Origin: Phoenix dactylifera
Taxonomy: Eukaryota > Streptophyta > Magnoliopsida > Arecales > Arecaceae
DNA length: 64,000 bases
NCBI RefSeq assembly: GCF_009389715.1
Contig: NC_052399.1
Coordinates: 17,983,646 to 18,047,645, forward strand
Reading direction: 5' to 3'
Shown here in pieces: positions 1-64,000 of this stretch; positions within the stretch are counted from its first letter, which is position 1, and each line of letters starts with the position of its first letter. The notes beneath the pieces are model-generated. The model worked only from the letters and a program-made list of their open reading frames with translations, ran no database searches and was not told where the DNA came from. The position numbers and the translations under genes were made by a program.

Positions 1-141
1 GCAGGAAAAGTGCAGTTAGGGGTTATTTCTGATCTTAATGGGAGAGTCAAGGACTTGGAGAAGAAGTTGACACAGAAGAAGAGGGTGAAGGTTAGACGAC
101 ACAAACCAGGCAAGTCTTCTCCCCGTAAAGTTGCATGCTAA
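1..141 (+). CDS. 3' terminal coding exon of an unidentified gene (partial)
   Basis: Frame 1 is open from the window edge to a TAA at 139-141 and reads as about 46 residues. It has a short heptad-like acidic/leucine stretch (DLNGRVKDLEKKL) followed by a strongly basic tail rich in K and R and ending in KVAC. The first four bases, GCAG, could be the splice acceptor itself, in which case the exon starts at base 5. A short coiled coil plus a basic tail is all that can be seen. The family is not recognisable and the rest of the gene lies to the left of the window. Codon use and the lack of stops fit coding sequence, but the piece is too short to be certain. Confidence 0.5.
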   Translation, partial: AGKVQLGVISDLNGRVKDLEKKLTQKKRVKVRRHKPGKSSPRKVAC

Positions 142-1380
142 AAATCCATGTGGAGAATGACCGAGAAGGTTGTAACTATGTACGAGTATGCGTGTGCTAT
201 GCGTATCTATATGGCAAGAGATGAAACTGTTTCAATGTAGAGGTCTTTATCTTTTTCTTTTTGGCATTTTGGATATGTACATTACGACTACTTGGAATCA
301 AACTGATCACTTTAGCTAATTTTGCATGTAATGTGAGATCTGAACAAACGAACTTAGCTTGCTGGAGTTATAAGTTGCAACTATGCTTGTCCTGTGGAAT
401 ATGCTTCGTGTATCCCTTTATTTTGAGAAACAAAAGAGTTACGATGCAGGAGTCTCTTTGTACTAGTAGTTTCCTTTCTGCATTTCAAGTTCGCAGGTTC
501 CTATTTGGAGTAAAGGTGACCTTTTCCACTAATTTTGCATGTAACATGAGATCTGACGAAAAAGCAAGTTTGCTGAACTTGGAATTTGCAATTAGATTAA
601 TGTCACAGGGAAGCCAATTCTTAACTGAAGTTAGTGATTTTCCAAGGAATGTGGTTATCTTTTTGCTCTAAAAGTGGGTTCTAGTTCTAGGTTTCGTGAT
701 GCCTAATACCTGCATTATCTAAAGTATCATATTAACTTCTATTTCTACATAGCAAATGATTATTTTTTGAGTTGATAGCATAAATATATTCCAGGCTCGT
801 AAGTTTGTAATGTGGCAGCAGGGTATATGGATAATCCTGGTTATAACTATAAATTAGGTTTAAATTGAGGAAATTGCTGATTTGAGGATATGTTTGTAAC
901 GGTAGGTGGTTTATTGGATGTTTTAGTTGCTGCTGCTAATGGGACAATGCTTGTGGATGTCTATGACACAGCCATGAATGTTTCCAGCGTTCATGGATCA
1001 TGTGTTACTAAAATTCGCTCATTCAGGCCATGCAATAACTTCGATACTCATATCAATCCTGTCTGGTTTCTCAGTCAATCTTGTAATTGCTAATTATTTA
1101 GATATCTGAACAGATCTTATGAGAACTTCAAGAAAATAATATTTATAAATAAAATTTGAAAAGTTGGTTGGAAACAGTGCAACTGCTTTGAGTTCAATTT
1201 TTGGCCTGTGTTCGGTCTCACAACTATGAGTGAGGCTGGAGTAGAAAAGCTTGGGGATGTTAAGACTCCTAATGGTCCTAGTTCGGTGCACTCGCTTCTT
1301 TCAGTCATCGGATTTGGTGCTGCTGCACCTTCAGTTTAATCTACCAAAATGAGACTACCTATGGAAGGCTTGGATGTAGC
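142..1380. other. non-coding flank downstream of the left-edge gene
   Basis: AT-rich sequence, probably 3' UTR and then intergenic DNA. Open frames here are short and lack gene-like features. A stretch of about 27 bases (taattttgcatgta plus agatctga) occurs at 316-342 and again, with two differences, at 531-557, so part of this flank is an old local duplication. Confidence 0.4.
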
Positions 1381-1384
1381 CATG

Positions 1385-1453
1385 TAGGGTTTAGAGTTTA
1401 GATTTTTAAGATTTAGGGTTTTTGGAGTTGTTGGGGTTTAGGGTTTAGGGTTT
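1385..1453 (+). repeat. degenerate interstitial telomere-type repeats (TTTAGGG)
   Basis: Several whole or near copies of the plant telomere heptamer, TTTAGGG, are strung together, the clearest being two perfect tandem copies at about 1436-1450. Interspersed variants are GTTTAGAG and TTTTTGG. Such tracts occur as telobox promoter elements and as scars of break repair. No gene start is visible just downstream, so a repair scar or chance low-complexity tract is as likely. Confidence 0.6.
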
Positions 1454-1455
1454 TG

Positions 1456-2227
1456 TGAGTTGCCATATGAGTTACTTTAAAGAGTTGTTTGGAGAGGAAC
1501 AGAGAGGTGTTTAAAATAATCTATGCTATATTTCAAGAAAGATATTTGGTAGATAGCGAGGGGGAGAGCAAAAATGAGTGGGTTGTCCCTTTGAAATACT
1601 CCATTTGATGTTGCCTTAGGGCGAGTGGGCATGCATTCTCCATAATGTTTGAGATCAGTAGTAAGCGAAGTTGCATCCGTCGAATGATATTGCCTAGTCC
1701 CTTCAAAGATAATTATCTCCACATGTGAAAAGATAAAAATCCATTTTGCAAGAATCCACAATTCATAACTCATATATGACATGCAAATTTGCAGAAAAAG
1801 ACTATTTCATTTATCTTATTGTATTCTCTCCCCAGTAATTGTTTAATGTATGGCTTCAAGCAAATATCTATCTGCTAAATCTCCACAAATCTTAACATGA
1901 CTGTATCGTGTTAATACGTGATGGTCAACCAATTCTCAACCTTAGCACTATCAAGTTAGTTCAGTCAAAAGGTGTGAATTGTGAATCACGAATCAACGGT
2001 CTCAATTCCGAATCAAGCAAAATGAAAAACTACAAATAGGGTTGGAGCCCAAATTTCATTCAGGAGATCAAGTAATAGTACTTTATAAGCATTTAGGAAG
2101 GAAAAACTACAAAAATGAGATTTTTTTTGGAGGGGGTTTAACATTTTCAGATCAAGATCATCTTATTCTAAGTTTAATGAAGTCATTCAATGAGGAAACT
2201 ACTTGAGTAGATAACAATAGTCAATTC
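1456..2227. other. non-coding, nothing recognised
   Basis: AT-rich sequence with no convincing reading frame, RNA gene or transposon end on either strand. Confidence 0.4.
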
Positions 2228-2748
2228 GAGAACAAGATTTCCCTGGGTCATTTTCTTCAAGGCTGGAAAATGAGGTGGGGCATGTGTAGGTGAAGATGAG
2301 AGTCCATCCATTTCACATCAAACTCAAGTTAGTCTCCAATCTCTAGCAGGTACACATTAACCATGTAAGCAGAAACTCATCTAAACAAGCCTGAAACTGG
2401 CTCTTGGAAAAGGAGAAAAATATCACCTTCTTAAGGTATTAAGCTTTTTGCATTATCAGATGGCCAAGCCATGACGAGGCTTTAGAAGGAGAACAAGATT
2501 TCCCTGGGTCATTTTCTTCAAGGCTGGAAAATGAGGTGAGGCAAGATGTGTAGGTGAAGATGAGAGTCCATCCATTTCACATCAAATTCAAGTTAGTCTC
2601 CAATCTCTAGCAGGTACACATTAACCATGTAAGCAGAAACTCATCTAAACAAGCCTGAAACTGGCTCTTGGAAAAGGAGAAAAATATTACCTTCTTAAGG
2701 CATTAAGCTTTTTGCATTATCAGATAGCTAAGCCATGACAAGGCTTTA
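2228..2748. repeat. two-copy tandem duplication, unit about 261-264 bp
   Basis: The unit at 2228-2488 is repeated directly at 2489-2748. Both copies begin GAACAAGATTTCCCTGGGTC (in each case just inside the junction) and end near CATGACNAGGCTTTA. They differ by a few substitutions and one 3-4 base insertion in the second copy (GGCATGTG versus GGCAAGATGTG). Identity is well above 90 percent by eye, so the duplication is fairly recent. Neither copy carries an open frame of note and no flanking transposon ends are seen, which favours unequal exchange or replication slippage of unique DNA. Confidence 0.9.
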
Positions 2749-3540
2749 AACTTTCACTCCTATATGTAGCACAAAACTGGAGCAGCAATTGAGGGAGAAG
2801 TCATTTGATTTATTTAATTTTTATTCTCTCTTATTCCTCGCCTGCTAGTATTATAGAAACAAGCTTCTGTAGTCCCAGTCTGTAACCTTTCTAACTGGAC
2901 CCTATTGATGAAAAAAGAAAACAAAATGTAACTGGACTCATTTACATAGAAAGCCATATTTTTTGCAAATCATATATGGTAAGTATTTCAAATTTAAATT
3001 TTGATTCAACTGAAGTTATCAACTATTTCCTAAATCCTAAGAACATTATTAGTTGTCATGCTAGATTGGTCTCTAAATCAGCCACACAAGATATTAATTA
3101 GAGTAAACCAATCTAGGAAGATTATTATGTTTTGACCAAATTGCCTTCAGCTGGGTTCTAGTCTTCTGCAATCAGGCTAAGCCTGGGTTCAAAATTGGTG
3201 GGTTAAAGCAGGGGGATCAAATAGTTTTATCTCATTAATTATAAATAAGTTTCAAGAAAAAATAGAATTATTTAAAAAGCCGCATAAACTCATTTGGAGA
3301 CCAAACAGGGCCTAGTTTCCTCTCTGCTGTCCCTTCTCCACAGCGAATCTTAACCGGTTACACTGACATTATAACCGGGTACTCCGGATTTCACGTAGAC
3401 CCGAAAAGCCAGGCCGGAGCCGGTTCAGATCGGTCCACAAAGTTGAACCCGGCCTCAGTATGTCGGCAATCGGCTGGCCGACTTAACCCTGTAAATAGCC
3501 AACCTGGGTTCTCCAATCTCTACGTTCGCACCTTTTCTCC
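2749..3540. other. non-coding, GC-rich toward its right end
   Basis: 2749-3300 is AT-rich and featureless. At about 3300 the composition changes abruptly to GC-rich, as often happens just upstream of a plant gene. A TAAATAG at about 3493 lies some 50 bases before the ATG at 3541 and could be a weak TATA element. A CCAAACAGGGCC at 3302-3313 looks like a Tourist/PIF-type transposon end, but no convincing partner end was found. Confidence 0.35.
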
Positions 3541-3747
3541 ATGGCTTCTTCCCCTTCGATCAAAACCCTCAAAACCGTAACGCTCGGAGGATTCTTGGAT
3601 CAAAATCGGGGAGGCAGCGGCAGAGGCTGCCGGTGTACGACTGTCGACCACCCAAGTACCACAGGTTCGGAATCCTTGATAGCCTCGCGAAGAATTTTAT
3701 TCTTGCTTTTTTTTCCTTATACTTCCGCTACCCTCTTCAAGAAGTGA
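3541..3747 (+). CDS. possible first exon of an unidentified gene
   Basis: An ATG at 3541 follows a GC-rich upstream region and a weak TATA-like element. It opens 68 codons starting MASSPSIKTLKTVTLGG, a Ser/Thr/Lys-rich N terminus of the kind seen in organelle-targeted proteins. A possible donor, ACAG/GTTCGG, lies at 3664/3665. I could not find a downstream exon that keeps a frame open; the obvious acceptor near 4452 leads straight to a stop. It may be a non-coding transcript, a decayed gene or chance. No homologue is recognised. Confidence 0.2.
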   Translation: MASSPSIKTLKTVTLGGFLDQNRGGSGRGCRCTTVDHPSTTGSESLIASRRILFLLFFPYTSATLFKK

Positions 3748-4568
3748 GTTTTTCTTGGAGTTCTCTTTGAAATCTTTCTTGCGATAGAGTTAGGGCATTT
3801 TGATTTCTTTTCGTGTTCAATGCTTCCGGTACTCTCTTCAAGAATTGGGTTCTTGAAGTTCTGTTGAAATCTTTGTTGCAATAGAGCAGGATGTTTCAAC
3901 TATATATATATATATATATATGTTCAGTGCTTCTGTTAGTGCGTAGTCTTATGTAATGCTGGCCAGTTAATACTTTTTTCCCTTTTTTTGTGCATGTTTT
4001 TCAAGATTTCTTGACTTGCTAATTAGGATCTAGAGTTTTTACTCAATGTCTTTCTTTGTTTCTTTTTTAAGTTAATTTTATCGGAATTCTTAGTCCTGTT
4101 ATTGGTATTAACTATTTAAATACCTTATCAAGATTGTGTTTTGGGGGTTTGAGTTTTCTAGAGGAGTCCATTCTGCAACTGTTTAAAAAGTTTCAGATCC
4201 TTTTTTAATAATAATTTAAGCAATTTCATTCATTCATTCATTTATCTTTTTTGTTCAAGTATAACATCAGCAGTACCTTGAATCAGTTAATAAATCGCGA
4301 ATGTCATTGATTCAATGTAACTTTGGATTCTTGCTGCCATGAAAAAAAAAAAGAGAAGCCTTCAAGTTATATCTGTGAGATGGTTTCAGTTTTGGAAAAT
4401 ATAACTTTAAACACTACTCTGGTGAACTTTATATTCATTTCTTTTTCCCCAGGGTCTTGAAGGTGTTGGGCTAATGGTGGTCAAGTTTATAGCTTTCGCC
4501 CAGCCAATTTGATTGGCTGTTAAGGTGATTATTCTACCATCTTTCTGATCCACTGTCTATTTAGTGTA
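3748..4568. other. non-coding, T-rich
   Basis: Intron-like, T-rich DNA with a (TA)n run at about 3901-3921. It ends at the 8-base target duplication of the transposon that follows. Confidence 0.4.
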
Positions 4569-4631
4569 ATTCAAGGCAAGGTCCGACGAACCGGCGCGTA
4601 CCAGCCAGTTCGAACCGGTCTGGCCTGTAAC

Positions 4632-5838
4632 TAGGCCTGTTAACGAGCCGAGTCGAGCCCGAGCCTGGGAGGCTTGGGCTTGGCTCGTTTCACATAAGCT
4701 TGGGTTCGGGCTCAGGCTTGGGCTCAGGCTCGGGACCGAGCTCTGTATTGGGCTCGAGCTCGGGCTTGCTTGGTGAAACAAAGGCTCGGGCTTGAGCTCG
4801 TAAAGCCCGTTTCAATTACGAGCTCAAGCCCGAGCTCGGTCGGCCTCAGGCTTGGGCCCAAGCCCGGGCTCGGGCTCCCATATGAATCCTCAAAATTCAT
4901 AAGCGAACCCATCAAGCTGCCGTTGGCTTTCACTCAACGGGGAAAGAGAGAAGGAGCATCAATGACGTGATGAGTCATGCTTCTCCCACAAAAAAAAATT
5001 CCGCTGTTTCGCCCACGCTTCTCTCCGTCATGCTACAAAACCCCCTTCTTCTCCCCCTCCTCTTCCCAAAATGTCCTTCTCCCCCTCCTCCGCCGCCGCC
5101 ACAGCCGACGACAACGCCACGCCTCCCCTCCGACCTCCTCATCCTCCTTCTTCCTCCGGAACCTCAGCAACCTCGGCCTCGGCTATGCCATCGCCGCCGC
5201 CCTCGGCGTCCTTGTCCTCCTCTCCACCGTCCTCCTCGCCTCCTACATCCACTGCCGCGCCCGCGCCCGAAGCACGAATCCTAATCCTAACGGTGGCGGC
5301 GCCGGCGGCAACTTCAACGGCGTCGTGCTGCCCGACGTAATCTTCGTCGCGGAGGAGGAGGAGGACGACGAGGACAACAATGGCGAGGAGGGCGGTCGAG
5401 GCTCCGCACCCACCGGGCTAGACGCGGCAGCGATTAGCTCCTACCCGAGGTTCCCGTTTAGGAGAGGAGGTTTAGCATTTGTTATTTGCTGACAGCATAA
5501 AAACTTAAACTATTGGCCAAATTGATATTAATATTTTACAAATTGTACCAAATAGGAGACTAAGAGCTAGAGAGGAGGTTTAGCCGTTTAGGAGACTAGG
5601 AGAGCTGGAGAGGAGGGCCTTGGCCCGTTGGATGCAGGATTTCCAAATGATCTCGACTGTCGAATTCCAAGCTCATTTGGTTGTGTTAAGTCACGAGCTC
5701 ATTTGGGCTCATGAGCTGCTCGGGCTCGAGCTCGAATTTAAACAGGCCTCATTTTGAGCTCGGGCTCGGGCTCGTTTGACTAACGAGCCGAGCTTTTACC
5801 GAGCCGAGCCCGAGCAACTCGGCCCGTTAATAGCCCTA
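4632..5838. mobile_element. inner hAT-type element carrying a host gene fragment (Pack-type)
   Basis: The left end reads TAGGCCTGTTAACGAGCCGAG and the right end, in reverse complement, TAGGGCTATTAACGGGCCGAG; these are good terminal inverted repeats of hAT (TAGGG) type. The 8 bases outside them are CCTGTAAC on the left and TTTGTAAC on the right, a 6-of-8 target duplication. About 250 bp at the left end and 150 bp at the right are dense in GAGCTC/GGGCTCG motifs, the typical subterminal repeats. Between them sits a piece of an ATL RING-H2 gene. No transposase is present, so it would need one in trans. It inserted into the outer element and is therefore the younger of the two. Confidence 0.8.
4977..5492 (+). 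pseudogene. captured 5' fragment of an ATL67-like RING-H2 E3 ligase gene, RING domain missing
   Basis: The open frame (171 codons) contains the hallmark N-terminal half of an ATL ubiquitin ligase. There is a single membrane segment at about residues 68-91 (NLGLGYAIAAALGVL...), then a short CRARAR cytosolic step, an acidic run after VLPDVIFVAEE, and the GLD motif at 147-149 leading into SSYPRFPFRRGG. In intact ATL genes the RING-H2 domain follows directly; here the homology stops at about 5470 and the frame ends six codons later. The likely native start is the ATG at 5071 in another frame (MSFSPSSAAA), so a frameshift near 5120 separates it from the membrane segment. It cannot act as a ligase. 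It lies entirely between the inverted repeats of the inner hAT element, which indicates capture by the transposon. Confidence 0.75.
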
Positions 5839-7930
5839 TTTGTAACCGGTATGCCGGAGCAGTAGAAACCGGTACGGGCTGGTTCTGTGCCGGAGACGAA
5901 GAAGACGAAGAGAAGGAGAGAGAGCGCGGGGAAGAGAGGGAAGGAGGAGACCCGTGGCTGCCATTGGAGAGCCGTGGAGGGGTGGCGGAGCCTGCGAGGG
6001 GCAGGGACACGGCCGCGGCCTCGGCCTCCGCCACGCCCCTTCGGGTTCCCCCGCCCCCCTGCGGGCTCTGCCGTCCTTCTCCGGCCTCCGCCGCCCTTCC
6101 GCGGCTCTCCGATGGCGGCCACGGGTCTCCTCCCTCCCTCTCTTCCCCGGCTCTCTCTCCTTCTCTTCTTCTTCTCCGGCTCTGGCGGAAAAAAGCTGGC
6201 CGGTTCGTACCGGCCGGTTCCGGAACGAATTGGAACCATACCGTTCTGGTAGGCGACCGGTACGCCTACGGATCCGGTACGGTGAAACTTGATTCAAGGT
6301 ATTAGCTTGCATAACTTCTGAGCTTTCTAACTTCTAGTGCCTGAAGAAAGAATCTCTTGGCTTCTGGCTCTGTGAGTGATATATTGCTGAAATCCTACCT
6401 TTGCCACGAAAACTGCATGCCATTATATTTTTTTCAGTTTCTCTAGTCTTGCATGTTATTTACCCTTTTGACCATCAAATCTCAGTAGTTGAAATTAACA
6501 TCAAAACTCTAGATTCAAGACATGAGCAGGTAATTGATGCTATAGCATACTTTGATTTGCTGTATCTTATGGCAATTCTTTTTATACTATAAGGTAGTGT
6601 TCTTTCGCAGTCTGTTTCCTCACTACTAACTGAATAGATGGGTATCAAACTTGGTGAAAGGGTTGGATATAGCACTATTCATTTGCAACATCAAACAGAT
6701 CTGGTATGGCCTCTTTCCTTTTCTGGCCATTGGAATCTTTAGTTGAATATTGCTTGAAATTCAGCAGCATCTAGGTTGTATTATTATTAGACTATTCTAA
6801 TGGACACAAGGTTGTTAGCTTTCTTGTTCACTTGGGGTATGGTTGACGAGGAATTTTCTCCTAGTTTGCTTTTCTCTCTCCATATGTATTATTGCTATGT
6901 GAGCAACATCATATTTCTAACTGATGGGTTGTTGCTTTGAGAAATGATGGATGATCGTCTTCCGATCGGCTATAGGTATTTGTTACAATTCAAATATGAT
7001 GCTTTCCTTTCTCATATATTGTTTAGTTGGCGAAGTGAGAAATGCATTATTCTGAATCTTTCTTAATTATCTCTATTAATCATGTATAAAATTCATGACC
7101 AAACTAGACTCATCCTAACTACCATGGTGGCTCTATGAGTTCTTCTTCACCCATACTTTTAAGGGACTGCATACACTGTCAATGCCAGTCTCTCTGTCCT
7201 TTAATGTAAAAACTGAGCCACATGCCCTTGGTATTCATTTCTCATTCGGATGCATTTTTACTCACTGTAGCTCCGCATTTTCCTTAATTGTCACGTCACC
7301 TTTACAAATGCATCATGTCTAACACCTTACGTCAGCACGTCGCTACATATTGTACTTACCATTTTACAATTTTTGGTGCTCATCTTCTGTGCTTGTCTCT
7401 TATTCGTAGCCTAACATTTTGATGCATACAACAATTTGGTTCTTACTACTGCATTGGTGTTTTTTTTGGAACAAATCTCAAAGGCATAGAATGGTGATAT
7501 AACACTATGGGCATCTTGAATGTTGCTCTTTTATTTGCTAGATGAGCTAAGTAATTGTAGAAGTTTATCATGCTAGCAACACCATGATTTGGTAGATTTT
7601 CTTTGCAGAATGTCTCTTGATTTCACCTTTTCAAGCATATGAACTACTCTTTTGTTTGGCATCAGAAACTACTCCTTCCTTTTCTTGGTTTTGGACGGTT
7701 TTGAGCAATTTGTTCATTAATCCTTTATCTGTTTTTTATGTTGTCTTGTATTGGTGTCACAATGGTACGATGAGGTTCATGAAAGATCTATTTCAACAGA
7801 CATGCTAGCTGGCCTCTTGAGAATGGGTATATAGTGTAAACTATCTTATTTAGTCCTTACATGGTGTTGCTCTCTAAAACTATATCTCTAAGCTAATTCG
7901 TGCATGAATGTATCGCATCCAACTACTCAG

Positions 7931-8383
7931 ACTTGAGTTGCTTATAATTATTCCATCTATAACAATTGAGGCAAAATCTATGTCAACCTCTTTCTGTATT
8001 GATCAGATAGCTGTTTTTTTGACTTATTTGCTTTTTTGACATTTGTAAGCTAATTTTCTTAGATGAATATGTGTGGACTTGTTTGACTTGTTTACTTTAT
8101 TGACACCTGTTATTTCTGACTTGATCACTTTACTGGCATCTGCAGGCATTGGATGGCTGTTTTTTTTTGACTTGTTTGCTTTATTGGCATCTCATTTTTT
8201 GACTTTTGCTTTATTGGCATCTGTAAGCTAATCTCTTGTTTTTTTTTTTTTGTTTGATGTATCACGTATGTTGTATTTTTGTTGTGGAGTATACCAGAAT
8301 CACTGCCATAGATCTGGGTTCTTTATAATCATTTCATCTGCAGCAACCAAGGCAAAATCCATGTCAAATTTTTTCCCCTATTG
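7931..8383 (+). repeat. degenerate local duplication
   Basis: About 72 bases at 7931-8002 recur at 8311-8383 with roughly 75-80 percent identity (shared core AGGCAAAATC, ATGTCAA, TATTGA). Between them several copies of GACTTGTTTGCTTTATTGGCATCT-like segments are scattered (8005-8235). The block looks like an old series of slippage duplications in non-coding DNA. Confidence 0.65.
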
Positions 8384-9611
8384 AGTCTTCTCGTGTTCTT
8401 GTAATAATTGGATGCTTCTTTTTTTTTTTTAATTAAAAAAAAACTTCTTTGGCTGTCATCACCAGTCTGTGTTATATTTTTCTGTTTTAAGCTATAAGGC
8501 AGTTTCCTAGAGGCTTTTGGAACTTAAAGTCTTCTTTCCATGGATTGACCTACAAGTGTGATCTGGGATAGGTCTGTCAAATTATTCAAGTTTTTTTTTT
8601 TGTTTTTCTTAGGTTTTCTATAATAAAAAGCACCGATTACATAGTTATCATGGTAGATTGGTAGTGCTTTAAATTACCGACCTTGTTAATCCTGATGGTT
8701 CAAAAAAATTATGAATGGTTTCTGGGAGTCTGGGAAAAATTGACCCATCCATATTCAATTATCAGCATATTCAGAAGATAGTCTTTTAGGAACAATCTGA
8801 CCAAAGATAAAGATCCAGAATCTGGGAAAAAAATGCCAAACAGGTTTAGAGTTCAATTGAAGGGGGCTACCCAACCCAAGAACTTAGGCCACCAAAAGGC
8901 TTCTTCTATTTCACCAAAGATTAACACATGGACATATAGTCACCTCTACTTTTATTTGTACTGGTGGATAAGTTCCTAATAAGATGTAACCTAATATCAT
9001 GACTTATGATTTCTTGGGTTAATGGATGGTAAGAAGTTTTTTGAAGCTTGATGGTGAGCAGATGTACAGCATGATGTTTGTGTATGTGTGTATTTTTTTT
9101 AGTGGACTGCCTTCAAAATATGCCATCCATGGTACCACTGTTATTCAACCATGATGACTGTGCATTGAGACCATTACAGAGAGTTATAATGCCAAATTTA
9201 AACAAGAAGTGTTGTCCTATAACACTGATGATGAGCCGCCATAACATTTAAAACAGCTTAGTACATAAATGTAACTATAGAAATAGTAATTTGTATTGGA
9301 ATGATATAATTTGTATCAAGTAATTTTATCATAGATACACTTTAATGTTTATTGTAAATCAGCATTTCCAAAACCAGTCATTATTACCGTCATTACATTT
9401 CTCTAAATTGTGATAGCCATAACATTTTAGGGCCATTCTTATACAGTATTTTCTATGAATGCACAATCGAGTTGGACAAAGACTATTATAATGGCTTCCA
9501 CCACCTCTGTCCTTTAGTTAAAACCACAGTATTATCTTTTGAGACAAAAGTAAATGCTGGGTTTGTCAGATATGTCATCTGAATCTGCTTGTGGCATAGA
9601 TACATGGAAAT

Positions 9612-9860
9612 TCTTTTTTTTTCTTTTTTTGCTACATAGGGAGGTTCAGGACCTCAAAATCTCAAAAAAGAACAATCGTAATAATACAACAAAATAAAAG
9701 ACAGTAAATCAGAAGGCATAGAATGGAAAGTCTTCATCCCTTCCATTTGTGAGCCAATCCGCAGGTTGATTAGCCTCCCAAATAGAAAGTAAGTATTTGG
9801 AAGAGCAAAATTCTTGCTTTGGGGCTTGCCAGGGAAGCCATATGGGACCAAAATAATTTA
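9612..9860 (-). mobile_element. 3' end of a truncated LINE-type retrotransposon
   Basis: On the minus strand one frame reads LLSIWEANQPADWLTNG, which resembles the last helix region of plant LINE RNase H domains (REANQPADWLA type). It is followed by about 100 bases and then an A-rich tail (the complement of the T-runs at 9615-9629), as expected for the poly-A end of a 5'-truncated LINE. The reading frame is broken and short. No target duplication was confirmed. Confidence 0.4.
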
Positions 9861-11911
9861 GAATATTAGCAAGCCATTTTGTACTTACACATTTATGTAG
9901 TAGATCTTGGAGAGGAAAATAGATATGGATGAAGATGAATTATAATGTGAGTTCACTGTAGCATATACATAAACCACAATAATTTGGGGATTAGACAAGT
10001 CAGCTCCTAGACTGACATCCATACCCGATACCCACACCCAAACCCCTGTAACATAGTTTAGTGCACTGCTGCAGTTGACCCTCTCATAATATGCTGTGTG
10101 TTCACTTACCTAAAGGAATTTTTTTTTTCCCCTCAGTTTACTTTTTGTCATCCTTTTTCATAAAGCTTACTGTGCTATGAATTTAGTTTTTTGATCAGAG
10201 GGAATAGGACAACTGTATTGTTAGGTTTGTGGTCTATTTTCCTGCTCAGTTTGACTCATTGCTGCATATTTTCACTGTTTTTGTGGAAGAGATGGTCATC
10301 AGATATACTTTTGAAAAGACTGTGGAGATTCATGAAGATATATGCGGAAACAGCATAAGCCTTGCAGAATTACTGGACTGTTTCACATGCATTGCCGTAA
10401 TCTTGTCCTGACCTTTTTCAGCCTTTATGTTTTATCTTTTTTTTTTCAGCTATATACCCTTGGCCTTTCCTGTAGCCACATGTTTTGGGAACGTGGAGTC
10501 TTTTTTAATATCAAAAAACTAGAACACATAGGTGACACATATCTTATATCGTATCTGGCATTTACTGGTGTGCGTTATATATTGGATACAGATGTGGCAC
10601 TTAATTTGAAGTATTTGTGTATGCTGGGATGGAGGCTTACAAAACTGTAATAACAAACATTATTACAAACCATGCTACATCTTTCAATAAAACCAAGGAA
10701 ATTCTGACGGCATTGGCTGGCAGACAGAGACTTTGGGCCTTATCAATTAAATTGATTCCTACCTTGCTGCATTTTCATTAGCATTCTACCTCAGAAATTG
10801 GCCATAAATACATAGCAATGACAAAATAAGGCTGACATCTCTATCAATAAATTTGTCTACAACCATCTCCAAGGCATAAATTATTAAAGAGTTTCTTCTA
10901 GAGCCGGTTTGGACACATACATCCCACATCCCTGGGAAAATCTTGTACTGCATAAGGTGAGGAAGGTGAGGAAGGTGATGGCATGCTGAAATTTCAGGGG
11001 TAAAGAAGAGGTGATTTACCCTGAAGTCATGGGTTTCAATGATCTCAGCTTCCGCGGTCTCCAAATCATGCAGTTTGCTTCTCTCCCTATTTCTATGCTC
11101 TTTAGTGGGTATATCTTGCGGCTATGGGGTGCAAGCATCGAAACAGACCAGTAGTGTAAGCCACAGCTGATCCAGTAACAGTCAGATCCTCATTGAGGTG
11201 ATCTCGCTGGCCAATCCAGGTTTATGATAGATTTGGCAAAACTACATGGTTTGCAGATTACGTATCGTCGCCTATGTAAAATAATGCATGCTTAAATACC
11301 ACGCATATTTGTGTATATTTGTATGCATTGCAATTTGATAGCAGACTACAAAGTTCCTGCATGTACTAATGTATCAATCTGTCAAAAGAATCCGATTACT
11401 TTCTGCCTCCTGAAAAAGGACATTCTAAAATTATGATGGTATTTTATCTAGCTATATAAAGTGCTTTCACGGAAGCTAAGCATGTGTCTTTTTTCTCCAA
11501 ATATCTACATGTTTAATATAATTGATTTGGCTGTAATAGCTGGAGGTATTACTTAATCTTGTTCCTAGAGTTCTCTGGTTAGATATCTTTTGACCAATTT
11601 AGTTAAGCTGTTTTCCTTTTTTAAACCTCAGGTGATTGGGAGGCCTTCAGAATTTGCATGTACTAGAAGAAGGCAGTCCTGTGTTGGAGGTAAGATACAT
11701 TACACTCTTTTTTTTTGAATTTATTTTTCACTTTTTCTCATATGCATTTTTCCAAAAAAAAAAGAGGGAGAAAGAACTCATAACAGCTGCAGCACTTGGT
11801 TCTTTGTCAGATTATGAATTATGAGCTCAAAATGGAAGGAAAAGACGATATGTACAGAGACTCACTTTATACAGTAATCTTTTCTACCTCAACCTCCAAT
11901 TTAGAATTTTA

Positions 11912-12151
11912 GGCCCTCTTTGTTCCACTCTTTTCAGCAGTATTAAGTGTATTCGTCTAAAGAGCGTTTCTGGGCACTTGGATAAAGCCCTAATAGTGAG
12001 GGTTGTTTTTGGTATTTCAGAAAAACTGAAAAGGACCTTTTTGGTACGAATTCAGCTCCAAATAGCTTTAACAATGTGAGAAGGAATAAGTATCTGTTTC
12101 AAGGAATTATTCAAATATGCTGGTTAAAATTATTCAGGAACCAAAGATGCC
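11912..12151. mobile_element. possible Tourist/PIF-like MITE
   Basis: The left end GGCCCTCTTTGTTCC and the right end in reverse complement, GGCATCTTTGGTTCC, match at 11 of 15 positions. The left end is preceded by TTA, the usual PIF/Harbinger target. The right flank reads ATA rather than a perfect TTA, so the boundary is not proven. The interior is about 240 bp and has no coding potential. Confidence 0.4.
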
Positions 12152-12540
12152 ATAATGTCACTCATCAGATGCAACTGCTGACCCTGCTGACGGTGTTGCA
12201 AGATTGTCGAAAGGAGTCATGTTTCCGACCACTGATAACTATTTAATTGTTTGACTGCCGCCGGTGCTGTCAAACGACCATATCATGAAACCATGAGTAA
12301 ATGGTCTTCTTCCCTTGTAATCTCACTTTGTATCTAGTAAATTGTTTATTGTTGCTAGATGAGACAGACTAGATCTTGGTGATTAGTTGCTGGAAAAATT
12401 TATGGTACTATTAGGATATCGTAGATTTGATATTTAGATCTGGTCTTGTTATAGGTCAAGGTAAAGAATCTGCTTCCAGGTGCAGCGTGCAAACCCTTTT
12501 GAGTGCGAAAGAACATGGGAAATTAAATGATCCTCTAGTA

Positions 12541-12664
12541 CTTGTGCCCATTATATGAGAGTTACTATTCAATGGTTGAACGTATTCCGCAGATAAAGTC
12601 TGAATCATAGTGTGTCTGGATCAGTTACCTTGTGCCCATTATATGAGAGTTATTATTCAATGAT
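12541..12664 (+). repeat. short direct repeat, two copies 90 bp apart
   Basis: A 34-base segment beginning CTTGTGCCCATTATATGAGA at 12541 recurs at 12631 with one difference. The intervening sequence also shares short words (ATCAGTTACC) with the flank, so a block of about 90 bp was probably duplicated. Confidence 0.75.
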
Positions 12665-13549
12665 CCTGTATCAGTTACCGTGTCTATATGGTTGGTGCGG
12701 CAAGTAAAAGACTTCTCAGGGGTACGTGATGGTATCAGTTCAGCATTGTTGTGCAATGCTCTTCATTAGTTGTAGATGTGCAATAACTATTTGTATCGAT
12801 GATACTATATGGTTCCAACTTTGTTGCTTTTAACGCGCACATTAGCATCTCTGCATGATAAAAAGACTGCCCTAGACAGCAACAGATATTCATGCCAGGT
12901 GCGTTAGTGCTTCACAATATATTCAAATTCTGGAAGCGTTGTATTTATGTAATACAAAGTGATCAATGTATCACACAGGAGGAGAGGTAAGAAATAAGCA
13001 GCCCTTCGTTTCTTCATATGTAACACGTTGGATCTCATGGAATTTTAGATTCTTTTAATAGGTGATAATGAGCACCTGGCATATTTGTAATGTTTGTTAT
13101 GTTTGCTAGATCTTGGGATCTTTCTGCTAGCATTTTGTCGTGCTTATTTGAGTTTTGGATTGGATGCTTAAGATATGGTTCAAAGATGCAATGGAAGTAA
13201 ATTGCGCAGCATCAATGGCACAGGTCTTTCCTGGGCAGTCAGGTTTTGGATTAATGGCATTCTCTCTATTTGTGCAAACTGTGGCTGAACCTTCATTGGT
13301 TTCACTGAAAGTATCTCGCAGCTGCCATGAAGTAGAGAGGCAGTGAGGGTAGAAGTTAACAAGAAAGGCCTAGCATGCAACTAAGGAAGTAACAAGCAAC
13401 CTAATGCAGCAGTCAAGGACCTCGGTCGCCTCATTCTCACAGTAGGGATACTGTATTATATGGGCCGAACAGGCTTTTGAAACACCTACAAAGAGTCAAA
13501 GACGTAAACTACAACGGATCATCGTCTAAGAATAGTTTATAACTAATTT

Positions 13550-13580
13550 GCTTGTGGCGCAGTTGGCTAGCGCGTAGGTC
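13550..13580 (+). pseudogene. 5' half of an elongator tRNA-Met gene (truncated)
   Basis: Bases 13555-13580 (starting TGGCGCAGTTGGCTAGCGCG) match, as I know it, the D-arm and the 5' anticodon stem of plant elongator tRNA-Met, including a perfect pol III A box. The match stops just before the anticodon. Instead of the 3' half there is AAACAAAAACTA and then a run of eight T, which is a pol III terminator. The first few bases of the acceptor stem are also altered (GCTTG in place of GGGGTGG). No good B box follows; CTTTTCGAAATCC at about 13613 is a weak resemblance. It cannot make a functional tRNA. Confidence 0.65.
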
Positions 13581-13584
13581 CAAA

Positions 13585-14737
13585 CAAAAACTATTTTTTT
13601 TGCTTTTTAATTCCTTTTCGAAATCCTAACTTGCGCTACCCATTTTATAGCATATAAACGTCTTAATGGGATAGCTTTACATACGTTATAACAATTTAGG
13701 ATCTTACTGAAAATATTTAGTCGGAAGATATTATTTGGATTTCTTAATTCCGTATAAGTATTTAAAATCTATCTAGTAAATAACCAATATGGGACTAAAT
13801 ATACGGATTCTCGGTAGGTGAGGTTCTGGATTATTATATACGTAGTTTATAATTGGATAAAAGTGAAATACATAGCTAGCGTCATGATCATTATACATGG
13901 TATTAAAATAATTGTGTCCTCTAATGCATGACATGAAAGCCTAGAGGCCTTGCCTTCTGAAGCCAGCCTGCACGGCTCGTCGTGAGGTGAACTTTTGTGG
14001 GCATAGAAGAATGTTATACGGTAAAATAATCTGCCGCACGTGTTAAAAAATGATTTTGGCGCAAAATATCCTAAATATGTGAGTCACGTGCATCAGGTGT
14101 GGCATGGGAGGGGACAGGGTTGCCACAAAGTAATGCTCGATGTCTAGGAACCACACAGTAACGCACCTGGTTCCCGGTCCCTCGTGGCAGTGGAGAGGGG
14201 ACGGAGACCGGCACGAGAAACGATGCAAGGTCGGAAATTGGGAGGAATAAAGAAAATCGAAATTAATTAATGAACAAACGCGCATACGGAAAAGTGCCGA
14301 AGGGGGTAAGCAGGCACGGTATCCGATGCGTCAGAGGGGGGATCACGAGAACTCGTGTGAGCAGTGGGCGGTGGTGATTTGATGGATCAGGATCCCGATC
14401 CCCTGAATCCCCGCCGGCTGTAGCCCGGACCCCGCCTTCGAAACTCCGACACCATGCTTGGCAGGTAGGGCGGCCGTACACTCCTTCTTCTTTTGAATAG
14501 AAAATAGATGGGTCCCACATATCTCTTCTACCAGTCTTTCCAATCCATCAGATCACAGATCAAATCCAGACGGGGCCTAAAATGAAGGGCTGCAGATGAG
14601 CTGGACACGTAGCCACCTCCGCCTGAACCCGGACAAGACCCGATTTGATGTTTTATGTGATTTAATAACGCCATTTTAAAATTGACAATGGTTGTTATGA
14701 AGGTTGCGGGGAGTGTATCGATTCAATGCATTATCCA

Positions 14738-14777
<40 letters not shown>

Positions 14778-15118
14778 CACATTATAGATATATGCATGTC
14801 GGAATTGCCCACTTATTAAGCTGGGTTTTTTTTTATGATTATAGCAGAATTTTGGATTCAAATCTTGTCTCCTGCTCACTGTGTAACTCATTGCCCATCT
14901 ATGTGAATCTACCCTGCCAAAACAAAAGGATAAAAGTTTTTTTTTTCTTTTTTTTTGAGAATATATATATATATATATAAATATAAATATATAATAGACT
15001 GGGTAGATCATTCTGTTTTAGTATGAATATAATAAAAAAAAAGTCGATATTTCTGATTACAAATTCAACACCGCACCTATTCCCGCTATCGGTCGCACTC
15101 CCATCAAAATTTATCTTA
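13585..15118. other. non-coding tract with simple repeats
   Basis: No gene recognised. 13990-14660 is more GC-rich than its surroundings but its open frames are not gene-like. It contains a (CT)n run at about 14743-14774, T-runs at 14937-14956 and an (AT)n run at 14961-14980. Confidence 0.4.
14743..14774 (+). repeat. (CT)n microsatellite
   Basis: About 16 perfect CT units, a probable polymorphic microsatellite. Confidence 0.9.
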
Positions 15119-15335
15119 AGAAAGCTTGGAAGTAGTGGCTCTCAGGAGATATAAGCCATTCGAGTCGCTGCAAAAGCTGAACGATGTCTCTTTCAATTTT
15201 AGGTACATCAGAGAAATGAGATTGGAGGATCTCAGCCGTATAGAATAATGCTCCTGTCAATTACCGTCTTCAAATGCTGCCTTCTATTCTCAAAGACTCG
15301 AATATTTCTAGCCAACCAGATACAGTAGGCCTATC
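15119..15335 (-). pseudogene. LINE-type reverse transcriptase C-terminal remnant
   Basis: Read on the minus strand from 15335 downward, the sequence translates as AYCIWLARNIRVFENRRQ followed by HLKTVIDRSIILYG, which has the form of the region after the reverse transcriptase of plant LINE-type polyproteins (W..RN.R.FE.). One base is then out of phase and a second frame continues with AEILQSHFSDVPKIERDIV and runs to a stop near 15119. The fragment is short, frameshifted and lacks catalytic residues. The assignment rests on a short motif. Confidence 0.4.
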
Positions 15336-16478
15336 AGTAAGACTCCTTATTATTGTTCCTTTTAGGTAGCCAATAAAGACTTCAACCAGATTGCCATTGA
15401 CCAACAGTTCTTTCATATATATGAAAAAAATCAAAATATAAATTATAATTTAAAATATTTTATCAATCTAATGGAATTGTAGTCATCCATCGAACAAACT
15501 TTTCTATCTCTTATCTTCTACACTGGCAGAAGAAAAGCCCAAGAATACCCTTGGCCTAGTCGTAACTAGTAAGTGAATTTGTGGTAATAAACCATAAACA
15601 AGCCTGGCTTTAAACGGAAGGCCTCAATAGAGCAGACATACGTCAAAAGCTCCGAGAAAGATCTGGCCGGAATTACATTTACATTTTTTAATTCGCACGA
15701 ATCCCTTCGCACTACAATGGATTGTGGGGCAAATTGGTAATTCCATTGGTTCGCGCAAGCAACGCGCCGAAATAGTAGCCGCACGGCATTCGGAGGACGA
15801 CCTCGGGTACATGCCGTGCCACCCTGCCCCCTAATCAGTCTAAATCACTCGATTTGTACCACCATAGAATTAAGTTATCAATGCTCTCGTTTTACCCCAA
15901 ACCAAGATTTTGATATATATAATTATCGCTTCGTGCACCCTTTTTAGCGTCTCCCTTGCATATATGTGGCCCGGTTTTTTTGGAGCCACTAGGAGATAAT
16001 AAAATCCTTCGTCCACCGCCTATTCCGTGCATGGCACATAAAAATCCGGTGTCCTGCTCATGCCAGTTAATGCTAAGGGTAGGCCAAGCATTACTTATAA
16101 TTGTTTTTGTTGTCACTTGTCAGGGGTGTCTCCCTCACCGCATCCTGGTCTAAGGCCGAGACAAGAATATATTGTCTGTTTAGCTAATATAATGATTAAT
16201 TAGCTCCATAAACCACAAGAATTTAATCTAATCTATATACAAATTATAAAAAAAAATTAAGCCAAAACGATCATAAGAAACAGACACCATCGACTTTTAG
16301 AGTAATTAATTTCATTCCGCCCGTGGGTAGTTGGGGTCATTATTGAGTGCACGTCTTAAAAAGTAGGTGGAGAAAAAAAATGACAGCGCGAGGGACCCTT
16401 CACCATCCTCCCCACTATCAAGTTTGGTTCTGAATCTCACTTGTTTCTTGCTGTGGTTGGTACGTTATGATATGGGTA
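15336..16478. other. non-coding, nothing firm
   Basis: AT-rich on both sides of a more GC-balanced island at 15600-15860. No coding region, RNA gene or transposon end could be supported. Confidence 0.35.
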
Positions 16479-17004
16479 GGGTATACACTATTTTTACGCT
16501 TCATTTAGAAGAATTTTTGATGAGCTAGAAAATATTTTTTAAATGTTTAAAAATATTTTTGAATAGTATAATGGTGTCTGAGAAAAAATCGCTTTGCTAG
16601 AAACCTAAAACGTCTACTTAGTAGAAGCTTCAAAATGGAGCTTTATCGAAAAAGTACTTTTAGCAAATGCCAGAAAGCTTTTTAGTTTTATAGTTTTTTA
16701 AAACTAAAATACTCATGATAAAAATATATAATTATAGAAAGTATTCCTTTCTATCATAAGGCATGGAAAAAAAATCGTGCAGACAAAAAAGAGAAGGGTG
16801 CTCTCAGGAGCCCTGACATAGAACCGCCTTAGTAAAGTACTCCTTGAAAGAGAACATCAAGAGTTAACCCTAAAAATCAGGTTAAGAAATGAAAAAATAT
16901 GCTGCGCAACTATCGTAGTAGTTGAGTCGTCTTGTTGATGCATTGGAGAGGAGTAGTACAGTACCATCCAAGATGATTAATAAATCTGGATGTAGTATCA
17001 ATGA

Positions 17005-17172
17005 AAATGATGGGCCTGATGTGTGCGATGCTTGAGATGGTAGCACAATCTGAACTGTGTTTGATTGCTATTGAGGTGCTTCTTAAAAGAGAAACATCGA
17101 GAGATGTTTGTGGCCCTTTACGATATCCATCTTCAGATTGAATGGCTCAAGCGAATGACAAACCTCCGAAAG
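17005..17172 (+). pseudogene. PIF/Harbinger ORF1 (Myb/SANT-like) C-terminal relic
   Basis: One frame reads MLEMVAQSELCLIAIEVLLK and, after a one-base frameshift near 17105, continues as EMFVALYDIHLQIEWLKRMTN to a TAG. The pattern 'REMFVAL...RLEWLKR' closes the Myb/SANT-like DNA-binding protein that accompanies PIF/Harbinger transposases and the related L10-interacting proteins. The N-terminal Myb/SANT fold itself is not recognisable upstream. It lies about 270 bp before the transposase relic, as in intact elements. Confidence 0.55.
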
Positions 17173-17436
17173 TAGTTGTTGATGTATTATTATGGTGGTA
17201 CGTTTTATAATTTTAATTATGAACTTTCATTATAGAATTATGGTGAATATATGTATTTGTCTTATGTCTTAGATAACTTATTGTAGTTGCTATTGATTTT
17301 ATGGATATTATAGATGATACGTGTTGGTGTTTTTTATATTGTTTGTGTTATTTGTATTATATGTCTTAATGTTATATATCATTTATTTTATTTGTTATGG
17401 ATATTTCATTTTTTGCATAATATTACTTCTAGAGAT

Positions 17437-18680
17437 ATGGGTAGCATTGACAATAGTTTTGAGGAGAATTATTCTAATGAAGGTGAGATAGTTGATGATG
17501 ATAATTTTTATGCTTTACTAACTGTAACTGCTGCTATGATTACTGAATATTGCACAAAATATGTTGCCAATAAGCCTTGTAGGGCTTCCTATCAAATCAG
17601 ATATAGGCTTGCGTTAGAGATTTTACAACACAATCCAGATAGACGCCAACAATAATTTTGAATGAAAAAATATGTATTTATCGATCTGTCCATGGAATTG
17701 AAAGTCAAATATGGTTTGAAAGCTTCTAAAAATATTCTTGTCGAGGAGTTGGTGTCTATGTTTTTAATGATTCTAGCACATGGGTTTGGAAATAGGATAG
17801 TTCAAGAGGTTTCAACATTCAGGAGAAATAATTAGTAGATATTTCACCCATGTTTTAAATGTTGTTTTAAGAATGACCAAGGATATTATTAGCCTAGTTG
17901 ATAGAGAGTTCAAAAATATTCCAAGTAAAATCTGTGATGATAGTTGTTGATGGCCTTATTTTAAGAACTTCAGTGGAGCAATTGATGGTACCCATATACT
18001 GGTGAAAGTTTTCCATCCAAACAAATACCATAGACTAGCCGAACAGAAATTCTAGCACAAAATGTTATGGCCTATTGTGATTTTGACATGCATTTCACTT
18101 TTGTTTGTGCTCGATGGAAGAGTACTACTCATGATACTCGTATTTTTTAGATGCTATACGTAGAGAAGAGCTCCAATTTTCACACCCACCTATAGGTATG
18201 CATTTTAATTAAGTATATTATAATGGTAGGCATATGCATGATAATTAAATATATTATGATAGCAGGTATACATTTTGAATTTTCAGACAAAGGTGTAAAA
18301 TACTAACTCATATATATTTATGCAGGAAAATATTACTTGGCGGATGTAGGATATCATCACATGCCAGGATATATGGGGCCTTATAAAGGGAAGAAGTATC
18401 ATCTACTAGATTTTCGATGTAAAAATCAATCAAAGGGTATGCATGAAATCTTTAATCATACACATTCCTCACTGAGATGCACTATTGAGAGGATATTTGG
18501 ATGTTGGAAAAGTAGATAGAGAATATTAAGTACCATGCCCAACATTTCTTATCATAAACAAGTCCAAATTGTGATAGCTTTCATGGCTATTCATAATTTT
18601 ATTAGAAATTATGCAATTAAAGATTTTGAGTTTCAACCTTATGATACTAATGAAGATCTACTCATTGCTTAGAGATTAAT
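17437..18680 (+). pseudogene. PIF/Harbinger transposase (HARBI1-like, DDE_Tnp_4) pseudogene
   Basis: Homology runs in order through several frames. An N-terminal region is at 17437-17655 (the last part ends LEILQHNPDRRQQ). Then come MKKYVFIDLSMELKVKYGLK and FGNRIVQERFQHSGEIISRYF. The first catalytic Asp is in GAIDGTH near 17980, followed by QNVMAYCDFDMHFTFVCARW, the second Asp in YLADVGYHHMPGY near 18343, and the Glu in TIERIFGCW near 18484. The last helix is AFMAIHNFIRNYAIKDFEF. Frames shift near 17655 and 18040. There are in-frame stops, one (TGA) before WPYFKNF and one (TAG) after GCWKSR, and an unrelated AT-rich insert or unspliced intron lies at about 18195-18325. It cannot encode active transposase. 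Confidence 0.9.
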
Positions 18681-19559
18681 GAACCACAAGAAGAACTGAG
18701 TATAAAGCAAAACCAAATAATGGGCAACCATGAGATAGATATTATGCATGAACGTATCGTAGCTCTTCTTAGCCTGTTGACTTCTTTTCTTTATTAAATT
18801 GTTTATGTAGCATGAATTTTATGATTTATATCTTTATATTTTGTATTTAAGTAAACATGAATGTTGCTTCTCGTATTTTTGTTGTTATTACATAAAGAAT
18901 GTAAAATACTTTGGTGATATTAATGCTTAATGCATATTTGAGAATCTGTTATGGATATAGTGGTATTGAATATATACTTGATATTCTGTTATATCTGATG
19001 TTGCATAAATATGTTTTTGGAATTTAGTGATTTATCCAAACCAACCTATAATACCTCATTGTATATAAAAAAGCAGGAACCAACCCATAATATCCAAAAA
19101 TTAGTTCTTAAAATATAATATTAATATATAACGCCAATAATTATAATATTTTATACTAGAGTATTGTATTATACTATAAATAAATATTATGTTGCATTAT
19201 ATCAAAATATATTGATATGTTATATTATATAATATTAAATTATGTTATATTATTATGCTTTAGTATACAATATTATATTAACTATATTATAATAATATTA
19301 TATTATATTACAATAATATTATACTATATTATATATTTATGTATTAATATATATTACATTTTATTATGCTCCATTGTATAATAATGGATAATGTCTTTTA
19401 TAGTTATTTTATCATACTAAAAGTTTTTTTTTTCATTTTGTTTATCTGTATTAAAATTCCACGGTGCTTTAAAAATATAATTATTAAACAATAAATATTT
19501 TTTTAATAAAAAGTTTAGTTCTACAAACTTTAAAAGCTCTGCTTCCAAGCAGGGCCTTA

Positions 19560-21060
19560 GCCCCCCGCGGCAATGTAATCTATACGCCGGCCTCATTGGT
19601 TCCATTTTTGTATGGGTAATAATGTGGTTCTCACTTCACATCCCATCCATCTCCAAGATTCATTAGATGGAATCGTGAGTGATGGATGGGCTTGGACATC
19701 GTCTCCACCTTTTAAGACCGTGCAGTGATTCTTCTCATGACACGGGACTTTCTCTTCGGTAAGTTGCATCGGCTTCTCCATGTTTGAAGTATGCTTTTTT
19801 TTTTTTTTTTCTGTTGTTTGTTGCTGCAATATTGCACCCATCAGTCCATCACCCTTCGGACTGTTGGCTTGTGTTCGTTTATGTTGCAGGTACAACATGA
19901 CATGTCACTGACGTTATGAACTTAAATATCTTTTTTTGCAGGCTTCAGTGCCGCCTCGGCACGCATCTGGAAGCCAATTTTTGCCGGCTTTGATTGGGAA
20001 ATTGAAGCCATTCGTCCTGTTAATTTACATCCAATGTCAAAGTGATCGTATCATGTATTAAACTATGGGAAGTGAAGGACGACGAAGTCTTCACCAAAAG
20101 AAGAAAAAAAGGAGGACGACTGAGTGCCAATGGGATTGGCTGGTGTTTCCACTGCTCGGTTGGACTTCTGTGCAGTACTACAGTTTCTGGTGCTATGTTT
20201 GAGGGTCAGAGCACCCCGGAAAACAATCAAAAGGTGAGTTCATCCGCTCACAATCTTATGTCACTGAAATTCGTGGATGGAGATCTAGGTGGTTATCTTT
20301 GGTGCATCCTAATTTCTCTCTACATTTGCAATTTCCGAATTTTTTTCTTTTTGATACAACGGCTGCTTGTACTATATTAGTATGAGTATAGCCAATAGAA
20401 TCAAAAGACCAATGCTCGAGTACGATGGAAGCGGCAGCAAAGAAAAAGGGCAGTAAAAATGTTAAGGCATTAGCTCTTTCCTTCTTTTTTTTTTTTTTCT
20501 TTTTTTTTCTTTTTTTTATAGCAGGGGCACAGGTGGAATACGACAAGTGTCCCCATACGTGTGGCCCCAAGCATTTATATTCCGAATCCCATGATGACAT
20601 GTTGGAATGACATAAACAAGCATGTGGAGAGTGGCACGGGAACCGGGGCAGTCTGATGAGCCAATTTTGGTAGGGAAGCAGCATGCATGCAGCAGCGAGA
20701 GGTGCAATGGATCTGAAGCGCATGCATCTGAACTCTGAAACGCGACCGCATTTATTACCACTTGAGCTGCTGCAGGCCGCCCAAGTGCATGACCCTCGCA
20801 GACCTCATCCTGTCCCTCTCCTAACCATTCGCTCCAGGGAAGGCACGCATGAAGGCCATGGTGGGTCTCATGAGCCACCCAACTTGACTGGAGAGCATGC
20901 TCATGGATGCATGACTTTAATGCACCCAGTGGACATGGCAGCTTTGTGCCATTAGGTTAGGTGAAGATGGCCCATGGTGCCTCCACCAATCATAGGTGGA
21001 ACCCAACCCAATCGACAACTAGAGGCCCACCCTTCCCCTTCCCATTATATATATATATAT
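19560..21060. other. intergenic DNA and upstream region of the F-box gene
   Basis: No gene supported. There are two poly-T tracts (about 19796-19810 and 20482-20516). The stretch 20640-20960 is GC-richer, with a 90-codon open frame of no recognisable family that is probably upstream regulatory DNA. A (TA)n run at about 21045-21067 leads into the TATA element below. Confidence 0.4.
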
Positions 21061-21061
21061 A

Positions 21062-21070
21062 TATATAAAA
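21062..21070 (+). promoter_or_regulatory. probable TATA box of the HWS-like gene
   Basis: TATATAAAA at the right end of a (TA)n tract is a good plant TATA box. It would place the transcription start at about 21095-21105, in front of a purine-rich leader. The (TA)n tract next to it may vary in length and so alter promoter spacing. Confidence 0.5.
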
Positions 21071-21094
21071 GGAGGTAACACTTCAAGCGAAAAG

Positions 21095-22370
21095 GATGAG
21101 AGAAAGAAGCTGCAAGAGGACCTAATGAGAGAAATATATTTTCACTAGAGATAAGAAGAGAGATGGAGCCAAAGCTAAAAGTGGGGAGTTGAGGAAGGGG
21201 GCCATCATTTCCTTAAAGGAGCCCAAAAGAGCTTAGGTTTCATAGCAGAGCCCTACATATATGGTGTCGCCGCACAAGGCATACCCCTCTCCTCCCATTC
21301 CCATCTCCCTCTCCAGCCATTCTCTCTTGCTTGCTTAAAGAGAACCGCCTTGCTTTGGGGCCTCTGTTTCTTTTTATGTCTTGAGACGAAGTCTACTGTT
21401 TCATCTCCATCTCGAAGAAAGGGAGAGGTTTCTATGGGCCTTTCCGTTCCTCCCCAGCTCCAAATCTGAAGGCAGAGAGGATTAATACCAAGGTTCATGC
21501 CCTCTATTAACCATCTCTGTGTTGAAAAATTGGATCTTCGGATAGAGAGATTTTCTGACCCAAAAAACGGAAGGGAAGACCAAAAGGCTCGGTTTTCTTT
21601 TCTTTTTTTTTTATTGGTACAACTGTGGAGGTACAGTGAAGAGCACCCTGGTCTTTCTTTCCCAACCCTTTTTCCTTTTGGAGTTATAATTTATTGGGAT
21701 TTTTGCTTGATTTTTTTTTTTTGTATGTATACATAGACATTCAAGGGTTAAATGATGGTTAGATATGACAAGGCCAGCATATTTGATTTGCATGGCCTGG
21801 GAGGATTACATGGGATTTGCTTGTTAGGCTTGGCTGTGCCTCTCTCTCTCGTAGGTGCTTGATCTTTTGTGGATGTGAACGGTCTGCTTTGTCCCTTGCG
21901 GAGATTATTTTAACTACAACAGTTTTGAAACAGTTACATGATCAAGATATTAACTTTATCACGTTCTTAATGCCATGCTTCCGTTATATATAGTCGGCAA
22001 CGATTTGTTCTCACCAGTTTGTTTTGGTTTTCTTCGGGTTTCCTTTTAACACAAGGTCTTTGATTTTGCTATCTTCTTTTCTGAAGAGAGATCCTTTGTG
22101 CCATATATCTTTACAAGTAGAGAGTTTTTTTTTTTTTTCAGCATCTGGGGTATCGGATCGTTTTTGCAGTTCGATGCAAATACAAATGAGTTTTTTCTTT
22201 ATGTTAACGGATTTTTCTCCTTAAACTGGGATGCTTGCATGCGATTTTGTTGCCATTCTTCTATCAGTATGGTTATTGTAACTTTTCAGTTTTGTTCTAA
22301 TCCTGATATATATTTTCCCCTGCTTTCCTGCTCTCCTCTCCCCTCCTTTTCCTCTCTGTTTCATTCTCAG
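21095..22370 (+). other. 5' leader of the HWS-like gene, containing an intron
   Basis: The coding exon is preceded directly by a pyrimidine-rich acceptor (TTTCATTCTCAG, ending at 22370) only 8 bases before the ATG, so the leader must be spliced. The donor is not settled; the best candidates are CCAAG/GTTCAT at 21492/21493 and GGAG/GTACAG at 21630/21631. The T-rich DNA from about 21700 to 22370 is intron-like. As far as I know, leader introns are also found in Arabidopsis relatives of this gene. Confidence 0.55.
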
Positions 22371-22378
22371 GTTCCTTC

Positions 22379-23593
22379 ATGGAGGGCGAGATATCATGGG
22401 AATCTTATTCAACTTCCTACCTTGTAAGCGAGGTTGTCGAATCTAAACCAGTTTCTGAAGGTGACGGCAGCCAGGACGGAGGCACATTGGTTTCCTTGGA
22501 CGCAATTCTTCCTTCTGACCTCCTGGAAAAAGTCCTCTCCTTCTTGCCCATCGCGAGCATAATTCGATCAGGGTCGGTATGCAAAAGGTGGCACGAGGCC
22601 GTGCACTCTGTTAGGTTCTCATGGACCAGCATGTTACCTCAGAAGCCATGGTACTTCATGTTCACTTGCAGCGAGGATGCTGTGGCCGGCTATGCCTACG
22701 ACCCGAGCCTCCGGAAATGGTATGGCTTCGACTTCCCTTGCATCGAGAAGAGCAACTGGTCTACCTCTTCCTCCTGCGGGCTAGTTTGCTTCATGGATAG
22801 CGAGGACAGGAGCCGGATCTTTGTCTGCAACCCGATCACCAAAGACTGGAAGAGGCTTCAGGATGCTCCAGGTGGAAAGCACCCGGACTACAGCGCGCTC
22901 GCCATATCGGTGGACCGGAAGTCTCACAATTATACCGTTGCAGTTGCCAAATGCAGGCAGGTGCCCGAGGATTACTACCAATGGGACTTCTCCATCCATG
23001 TCTATGAGTCGGGGAGCGAGTCCTGGGCCACTCCCTTCAATGAAATCCTGGTGGGATGGAGGGGAGGTGACGAGTGTGTGATCTGCAATGGGGTGCTCTA
23101 CTACCTGATCTACTCCACTGGTGTTTTGGGGAATGTCGAGCCTCGGCATTGCTTGGTCATGTATGACCTCTCAGGGAGGTCATCACACGCGTCTCTGATG
23201 CGCATGGCGATACCGGTGCCCTGCTCCCTGACGTGCGGCCGGCTGATGAACCTCAAAGATAGGCTGGTTATGGTCGGCGGGATCGGGAAGCATGACCGGC
23301 CGGGGATCATCAAGGGGATCGGCATTTGGGAGCTCTGCAACAAGCAATGGCGAGAGGTTGTTCGGATGCCTCATAAGCTCTTCCAAGGATTTGGCGAGTT
23401 TGATGACGTCTTTGCAAGCAGCGGCACCGACGACCTCATCTACATACAGAGCTTTGGGTCGCCGGCGCTGCTCACTTTCGACATGAGCCAGAAAATGTGG
23501 AAATGGTCGGCCAGAAGTCCCGTGACCAAGAGATTCCCCCTCCAGCTCTTCACCGGTTTCTGCTTCGAGCCGAGGCTCGAGGTCGCTTCTTGA
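22379..23593 (+). CDS. HWS: F-box/kelch-repeat protein, HAWAIIAN SKIRT type
   Basis: This intact 404-residue frame has no introns. An F-box lies at about residues 42-82 (LPSDLLEKVLSFLPIASI, CKRW), followed by a kelch-like beta-propeller. It matches Arabidopsis HWS (At3g61590) from end to end. The diagnostic segments are KPWYFMFT, GYAYDP, SSCGLVCFMD, LSGWRGG (here LVGWRGG), SLTCGRLMNL, VGGIGKHDRP, KGIGIW, QGFGEFD(D)VFASSGTDDL and the C-terminal FPLQLFTGFCFEPRLE. Length and ends fit the family. The F-box would bind the SKP1 adaptor of an SCF ubiquitin ligase. In Arabidopsis HWS controls organ fusion and sepal shedding and acts on microRNA function; the same role here is inference. The start is the first ATG after the splice acceptor. 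GC content is higher than in the flanks, as expected for a conserved coding region. Confidence 0.95.
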   Translation: MEGEISWESYSTSYLVSEVVESKPVSEGDGSQDGGTLVSLDAILPSDLLEKVLSFLPIASIIRSGSVCKRWHEAVHSVRFSWTSMLPQKPWYFMFTCSEDAVAGYAYDPSLRKWYGFDFPCIEKSNWSTSSSCGLVCFMDSEDRSRIFVCNPITKDWKRLQDAPGGKHPDYSALAISVDRKSHNYTVAVAKCRQVPEDYYQWDFSIHVYESGSESWATPFNEILVGWRGGDECVICNGVLYYLIYSTGVLGNVEPRHCLVMYDLSGRSSHASLMRMAIPVPCSLTCGRLMNLKDRLVMVGGIGKHDRPGIIKGIGIWELCNKQWREVVRMPHKLFQGFGEFDDVFASSGTDDLIYIQSFGSPALLTFDMSQKMWKWSARSPVTKRFPLQLFTGFCFEPRLEVAS

Positions 23594-26155
23594 CTAGCTT
23601 ACTTACCACTGCTTCTTTCATGGGCAGATCGCAGAAGATCATGTTATATTTTTCTTTTTCGGAGCAACTGAAAATATTGCGATGGACCTGAGGGATTACA
23701 GAAAATGTTCATTCTATAGAGAAAATCATCATATCTGAGGACCATGTTGGAGATCGTTTTCCCTTTTTTTTCCTTCTCATATATTTGTTGGGCTTTACAG
23801 TCTATGATGTATTTTGGGAGGGTTGATATGTAGAAAAGCAAAAAAGTGCTGAAAGTTTCTTCACGTTCTTTTATCTTCAATGACAAAGTTAAAATCTTTC
23901 TTTTGCTGACTCTGCTTCTTTATACATGTTGTGAGCCTTCACTTTTGCTCCTTTGTTTTGGTAGGTATTCCTTCGGCTATCTTTTATTGCTTTGAAGTGA
24001 AGGAACTCTCGTTGGCCGTTAGTTTCTTTGGAACTCCTATTGATGAACATATTCCAAACTATAAGAATTGCTCTCCTGCACATGCTCAAATGCCCACTTC
24101 TGAGTTCTCCTCCTAAAGTAGCCGACTCTGCTCACTGTCCAGTTGAGGAACATCAGATCAACAAAGATGTTGTTTCACATTACCTTCATTGACTATTTAA
24201 TTTTCTTAAACTGAGATTCTTCATAAATTATGATATTAAGTATGTCATTACGTCGCATTTATTTTTGATGGCCTTATATTCCTGCATGCTACGGGCTGCG
24301 ATAATCTATTATTCCTCTCTGCTTCCTATGTACAATTTAAGCAGACTCGTGAACTTATAATGAAGTTTTTGCTTATACTTATTTATTCAAGCAGTTTCCT
24401 GGCTGTTATATTTTCGTATATATGCTTCTGAAACCTACTGCGTCTTTTGCTACATATCCATTTAGAAGGCTAAGCTGAGGCTGATATTATCTCATGCATT
24501 GTAAGATGCATCTAAAAGATTGCATTTTTCCCTTTTACGAACTTCATGCAGCTTTACAGTTCGCCGGCTACTCCAGCTGATGCATATAACCGAGGCTACA
24601 TCATGACCACATGAAACCATCAAGCTCTATAAATGCTGGTAGGTAGACATTGATATCGTTTGCATGTCATCATTCAATTTAGTGCCGTAAGAACATGGTT
24701 TGGGTGTAGTTCATTGTCGGAACTCGGGAGAAGGTACTTGGCTTTATCGTGCATTGGTTCAGGGGACGCAGGAGCTCCTTTCAAGCCTCAGGCCGCTTGC
24801 CACGAATCAAAATTGCTTTGTTTGGTCTCGAGACACCTCTGTCATCAGTTGTTGGTTAAAGCTGAAAAGAGCCTCTTGTATTTCCTTGAAATGATTAGCA
24901 GTACCCTCGTGGAGAAGCCAAAGAATAATTGGCGGGTTATGGCCTGTATTTATCCACAGGAAAGGAGATTCTCTTTCTTCTTTCCTTGCCAATAGTCAAA
25001 AAGAGGGTGCCGAGCTTAAGACTTGGGGAAAAGATAAGGAAAGCCATGGGAGAGGGAAGGAGGTGCAGATAGATAACAAACAAGAGAAGGGACAAAGGGA
25101 TCTCTGGCTCTCGAGAAAAAGAGAATGGGCTTTGGTGTGGACGATGGTGACAAGCTGCGCCAACGCTTGGACACTTTTGGCTGAAGTCTGTGGGTGGGGC
25201 CTCGAACAGCTCCCTCCACTTCCGGTCAGGAAGGTGTCAGCCGGTGGCTCGGGTCAGGCCATTGTCTCTGCCGCGCGGACCAGAGCTGTCCTCAGTTGTT
25301 GCTGCTTTCCATTGTTATCAGCTTGGAAGAGACGCGTGGTACCAGTTTCAGCTGGTGGTAGGCTCGCTTTGTTTAGTGCTATCCTTGTCTTTGTACAGAG
25401 ATTCTGCTGCAAATTTTCTTTTGTATTCTCCTGTCCATTTACGTTTAAAAAAAAAAATAGAGGAATTTTCTTGCTGAGATGTTGGTTTCATCTTCTATAA
25501 AAATACCTCTGGCGCAAGTCAGATGCCATCTTTCAAAGTACATTGTCTTGGTATGGCTTGAAATATAGTGTCACTCATCAGTCATCATCTATGGGTAGTC
25601 ATGGGAGTTTCCCGTCCAATTTCTGGCCTCATATGTTACTTGTTATGTATAATATAGGATGGACTATGCTTCTCCCAGAAGGAAAGAATATCTTCTCCTC
25701 TTAACTCCAAAATAGATAATTGGGATAATGATATCGAAGATAGAAATTATTGATCAGTAAAAAGGACTAGAAATTAAAAGTCACATTTTTAATTGTAATC
25801 TTTTGCCAACGCATCTGTAAATACAACAATAAATTACTTTGACTTGCACGAGCATGTTAAAATAGAGGATAAAATATATAATTAAAAATCTATCTTATTG
25901 AATATGATTGCAACATTAAAACATGTATGTATATATATTGATGCTTCGATGATATGAGAAATGGTTTTATATTACTTTAACTACTTATTTTTACACCTAC
26001 ACGATGCATAACACCAAAATGCTTGTTTCTTGGCTTCTAGACATTTTTAGTAGTACAAATTATCATTAAAGGTATGTATTTTTGATTTGGATGTCCTATC
26101 ATCGGCTTTAAAGGCAAGAGAGGCAGATATTTTCTTCTTTGAAAAGGAGCAAAAC

Positions 26156-26217
<62 letters not shown>

Positions 26218-27404
26218 TGTAAAAGTTATTCTGTTCTTGTTTTCTCAAATTCTAAAACTTGTGCCTGCCTTAAACTCGCTGATCCTTGAATTTCAAAAGG
26301 AAATTTGGTAATTGATTGTCAAAGAATTGAAGAACAAAACACGAACATGATGTCCTGTCATCGCAATGTGTGTATACATATATTATGGTCAAAGTTTTTG
26401 TACATCTTTGATATAAATTGTATGCTGGAAACTATACCTGGAGTCGTTTCACCATTTTAGTGGGAGGAGGTTTCACAATAGAGGACAGCCAATGTGCAAA
26501 TTCTATACACGAGCCTCCACGTTGGCATTACTTATCTTTGTTATCTACTTGTCTAACTACATCAGTCTCGGCTCTATAAATATTATATCATTTTGTAAAC
26601 GAAGTTGAGGAAAAGTGGCAGATCATACAGAGGTACGGGCATTTACTTTTGTTGAGTAAAAAGCGATATCCACATTTCCATGCAGGCAGCAGCCCTAGCT
26701 ATTTGTCGTATTGTGAGCGTCTAATTGATCTCTTCTGTGATAACGTGGACCTGTGGAAATTCCATGCCATATAACCAATTTAAACCCCTTAGGCAATTTT
26801 GGAGATTCTTAATTTAGATGACATGAGACAACTGTTATATTGTAGGGACACATCTGTTTTTGAACTGACTAGAAGTTAAAATGTGATACCTAACAATCTA
26901 AGGGAAGCAATATAATAGACATTGTCCTACATTGTTGATCAAATTATCTTCTTCAGCTGAAGGCCTACCTGAATGGGCTCATCCCACCATTTTCTCTCAA
27001 AACATGGAGATGACAAAATGTTGGATCTAAGATGGTCATCGTCTAATGTTAAATTATTAATGAAGGGAAACCAAACCAATGAACATAAAAGAAATTTTGA
27101 AAAACAAATTATGTGTATCGTGTCGTAGTAATAGCTTAATAATGTTCTGAAACAATCGATCAATAAGCATCACATATCATGAAACATGATGTGTATGCCA
27201 ACTCAATAAGCTTATGCACAGTTGCATAAGAATTCTTATACTTAATTATACTTTTTCAGAGATAAGGATGAGGTTTATCGAAATTAATTGAAACCATGAA
27301 TTATGGTGAACTTTAGGTCCCTGATTCTCAACTTCTAGTAACTACACCATCTGAAATAATTGTCACCCACAATCCATTTACACTTTCCGGTGAGCATATT
27401 TTGG

Positions 27405-27405
<1 letters not shown>
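23594..27405. other. intergenic region between the HWS-like and PIP5K genes
   Basis: The first few hundred bases are the 3' UTR of the F-box gene. A 145-codon open frame at 25063-25500 is GC-richer but shows no recognisable domain and has no splice or promoter context, so it is not called. The rest is AT-rich, with a compound (CT)n(TA)n microsatellite at 26160-26216. No RNA gene or clear transposon end was found. Confidence 0.4.
26160..26216 (+). repeat. compound (CT)n(TA)n microsatellite
   Basis: About 20 CT units run directly into about 9 TA units. Confidence 0.95.
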
Positions 27406-27438
<33 letters not shown>

Positions 27439-27471
27439 GGTGGTGGTTTTTTAATTTGTGTGTGTGTGTGT
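27406..27471 (+). repeat. (GTT)n and (GT)n microsatellites upstream of the PIP5K leader exon
   Basis: About 11 GTT units (27406-27437) are followed by GGTGGTGG and, after a short AT stretch, by (GT)7 at 27458-27471. They sit at the boundary between AT-rich intergenic DNA and the GC-rich leader of the next gene, so length changes could affect its promoter. Confidence 0.9.
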
Positions 27472-27479
27472 TCTCTCTC

Positions 27480-27800
27480 TGATTAAGAGCAGTTGGTCGG
27501 TTCGGCAGTCTGTGAGAGAGTCGGTACCTCTCTCCACGCTGGCGCCGAGTTTTAGCGTCCTAACGGGCCTCCTCGCCCTCCCTCTCAGGAATGGGCGAAA
27601 GGAGCGGCCACGGCTATTTTTGGCGCGAAAGGCCGTTCCCCGAGAGCTCACAAACCCCTCTCCTCCACACGATTCCACTCTCCGCAGCTCTGATCACCGG
27701 CCGTCGATCTCCAAACGCCCCTATTAAATGAGAGCCTCCTTTACTCCTCCTCTCGTCCGTCCAGTGGATTTAGCGCTGTTCCCGGGGAGGAGTGGCCGCG
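27480..27800 (+). other. probable 5' UTR exon of the PIP5K gene
   Basis: A GC-rich block with no plausible start frame ends in a strong donor, GGCCGCG/GTACGT, at 27800/27801. The next good acceptor in front of the PIP5K start codon is TTGCAG at 29821-29826, giving a leader intron of about 2.0 kb. The left edge of this exon is only an estimate. Confidence 0.5.
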
Positions 27801-29844
27801 GTACGTCTCCATCTCAAACTTTGCTTCGATCCTTCTTCTACCTTGGCTGGAATTAGTATCAAAGATTTGTAAATATTTGCAAAGCTGTGCTAGATTTCAA
27901 TTGTGATATGATGCGATATGATATGATATGATGCCCATTTGATAAATCTTTGAGGTTTCTTGAAATCTTTTCACGGCTTTGCCTCTTTAATATCGTCATT
28001 TGTATCGCGGGAGATCTTCTTAGATTTGGTCCGATACCCATGCAATTCCAGAGGGAATTGATGGAAAAAGCCATCCATGGCCATCCATGAAAAGGAAAAG
28101 AATCCTTTATCTCTGTGGGATTGTGCCCTAATTTTGTTGCTTTGAATGGGTAAAGGAATGGGAGAAAGGAGGTAGGACTTGAATCCGTTGAAAGGATACA
28201 GCTGGTTGCAGCTGTTAGAGAGCAATATGTGCAATTGATTGTAAACCTCAGGAGAGGATAAAGAGAAGGGAAGGGAAAGTTTAGGACTGCAAGCTAAGTT
28301 GGGAGTTTTATAGCTGCTGACTTTTTGTTGGTTCTTTTTTTTTTCCTAAAAAAATTCTATTGGCTTCTACCTCTAGTATTGACGCCAAAAGTTCGGATTT
28401 TAATTGTAGAACGTTCCCACTAATTGCCTAGATCATAAATGCACTTCTTAAAGTCAAACCTTGAAGGACATGGTTTGACGCACTCAGAGGAATGGTCACG
28501 ACCTATTAAATATTTTGGTACTTTTTGGTAGCAGCTATGTATTGGGATAACTAATTGGTACTCGTCAGTGGTACTTTTAGGTAGTAGAAAAGGAGATGTT
28601 GGATTAAGATGGTGTGCTATTTTTTTCTTGTTATGGGCAACCCTTCTCCTTTAGGGCAAGGGCTGGTGAATTTTTGTGTCATTTTGATGATGACCTTTAA
28701 CCAATCCAAATTTGATTTGTTTTTCCAATCCCATTGTCTAACATTGCCTTTTGCTTCCCATATCGATACCTATAGCAGTATCTTTCTTTGAGCACGACAA
28801 GTTACAGAATAAATAACTCTGTAAGGGCTTTAATTTTTGTTTCATTCAAGCTACTACTTCGTTATCCATTATGTTTATGAGGCTAGTGTAAATAAGAAAC
28901 TTTTGACTCCATGAGAGCTGGTATGTTAGTAAGAGCCGGAATTGTTTGGATGCCCAAAAACTTAGAGTTGCTGTAACTAGGCAAAGATAAGGACGAGGTC
29001 TTGGTCAAGGTTTAGAGACAAGAGCATGTGGTGCTACGTCTGCAAGAAGGGATTGCGATCAAAAGCAAGAATTTTCTACCAGAGGATGTGAGAGAGGATT
29101 AAACTTGCAATTATTATCACCTTTTGAATATGAAGGAGACTTTTATTCATAAACTTATGTGCAAAATCTCAAAATGACTTGGTACAGATTTGGGTCTATT
29201 GTTGTTACAGAATGTCAAACATGACTAAATAGTAGAAAATTTGGTTTCATTACTCTAATTTAAACTGCATCATATTTGTTGCTTTCCAGGATATGAAAGA
29301 AAATCTAGGATTGCAGACAGATAAATAAATACGTGTCCTGCATCTGTGTTATCATGACTTAGGGTGAGAAGATGCGTGAAGAAGGTTGGTGAGAGCTTAT
29401 GAAACTTTTGAGTATGCATTAATGTGCAACTTTTGAGTGGATTGTATGAAACTCACCAATTTTATTCCCATCCAGTGACAAGATGTCAAATGTAGTCATA
29501 ACTCCTATTTAATTGCATGACAGCAGTTATAAGGAGGTCGTAATAGGCTGTATACCAGTCAAGTAAACTTTGAAATCCTATTCTGTATTTTATGTAAATA
29601 TTGATTGCTATGCACAAGCTTCAATGGTGCAGGCTGGCTGTTACCAAATGAATTTTGTATGCCTTAGGTCTCAACAATGTTTTATATTTTTGATGCATGC
29701 AGTATGTCGTTTGTTTCTTGCAATCATCTTGGCTCTTATTAAGCATCATACCTTAACTCTAGATGTTGTAGTGTATGCCAAAATTGAATTATTTTTTGAA
29801 GGTTGACTTGTTAAAGTTACTTGCAGGTAAGAGTGGAGTGAAAC

Positions 29845-32800
29845 ATGGTTCTTTCAGAGCAGGACCGTTCTGATCTTGGTTTCAATACTACAACCACTTC
29901 ACGCATTCGGTTTTCTTCAGATTCTTCTCCAGATTCTCGAGGCACATTTAGAGAGTATGAGTGGACAGATTATTGCCCTGAAGTTTTCAGGTTGGCAGTC
30001 ACTTTCTTCTGTATTCATTTTCAGTACAGGACATGCCTAAATTTGAATCTTTTTGCATAACGTGCAGTGGGGAACCAGTCAAAGGATTGCACAAATCCAA
30101 GTTATATTTGCTTATTTAGAATATGTACTGTAATCAGATACTGTTTACCAGTGTAAATGCATACATGTTCATCCTATCATGTATTTCTGATGTCTTTTAT
30201 TAAGCTTATAATAACTGTATTGGGAGATAAAGCATCCAGCCTCTACCATATTGAAACAATCTTGGAGAACAGAACAAAGCTGTTGAAGTACATATCAAGG
30301 TCTGCAGTCTCGGTACACACTAGCAATTTGGTATGGTACGGTATAGTGTGCATCCCATATCAAGATAGCTCCCAACCTTTTTTTCTCACCTTTTATTACA
30401 GTACCGACTGAAATCGGATGGTATAGGTCGGTACAATATAATATGCATCCTGGTTTCGGGTCATATTGGGCGATATGGGGCAGTTTCGCTCGATTGAGAT
30501 CGGTATATACCAATTCAACTTATTACCGAACTGAATCTCGGTATTGGGCCAGTACTGACTGTACGGTATAGGTCGGTGTAAGATCCTAGTTCAGGTTATG
30601 TAACTCATGATTTTATGTGGAATAGATTTATGACATTATGAAAAATGATGCCATATTTTCACCTAGTTTGTTTTTATCATCTCTAATAACCTTGAAAGAA
30701 TGCAATGTCATTGATATTTTCATGTCAAGTTTATTATTGTTGGAGTTACACACCAAGTATTGCCGAACCGGTACTAGGTGCCGTACTAGTCAGCACCCAG
30801 TCCAGTTTGGTACCAGTTTAGACCGGACCGAACCGGTCGCCAAAAATGCCACAACGCATGCGCGCTGTGGCAAATCTAACCGGACTCGGTGCGAAGTTCG
30901 CACCGAGTCCTGGCCTAACCAGACTGGTTCCGTCCAATTCGCTCTTATACCGGCACCATTTTAGATACCCAAATGTACCCAATCAAAGACCGGATCGGCT
31001 TGGTTTGGCCTGAACCGAACGGTACGGCCTGGTTTGGCATTTCTTGCTACACACGCATATTTGGAGGAAATCATAGAGGGCATTATCAAATTAAGAACCA
31101 ACATGGTTTGATCTTTTCATCATGTATGCTTCTGGATCACCATGTCATTTACATCATTAAACTGATCAACCTTTAGTTTAAATGAATTTGCAGGAAACTT
31201 CAAGAATTTGAGAAGATCAATGCAGGTGACTACCTACAATCAGTACATGGTCGTGAAACCATAAAGCTGCTGTTTCTGCAAAAGAAAAATAGTTCTCGTC
31301 TTTTCTCATCCTATGATGATAAGTTCATTTTCAAGACGTTGAGCAAACCTGAGATGAAGGTATTAACACACTTTTCGCTTCTTTATTCAAGAATTTCAGA
31401 AAAATGATCTCTTTGAATATCTATTATGTTCCAATCATTTTTAATGTTTTAATATTCTAATGTATCTATGAATGCTATTTTATGTAGACTTGATTGTCAG
31501 CATTTCAACTTTTATTCTTCTAATGAAGACAAATGAAATGCCTTGTAAAAGTAACTGCATTTTGTATTAGTTTGAGAGCAGGATCTAGGAAGAAGTTGCA
31601 ATGACCAATTCAGATGTACATAATATGTATATTGCACAATAATGGTGTCTCCACCACAATGGCAAATGCTAGATAGAGAGTATAGTAGTCGTATTGTGTA
31701 TGCTTAGACCATGAAGCACTTGTTACTTATTCATTGTATGAGCATGTACATCTAGTCTGAACATATGCCACTTACATATGGTTTTCTTAGAATTCTCATA
31801 TATGTGGACTGATGATGTCCTATAAATAATAGATTTACTCCAAGATATGCTCATATAGTTGTATAGGTTATAATAAGAGTCAATCTAGGTTCATAGGCTT
31901 ACTCCAGATGTGGTAGAGTTTCCTGCAGCTAGAAATCTAATGCTTCTTGCTTTTCATTCATGCAGGTAATCTTAGAGATGCTACCAAATTACTATCAACA
32001 TGTACAGAAGTACAGAAACACTTTGTTAACAAAATTTTGTGGACTTCATGTTGTAAAGCCATCAAATGGGCAAAAGGTAGGGAATCTCTGATCGGGAATT
32101 TATATATTATGAAGTTATTGAGTCATGACTTTTTATCCCTTTCAAATTAACTGAACTATCCAGGACTCCTGAAACACCAAAACGATATTTGGAATGAATA
32201 AATCTGTATAAAATGCCGTCTTGTGTATTATGCCATTACACCGTCCCATTTGTGTAATTCTTGATTGGCTTGTTATGGTCCGACAAAAGCTAGTTATCTT
32301 CCATGAAACATTCTGACAATACCTTTATGATATTAGTAAAAGAGACATTTCCATCTTCGAGAAAGTATTCCAAAAGAGTACTACGTGGAGAATACTATGA
32401 TTTTTATGATTCCTTTAGTGTGATAATCCATATCTTATTTTCCTAGTTCTTCCACACATTCAATTCATAATTCTCATCTCTTCTTTGTTCATTTTATTTG
32501 TTTGCGCCTTTCTTTATTGATTATACATACAAATTTATAATAAAGAGATGATTATGTAGTCTTAAGGAACTAAAATATGCAATTGAAACAAATTTTGGAT
32601 GATTATGAAGTTGAGATGTAATGCTTTTAGAGATCGGGAGGAGAAGCCTTTTGCTTTTGAGGATACTTAAATTCTTTGCTAATATAAGGTTAACTTTGAA
32701 ATGATTGTGGATACAGTTCAGATTAGTGATTTGACTGCCTCCAGATAACTAGTTTGTTTTTTCTTTGAACAATATTTTATATCAAATTTTATATTCCTTT

Positions 32801-35800
32801 TTTTGCTTTTTCTTTCTAACTGAGTTTTTGTAAAATTTTGCTTGGAACAGGTTCGATTTATTGTAATGGAAAATATTCTTCAATCAGACGTAAGTATTCA
32901 CAAGACTTTCAGTCTGAGAGGTTCATCTCAGAACCGCATAAGCAAAACAGGAGCTGAGGAAGATATACATTTTGCCTTCCATCTTCATACACCAACACGA
33001 AATCAAATACTAGCGTAAGACTTCTTGGCTATACATATTTTGATTACAACTGTCATTTCTTCTTTCACTAACAGCTTTTGTTAATACTCTAAGAAAGCTT
33101 CTTAGATCGCGTGCATGCTAAACGCTTCAATTGTCAAATAATTTAGGCTTCACATAGTAAGTTTTGGTTTATCTTCCTGTCATCAATGCTAACAGTGTAA
33201 AAAATCATAAAGGGATAATTAATTTACGTTACAGAAAATGATTCTTTTTCCTTACTTTAATAAATGCCATTCGACTATTCTATTTGAACCACTAGAGCAT
33301 TGAGTTCAGGACATAATAAATAATGCAAAAGTTTGTGGTGTGCTAGAAGAGATATTATCATTGATCTAGCAGAACCTTCTGCTTATTTCATGTTTAATTT
33401 ACATGTTATGTAGCCCTATTCCACTGGACCTGTTGCCAAATGATCATCTAACTCCAATATGGCCAAGGGCAGCTACATAATGAGATAAATACACTTGTAG
33501 GATGAGTTAAATTATTACATTTTGTGAATGCTGAGGGAGAAACTTGACATCATTTTAAGTTCAAATGAAAGTTTCACCCTCAAGAATTTATGAATGATAT
33601 CCTTGGAACAAGTTGTCGTAGATTTGATTCTTTAAACTGCAGCTTACACTTTATGTTGCTAATATATGAGATTTTTCTAATACAAGCTTCTTCTGCAAGG
33701 TCTTGATGTCAGAAGCCTTTGTATGTGGGTGTGTGTTGTGCAGGCCAACTCAAATTCACAACAGAGGATATGATAACTTGGATATTTTGAGTTTTCCACC
33801 TGAGAAAATGTCTCAAAATAATTCAGTTCATAGGTTTAAGCTCATGTTTTGGCAATCAGTCTTGCTTTTGGCCTTTCCACATTTCCATCAGGTTGTTGTA
33901 TGTCTAGTTGATCGATCTGAAGGGGAAAAGCTTCCCAATCTAATGCCATGGAGTATTTAGATATTTTGAAGCTAGCATTCCTCTATGCTGCATTTTCACT
34001 TAGCAGAGAAACAATGTATTCAAGTAAAACCAAAGATTTTCTTGGCATTTTAAAGATAATTATATTTGAAATGCAACAAGAATGCTGTTCAATGATTTTA
34101 CAGTGTTCCACCCTCAAGTATGACAATCAATTCAACATTGCTTGTATGGCAGACTGCTTCACTCAAACTGATTATAGGCATATCCAAGCTGCAGCCATAC
34201 ATACATGTGCTGTAAAGATGGATAGATAGAGAGATATTACACTGCAGTATTATATCATATGGTCCTTTTCAATTTCATATTTGCAGGCAAATCAAGCATG
34301 ACTGCGACTTTCTAGAAGATGAAGGCATCATGGATTACACTCTATTGCTAGGAATGCATGTCTGTCCTGCACCTTTCGATTCGGTTATTAAAGATCGCAA
34401 TCCTTCAGCACATGTAGCAGGTAAAAGACGTTAGTTTTTGGATATTCAGGTTCAAAATTAATTCTAGTTTTCAGGAAAAGGTGCAACTTAAATTTAATGT
34501 CCTTTTTCCTTTCAAAAAAGTTTTGAGTTCTGATATAGAAGCACAGATACTTCATCTATAACAGTAAGCACCTTTTTCTGCTAAAAAATTCCTAAAAATC
34601 CCAGGTCTGTATCCTCTCTCCCCAGTGGAATTTGTCTGCCATTCAGATTGCTTGTCAGGAAAGTCTCTGACCAAAAGGGTTTAATTAGCTTTTCAAGATG
34701 CACTTGCTCTGCCACCCTCATTGTTAAGCCTAGTTTCAGGCTCTGATGTGCACCAATTGGCCTGGAGTAGGAGGTGGGGGTGGTGGGTGGGGAGGGGACC
34801 ATGAACAATGGAAAGATACTTTGTGTCCTATTAAATAGTTGCCGGTTATCTAATTAGGTCTGCCAATATAGCGAGCCAGAAGCAGTGAGTGGTTGCACTG
34901 AAGCAGCCACTGCTTCCATATTTGTTTGTTCATGGTGCAAATAGAAGTAGGGTAATGTATTTATATGTTTAGCAGCAGCATCTATCTTCTAAGATTGAAG
35001 AGCACCAGAATTAAACGTGTTTTCTTTGGCATGCTGTACACTAGATATTCTGAATGGCCCTGAGTTTGGGTTTTCAGGTCCATATCAAATTCCTTGGTGT
35101 CCCTTTGGTTGGATTGGTGCATAAACATCAGAACCACCTACAACTGCGAAAAACCTTACATGCAGTAAGACCAGGTCTGAAAGCTTTGATAGAGCCAGTG
35201 TTAATCTGGTGATCTGGGCAAATACACGTCAGAAACTTTGCGTTTTTTATATTCAAGGCAGGTTTTATGGCCTTGCATACTTTTATGGTGGATTATTGTT
35301 ATAAAAGAAGATATTACTTTGTGCCCCAAGTGCCATATATATTCGGTGGTTTTTGTTAATCAGTTTCACAGTATAGTCTTCCAGTTTCCATTTGTTTGTC
35401 CCAAGGATTCTGGCCAACAGTGAACATGCACCAATATTTGGTAATGTTCTGGAACAAAATATGCATCACTCAGCCACCTTGAGTACATTTTCATAATAAG
35501 ATTTCATTAGAAAATAATGATAGCCTTCAATATAACGGAGGCCAAAAAACTATTACCTTTTATTAATTTTTTTTGGAATATTTAATAGAAGAATCAATAT
35601 AGAAGAAACCCAGGTTTTTTTTTTTTTTAAAAAAAAAAGAAATAAGAAGCCCAGGATTTGTCTTGCAGGGTCGGATGATAGAAAGAGCTCTCCTTCAGAC
35701 AGCCCGAAGTTGCCACAGAGTGATGCAGGCTTGGATTCTGTTTCTGTCACTGATTCAGACTCATCCTGCCAGACAGAGTAAGGCATCCAACCCAGCTAAA

Positions 35801-36531
35801 TAGTCCCCAGCCAACAGCCACCCCGAACCCCGATACCCAAAAAAAAAAGAAAAAAAAAAAAGAAAACCCTACCCACCAACACATACACAGGCACAAGCAT
35901 GCACTCACACACGCTAAAGAAATAAATAATGTGACATGCCCATGCACATATGTATATATGCACAGTACATATACATACACGTGTAGGCACTCCATACTAG
36001 ACATACATATATATATATATATATACAATCTTTTCTTTCAAAATCCAAGCTTATGACTTCTTTGCGATCTTTTGAAGTGTGGTAATGTGGTGATCTGATA
36101 GAAATAAATGCTTCCCCTATAGAACTCTACATTCACATAATCCTGCAGAGGCGTGATAATCTGAATCTCGTAACTTGCCTGGAAGCTTGAGCCTGTTATC
36201 AGCATTATCTAACAGAGAAACATTCCATTTTTGTTACAGACCTGATGTTAAATTTGGTGCGAAAATGCCAGCACGTGTGGTCGACACTCGAAGAAAAGAA
36301 AGCTGGAATGCAGCATCACTTCGAGCTGCAGGCAAGGAGCAAAACAACAAAGTTTTCCTGTACTTTGGAATTGTGGATATCATTCAAGGATATGGCATGC
36401 TCAAGCGCGTGGAGAATGCTTTCAAATATCTACAGTATGACTCCCCATCAACATCAGCAATGAACCCCAAGGCTTATTCAGCTCGTTTTCAGGAACTCAT
36501 CCACTCAGTTTTTCCAGAAAAAAATTATTAG
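29845..36531 (+). CDS. PIP5K: phosphatidylinositol-4-phosphate 5-kinase, MORN-less (PIP5K10/11-like)
   Basis: Coding exons: 29845-29990, 31194-31359, 31966-32076, 32851-33014, 34287-34420, 35669-35777, 36240-36531. All have GT-AG borders and matching phase, giving 373 aa. It would phosphorylate PI4P to PI(4,5)P2 at membranes. The segment FREYEWTDYCPEVFR opens the kinase domain. The ATP lysine is K96 (FKT), the catalytic Asp is D212 in IMDYTLL, the metal-binding Asp is D323 in FGIVDIIQ, and the type I substrate-specificity Glu is E335. There are no MORN repeats, as in Arabidopsis PIP5K10/11, with which it shares KVILEMLP and NILQSDV. Odd: the conserved DLKGSxxxR motif reads SLRGSSQNR (162-170), and about ten residues after it are missing. 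It may be a diverged or weak kinase. The terminal exon runs to TAG at 36529-36531. Confidence 0.9.
30296..30590. mobile_element. CCGGTA-rich repeat element in PIP5K intron
   Basis: The stretch starts CAAGGTCTGCAG and is dense in GGTATGGTACGG, GGTCGGTA and CGGTATAGG motifs like the hAT family elsewhere in the window. No 8-bp target duplication could be found, so its ends are uncertain and it may be truncated. Confidence 0.45.
30754..31046. mobile_element. hAT-type MITE (293 bp) in PIP5K intron
   Basis: The left end reads CAAGTATTGCCGAACCGG and the right end in reverse complement CAAGAAATGCCAAACCAG; 14 of 18 positions match. The flanking 8-mers are TTACACAC and CTACACAC, a 7-of-8 target duplication. 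The interior is GC-rich with repeated ACCGG motifs and has no coding capacity. It belongs to the same family as the elements at 4577-6291 and 41992-43367, and lies 147 bp upstream of a coding exon of the PIP5K gene. Confidence 0.8.
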
Positions 36532-37672
36532 GTAATTTTTTAATATCCAACTTGTATAGTTCTGACTGATGAGGATGTGCGAAATGATGATTCTTACTTG
36601 AAGATGACAGCTTTCAGTGTAAGATACTATTATGGGCATATGTATAAGAACAAATGGTCTACTAACCAGAACAATGAAATGTCCATAGTAAAAATTACTA
36701 GCAGCATACATTACTTCCAGGCTGAAGCTTGTCTCTTTGTAATATTGAGAATAAGTTTTAGAACCAGCAGTTGTGATCAACTGATGATAGATCTTCAGCA
36801 AATGTGTAACTTGATAGTCTAAGTCCAGTAGAATTAGCAAATACGTAGAGATTTAATTTTGAAAATCTAAGAATTTATGCCTTTGGCTTGCTGACAGCTT
36901 GAATTTCTTTAAAAACATAAATATTGATCATTTTTCAGAAGAACATTGATCTTTTAAAAGTACCAAAGTCTAAAGCATAAAAAATCATAAAAACTCATGC
37001 TTTTCGAGGTAGAAAAATGTACCACCAAGGTCTTCATCTTGCCCGAAAACTCGATCAACATACCAACATCAGGCACCACCCAATATGATATATGTAAAAG
37101 TCTTGGCCGTACTACCTTGACCAAGATAAATTGGTCCAATCCAAGATTTAATTATTCATCTTGGCCAGTATTTTTGATCACATTTTGTTTCTTTCAGCAA
37201 AATTTTCATTAATAAATCTTGAGATTAATGTTTAGATATAGTTTTTAATCTGTATTTATCATATCGGTTGAGATATCAATATCTTGGTTCAAAAATATCG
37301 GCAGACAGCTTGGAATAACTGAGTCTTTGTAATTTGTTTTACTTACGACATGGATCTAGATAAACTGTGTTATCAGTTCATCTGAGCCATTGACATAGAT
37401 GATATAAGGAGAGTTAAGTACCTTGTGTGCCACAGCTCGGAAGCATGCCGATTCATTAGTTGTTGAAGTAGCTCTACAGCAGAGAATAGATTAAGAACTA
37501 AAACATCAAAGTGTTTGCCTTCAGTCTTTGGGACAGAAAATATACAGTATTTGAAACATTAGGCACAAGCTTCTTCAACATGAGAATACAAGCATATGCA
37601 GGAATTCACCAAGGCTTCAAAACTAAACCATTGAGTGGGGGACAAATAGTAGTCATTTGTGGAGGTTCCCGG
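36532..37672. other. shared 3' flank of two convergent genes
   Basis: AT-rich spacer that must hold the 3' UTRs and poly-A sites of the PIP5K gene (+) and the PIS gene (-). No separate gene is supported. The two stop codons are 1141 bases apart, so the transcripts could overlap. Confidence 0.5.
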
Positions 37673-39348
37673 TCACCTGCTTCTTTTCATATCATAAAAG
37701 ACACAGGAATCTGCAGCTGTCTTCATCTGAAACCAATAAAAAGCATATTTTAGATAACATATTGGAAGATTTGAACAAGTCCTGGAGGCAACTTTAAGTA
37801 ATAAAATACAAAATCACTATAGCAGACACCCACAATATATTGCCTCAGAAAAGGATAGCATTCAACGAATGCTGGTAAACAATTAACAAACAAACCAGCA
37901 TGTAAGAAGTTGTTGGGAGTGCAACAGATTGGCATGGATTGCCAAAGAAATAGCAAGAAAACGGAATGCCCTTAAAAAGTTATTTTTCACGCCTAGAAAC
38001 GGAAGAGCACAGAGAAGAAACAGGAGAAGGAAGAAAAAGAAGCATAAATATGAGGGGTGCAATTAGTAGCTGCTGGCACAAGTAATAAATACTGGATTTC
38101 CGAACTTCAAAATACATAAGGCAACATGAAAGAGGATAGCTTGCAGTTATAGGCACAAAGACTTTGTCCTGAATCTTGATGTTACAAGTTGATCTCTTAT
38201 GCCAAACTTATGGCATCAAACAAATTGTGTAATAAAATGTCTATACAGGTGCAAAAAAGATATGAACATTTAGGGCCACAATGAGCATGGTGAAAATGCT
38301 GCTGGCAGGTGCAATTCATTTCATGCTAACTGCCCTTCAAATATGCAGATTAGTGTGACAGCTTTTCTTACCCTCGAGAAACAAATGAAGCAACTTACAT
38401 GTATGAAATGCTAGTGGCTGTCCTGCATAATGGTTGTTGGTTAAGTAAAGAACTCTGGTTACAGACAGTAAATAATTTTTGATTCCACGTGTCAGCATTC
38501 TGTAACAAGTTGAGATGAGTCTTTTGGGTGCCTCATACAGGAAAAAAGTGTCAATTACTCGGCACCCACCCCTCTTGTGTTGCTCTCTTCACTGTTCTTC
38601 CAACTTCTCAGTAGATGGCATTCAACTCACTAGGTCTAAGATAAAAAAAACTACATCATTTTTAAGGCAAAATATACTCACTATCATGCTTATGCAGTTG
38701 CAGTGCTTGTTTGGTTTTACCACCTTCTCTGCAGCATGGGAGTTGCATATGCTAGGCCACTTTATTGTGATAATTGTAGTGCTATTCAGCCTGACAATTT
38801 TTCACAAGCATATTAACTATTAAGCTATGGACATTAATTCTTACTTTGTGCAAAACCTAGGCTCTGTTTGGTTGCTGAGGAAGCGGGGAAAAAAGTTTGT
38901 CTTTCCCCTTACATTGCTTGATACAGGAAGTGAAAAACAAAGACAAGACAATGGATCAAAACTTTCCCCAAAAAGCCTAATTTTTCGTTTCCTTCTCAAA
39001 AAGGTAGCAATTTTGAGAGAAAATAACAAATAAGCAAGTGATCCAAAATAATATATCCAACTCCTAACTACTTTCTCTGCAATTTTATTTGTTCAACCAA
39101 ACATGAGATTTTACAATTTTCTCCTTTTTTCTCTCTCCTGTTTTACCTTTCTTTCATTTTCTTGGAAACCAAACACAGCCAAACTTACATCTATCTACTC
39201 AATCATTTGATCGTTTCCAGTCTTTGAAGCAATAGTAAGCATATAACTGACATTTTAAGAAATATGGCCACATTCTTCTGAATCATAAGCAAACTCCATA
39301 ATGGATTTGTGATGAGCTTGAGAGGGCCTAGTTGTATAAGAAGAAAAA

Positions 39349-39440
<92 letters not shown>

Positions 39441-42400
39441 TGTGAACATACTTATACATTTTTTTTGACATCTATTACACTCATAAATACATGAGAGAGC
39501 AATAGTCCAGAAGTAGTAACATTTTAGCTGACATACACTTAACTACCAGAAATCCCGAATCCATTATTTAATGTAAACTAAAAACTTAAATTTGTGGATC
39601 TAAATAGGCAAGAGGTAAGAGCCCCTCAAGAAACAAATAAAAAAGTGAAATATACCTGTATAATGTTAACCACTTGCTTAATTCCCCATCCAATCAGAGT
39701 TAAACATAATATCAGTGAAAGAAGTGAACTCTGTTTCATAGCATTCAAGCAAACCTGTCAAAAAGAAAGTGAAAGAAAAAGTATGTCACAAAGAGCTTTT
39801 CAACTAACAAAAATGGGAGCATGACAGGAAAGGCTTACATCAAGCACACTTTCAGATTGGTTACCAGCAAGAAGGAAGAGAATGATGTAAAGAACCTAAA
39901 GCATGGCAAAGCAAAACCACTATCAATATAGTGTATAAGAAATTAAAAAAGAAAAGATTTGGTAGGATTAACAACCTCAGATCCCGAACAACAAAAGGCC
40001 ATGAATAATCGCTGCCCATAGTATGCCTTCAAAAGCCAATTACTCTTGTCCTTTACATCCTTGTGACTAGTCTTGCCTGATAAGAAAGAACTATGGTTGC
40101 ATAGCATCAGAATACTAGAACATAAAATCAATCACAAGACAGGTTAAAAACTTATAAGCAGGGCTCAGACTTGAAACTTGATATTGTATGAGTAATGCCA
40201 AAAAAATATTGACTTGAGTAAGTCAACTTAGAAACTTGGATGAATAGGGACAAGTTTTGGCTTGGCTCATATGGATTAAGAGGGGAAGAAATCAAAATAA
40301 CCAGTATCTAGCTCTTAAACAAATGACTAACGAATGACTACTGAAATAAGTCTAAAGTCTCCTTTAGTTAAGGTTCACGTGTCCATGAAAAGAAAAAAAA
40401 AGAGATGCAAACTAATTGCAAAATCTACATATAACCATTTACATCTCAATCTAGAATATCAAAAGGATGTACTATAGCAACTTTAGGATAAAATTTTGAT
40501 ATAACATGTTCAGGGATCGCATTGCACATAGGTTGTGAAGAAAAGGCCCGATAAAGGACATAATATAAGATTGTATGTACTTTTGATATTACTCCTACTA
40601 CTCACTTGGCAAACAAAACATGACTTTGGTAAAACCCTAGGAACCAACGGTTTTAAAGGTATACATATAGCACATTGAGTTGTCATTGTGTAGATGCATG
40701 ACTGAGTACACCAACTTCATCCCCCTAAATCCACCTTTGTTTTTATCTTGTGTGCTAGATCAATATGGAGGCATGGACTCTCTTCATATTATGATGCAAA
40801 AGTTGCCAGGATAGGAATGTGTACTTTGTCCCACATTCATAGAATTTAAATGTGTGTAAGTAGCAGTTGAATTAATGCCCATGCGTTCCTTTCTCTCAAA
40901 CATTGAAACAATTGTTGTCAGGCAATACTATTGGTTTTGGTATGAAAAGATCGCAACCTAAAATTCTACAAAGTGGTGAGTTACAAAATTACTCTTCTTC
41001 GACACAAATTCTCAGTTAATTATAGATAGAGAGGAAACAAATTTAATATTTTGTAAGAACTACTCACAATAGTCCAAAAGCATGCCAATATACTAACAAC
41101 CTTGTCCTCCTCTCATCAATGTTTTAATCCTGCAAACCTGACCAAACTATTTTGGCAGCACGGGTTCATCGGTGGTCCACCAGTCTACCAAAACAAAAAA
41201 AATAAGGGGTGAGATTGGAATCTCATCCCAAGATCCATTCTTCTCTAGTTTGGATCTCACAGCTATCCCTCTCTCCCGCTGTTCCAATTCCTCTTCTCAT
41301 ACAGCACTTTTAAGGTCAAGTCCCTGATCAATGTCCCTTAACTCCCTGGCCTTCGTGTCAAACCTATCCTGTGGTTTGTCCCCTTCACTGCTTCCAATAT
41401 GGTGCACCAAGTTGTAATCCCACCTTCTGCCACCTCTGATTCTGAGCCTCAACCATCATCTCTCCTTTCCTCTGCCACCTTTGACAGAAAGCCCCAGATG
41501 CCATCCTTCCCCTATTCCACTGCATCCGGCAACGAGCCCCATCTCCATACCTTCCCTCGGTCATTCTGATCACAAGGCCCTATCCTCAAACATCCCACAA
41601 CCAACATTCCACACCACCAAGGAAAATGAGGCATCCACTATGTTAAGGGGATAGTGACAGTATAGAAAAAATAGAGGAAGAATGGTTGCAACACGGTTAG
41701 GGTTAAGGGTTGGGGGCATATTCTCCATTACATAACAAATCAAGTGGTTTGAATGGTTTTGGCTTTTCCTAGGTTCTAGTAATGACCCAACCTGCACTTG
41801 CTTACATGTGATGAGTTGCTTAGATCTGCCGACTCGACCTGCCTGCAGTTCAAAACACCACCCCTAACGAATATCAAAGCATATAACTTATAATTTGGTT
41901 ATGGGACCAAGTATAATGACAAATTAGTTCATTTTTGGCGCTCCGTAAACATACCAATTGTTAAACACTTAAGAATACCGCTAAATCATACCATGATCTG
42001 TTGAACCACCCGGTTTGGGCTATATCGGGCCGACCTGGCACAAGATTGGGTTGGTTCGGCTGTGGGAATTGGAATCGGCCCCGAACCGCTCGGACCGATC
42101 CGAACCGGTTCTCATACTCCCGGCGTAATAGTTATCGTTATTAAATAACCATTAGCTATGATAGCTTTAGATTGTTATTAATATGTCGTAAGTAAGAAAA
42201 ATATGAAACCTCCTAGCATAGTCTGGCAAAGAGAGGCACAAAGGAAAAGCAGTTGCAGGCCCATGAAGAGTGTGGAGAAGTCAATTCACTCAAATTCAGA
42301 GACTAGAAAGAGCAACGATGGCAGTTCTGGTGGTCATGGATCTGCTAGCCAGGGCGAGAGTGGAGGATATGGACTATCATTTATGAGACAGTCGTAAAAT

Positions 42401-45400
42401 GATCTTCGATTTATCGATGAATTCCAGTTTACGCATGCTACATAAGATAAGAACCGCAATGCAGAATTTGCTAGAGCCTGCGAGGATACGCTTACATATA
42501 GGGGACATGCTCCTCGAGGTCATACGGAAGGGTATAATGCAACTGCAGATAACCTCGAATGTGGAACGGAATTCATAAACTAATATGTTTCAAATCGTAT
42601 ACTGGATCCTATTACCTACAACCACAGACAGTCTATGATCCATATGGTTACGAATATAGATATGATGCATCTGAGGTATCATCTTCCGGTGGCTACTACG
42701 CTATGCAGCTTGGAGCATCTTATGGATCAAATTTTGCTGTTGGCGTTTTCAGATGGGCCCCTCCACAGCCGTATTATTAGCCAAAGGACACCTCTCAAAG
42801 CCAAAACTTCAGTAAGAGATCCAAAAATGGTTATAACCTAGAGCGCGTTCCTTATAATATGAGCATATAGGACTACAACGCTGCTTAGTTAGAGGGATGG
42901 GCTGATGTGCCTTGTAATTATGCTAATGATCCGAATATCTACGTGAAGCATCGCCACTCAATAAAATTTTAGATAATAGTATGCATGTTGTACTTTAAAT
43001 ATATATAACTGATTGTATCATTTTATATTTTGTATCTCGCTAATTGATTTTAGAATATTTTATGTTGCTTCTTATAGCATACAATATCTCATTAATCATT
43101 TTATATTTTGCATCACTCTAAAATATCAAGAGGCATCATTTAGATTGTATCGAGATCATAGAAGCATAAAAAAAAATCAAGAAATGTCAAATTATACTTA
43201 AAATCATTTAAAAAATTGAAAAAAATTGGTTACCAATAAATTAAACTTAAAAACATTGAAAAAAAATTAGCATGCCGGTTCAGAACTGGCACGCCTCTGC
43301 ATACTGTGTGTCGGTACAGTACCAAATCGGTCGTCGATCGATATGGATACCGGTTTGGTCGACCTTGAATCATACTATAAAACTTGCAAGGTTGAAGGCA
43401 ATACAACTGTACTAAATAATTTAGGTTATTGCAAGTAAAAAACATCATTATAGTTATTCCCTCTACCTACATTTATTTTTTACGTTGGGTTGGAAAAGAG
43501 AACTAAAATCATCTCTGAAGAGAGAGTGAAATTATTATTGACCATAAGAGCATAGTGTGGATAACAGAAAAATAAAAAGTAATAGTCAGTTTCAGTGAAC
43601 ATCCCTTAACGTTAGATGATCTTTTGGTGAGTTTTCATGTTCTCCAATAGATTTCTCCATATGACAAGGTCCATGTGCAAGTTAAAATTTTCTTCTTGCA
43701 ATATCCAATGCAAGCAAGAAATAGTAATACCTATACATTTGCAACCAGTGGCTTGCAATATCCAATCCAAGCAATGACAAGAAAATCAAGCCTGGCCTGC
43801 AGAGAAAATTGTAGCACGATAATGAGTCATGCAGACAGGATTCCAAACCAAATGACATCAAACTACAATACACGTATACCTGTATAACTGGGACAGGAGT
43901 GCCAATAAACAAGCAGTGCTTACTCTGAAGAATGCGGGCATAAATCAGATAAGATGAACTGATTGTGTGCTGAAAACAGACGATTTATGTAGAGAACAAT
44001 GCCAATAGGTAGACTGGTTACAGGGATTCCATAAAAGCATGCCTATATTAGTTTGACAGAGAGTACCTGTCTGTTATCATGTCCAAAACAGCTCCAAAGG
44101 TTGACACTGGACCATAAGATCAGATAAATTAATCAAATTTCTAACCTCAGCATTTTCCTTTTTAACAAGTTAGCTTCAGCTATTTAAAGACCTGACATGA
44201 AAATTAAAAAAATCATTGGCTTAATATAAAGGGATAACCTCAATTTACGAGCAAAAGATAAAATTAATAGCTTTTGTAAAATAGCAGGTGACATGAGAGA
44301 AAAAGCTAATTTTGCTTTAGTCCAAGGGTTGAGTAAAAAGAAAAAATAGTATTGAACCTCAAATTTCTAATGAGCTAAAACACTACCATGCTTTGATTCA
44401 GAACACAGGTTCAAGTGAACTGAGAGCTTCCTCTTCACATTCAACTAAAAATGAACTTAAACATGAGAATTGGTTTTCTTGAAAGCCCGTTCTGATAGTA
44501 CTAAGGATTAAAATTAGCAGTAGATCATGTGTGTCCAAGACAAGAATCTTTGAGGGTGAAGATAATTGAATATTGAAGCAAGAATAATAGAAGATCAATT
44601 GAGAGTTCTTCAAAATACTGTCTTGAAGAAGTAATCAAGCACAGACAGTGTAAATTTATTTGAGACTTGTCAAAATGTCCCACTATCATTGCTTCACCAA
44701 ATAATAGAGGCATCACATGATTCTAGAAGCAGTTGGAAGTGGGCACTCAATCGTATTATGTATTTGTGTACGTCTCACGCTTACTCTCCATTTTATTTAG
44801 CAACGCTCTTTAATATATTCAGTTAGATTGAGTGCCATGTTATCAGCATTACCTGGACCATTTTGACCACCTCAAAGATACTGTTCAGATACATATCCCC
44901 ATGAGATAGGCATCAGTCTCTTAGGCACTTGAGAGGTTTTCAATTTGCAGGTTTTTGAGATCAGTGAAGTTTGCCCTTTCTAACAAGAAGTTCAACTCAA
45001 AGTAGTCAGTAGGAAGGAGGCTTTTGATCTTTTAAAGCTTGTTAACGATGTAGGTAGTAAAATAACTTTAAAAAGTGCCGTGTTTCTTGTATCCTTAAGC
45101 TAATGTTGGCATTTGGATAAGGAACATGTATACTGAAACACCTTAGCAAATAATGTCTTTTGACATATTCCATTATAAATACCTAAAAGAAATATAATAT
45201 ATAACATTTAGTTAAAGCATCGCCCCTCTATGTGTCCCCATATCTCCTTTAATTTTGCAGATTCAGTTACTTGTATACATGTCCAAATCCAATTCCCATG
45301 CTAGTATCCATGCAACAGTGATTATTATTATTTTGCGATGTTATCTCTTCATAAAAATTAGAATAGTGTTAAGAAGACAGAAAACATGATATTTTGTTTT

Positions 45401-48241
45401 TATTTAAAGGCCAAACCATCTATGGGACCTTATGGTTCATTAATTGTATTATTGTTAAAACAAAACAAGCTGGAAGAGATCATTTATAGCAATGTAAAGC
45501 ATTGAAAAACCTGAATGAAGGGGAGAAAATAACCAAGTCTTACCTTGATTGAATTTTCGTGCAAACCAACCATCCAGTCCATCACAGAAAAAGCTGAAAT
45601 TCTCAACTACTATCAATCCATTACCAAAAAACTATATGCAGTATAGTTTATGAACATCAAAAGTGAATTACCATTACGATAGTTACCTGAAGAAGTAAAG
45701 TATAGCAAAAAGTGTTTTGTTGGAAAAGCAAAGAGCAAATGCCACACAATTCATTAGGACTCTCATATAGCCTGCATATCGTTTAAAAAATAAAAAATAA
45801 AGGACCCCATGAAACCAAAGTCACATGAATGCTTGGAATGAGTGTCAAAGTGTCAAATATTCGATGAATATCTTGGTAGCTTCCAAGAACATTTGATAGG
45901 AGGAAATTTCCTTCCAACAAAATATCCATTGAAAATTGTAATATAAAAATTTCTTAAGTGTCAAGATGCAGTATTTAAAACAAATGGACAAAAATATAAA
46001 ATGACTAAATGGCATAGCCAACAAATTCCTAGCCATAAGTGATTTATGTCATTCCCCACTTATTAGAGGAAACTGAGATTTGAAATTGTAACAAAACACA
46101 TGCCATTCTTTTCTTCTTCTTTTTTCCCCTCTGTGATCAGTGCAGTTCTCATTCTCCACTTTGATAAACTTGTCGATGTTTCTGATGTTTAGCAAATTCT
46201 ACTGTCAGCCCAACTACTTACACCCGTCTGTTCACTAAGTTGATAATCAGCTAACATCGATCATCAAAAAATATATGCGTGCATATCTTTCTTCACCCAA
46301 CAAATACCACTCAGTGAGTAGAGTAATAAGAGTAGATTCTCAAAGCAAGAAATCTTTCCAAAACCATATCATGAAACCTTAACTTACCATTTGCTAGTAG
46401 TTACCCCTTCTAATAAAGAAAAGCACCTATCATGCTCAGAGTAATTTGTGGAGTTGCCATCTATAACCTCTAAGGGAGGTATAGGAAACCCGGACAACAG
46501 GAAAATAAATTCACTTCACATGTTCTGCTTGACCAAAGACCGGGTACAGTCTTGCTCATGGCTAGCAAAGGAGTCCAAACCTGGACAACTTCATAGTCCT
46601 ACTGGTTTCCTAGTTGATCCAGTTACATGAAATGCCTAATGGTTAGGTCTATAACACATGGACTCCAAGAATGTAACTATCATACATTTGACACCTTCAC
46701 TGATGAAAAGGAACAAAAGGGAGAGGGAGAAGCTGCTCACAGAAAGGGCACTCTGATTAAAGTTTAGGGATGTCAATGGAACAGGTTTAGGCAGAGCATA
46801 AAACAGAATTTTAATTGGTTCAGGCTGATAACCAACACCGAAACAACATAAAATTATGGGTTGGCCCTTTGACATTCCTGAATGAAGGCCACTAACTGAA
46901 AGTGTTCTTTCCATTCATGGGTCATCAAACGCCTAACAGAAAAGTGTTCCACCCCTTAGTGTCTTAGAAATTAAGTGAAGAGAGAAAGAAATGCTGAATA
47001 GAAGGGCAAGGGCAATGCTAAAAAAAGGTCCAGACCATTATTGGCCACATGCTATGAAAATGCATCATTCACATACTTCATAGAAGAAAATAGCTAAGAC
47101 TAATGCAATATTACAAAGAGATACCAAGTGGGGCCTCACTGTCAAAGAAGACCATGCTACTTGTCATGATAAAGGCTGAAATGAAATGACAAGCAAGAGG
47201 AAAGCAAGATAAAGCATGAGAAGAAGTCACACCAGTATATAAGATAGCTTATTTTTGGCCCTTCAGTTTCTAACTACTGTATCATAATGCATACATAAAG
47301 GAGAGCAGAAGATGATAAGAAATAAAAGAGCTATGCAGAAGAAAGAAAAAGAGACAAGTTGAACTTCTCATATGCAGTGCCCGTAGGAAGTGCAATAGAC
47401 AAGGAAGAAGTGCTATAGTACTTGCGTTTTACATATAACAACACTGTGTGCATGAGAGATAGAGATAGAGAGAGAGAGAGAGAGAGACTTGGATATGGTG
47501 AAAAAGGATTATCATTGACACCAGATATGTAGACGATCATCTAATGGCTTGACCTTAGGACCATCTGACCTCTTCCTGAGCCAGCTAGAGGAGCCCAAGG
47601 CAAGTTTCATCCTTGATTCTGCAAATTAAGTTGAGAAGCCTCAACTGCACATTCAAACAAGAAAATACTAATACCTCGAACCCTTTCACCATCTCTGCTT
47701 TTTAAATCTTACCAATCAGCAGTACACTTACAATGTGAAAGTGAATGCATTCTTAATAATATCCTGCACATTGTTGTAACCAACAAACTAAAGCCCCTTA
47801 ACTTGTGGAACGTTTATAATCTCATTTCTGTGCACCTGCAATTCTGTACTAAGAAATAATAAGCTTCATATCTCCCCCATTGTTAGATGTACCAATCACA
47901 AGTAAATTGCAACAAAGAATTTGTTAGTTAAGCCTGGTTTGCATGATAATGCCACGCTTGGTCTCTTTGCGATCTGCTCCTACATCATGCAAAACCAAGG
48001 TTTTTTTTTCCTCTCTTTTTCCCACCTTTTCTCGAGGATTTAGAACAACCATAATGGAAGAACACTACAAAAGCGGAAAATTGGGCTACAGATCTGGGTA
48101 GATGGGGTTCCCAATAAAAAAAAAAGAGATTACGAAGCTTAAAAAAAAGAGATTACGAAGCTTAACATCAGTAAATTTACCTATAATATTGGGGATGTAG
48201 AGGTACACTGATACCACTTTCTGAGGCGATGTCTGAGCCAT
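37673..48241 (-). CDS. PIS: phosphatidylinositol synthase (CDP-diacylglycerol-inositol 3-phosphatidyltransferase)
   Basis: Minus-strand coding exons: 48241-48181, 45771-45687, 45593-45544, 44106-44067, 43924-43880, 43796-43731, 40090-39976, 39895-39839, 39754-39656, 37726-37673. All have GT-AG borders and matching phase, giving 223 aa, close to Arabidopsis PIS1. The enzyme joins CDP-diacylglycerol and inositol to make phosphatidylinositol in the ER. The catalytic motif is complete: D53-GL-D56-G57-WF-A60-R61, then G70, D74 and D78. Other family segments are VYLYIPNIIG, LDIASHWLQMY, FLSGKTSHKDVKD and GIKQVVNIIQMKTAAD. Several hydrophobic membrane segments are present. The C terminus is short and ends MKRSR. 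Introns total about 9.9 kb and hold a 1.4-kb hAT element (exons 6-7), a MITE and a long (AT)n tract. It converges with the PIP5K gene. Confidence 0.93.
38860..39180. mobile_element. MITE-like element in the last PIS intron
   Basis: The left end reads GGCTCTGTTTGGTT and the right end in reverse complement GGCTGTGTTTGGTT, a 13-of-14 terminal inverted repeat. The bases just outside are AAACCTA and AAACTTA, a possible 7-base target duplication with one mismatch. The family cannot be fixed from this. The interior has no coding potential. Confidence 0.65.
39357..39434. repeat. (AT)n microsatellite, about 39 units, in the last PIS intron
   Basis: An uninterrupted AT dinucleotide run preceded by a poly-A stretch. 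It lies about 220 bp (in gene direction) past the 99-nt exon 9 and is self-complementary, so it could form a cruciform or hairpin and is likely to vary in length. Confidence 0.97.
41992..43367. mobile_element. hAT-type element (1376 bp) in PIS intron 6
   Basis: A perfect 8-bp target duplication, AATCATAC, lies at 41984-41991 and 43368-43375. The right end in reverse complement reads CAAGGTCGACCAAACCGG, like the outer element at 4577-6291; the left end, CATGATCTGTTGAACCACCC, is more diverged. Both ends are rich in CCGG motifs. The middle carries a decayed coding segment (next entry) that resembles the tail of a hAT transposase-type protein, so this copy seems to be an internally deleted relative of an autonomous element. 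Confidence 0.8.
42203..42970 (+). pseudogene. low-complexity C-terminal relic of a hAT-family protein
   Basis: Broken frames contain a Ser/Gly-rich stretch (SNDGSSGGHGSASQGESGGYG), then a Tyr-rich stretch (YDPYGYEYRYDASE, SSSGGYY) and finally NIYVKHRHSIKF before a stop. Ser/Gly- and Tyr-rich tails of this kind follow the dimerisation domain in several plant BED-finger hAT proteins. Neither the BED finger nor the transposase core is visible, and there are several in-frame stops (for example before NDLRF and PKDTS). Assignment rests on composition and on its place between hAT ends. Confidence 0.4.
46766..46879. mobile_element. short hAT-like MITE in PIS intron 1
   Basis: Inverted ends AGGGATGTCAATGG (left) and AGGAATGTCAAAGG (right, reverse complement) match at 12 of 14 positions, and TAGGGATGTCAATGG-like starts are common among plant hAT MITEs. 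No target duplication could be confirmed. Confidence 0.45.
47454..47487 (+). repeat. (GA)n microsatellite in PIS intron 1
   Basis: GAGAGATAGAGATAGAGAG passing into about 11 perfect GA units. Confidence 0.85.
48124..48168 (+). repeat. 22-bp tandem duplication beside the PIS exon 1 donor
   Basis: AAGAGATTACGAAGCTTA plus an A-run occurs twice in tandem, ending about 13 bases from the splice donor of coding exon 1. Confidence 0.8.
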
Positions 48242-48657
48242 CGTAGCTTCTCCAGAAACTCTAATCAAAACAAGCAACCTTTCACTCCTCTTCCTGCACA
48301 CATTCAATCATCATCGACAAAGAAAGGAAATCTGCAAACTTCTTCAGATAGTCCGACGATTTTTTTCCCGAGTCAGATAACCGCAGCTAATTAAGTTTTG
48401 GAGGATAAATACCACAATTTTATTTTTTCGGAATCAAACAACCAATTAAACTAACCATTAGGAAAAGCACAGCAACACAAGAAAAAATAAAAGCAAGCAA
48501 TCAACTGTTTCAATGCAAAAATATTGCCAGAGTAATTTATCAAACAAAAAGCGACTTAGAGATCCAAACATTTATACACTGTGAGCGCTTCATTTTGGTG
48601 ACAACAAGAATAAAGGACAAGGGAGCCCAAAGGGGGAGGATGGGCCGGCAGCCGTAC

Positions 48658-48790
48658 CTTGGACTGTGAGGTCTCGCGCGAGACCGCCGCCCTTGCTCGG
48701 AGCAGTCGACGGAGAAGGGCACCGACTAGTTGGGTTGAGCGAGGGCCAAGGACGAAAGACGAAGAGAGTGAGAGAGAGAGAGAGATCGGA
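48658..48790 (-). other. 5' UTR exon and promoter-proximal region of the PIS gene
   Basis: On the minus strand a (CT)n-rich, GC-rich leader ends in a strong donor, CCAAG/GTACGG, at 48658/48657. The matching acceptor, TGTGTGCAG, ends at 48294, giving a 364-bp leader intron and a second exon that holds 52 bases of leader before the ATG at 48241. A CT-rich leader is common in constitutively expressed plant genes. The start of transcription is not defined. Confidence 0.6.
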
Positions 48791-48978
48791 TTGGAACCGT
48801 GGACGGGGCCAACATATCGAATAAATGAATCTGTTTCCTGTTTATCCCCTAAAATATAATAATAATAACTCTCCTATTTAGCTAGTTAAAATTTTCAATA
48901 TTTATTTCTCTCTCCTATATGTAGTAAAAGAAAAAATCGCATGAACACCCCCCGAATTTTGCATAAATACTTTTCAAA

Positions 48979-49016
<38 letters not shown>
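48979..49016. repeat. (AT)n microsatellite
   Basis: About 18 AT units in the spacer upstream of the PIS gene. Confidence 0.9.
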
Positions 49017-49018
<2 letters not shown>

Positions 49019-49915
49019 TCATAAAATATTTATTTTGTTATTTTATATTTTTTTATTCTTATTTTTGCAAATATATCCTGCAACAAAAAATAAATAAATT
49101 AAAATAACTAAAATATTCTTAATAGTAAATGTACAAAATTTTATTTTATTTTATTTTTAATTAAAATAAATATAGTTTTTATTAATGGCTTTTAACGAAA
49201 TATTATATTAAAAATATTTGCGAAAAACAGTGTTTTGTTTTTCATGAAGGTAGAAAATAAATATAAATTTTAAAAAATATTCACATAAATTTAAATTTTT
49301 TAAAAAAAAATTATGTAAAAAAAATTTTAAAAAAATTTCCTGGCAGTTCACCTAAAGAAAGAAAAGGGCCGTGGGGTTCGAAACCATCCTCGATGTTGTA
49401 TTGAAAACTTGATCCATGGACCATGGGAAGTAATACCCTCGTACAAACATTTGGCGTGCACTTAACTAACAAGCAATTTGAGCCCCTTGTGTGAGAACGA
49501 GATCCATTGCGGAGCAACATCACGAGTCTGGAGTGATGGGATTTTAAGTCCTAGGTGGAGGCAGTGAAGGAGAGGATTGGAAGGGATTAGAGTTCAAGCG
49601 GAGCTAGTGTTGTCGAGGCCAGCTACGGACGCTGGGCGCATGAGAATGTAACATTTATTTTATTCATTAACAGCACGCGTTGCTATCTGGACCTAACAGA
49701 TAAGTGGTATTAGCTAACTAGAAGCATTGAGTTTTGGCTTTTTTTTTTTGTCAAAGAATTGAATTAATTGTAACAAGCCTCTAGGAAACATCTCCATATA
49801 GGGGAAGCAGTAAGGAAAGATTCAACATCTGCAAAAAGGGAAAAATTAATGCAGCTGATTCTAACTAATTGGTAGGAGAATGATCTCGTTCACAATTTGT
49901 TTCAAAAATTTACGC

Positions 49916-50163
49916 TAATAGGATGAGATAGATTTATTTATATATTTTTATTTTTTATATTTTTCCTCATATATTATATATGGGCTGGATTTTTTTTTTA
50001 ATGAACGAGCCCAACATGTATTTTTTTTATATATAATAAGGTTAAAGAGTGTGGAGATAGGATTCGAACTCAGGATCTCTATTCTAATATCATAAAATTA
50101 TCATTTTTTAAAAAAATTTAAATTAATAAAATAAGATAGATTTATTTATATATTTATATTTTC
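49916..50163. repeat. AT-rich block bounded by a 40-bp direct repeat, with tRNA-like B box
   Basis: The direct repeats at 49916-49957 and 50122-50163 share AGATAGATTTATTTATATATTT with few changes. Between them on the minus strand is GATCCTGAGTTCGAATCCTA, which contains the pol III B-box consensus. The arrangement could be a SINE-like insertion with a long flanking duplication or a duplicated AT-rich segment. An A box is not clear. Confidence 0.35.
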
Positions 50164-50674
50164 TTACATAACAACAACGTAGATCTGGACCTGGTCCGGG
50201 ATCAAATCTTCCTGCTAGCCAACTTTTGCCATGCGGGCTCACGCTGTGGCAACTGATCTGGGAAAGGCCAGGGCAATCCTCGTAAATCTCAACGAAAAGC
50301 ACAATGCCGTTGTCCCCACGCACATCAAATCATTCCGCCCCCAAATTTCCAATTTTTAATTCTCTCCCCTCCTCTAGCTAGAGAGAGAAAGAAGAGCAGT
50401 CTTTTTCACGGGGCTAGATCCTGCTAATAATGGACCCAATACCATGGTACTCAAATACAAATCTGTTGCACCGGAGAAAATACTAGTAATAACGGTAGCC
50501 AAAACAAGAGGGCAAAAAAAAAAAAAAGTTGAAGAAACCAGGAAGAGAGAGAAGAAAGGAGGTCAAGGAACAGTGAGGGGGAATGGGAGGGGATAGAGGA
50601 GGGTATGGGCGTATGGCTCCAGGTGGAGAAGGGTGAATAGTCTCGATTAAAAAAAAGGTGGGGGAGACGGGTTG

Positions 50675-53600
50675 ATGGAAGCGGAAAAGTGGGGAGCAGC
50701 AGTAGATGAAGGGAGTAGAGGCGGTGGAAAGGAGTCGTCTTTGGGCCGAAAGCTGAGGCAAGGGATATCCGTGGGCAAAAGGGGCGGCCCCTCTACCCCG
50801 GTGCCCTCCTGGAAGCTGGAGGATTCCCCCGGCCCTTCGGACCCCGGCGGCCTTGACAGGGCCCAGAGGAGGAGGAGCTCCGTCTCTGCCCGAAAGCTCG
50901 GGGCCAATCTCTGGGAGATACAGGACCTTTTGGATTACCCCAGGATGAGCCGGAGGAGCGCCAGGACGCGCCGCCGCAAGGAAGGGAGGGGCATCGATGA
51001 TGTTCTTGGCGAGTGGCCGCTCGGTCCCAAAGATCGAGTAAGATTCTTTTCTTTTCTTTTCTTTTCTTTTCTTTTCTTTTCTTTCCTTTTGCTTTTGAGT
51101 TTTTCGGGGTTTTGGGGGTCTCTTGGCTGATGGGTTTCTTGGATTTGCTGTCTTAACGTATTAATGTTGCAGGTTTAGATTTTTCTGTTCTTGTTGGTTT
51201 AGTGATTTTCATCGTGACTGTCGTGCTGCGATTTTTTTGGGGGGTTTATCCTTTTTAGAGTCGTGATTCCATAGGATTGTTTTGGTTTCTTGGGCGGTTG
51301 ATTCTTGATGGATGTTGTGAATTAGTTATCAGAAGAATGGTAGGGTAACGTACAGATGACGTTATTTGGAGATGATGTCAAGAGCATTCATTCATCTTGT
51401 GACCGATGGAAAAAAGAAGAAGAGTCGATTGATTTTGATCTGATTGAATTAAAAATGTCTGTTTTTGAAATATAAAGCATCAACTGAGAGGGATCGGAGA
51501 TGATTTCAATAACGTGTAATATTTGTGTTGATAGATTGAATTTGACTTGATTTGATTGGTAAAGTTTTAATTTCTTTATACAGATCCTTGATGATTGACA
51601 AATTTGGAGAATAAGTTGATGTTGGTAGGTTTGCCCCCTCAAGGTTGCATAGAATGACAAGCGCTTGATGAGGCTTTACAAGCATAATTTTTTCTAATTA
51701 TGTATATGCAGATATACAGATACCTTTTTTATAAGAGGAAATATAAGTGTTTATTAATATGAAAATTGTGCAAAAGGATCATGTTGAGAGCCGAACTAAA
51801 ATGTTCTTATATGGATATACCATGATTTGTAAAAGTTGATACCATATTAGATAGGATAAGGCTTGCTAGTCAGGGTTAAGGTTATTAGTTCTCTGTTGTT
51901 TGTTCTCTTCCAGTGCTAATTTGTATGCTGCAAGCTAGTCGTATGTCTATACTTTGGGTCTTTTTGATATACATAACAGAAGATAATCTTCTTTCATTAC
52001 TTATTTTCTAAGTTGTGATAGAAGAACTTCATACTTTTCAATATCTTCATTTTATCTTCGTATATGTGCGGCCTTCAGCCCTTTTGCATGGAAATAGGTT
52101 GGTAAATTTGTGCCTTGAGCACTACTATCATCAAATTTTTAGTCCTTGAAATTGTAATTCGGCTTTCAGATTGACCATGGGAAAGTACCTCTCTTAGTGC
52201 ATTCATAGTCAATGTGGTGTCTAGAACGCTAGAACGATTCTGGTTGAAAAAATAGAAACATGAATTCGTCTCTTCGCTAGTTGTGTAAAAGACTTTATAG
52301 GAGTTGTAATGGAGATAATCTACACCATTTACAAGTTGAGTCTTGGGTACTTCTGAATTTACTACCATAGCCACCAATGAAGTAACTATGGTGGTTGCGA
52401 TGTTCATAGTTTATTTGAATAATTGCTCGTGAAAATTGTTGGTAGACTGGGATGCTACTTTGTTGGTACAGATACCACTTGGATGCTGAAAACCTGGTAC
52501 AGATATGAAAGATACAACCTTAATACAAGCAGTGTGTTTAGACAACAATAAGATATGGTCACATGTACATCATGGAGAATTTGTCTTCTCTTCAGAAGAG
52601 GCTAGGTGTACCATTATCAGCAAACATTTTTATCTGACTTTTGAGAGACAACATCCAGTGCCATGCTAGTCTTGCATTTTACTTCCAAGCATGCAATTTC
52701 AGTCATACATATTATCAAATCAAGGTTCAATGTCAGGTACTATTCTGGTGTAAATTTTGGATGACTACTGCCTGTGTGAATTGAGTACTCATAAATTAAC
52801 AATTTAATAAATAAAAGACAAGCAGAAAAACCATGTTGATTTAAAAAGCACAATGCTACTGTTTCACTATCTTCATATAATTATAGATTTGCTATTTTGT
52901 CAAAATATGTTGTCCAATTATTTGCATTTATATCAAACCATATATATCTAGAAAATGCCAAGTACCAGTCGTGCTAATGAAGAACAACTAGTAAGATAGA
53001 TATTTAAGTTGTAAGAAAAATTAAAATAGTTAGGAATGAATTTAATCCAATTTACACCTGAATGTGGGCAAAATTTACAAAAGGATGAAGTGACTGATGG
53101 CACTGCCTGATTCTTCGTCATGTGTGTTTTGATGTTTTGAAGATATTGAGGAATATTGAAACAACTTTTGTTTTTCTCTGAGATCTCAAACCATGTTTCT
53201 GACTCTAGAGTAACTACTTGTTTATTTTTCTTAGTGATCTTCAAAGACTTGGCATCATATTCTCTTGAGTAACTTCACATGTCGTGTAGCATTCCCCTGC
53301 ATAAGTATTTAGTTAACACTTCCAATCAGTTTCAAAAAGGGAAATGCTTGGGAGCCTATGGAAAAATTGGTAGGAAAACAGGTTCATATAGAAGAAATAA
53401 AGACCATGGGACACAAATTCCTGATTATGTTTCATGCAGTGTTTATTCATTTGTTGGGAGTATTTCCTATGCCTGCATCAAGGTAATTACACACTGTCCT
53501 CAAGTTCTTGCACAATGCTACTGAAGACATGTCCCGTATGCACAGCTATTATCGTATTTCTAACTCACAAACCACCATTTGATTATTTTATTCTCTCTGT

Positions 53601-55701
53601 AACCTGCAGTCACTTGTCTGCATTTAATATAATTTATATTAGCCATTATTACAACTAACCATTCTCTGATTTCTCATGCCAGCCTCTAACTTCTGGTAGT
53701 TTAAGGAGGCATGTTGCAGCTTCACCGATCCAACAACATAAGTTGAGCGAAAGGCATAGTCATGCTCCCCAACCTGTATCTCCCACTAGTTATAGCAGCT
53801 CAATGGAGGTATTCCATCTTTTTTTCTCACTTAGATCTTAGTTGGATTGTCTTTTTCATTTAAATTGTGTTCTGTTTGCAAATCCTTTTTGACTTTGGAA
53901 TGTGTTTCATTGATGCATTGGATGAAGGATTTGTTAGATAAATGAAGCATTGTCCTGTGTTATTTTCCTCTGGAATTACTGGTACAAGAAATAGTCTTGT
54001 TAGTTATCATCATATATTTGTATATCCTGGTCCGATATTCCTGATTCCTTAAAAGTTATCTTCTGGCTATATATGATTTAACGGGTTTTTTTCTGCATTT
54101 TGCAGGTTGCAGCTTTTAACCAAGCTATCACTCCTAGCAGTTCTTTAGATCTTAAGGGAAAGCTCAGTGAGGCAGGATATAGCCTTAAAACATCAACTGA
54201 ATTATTGAAAGTTCTGAATAGGATTTGGAGCCTGGAAGAACAACATGCATCCAATGCATCGTTGGTAAAACAATTGAAGATGGAGCTAGAGCATGCACGG
54301 GCATGTATTCAGGAGTTGATGCAAGAGAAGCAAGCATATCGTCACGAAATGGATGATTTGGTGAAACAAGTTTCTCAGGCCAAACTGGTCCGGAAGAACA
54401 AGGAGCAGGAAAGGATCAAAGCAGCTGTGCAGTCCATAAGGGATGAGCTTGAAGATGAGAGAAGGTTGAGAAGACGTTCCGAAAGTCTGCATCGAAAACT
54501 AGGCAAAGAGTTGTCTGAAGTGAAAGCAGCATTCTTGAAGGCAGTGAAGGATCTGGAGAGAGAGAAAAAAGCAAATAGCCTTTTGGAGGACCTTTGCGAT
54601 GAGTTTGCAAAGGGAATTAGGGATTATGAACAGGAAGTCAGGGAGTTGAGACAGAAGTCTGTGAAAGGTTGTGATCATAAAGTTGATCGGATGGTACTTC
54701 ATATTTCAGAAGCATGGCTGGATGAGCGGATGCAGATGAAGATTGCTAAATCTAGGGGAGATTTGGCCGAAAAAAGCACAGTTACAGACAGGTTAAATGG
54801 TGAAATTGAATCTTTCCTTCAAGCTAGACAATCCAATAGCTATAAGAATGACGGTGTGTACCAGAAAGATGGAAATTTGCGTCGCCAATCCCTGGAGTCT
54901 GTCCACTTGAATGGGGCTGCCAGTGCACCTCGAGATGCCGAAGATGATGATTCTGTAGCAAGTGACTTGCATTGTTTTGAGCTTAACATGGTTGGCGGTG
55001 ATAGTGAAATCTACGACCAGTTAAAATCTCATGGTAGAAGTAGCATTGAAAAACTGGAGTCAGCAAGAAAATCTAACTTCACAGGGAAGAAGGTGGGATA
55101 TTCTGAAAATTTCAAGGGTCAGAATGTTTCTGGCTTGCAAGCACAATTCAAGGAACAGATGGATAAGATGAAGCTGTGTGGAAATGAACAGCTTGTGGAT
55201 AGAGTACAGGTCATACACTTGCAGACTGATGAAGAAACTGGAGGTGTGGAAGCAGATCACATTGGGCGTGTTATTTCACAGAAATCCGATAATCATCATG
55301 TTCCAGAAGTTGGGCAGGGCATAGATCTGAAGTGGGATAGCAGGCAGGGATCAGACCATCTGATCGATAATGCGGTCAAAAATCAGTCAGAAATTTGCGA
55401 GGTTGATCAAGATAATTATCATGGGGAACAGTCCCAAGATCAATTTTCATGGAGGGGTCACTTTGTTTTAGTTGGTGATAACACTGCTTCAGGAGATTTC
55501 CACAATCTAGCCAGTCCAGCGCGGCAGTGGAACTACCTGCATACGTCTCCTGATATTGAGATATCTGAATGCTCATCAAAATTACCATCTGGGGTAAAAG
55601 AGAACACTTTAAAGGAAAAATTACTTGAAGCAAGGCTAGAGGGACAGCATGCTCGTTTAAAAGCTTCAAAAGGTCCAGCCACAGGCAGAATGCGACAATG
55701 A
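50675..55701 (+). CDS. coiled-coil protein of the At5g41620/At1g64180 (USO1-like) family
   Basis: Coding exons 50675-51037, 53683-53808 and 54106-55701 are all phase 0 with GT-AG borders, giving 694 aa. The N terminus has the family signatures GKRGGPSTPVPSWKLE (34-49) and SARKLGANLWEI (71-82) and is otherwise basic and Ser-rich. Exon 2 encodes LRRHVAAS...SPTSYSSSME. Exon 3 opens with the most conserved block, LKTSTELLKVLNRIWSLEEQ, followed by a long coiled coil at about 199-351 with RRRSESLHRKLGKELSEVK and LLEDLCDEFAKGI, then ISEAWLDERMQMK. The rest is poorly conserved and polar, ending with a short basic helix. The family is plant-specific and related to BRANCHLESS TRICHOME. Its biochemical role is not established and the USO1-like name reflects only coiled-coil similarity. 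The start is the ATG at 50675; no in-frame ATG lies closer upstream after a stop. Confidence 0.9.
51043..51089 (+). repeat. (TTTTC)n repeat just after exon 1 of the coiled-coil gene
   Basis: About nine TTTTC units begin 6 bases past the exon 1 donor, inside the first intron. Length variation here could affect recognition of the donor. Confidence 0.9.
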
Positions 55702-58700
55702 ATGGGCAAGCTAATGCAGTGTCATTGACCAAGATGCCAGCATGCTTTGAATCTTTGGTTGTTTAGACACTGTAAAAGGTATTTTCTGGAGTGAAAGATG
55801 ATGTCCAATTTTGGGGATTTACTTTCTGTATATCATGAGTTATAAAGTTGTGAATGACTAAGCACTAGCTTTTTATTGTCCATATTGATTTTAGCAGTTC
55901 ATTGTACTCTCTAGAAGATGACTTAAATGCTGTTTTTGACTATAACTTCCATTATATTGATGCTGTATCTAATGCTTAAATGTTCTATTTGATCAACTGC
56001 CCATATGTTTGTGTTAACAACTATTTCATCCATCTCATGTTAGCCCTATTAGCATTTATAATCCAAGTAATTCAATATTTCCGCACTTGCTTTGGTTTGG
56101 GGCATTTATCTAGTATTATGCAATAAATTCTAACCATCGGTGCTTATATCTATATAAAAAGGTAATGTGCATAAGATTGGTTTTTTTTTATGTGCTATCA
56201 TTCAAAGGAGATATACACTATGCACACACTATGTAGTACCCCAAAAAGATTTTATCATAAAAATTGAGGTACGTACTACATCTAAAGAGAGGGAAACATG
56301 AATTTCATATCTGAAAGCACAATCAAATCTTCCCACAGAGTGCTGTTGTGGGAAAAAACAGCCTATGTTAAGATGATAGAAGAGGTAAAAAGAAACAAAA
56401 ATTAGAAATAACATGGTAGTTCACATGAAAATCATATCGATAAAAGCCAAACAACTCAGATCAAAAGGTTCCCTAGTCAACCATAGTTGATAAAAGCCTA
56501 ACCATAAGTTGCTGGATCCCAGCCACGCATCTGGTTGTCATTAATCTGCTGCAGGGTTTTCTCTTATGCGACACCTAGCAAGTAAATTTATGCTTAAAAT
56601 ATTATTATGTTCTATTCAGAAGATTCCATACCAAGGCCTCGAGGTAATGAAGGTGATACGTTAAACTTGTCGCTCATGCTTCAAGCCATCATATCCAAAT
56701 TTTCTAATATTTGTTGTAAACAGTGGGTTAGATGCAAAAAGTGTCCATCATGAAACATGCTTCTGACATTTTATATTTTCCTATGGATAAAGTTCAGATC
56801 TGACATCGTTTTTCAGTCAAAAAATGCTTAAATATATGGGAAGAGTGATCTCCATAAATTTGGTTTAGTTTTCAGGAGTTTTAGGGTTATACCAACCTGT
56901 AGGATTTTAATAGGTACCCTTAGTTGTTGTCTAGGCACCATGAGTTAGGCAGCTCCCTATCTCAATTTGCAGCACAAAGGTGATGATGCTGAGCATTAAG
57001 GAGGTTGCCTCATGGTATGGAGGTTGTCGGAGTGATCATCTCTACCTGATTGTAAACTACTAGCAGGTACTGGTGCCATGAACTTGAGGATGTTGAACAG
57101 GTGCAAACTCAAAAATTACTCTCTGCTGTAGCAGGTTGAGCGGTGTCTGTCTGTAGGTATGGCACAAAACCTGACAATTCGGTCCTTGTCCTAAAACCAG
57201 ATGAGCCAGGTGATGTAACAATCTATCTAAAGATTTCTGATCTACAAACAGATAATTGTGCTTGCCTTGAAGGCTCTGAAATCTGGCTACTGTTGTGTGT
57301 ATCCATTATTATTACTTGTAGTGCAAGAAGAGCCATATGTTTGATCTTAGATCCTGCATCTAAACGCAAGAAAAGGAAAACAATATGTTATTCCTCATAT
57401 TTCTTTTTCCTTGGGGTTCTCTTTATGTCAAAGAATAGATTGGTACGCTCACTGCATGCATTCGATGGGAGAATGTAAAGCCCAAATTCTCACAATCAAA
57501 TTTGGGAGAGCGATCTTGAACAAAAAAAAAAAAAAAATAGAATGCATTTTCTGTAGTTGCAGCTCCGTTTTTGTTATAACCGCATGTTAGATGGAACTAT
57601 TTGTTAGCGAACTTGGACGTCAACTTGGAAGATTTTCAGTTACCTTTTCAGATCCTACAACCCAGCTGCTGACAAGCTCTGGCACTGTTACTGGATACTG
57701 ACTTTCTGGGCTCATCTGGTAGGAAAGCAGACACAGTTGTCCTCCCTGTGGCATTCAAGGTACTTATTTGTTTTCACTGTCACCAGAGAGCACAGTTTAC
57801 ATTAAAAAAAAAAAAGATTAAGGTCAACTTCATTCATGAAAGAATGCTTCAATTTTCAACAACAAAAAAAAAAAGAGAATGCTTTAATGAAAAACTGCTT
57901 TGATGGAAGTACAAGTGCTTTAGACAGCATGGATGATGGATCATTTCTTTAGCTCATGAATGACGAACTCAGATGAATGGCCGTGTTTCGTTTTTTTTTT
58001 TTTTTTTTTTTAGGATAGCATTTGATATTGTATTGAAAGTAGATTTGAGCAGTTGGCCAAAGGGGTGCTGTCAGTGATTTAGTTGTAGCGTTGCCAACAT
58101 CTTTCATACTACTTTTTCCCATCATCCTCTCACTATCTCTACACTTAACTAGAATTCTTGTGGTTATCTGGTGATTTGATAGCTTTAGCATGCTAGTCTT
58201 GTGCAAGTGAATAAGACATCTAGAACACGGAAAATAATTAAAAATAGTGAGGAGTAAGAACTAAATTGGAGTTGTAATATTGAGAGAGCTGTGCAGAGAA
58301 ACCAACTGCTAAAGACAGCTAACCTAGAAAAATGTTATCATTGAGTATTGAATTTCTTTGATTATTGTTTTCCCGCTGTTATTCAACCCTTTTTCTTCGT
58401 ATTTCCAACAAAATTTAAGTTCATAGCACTTTAGTAAGAGCTGCAAAGTTCAATTAAAATTCCTTTCCTATTCTGAGAAAGGTGAGAGCAGGAAGGCAAA
58501 CACTTGCTTTGGCTTCTTATTAGTAGTTGGCTGAAGCAAGATATAGATCATTACCACAAGCAATCTCGATGTGCATTTCCTTTCAGCGAAACTAGCTACA
58601 GCTGTAGAAGTAAGCCAGATCCACATTAGGGGGACAAAGTGGATACAAATGGAATGGGTAAATCAAGTATATTTACTAGTAAGTATTTTTATAATGGAGA

Positions 58701-59877
58701 GTGAGAAGTAAGGTACAAGACTAAGGCTAATATCAATAAAAGCATGAATTTTATAAAGTGTAAGTTGATATAGTTATGTAAACTTATAAAGGGAGACTGA
58801 TTAACATGTGCTCTCCCTCTTCATAGTTAGTATTAAAACTACTTTAAAAATGAACTATAACTTTTCTTTTCCGAGAAAATATCAATCATACTCAACTATG
58901 ATTATCCAATACACTAAATTATAAACGAAATGCTAATTGTTACAAATCAATTCACAATTTTGCTAGTTGTCACCTCTCTCCTCAAGAGAGTAGTCACAAA
59001 TTTGATACAATATAATGACACTTTTATTGCATTTTGAATAAAATATAAATAATCAAATAGTTTATTCGGGGATATAAACCATCATCTTCATCCCATATAC
59101 TATATAATTGGTACACCATCATGTTCATCCTATATAGCATATAATTGGTACAATGGTTGAAAGCCATAAATAGTACTCTTTTTACTCCATATATAAACAA
59201 TCTTTAACCTACCAACCCACCATTTTAACTAAAAAAATACAAACCAGAGCAGGCTTAAACCAAATGCTATAAACCAAATTAGTCCTAGATAGGAGCGCGC
59301 TTAAACTAACATGCTATAAACCAACCTAATCGGTAAACCTAGAAATGGAGAAACATTATAAATATTTCCATCGTAGAGAGGTTGGGTAGCGAGATGGTGA
59401 AGCGATGTTTCCGAAGATGCTAGGATTTTGCTTTAGGTTTGATTTCAGCATCAATGGTTGCACCCTCCACTTGACATTTTCTATTTCCACCAATATCTCA
59501 ATTTGCATTACCCTTTGATATCATTTTTCTTGTTGTCTTTTTTAAAAGCGTATGAACACCAATACATAATTAGATTAATGTCCTTTTTTATTTGTTCAAG
59601 ACTACATATTGAAGTTGTCAATATATAGAAATATTACAATATTCTCATACACATCCATTTTATATTCTCATTCATGCTACAAATAAGGTCCACACACAAC
59701 TCATTCATCTTATAATAGTGTTGATTTTCAATAAACTATCTTATTAATTTATCAACTGATGAGATAACACGTTCATCATTTTACTTGATTTATTCAATTT
59801 AGTTTAGTGTGTTGGTTTTTATGCTAGAAATAATTTAATTTGGCCAATTGGTTCCTACATTTGCTATGTAAGACTGT
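55702..59877. other. 3' UTR and intergenic DNA
   Basis: The first 200-300 bases are the 3' UTR of the coiled-coil gene. The rest is AT-rich with poly-A/T runs at about 57521-57537, 57803-57815 and 57989-58011. A 111-codon frame at 57143-57478 has no recognisable family and no splice or promoter context, so it is not called. A 37-bp tandem duplication lies at 59078-59151. Confidence 0.4.
59078..59151. repeat. 37-bp tandem duplication, two copies
   Basis: Copies at 59078-59114 and 59115-59151 share ACCATCAT, TTCATCC, ATATAATTGGTAC and differ at a few bases. A looser duplicate (GCTATAAACCAA word) lies at about 59250-59330. Confidence 0.8.
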
Positions 59878-60150
59878 GCATGGGGTGAGTTAGCCCACAT
59901 GGCTCAATGACCTGGCCCGACAAACATGGGCTCAAGCTTGCATTTGCATGCCAAATCCTGATTCAGCTTGAAATTAGGTTGGCCGATTTTTTTGTGCGAG
60001 ACCTAGGCCCAGCCTAGGCCTAGCCAAGCCTGAAATATTGCATACAGTCGGCGGTCACGTTGGGCCAGGTCTCTTAACGGGCTGGGCTTGGCCGGGCTTG
60101 CGCTGGGTATACAAGTAGTCTTGCATTCGGCCTAGGGCCCGAACACATCC
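59878..60150. mobile_element. GGGC/GCCC-rich repeat, probable hAT-type MITE remnant
   Basis: A sudden block rich in GGGCTTGG, GCCTAGGCC and GGCCCG motifs sits in AT-rich DNA. The left side begins near GACTGTGCATGGGGTGAG and the right side, in reverse complement, near GGGATGTGTTCGGGCC, which are only loosely alike. Composition and subterminal motif density match plant hAT MITEs, but neither ends nor target duplication are settled. Confidence 0.4.
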
Positions 60151-60181
60151 CATTGAAAGCCCAAACTCTTGGTTCCGGAAG

Positions 60182-60364
60182 AGGCTCATCTAGAGAAAGT
60201 TTGTGGCTCATTTCCTCAAAGTAGTTCTACTTCTCCCAGATGATTCCATAGGCCTTTTCATCGAAGAACTTGGCAATGGCATGCTTGTATCTCTTAAAGA
60301 GTTTGTCCCATAGGTAGTTGTATTCGTTATACTATGCAGCTGCTATGGCACCCATATAGTCCAG
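60182..60364 (-). pseudogene. unidentified protein-coding relic with two in-frame stops
   Basis: On the minus strand a single frame of 61 codons reads LDYMGAIAAA, stop, YNEYNYLWDKLFKRYKHAI and AKFFDEKAYGIIWEK, stop, NYFEEMSHKLSLDEP. The composition (aromatic and charged residues, regular spacing) is that of a real helical protein, and both interruptions are TAG, one base from TGG (Trp). It can be followed weakly into the GC-rich repeat at 59878-60150. I do not recognise the family. It may be a processed pseudogene or gene fragment carried by the neighbouring repeat. Confidence 0.45.
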
Positions 60365-61940
60365 TCATCTGCTACAAAAAAGATATGGGAAACACCACAA
60401 TGCAGCAGCTGAATATTCTTGAAAAGGATCTTTCCAGTATAACATAGCAGCATACTCTACCGACTGTAAATGAAAATTAAAGGTTGAAACTTTTTGTAAA
60501 TCAAAACAAAGAGACTGACTTTTTTAGTAGATAGTTTCCGATGCCATAGAAAAAAAGGTAGTCAGCAAGGGCATTTTAGCCTTAGGAGGACAATACAACT
60601 AATTTTTCTGAGCTGCTACTGGACAAATTATCTTGTATGTGTTGCATACAACCTAGTGCTCTGCTCCTCCATTACAAGATAACATTCAAGATTAGTGAGG
60701 GCCACTTTCTTCTCCCAAGAGCTCGGCCAAAACTTGTCCGCATCTCCTGTCCAAATGAGAATATTTCTTCCTGTCTCTCCATCTCCTATTTTACTTTATC
60801 TTTCTTCTATCATCAGGGATGGGAATCTTAGTTCCTACACTCGATAGCTTTCTCTCTGCTCAATCGTGCACCATATTTTGCATAGTCGATCAATGATCTA
60901 CCGACCTTCGTTGCCTCATTTCATGAGCGGTATTGACGATTTTCCTTAGTACACGAGATCCAATATAACACTTAATTGAAATACGTGCAACATAAATAAA
61001 AAGAATCTACTCGTTTCGATTTTCCGTGCTGCATCGAAATGCTTTCCCTCTCCTTGTGACTTTTCCTGTCTGGCTATGATATTAGGTGTCACCCCTTCTG
61101 TTGAATTTGTGAAGAAACTTCAGTCGAGGAGTTGGATCTGGTTTGGACAGTTTTCTATAACAGTGTCATAGCCAAGTATGGAGTTGAATGGGAATGAATT
61201 TTTACTAAAGTTTGAAGCCGGCAGAAAGCAAGCGTGAACAACTCTTTCCGGTAAGTCATGGCCCTCCCCTTTCGGGGCCTGGATCATCCTTTTTAAAAGC
61301 ATCCTTTTGCTCGCTAGGTGGACAACTGTTCATCGGTGGGGAGGAGACCTTTTTCAATGCTTCGAACTTACTGTGTTAAATTGTGTTCATGTATCTATGT
61401 GCAGCCTACGAGAATGAATGACCTCAATTCAACCACTCATGGGAGCTAGTAAATTGGTTGGTAAGCTCTTAAAAGAAAATACAACGATGCATTGAATACC
61501 TGGACGCGACATACAATAAACCATTGCAAAAGCATCCTATATTACATTGAGAAGTACTAATAGGAGGGCAATAATATATACTTTAGTCAAAGCTTGAATC
61601 TCCAAGCTTAGCTTGCACTCTTTAATACAATTTTTACAGTGGTTTCTGTGACCTATCAGTTTTAAGGGTCGAAAATCTTCGTCCTCTTTAAGCTTCGGAA
61701 TGATTCTCTTTTTCTTTCTCAACCGCACCACCACGAGCCACAAATCTAGGATCAAGATGCTATAGCGTTCTCTTTTTTTTTGTTTAATCTTTTCTCAAAG
61801 ATTTTGTCATGGAAAAAATTTAGAAACTCAATAATAAACTAAAAGTATTAATGTCACTTTTTTGCTAACAAGTCGTGTTGGTTAGTCGAGGTTTTAGTCC
61901 AAACTACTCCCAGAAAGTTTGGACCTTAAACTTCGATGGT
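60365..61940. other. intergenic, nothing recognised
   Basis: AT-balanced DNA with short open frames on both strands and no supported gene, RNA or transposon end. Confidence 0.4.
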
Positions 61941-61949
61941 CGTCCAAAC

Positions 61950-62020
61950 TACTGGGCCCGGCCCAGTAGAGTTTCTAACTGTGTAGCCCGGCCCAGTTGG
62001 TCCGGCCTGGACCCAGCAAA
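61950..62020 (+). promoter_or_regulatory. cluster of site II-type (GGCCCA/TGGGCC) elements upstream of the glyoxalase-like gene
   Basis: TGGGCCCGGCCCAG and GCCCGGCCCAG occur within about 50 bases, and the DNA from here to the ATG at 62505 is GC- and CT-rich. Site II elements are bound by TCP factors and mark housekeeping genes in plants. The 165-codon open frame at 61875-62372 over the same region is Pro/Ser/Leu-rich and looks like a composition artefact of this leader and promoter. Confidence 0.4.
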
Positions 62021-62504
62021 AGGTATGGGAGCCGAGGGCTCGACCGCCCTCTCCCAAACCCCAGCCCACCTTCTTCTTTCTCCTCTCCCCCGATTCCTCT
62101 TAGCTCGCCCGCCCTCGCCCAGTCGCCCGAACCCCAGCCCCTCTTTCTCCTTGTCCTTCCCCCCGATTCCTCCGCCGCTTCTTAATTCTTCCCCTCTGTC
62201 CCTGGCTTTCCTCGCTCTCTCCCTCCTCCCTGCTACCATCCTGACATCGCCGGAATCCGCCGCTCAACCGAACGCCGAACCGATCCCCTTTCCCTCTCCT
62301 TCTTCTCCGATCTCTCCTCCGCCTCATCTTTCTCTTCTCGCTGCCGCCCTGATCGAGCCGGCCTTCCTCTAATCCGCCGGACTTGCCACCACTGCCCTCA
62401 CCGAGTCTTGCGACGGCGTCTTTCCTTTTGCTTCGCTTGCGTGCGCTGCCCTAACGGATCCAGGGCCTCCTCCCCTTTGTGTGTGAGAGAGAGGAGGCAG
62501 CGAG

Positions 62505-62671
62505 ATGGGCGGTGCGGCGTTTCGATGGGTGCTTCAGCTTCACAGGGACGTACCCAAGGCCGCTCGATTCTACTCGGAAGGTTTGGATTTCAGCATTAAC
62601 GTCTGCACTCTCCGTTGGGCCGAGCTCCAAAATGGCCCTCTAAAGCTTGCCCTCATGCACTTCCCCACCAG
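62505..62671 (+). CDS. first coding exon of a VOC/glyoxalase-fold family protein (partial)
   Basis: The frame from ATG 62505 reads MGGAAFRWVLQLHRDVPKAA, then RFYSEGLDFSINVCTLRWAEL and QNGPLKLALMHFPT, and reaches a donor, CCACCAG/GTGCCC, at 62671/62672 (55 codons plus two bases). R(A)ARFYSEGLDF and the strand-loop-strand layout WAELQ.GPLKLALM are those of the first beta-alpha-beta-beta-beta module of the vicinal-oxygen-chelate fold. The best fit I know is the small plant glyoxalase I family protein At1g64185. The second half of the fold lies past the window edge; no matching exon was found up to 64000. Substrate and metal use cannot be told. Expression is probably broad, given the GC-rich, site II-containing promoter. 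Confidence 0.8.
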
Positions 62672-64000
62672 GTGCCCTTCTCTCTTTCTTCTTCCCTTAT
62701 ATGTTCTATCGTTTCTTTTCCATTTTTCATCATCGGTTTCTACATATCCATGAGCTTCGGGTTGTACCCATCTGACCCAATGTGTATGTATTTTTTATAT
62801 AAAAAATTGAAATTCTGAATTTTACTTTTTGAAAAGTACACATATTTGCAAGGGTTTCCGTCTTCACCATAGCCACATACAGATGGATTGGATGCTCTTT
62901 TGATGAATGATGAAAAGGTACGATGAAGTCCCTTTTCCTTATCAAGACTATCACCTAGTCAACATCGAGGTACTTTGCGAGTTTTGTGTATCGCTATTCA
63001 TAATATCTGCTGGATCTGTCTATGATCTCAAAATAATTTCCGATTTCTTTTGAGTTGCAAAGAGGTTTCCCAGTACTTGCGAGATTGAATTGACAATTAA
63101 TGCGCATCATAAACTTTCATAATCACTGCTTTTTAAGTCTGCATCGGAAAACCAATGCTGAATTAAAATGGTGCTTATTAAGAGGACCGCATATTAGTTA
63201 AGCACAATAGCAGGGAAAATGGCAGAAGAAATAATAGGAAAAATGGTAGGATAACTAATGAGAAGTGAAAGGACATTCTGATATAGAACAGATCAATTTA
63301 CAAAGAAGATAGTCTACGAGAAAGAGTGAGAAATGACATAAAAGAAAGTGAGGAATGACAGAGAACCAAGGATGTTTTGCAGAAATAAGTGTAGATAAAG
63401 GAAATTTGTAGGATATATGTGTAAAAGAAGATCTGTTAATTGATTTCTTATCTAAGCACCATAAAGCTCGAGCCTTTCATTTCCATTTGTTTCCTTGATT
63501 TTCCCCTCTTCTTAAGATACAGAGTTCATTAGGTCTACGCATAATTAACTAGTGTTATCAAATCTTTTCATGCCATCATAGTTGTAATCTTCTACTTTGT
63601 ATGCTGCACTTGCTTCTGAATCTTGTCCAACATCTCACCCCTTGCTTCATAAAGGGTTCTACCTTGTAATCACTATCATATTTTACCAAATTGACCATAA
63701 CTAAATCCCTACTGTCTCGATTATTGTTTACATTTTGTGAATTCCAATAAGGAAGAAGATATGTATGCAAACAAGATATGAAGGAGCTAACTGCAAAAAT
63801 AAATACAAAATCAAGCATACAACTAAACAATTAGATTCTTGAGGTTATTATACTAACATCAAATATGACTTGCTTCGACTTCATAGAAAAAGGTATTCTG
63901 AGATTTTAGATTACCCTGAAGATCTATTTGTTGCAACTAATAAATATGGGTTTTAAGAGGATTATTACAAGGATTATTGGTGCATGTTGGTGTATGAATC
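62672..64000 (+). other. first intron of the glyoxalase-like gene (to window edge)
   Basis: AT-rich intron-like sequence. No acceptor followed by a VOC-fold exon is visible and open frames on either strand look random. Confidence 0.5.

Follow-up and report, generated by a model that had tools for sequence, protein, structure and literature searches.

Rice Pack-MULEs possess gene pieces inside long terminal repeats, are flanked by 9-bp duplications and in some cases give chimeric transcripts. The transposon family described here likewise holds gene pieces inside its terminal repeats, but differs in its 8-bp duplications and its short ends. Pack-MULEs of rice are named in a 2026 review (PMC13317346), and the phrase 'hAT superfamily' is absent from the consulted part of that review.

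Pack-hAT elements with 8-nt duplications have been described in maize and rice (Gisby and Catoni 2022, PMC8903248), where capture by fusion of neighbouring insertions is proposed and some examples are read by the authors as insertions fused in this way. Going by the consulted part of that paper, the present family, putatively non-autonomous, resembles the maize and rice elements in its 8-nt duplications, internal gene DNA and multi-copy clusters; unlike them, it has another end sequence, lives in another genome, combines one end family with several unrelated cargos and includes one nested copy. The hAT transduplications of grapevine, Hatvine-6 (PMC2528002), are similar in their constant hAT ends and variable inner part, which in Hatvine-6 matches host introns and exons. 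Hatvine-6 elements have a common transposase coding sequence in the excerpts of that source, and the copies of the present family read here measure about 0.4-1.4 kb. In the frog, Pack-hAT-N8_XT took a 5'UTR fragment to three chromosomes with distinct duplications, and microhomology-guided gap filling is proposed for single-copy cases (PMC8277862, in part); unlike the present family it has an animal host, three copies and one cargo. Pack-hAT elements are therefore, as far as the consulted parts of these sources go (PMC8903248, PMC2528002, PMC8277862), already described in plants and animals and not new in principle, which corrects an earlier note on this DNA that had counted hAT among the rarer gene-capturing plant transposons. 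A literature search for ATL/RING-H2 fragments in palm transposons gave nothing relevant among the matches listed, a result that leaves absence unproven.

The window, i.e. the whole stretch of DNA analysed, comprises 64,000 nucleotides of the date palm Phoenix dactylifera. Its features of interest are given in Table 1. Sequence comparison favours, at a probability of roughly 0.93, a Pack-hAT family that would have captured an ATL gene short of its RING, spread with this piece to seven loci, placed one insertion in a second hAT-like element and taken up other cargos as well. A scan of the window detected no tRNA and no Rfam match. Elsewhere in the window, a 264-bp unit is present in two tandem copies at 96% (2228-2748).

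Table 1. Positions of the two elements and their parts within the window
Feature	Position	Strand	Sequence or remark
Outer left target-site duplication	4569..4576		ATTCAAGG; identical to 6292-6299
Outer right target-site duplication	6292..6299		ATTCAAGG; identical to 4569-4576
Outer hAT-like, putatively non-autonomous element, split by the inner element	4577..6291	+	L027, L030 and L032 without insert; 12/19 relatives with exact 8-bp duplication
GC-rich long inverted repeat inside outer element	5889..6186		arms 5927-5990/6086-6149 at 91%; 5889-5930/6145-6186 at 86%
Inner left target-site duplication	4624..4631		CCTGTAAC; L027 empty site for comparison
Inner right target-site duplication	5839..5846		TTTGTAAC; 6/8 versus left
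Inner putative Pack-hAT element with ATL cargo	4632..5838	+	1207 bp; left end at 221 places; sister copies with 8-bp duplications
Left arm, common to short MITE-type copies	4632..4876	+	query 1-245 of genome search
Stretch of ~100 bp, in window copy alone among seven aligned	4878..4982	+	alignment
Open frame of 171 aa	4977..5492	+	ATL frame only from ~5120 onward
Captured RING-less ATL fragment, from 5' leader and start codon through membrane segment and linker to GLD motif	4989..5458	+	89% to G000:C42:1297702-1298196
Copy-specific stretch replacing second captured segment	5459..5585	+	15-bp internal duplication 5462-5476/5570-5584
Segment adjoining right arm	5586..5700	+	115 nt; 31 genome matches at 74-100%; in many cargo-bearing copies
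Right arm, common to short copies	5695..5838	+	query 1064-1207 of genome search

The outer element is bordered by an exact 8-bp duplication, as the earlier note had reported, and its terminal repeats match in 14 of 30 bases, with a short CAAG core. Its relatives in this genome amount to 548 candidates, 40 of them scored. Among the 19 relatives fetched, the duplication is exact in 12 (L022, L024, L028, L029, L031, L033 and L035-L040) and reaches 7/8 in three (L025, L026, L032), and none is recovered in four (L023, L027, L030, L034). Scoring under fixed ends gives a single relative of the 19, at 7/8; the 12 exact duplications appear once variant left ends are allowed, and a control with shifted right sides yields 0 exact duplications in 430 pairs. 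The left end of the outer family (L022-L040) varies between CAAGG, CATGG and CAGCG, with a nearly constant right end, CCTTG. The same family is characterised by a large internal GC-rich inverted repeat (5889-6186 in the window), and minus-strand matches resembling this repeat are seen in outer relatives.

At the point where the inner element is inserted, L027, L030 and L032 read GGCCTGTAA unbroken, i.e. they show the empty site. In L027 this site reads GGCCTGTAACCGGTATGCC and is followed by CCGGTATGCCGGAGCAGTGGAAACC, a near-match to the window sequence after the insert. The empty-site relatives belong to those without exact duplications (7/8 in L032, none in L027 and L030). A precise empty site in relatives of the outer element means that the nesting is real, and the hAT-in-hAT arrangement first proposed from the letters of the window is borne out. 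The host of this insertion is a copy of another hAT-like element, unrelated to the inner family.

The flanks of the inner element, CCTGTAAC and TTTGTAAC, agree in six of eight positions, the right copy having TT where the left has CC, and its terminal repeats match in 20 of 25 bases. The inner duplication and TAGGG-type ends claimed earlier are upheld by sister copies with 8-bp duplications; moreover, copies with boundaries off 4632 and 5838 had been named as evidence against the element, and other copies instead agree with the boundaries of the window copy. The ends of the family are given as TAGGSCTRTTAACGAGCC, with boundaries at TAGG...CCTA. Its left end, TAGGSCTRTTAACGAGCCGAGCC, has 221 exact matches in the genome (106 + 115) and its reversed control 0; together with the exact duplications in relatives, this rules out chance inverted repeats.

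A genome search with the inner element gave 773 candidates, of which 40 were scored, and 75 matches, many of them consisting of the two arms only, i.e. short MITE-type copies. Nineteen loci of the short type were fetched. Both ends are recovered in 12, all of which (12/12) have exact 8-bp duplications, a count that covers these 12 of the 19 loci and in which L070 and L071 have common flanks. Eight cargo-bearing copies were scored, with duplications of 8/8 in five, 7/8 in two and 5/8 in one, the last being copy C1; no right end is recognised in C4a and C17. The segment adjoining the right arm has no match in the short copies, L053 or L062. In C4b (about 4040-4065 of L047) the right end looks deleted via a CCC common to the element and the target duplication CCCAAAAA. 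Tandem duplications that include family elements are present in L047 (1182-3477, 1.15 kb) and L054 (589-4001, 1.57 kb), at 97-98%.

Elements of the hAT superfamily have short ends of the TAGGG/CAAGG type. The short terminal inverted repeats of the inner element are of the CA/TAGGG end type of hAT. From its ends and 8-bp duplications the inner element is classed as a putative non-autonomous hAT-like element; the outer one, with its exact 8-bp duplication and those of its relatives, is classed as putatively hAT-like. The terminal repeats of the outer element, short and imperfectly matched (14/30), speak in favour of placing the inner or the outer element in another superfamily with 8-bp duplications, but 8-bp duplications combined with short TAGGG/CAAGG ends fit hAT (8 nt in all hAT elements of PMC8903248, in its consulted part), and we consider such a placement quite improbable.

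The inner element carries the ATL piece without its RING, as had been proposed from the letters, and the full ATL gene that would serve as donor is found elsewhere in the same genome. This likely donor (G000:C42) is a single 222-aa open frame with a start codon at 1297784 and a RING-H2 domain (zf-RING_2, 1.9e-13). The membrane segment and GLD motif were read by eye, in the donor and, through its alignment, in the fragment. No Pfam family is found up to E=1 in the 171-aa frame, the one frame scanned of this 1207-bp element, and none in the frame of C115. In correction of the earlier note, the captured piece occurs in several copies. Six loci have it in addition to the window and the donor: C115 (L041, G000:C115:193057-194172), C1 (L046, G000:C1:8649921-8651024), two places on C4, of which one is a tandem pair, C17 and C14. 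Three more short matches to it occur in the genome at 73-80%.

In C115, C1 and C4b the ATL part stops at CCGTG, immediately 5' of the first RING cysteine codon, and continues with GATATCAAT. Four copies retain this region; three of them have the right breakpoint CCGTG/GATATC, and the fourth, C14, has it in an altered form. Beyond it lies a second captured segment, of which 77 bp match C17:11425945 at 96%, a stretch without a long frame that is overlapped by a 61-aa stop-to-stop frame; because the match is of 77 bp only, this origin is tentative. The window copy does not have the second segment, and its junction GAGAGGAGGTTTAGCCG is common to C4b, which makes descent of the window copy from the same ATL capture as its sisters most likely. 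A right breakpoint common to four copies points to one ATL capture followed by spread through transposition. A separate ATL capture for each copy is unlikely given this breakpoint and the GAGAGGAGGTTTAGCCG junction of the window and C4b. Copies are 85.5-90.6% identical to each other and 90.6-93.3% to the donor, a star-like pattern.

Copies of this kind could also be segmental or tandem duplicates that never transposed. Tandem duplication is seen at C4b (1.15 kb, 97%) and in L054 (1.57 kb, 98%), C17 shows a local duplication, and the flanks of L070 and L071 are in common. Against duplication as a general origin, flanks differ among the scored copies, most of which are bordered by an 8-bp duplication peculiar to the locus, and outer relatives show the insertion site of the inner element precisely empty. 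We find this origin scarcely credible overall, and for copies with distinct duplications it can be regarded as already refuted by the sequences. Mobilisation of the ATL element after capture is the reading we retain, with the same fragment at several loci, a common breakpoint where that region is kept, and distinct duplications.

The same ends with different cargo, which the earlier note had suggested searching for, are indeed found. Complete at both ends and flanked by exact duplications, L050 and L051 contain glycosyltransferase pieces (Fringe PF02434, 5.4e-10; DUF604 PF04646, 4.7e-42); the same Fringe/DUF604 DNA is present in L048, L049 and further loci. L080, also with both ends and an exact duplication, contains antisense pieces resembling MAX2, the F-box gene of strigolactone signalling (1.6e-17 and 3e-16 versus solved F-box proteins). 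Its MAX2-like (F-box-LRR) part is common to L053 (duplication 8/8) and L062 (7/8), and this cargo has 17 candidate places in the genome, L053, L062 and L080 included. BPS1 was considered as the cargo of L053 and L062 (E=0.04) and dropped, as both loci match the MAX2-like part of L080, whose frames in turn match MAX2 proteins.

Two further cargos are known from carriers in which the two ends were not both seen. The cargo of L052 resembles cinnamoyl-CoA reductase (CCR; 9.9e-28, from a joined query) and matches C3:20592716 at 94%; L055, L077 and other loci have parts of this piece as well, and the CCR pieces are below Pfam cut-offs. Alternatively, L052 could represent the actual CCR gene next to an element. 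L079 (G000:C112:430700-432200) contains a piece resembling SIS-type sugar-phosphate isomerases (2.4e-11), its fetched stretch starting within the left arm. Together with the right end of the element, L079 has two dissimilar frames pointing in opposite directions, and one of these matches the SIS-type isomerases. No Pfam family is found in the frames of L079 or L080. The left end is not recovered for L048, L049, L052, L055, L056, L077 and L078, and comparison recognises no cargo in L078. Taken together, the inner family appears to bear pieces of at least four genes besides ATL, which is new here. C2:16768803, C9:19044241 and C3:20592716 are among the candidate donors of these cargos. In L055 and L077 an apparent intron, seen by eye, lies beside the CCR exon, which points to capture at the level of DNA, not mRNA.

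What the sequence shows is a MITE-type element in which ATL RING-H2 gene DNA, ending just short of the RING, is joined to a short piece from elsewhere. In the mechanism that we propose, each cargo would represent a separate DNA-level capture, via gap filling at the element or fusion of neighbouring insertions, and a transposase from an autonomous hAT elsewhere would have moved the copies. The captured fragments would now mostly drift as pseudogene pieces and may feed small RNAs.

A membrane-anchored protein without ligase activity had been predicted from the open frame of the window copy. That frame exists and the RING is absent, but the window copy is frame-shifted, and C115 and C1 would fit the prediction better. 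A 7-bp deletion at 5119/5120 parts the ATL start codon of the window (5071) from the membrane segment, so this codon is out of frame and about the first 48 residues of the 171-aa frame are not ATL. C115 and C1 possess an open, RING-less chimeric frame that opens with the ATL start codon, includes the membrane segment and GLD motif and ends in a foreign, non-ATL tail, DINQEEL(E/K)RRLGASNFR...; the frame of C14 carries a stop.

The ATL-bearing elements might on this account encode a selected RING-less membrane protein, e.g. a dominant-negative ATL, to which they would owe their persistence. Besides the open frames of C115 and C1, 13 of 28 sequence pairs, donor-window included, show a synonymous excess over the mutation-class null in both directions (P<0.05), 11 of these 13 involving the window or C17. 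The open pair C115/C1 itself, with 14 synonymous and 30 non-synonymous differences, is nevertheless not different from neutral (P 0.17/0.20). Tested against the same kind of null, the private changes of all copies but one out of seven look neutral; the exception, the window copy (P=0.018), is lost after correction for eight tests; absence of a stop is expected by chance (P 0.67-0.93). Of the 23 indels recorded in the coding part, 21 have lengths divisible by three, or 18 of 20 when four 6-nt insertions at donor nt 239-241 are counted, by our reading, as one event. Short repeats of the donor alone, however, predict 52% (>=3), 65% (>=4), 76-77% (>=5-6) or 89% (length-weighted) of indels to be in frame, and 18 of 20 is still unusual if repeats give an in-frame share of 0.5-0.7 (P 2e-4 to 0.036) but not at 0.8. 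With the window copy frame-shifted and C14 interrupted, we hold persistence through a selected protein to be very unlikely. Equally little weight is given to the more specific proposal that the C115 and C1 Pack-hATs would encode a novel ATL protein, devoid of the RING and extended by a foreign tail, that competes with the parental ATL ligase. Capture by a hAT element would then have created a protein family that selection maintains in certain copies and that decays in the rest, the window copy included. Evidence for selection on the ATL-derived frame is weak and mixed, and none is claimed; the reading as a Pack-hAT family with mostly drifting fragments is maintained.

The family offers a clear example of a hAT MITE family turning gene-capturing, with constant ends and several unrelated cargos between them. 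The history of one cargo is fixed by a common breakpoint, its likely donor is identified, and the nesting is proved by the empty site. One more genome thereby joins those with reported Pack-hAT elements. Since pieces of MAX2-like and ATL genes appear among the captured DNA, it becomes possible to test whether actual donor genes are affected through small RNAs or antisense transcripts.
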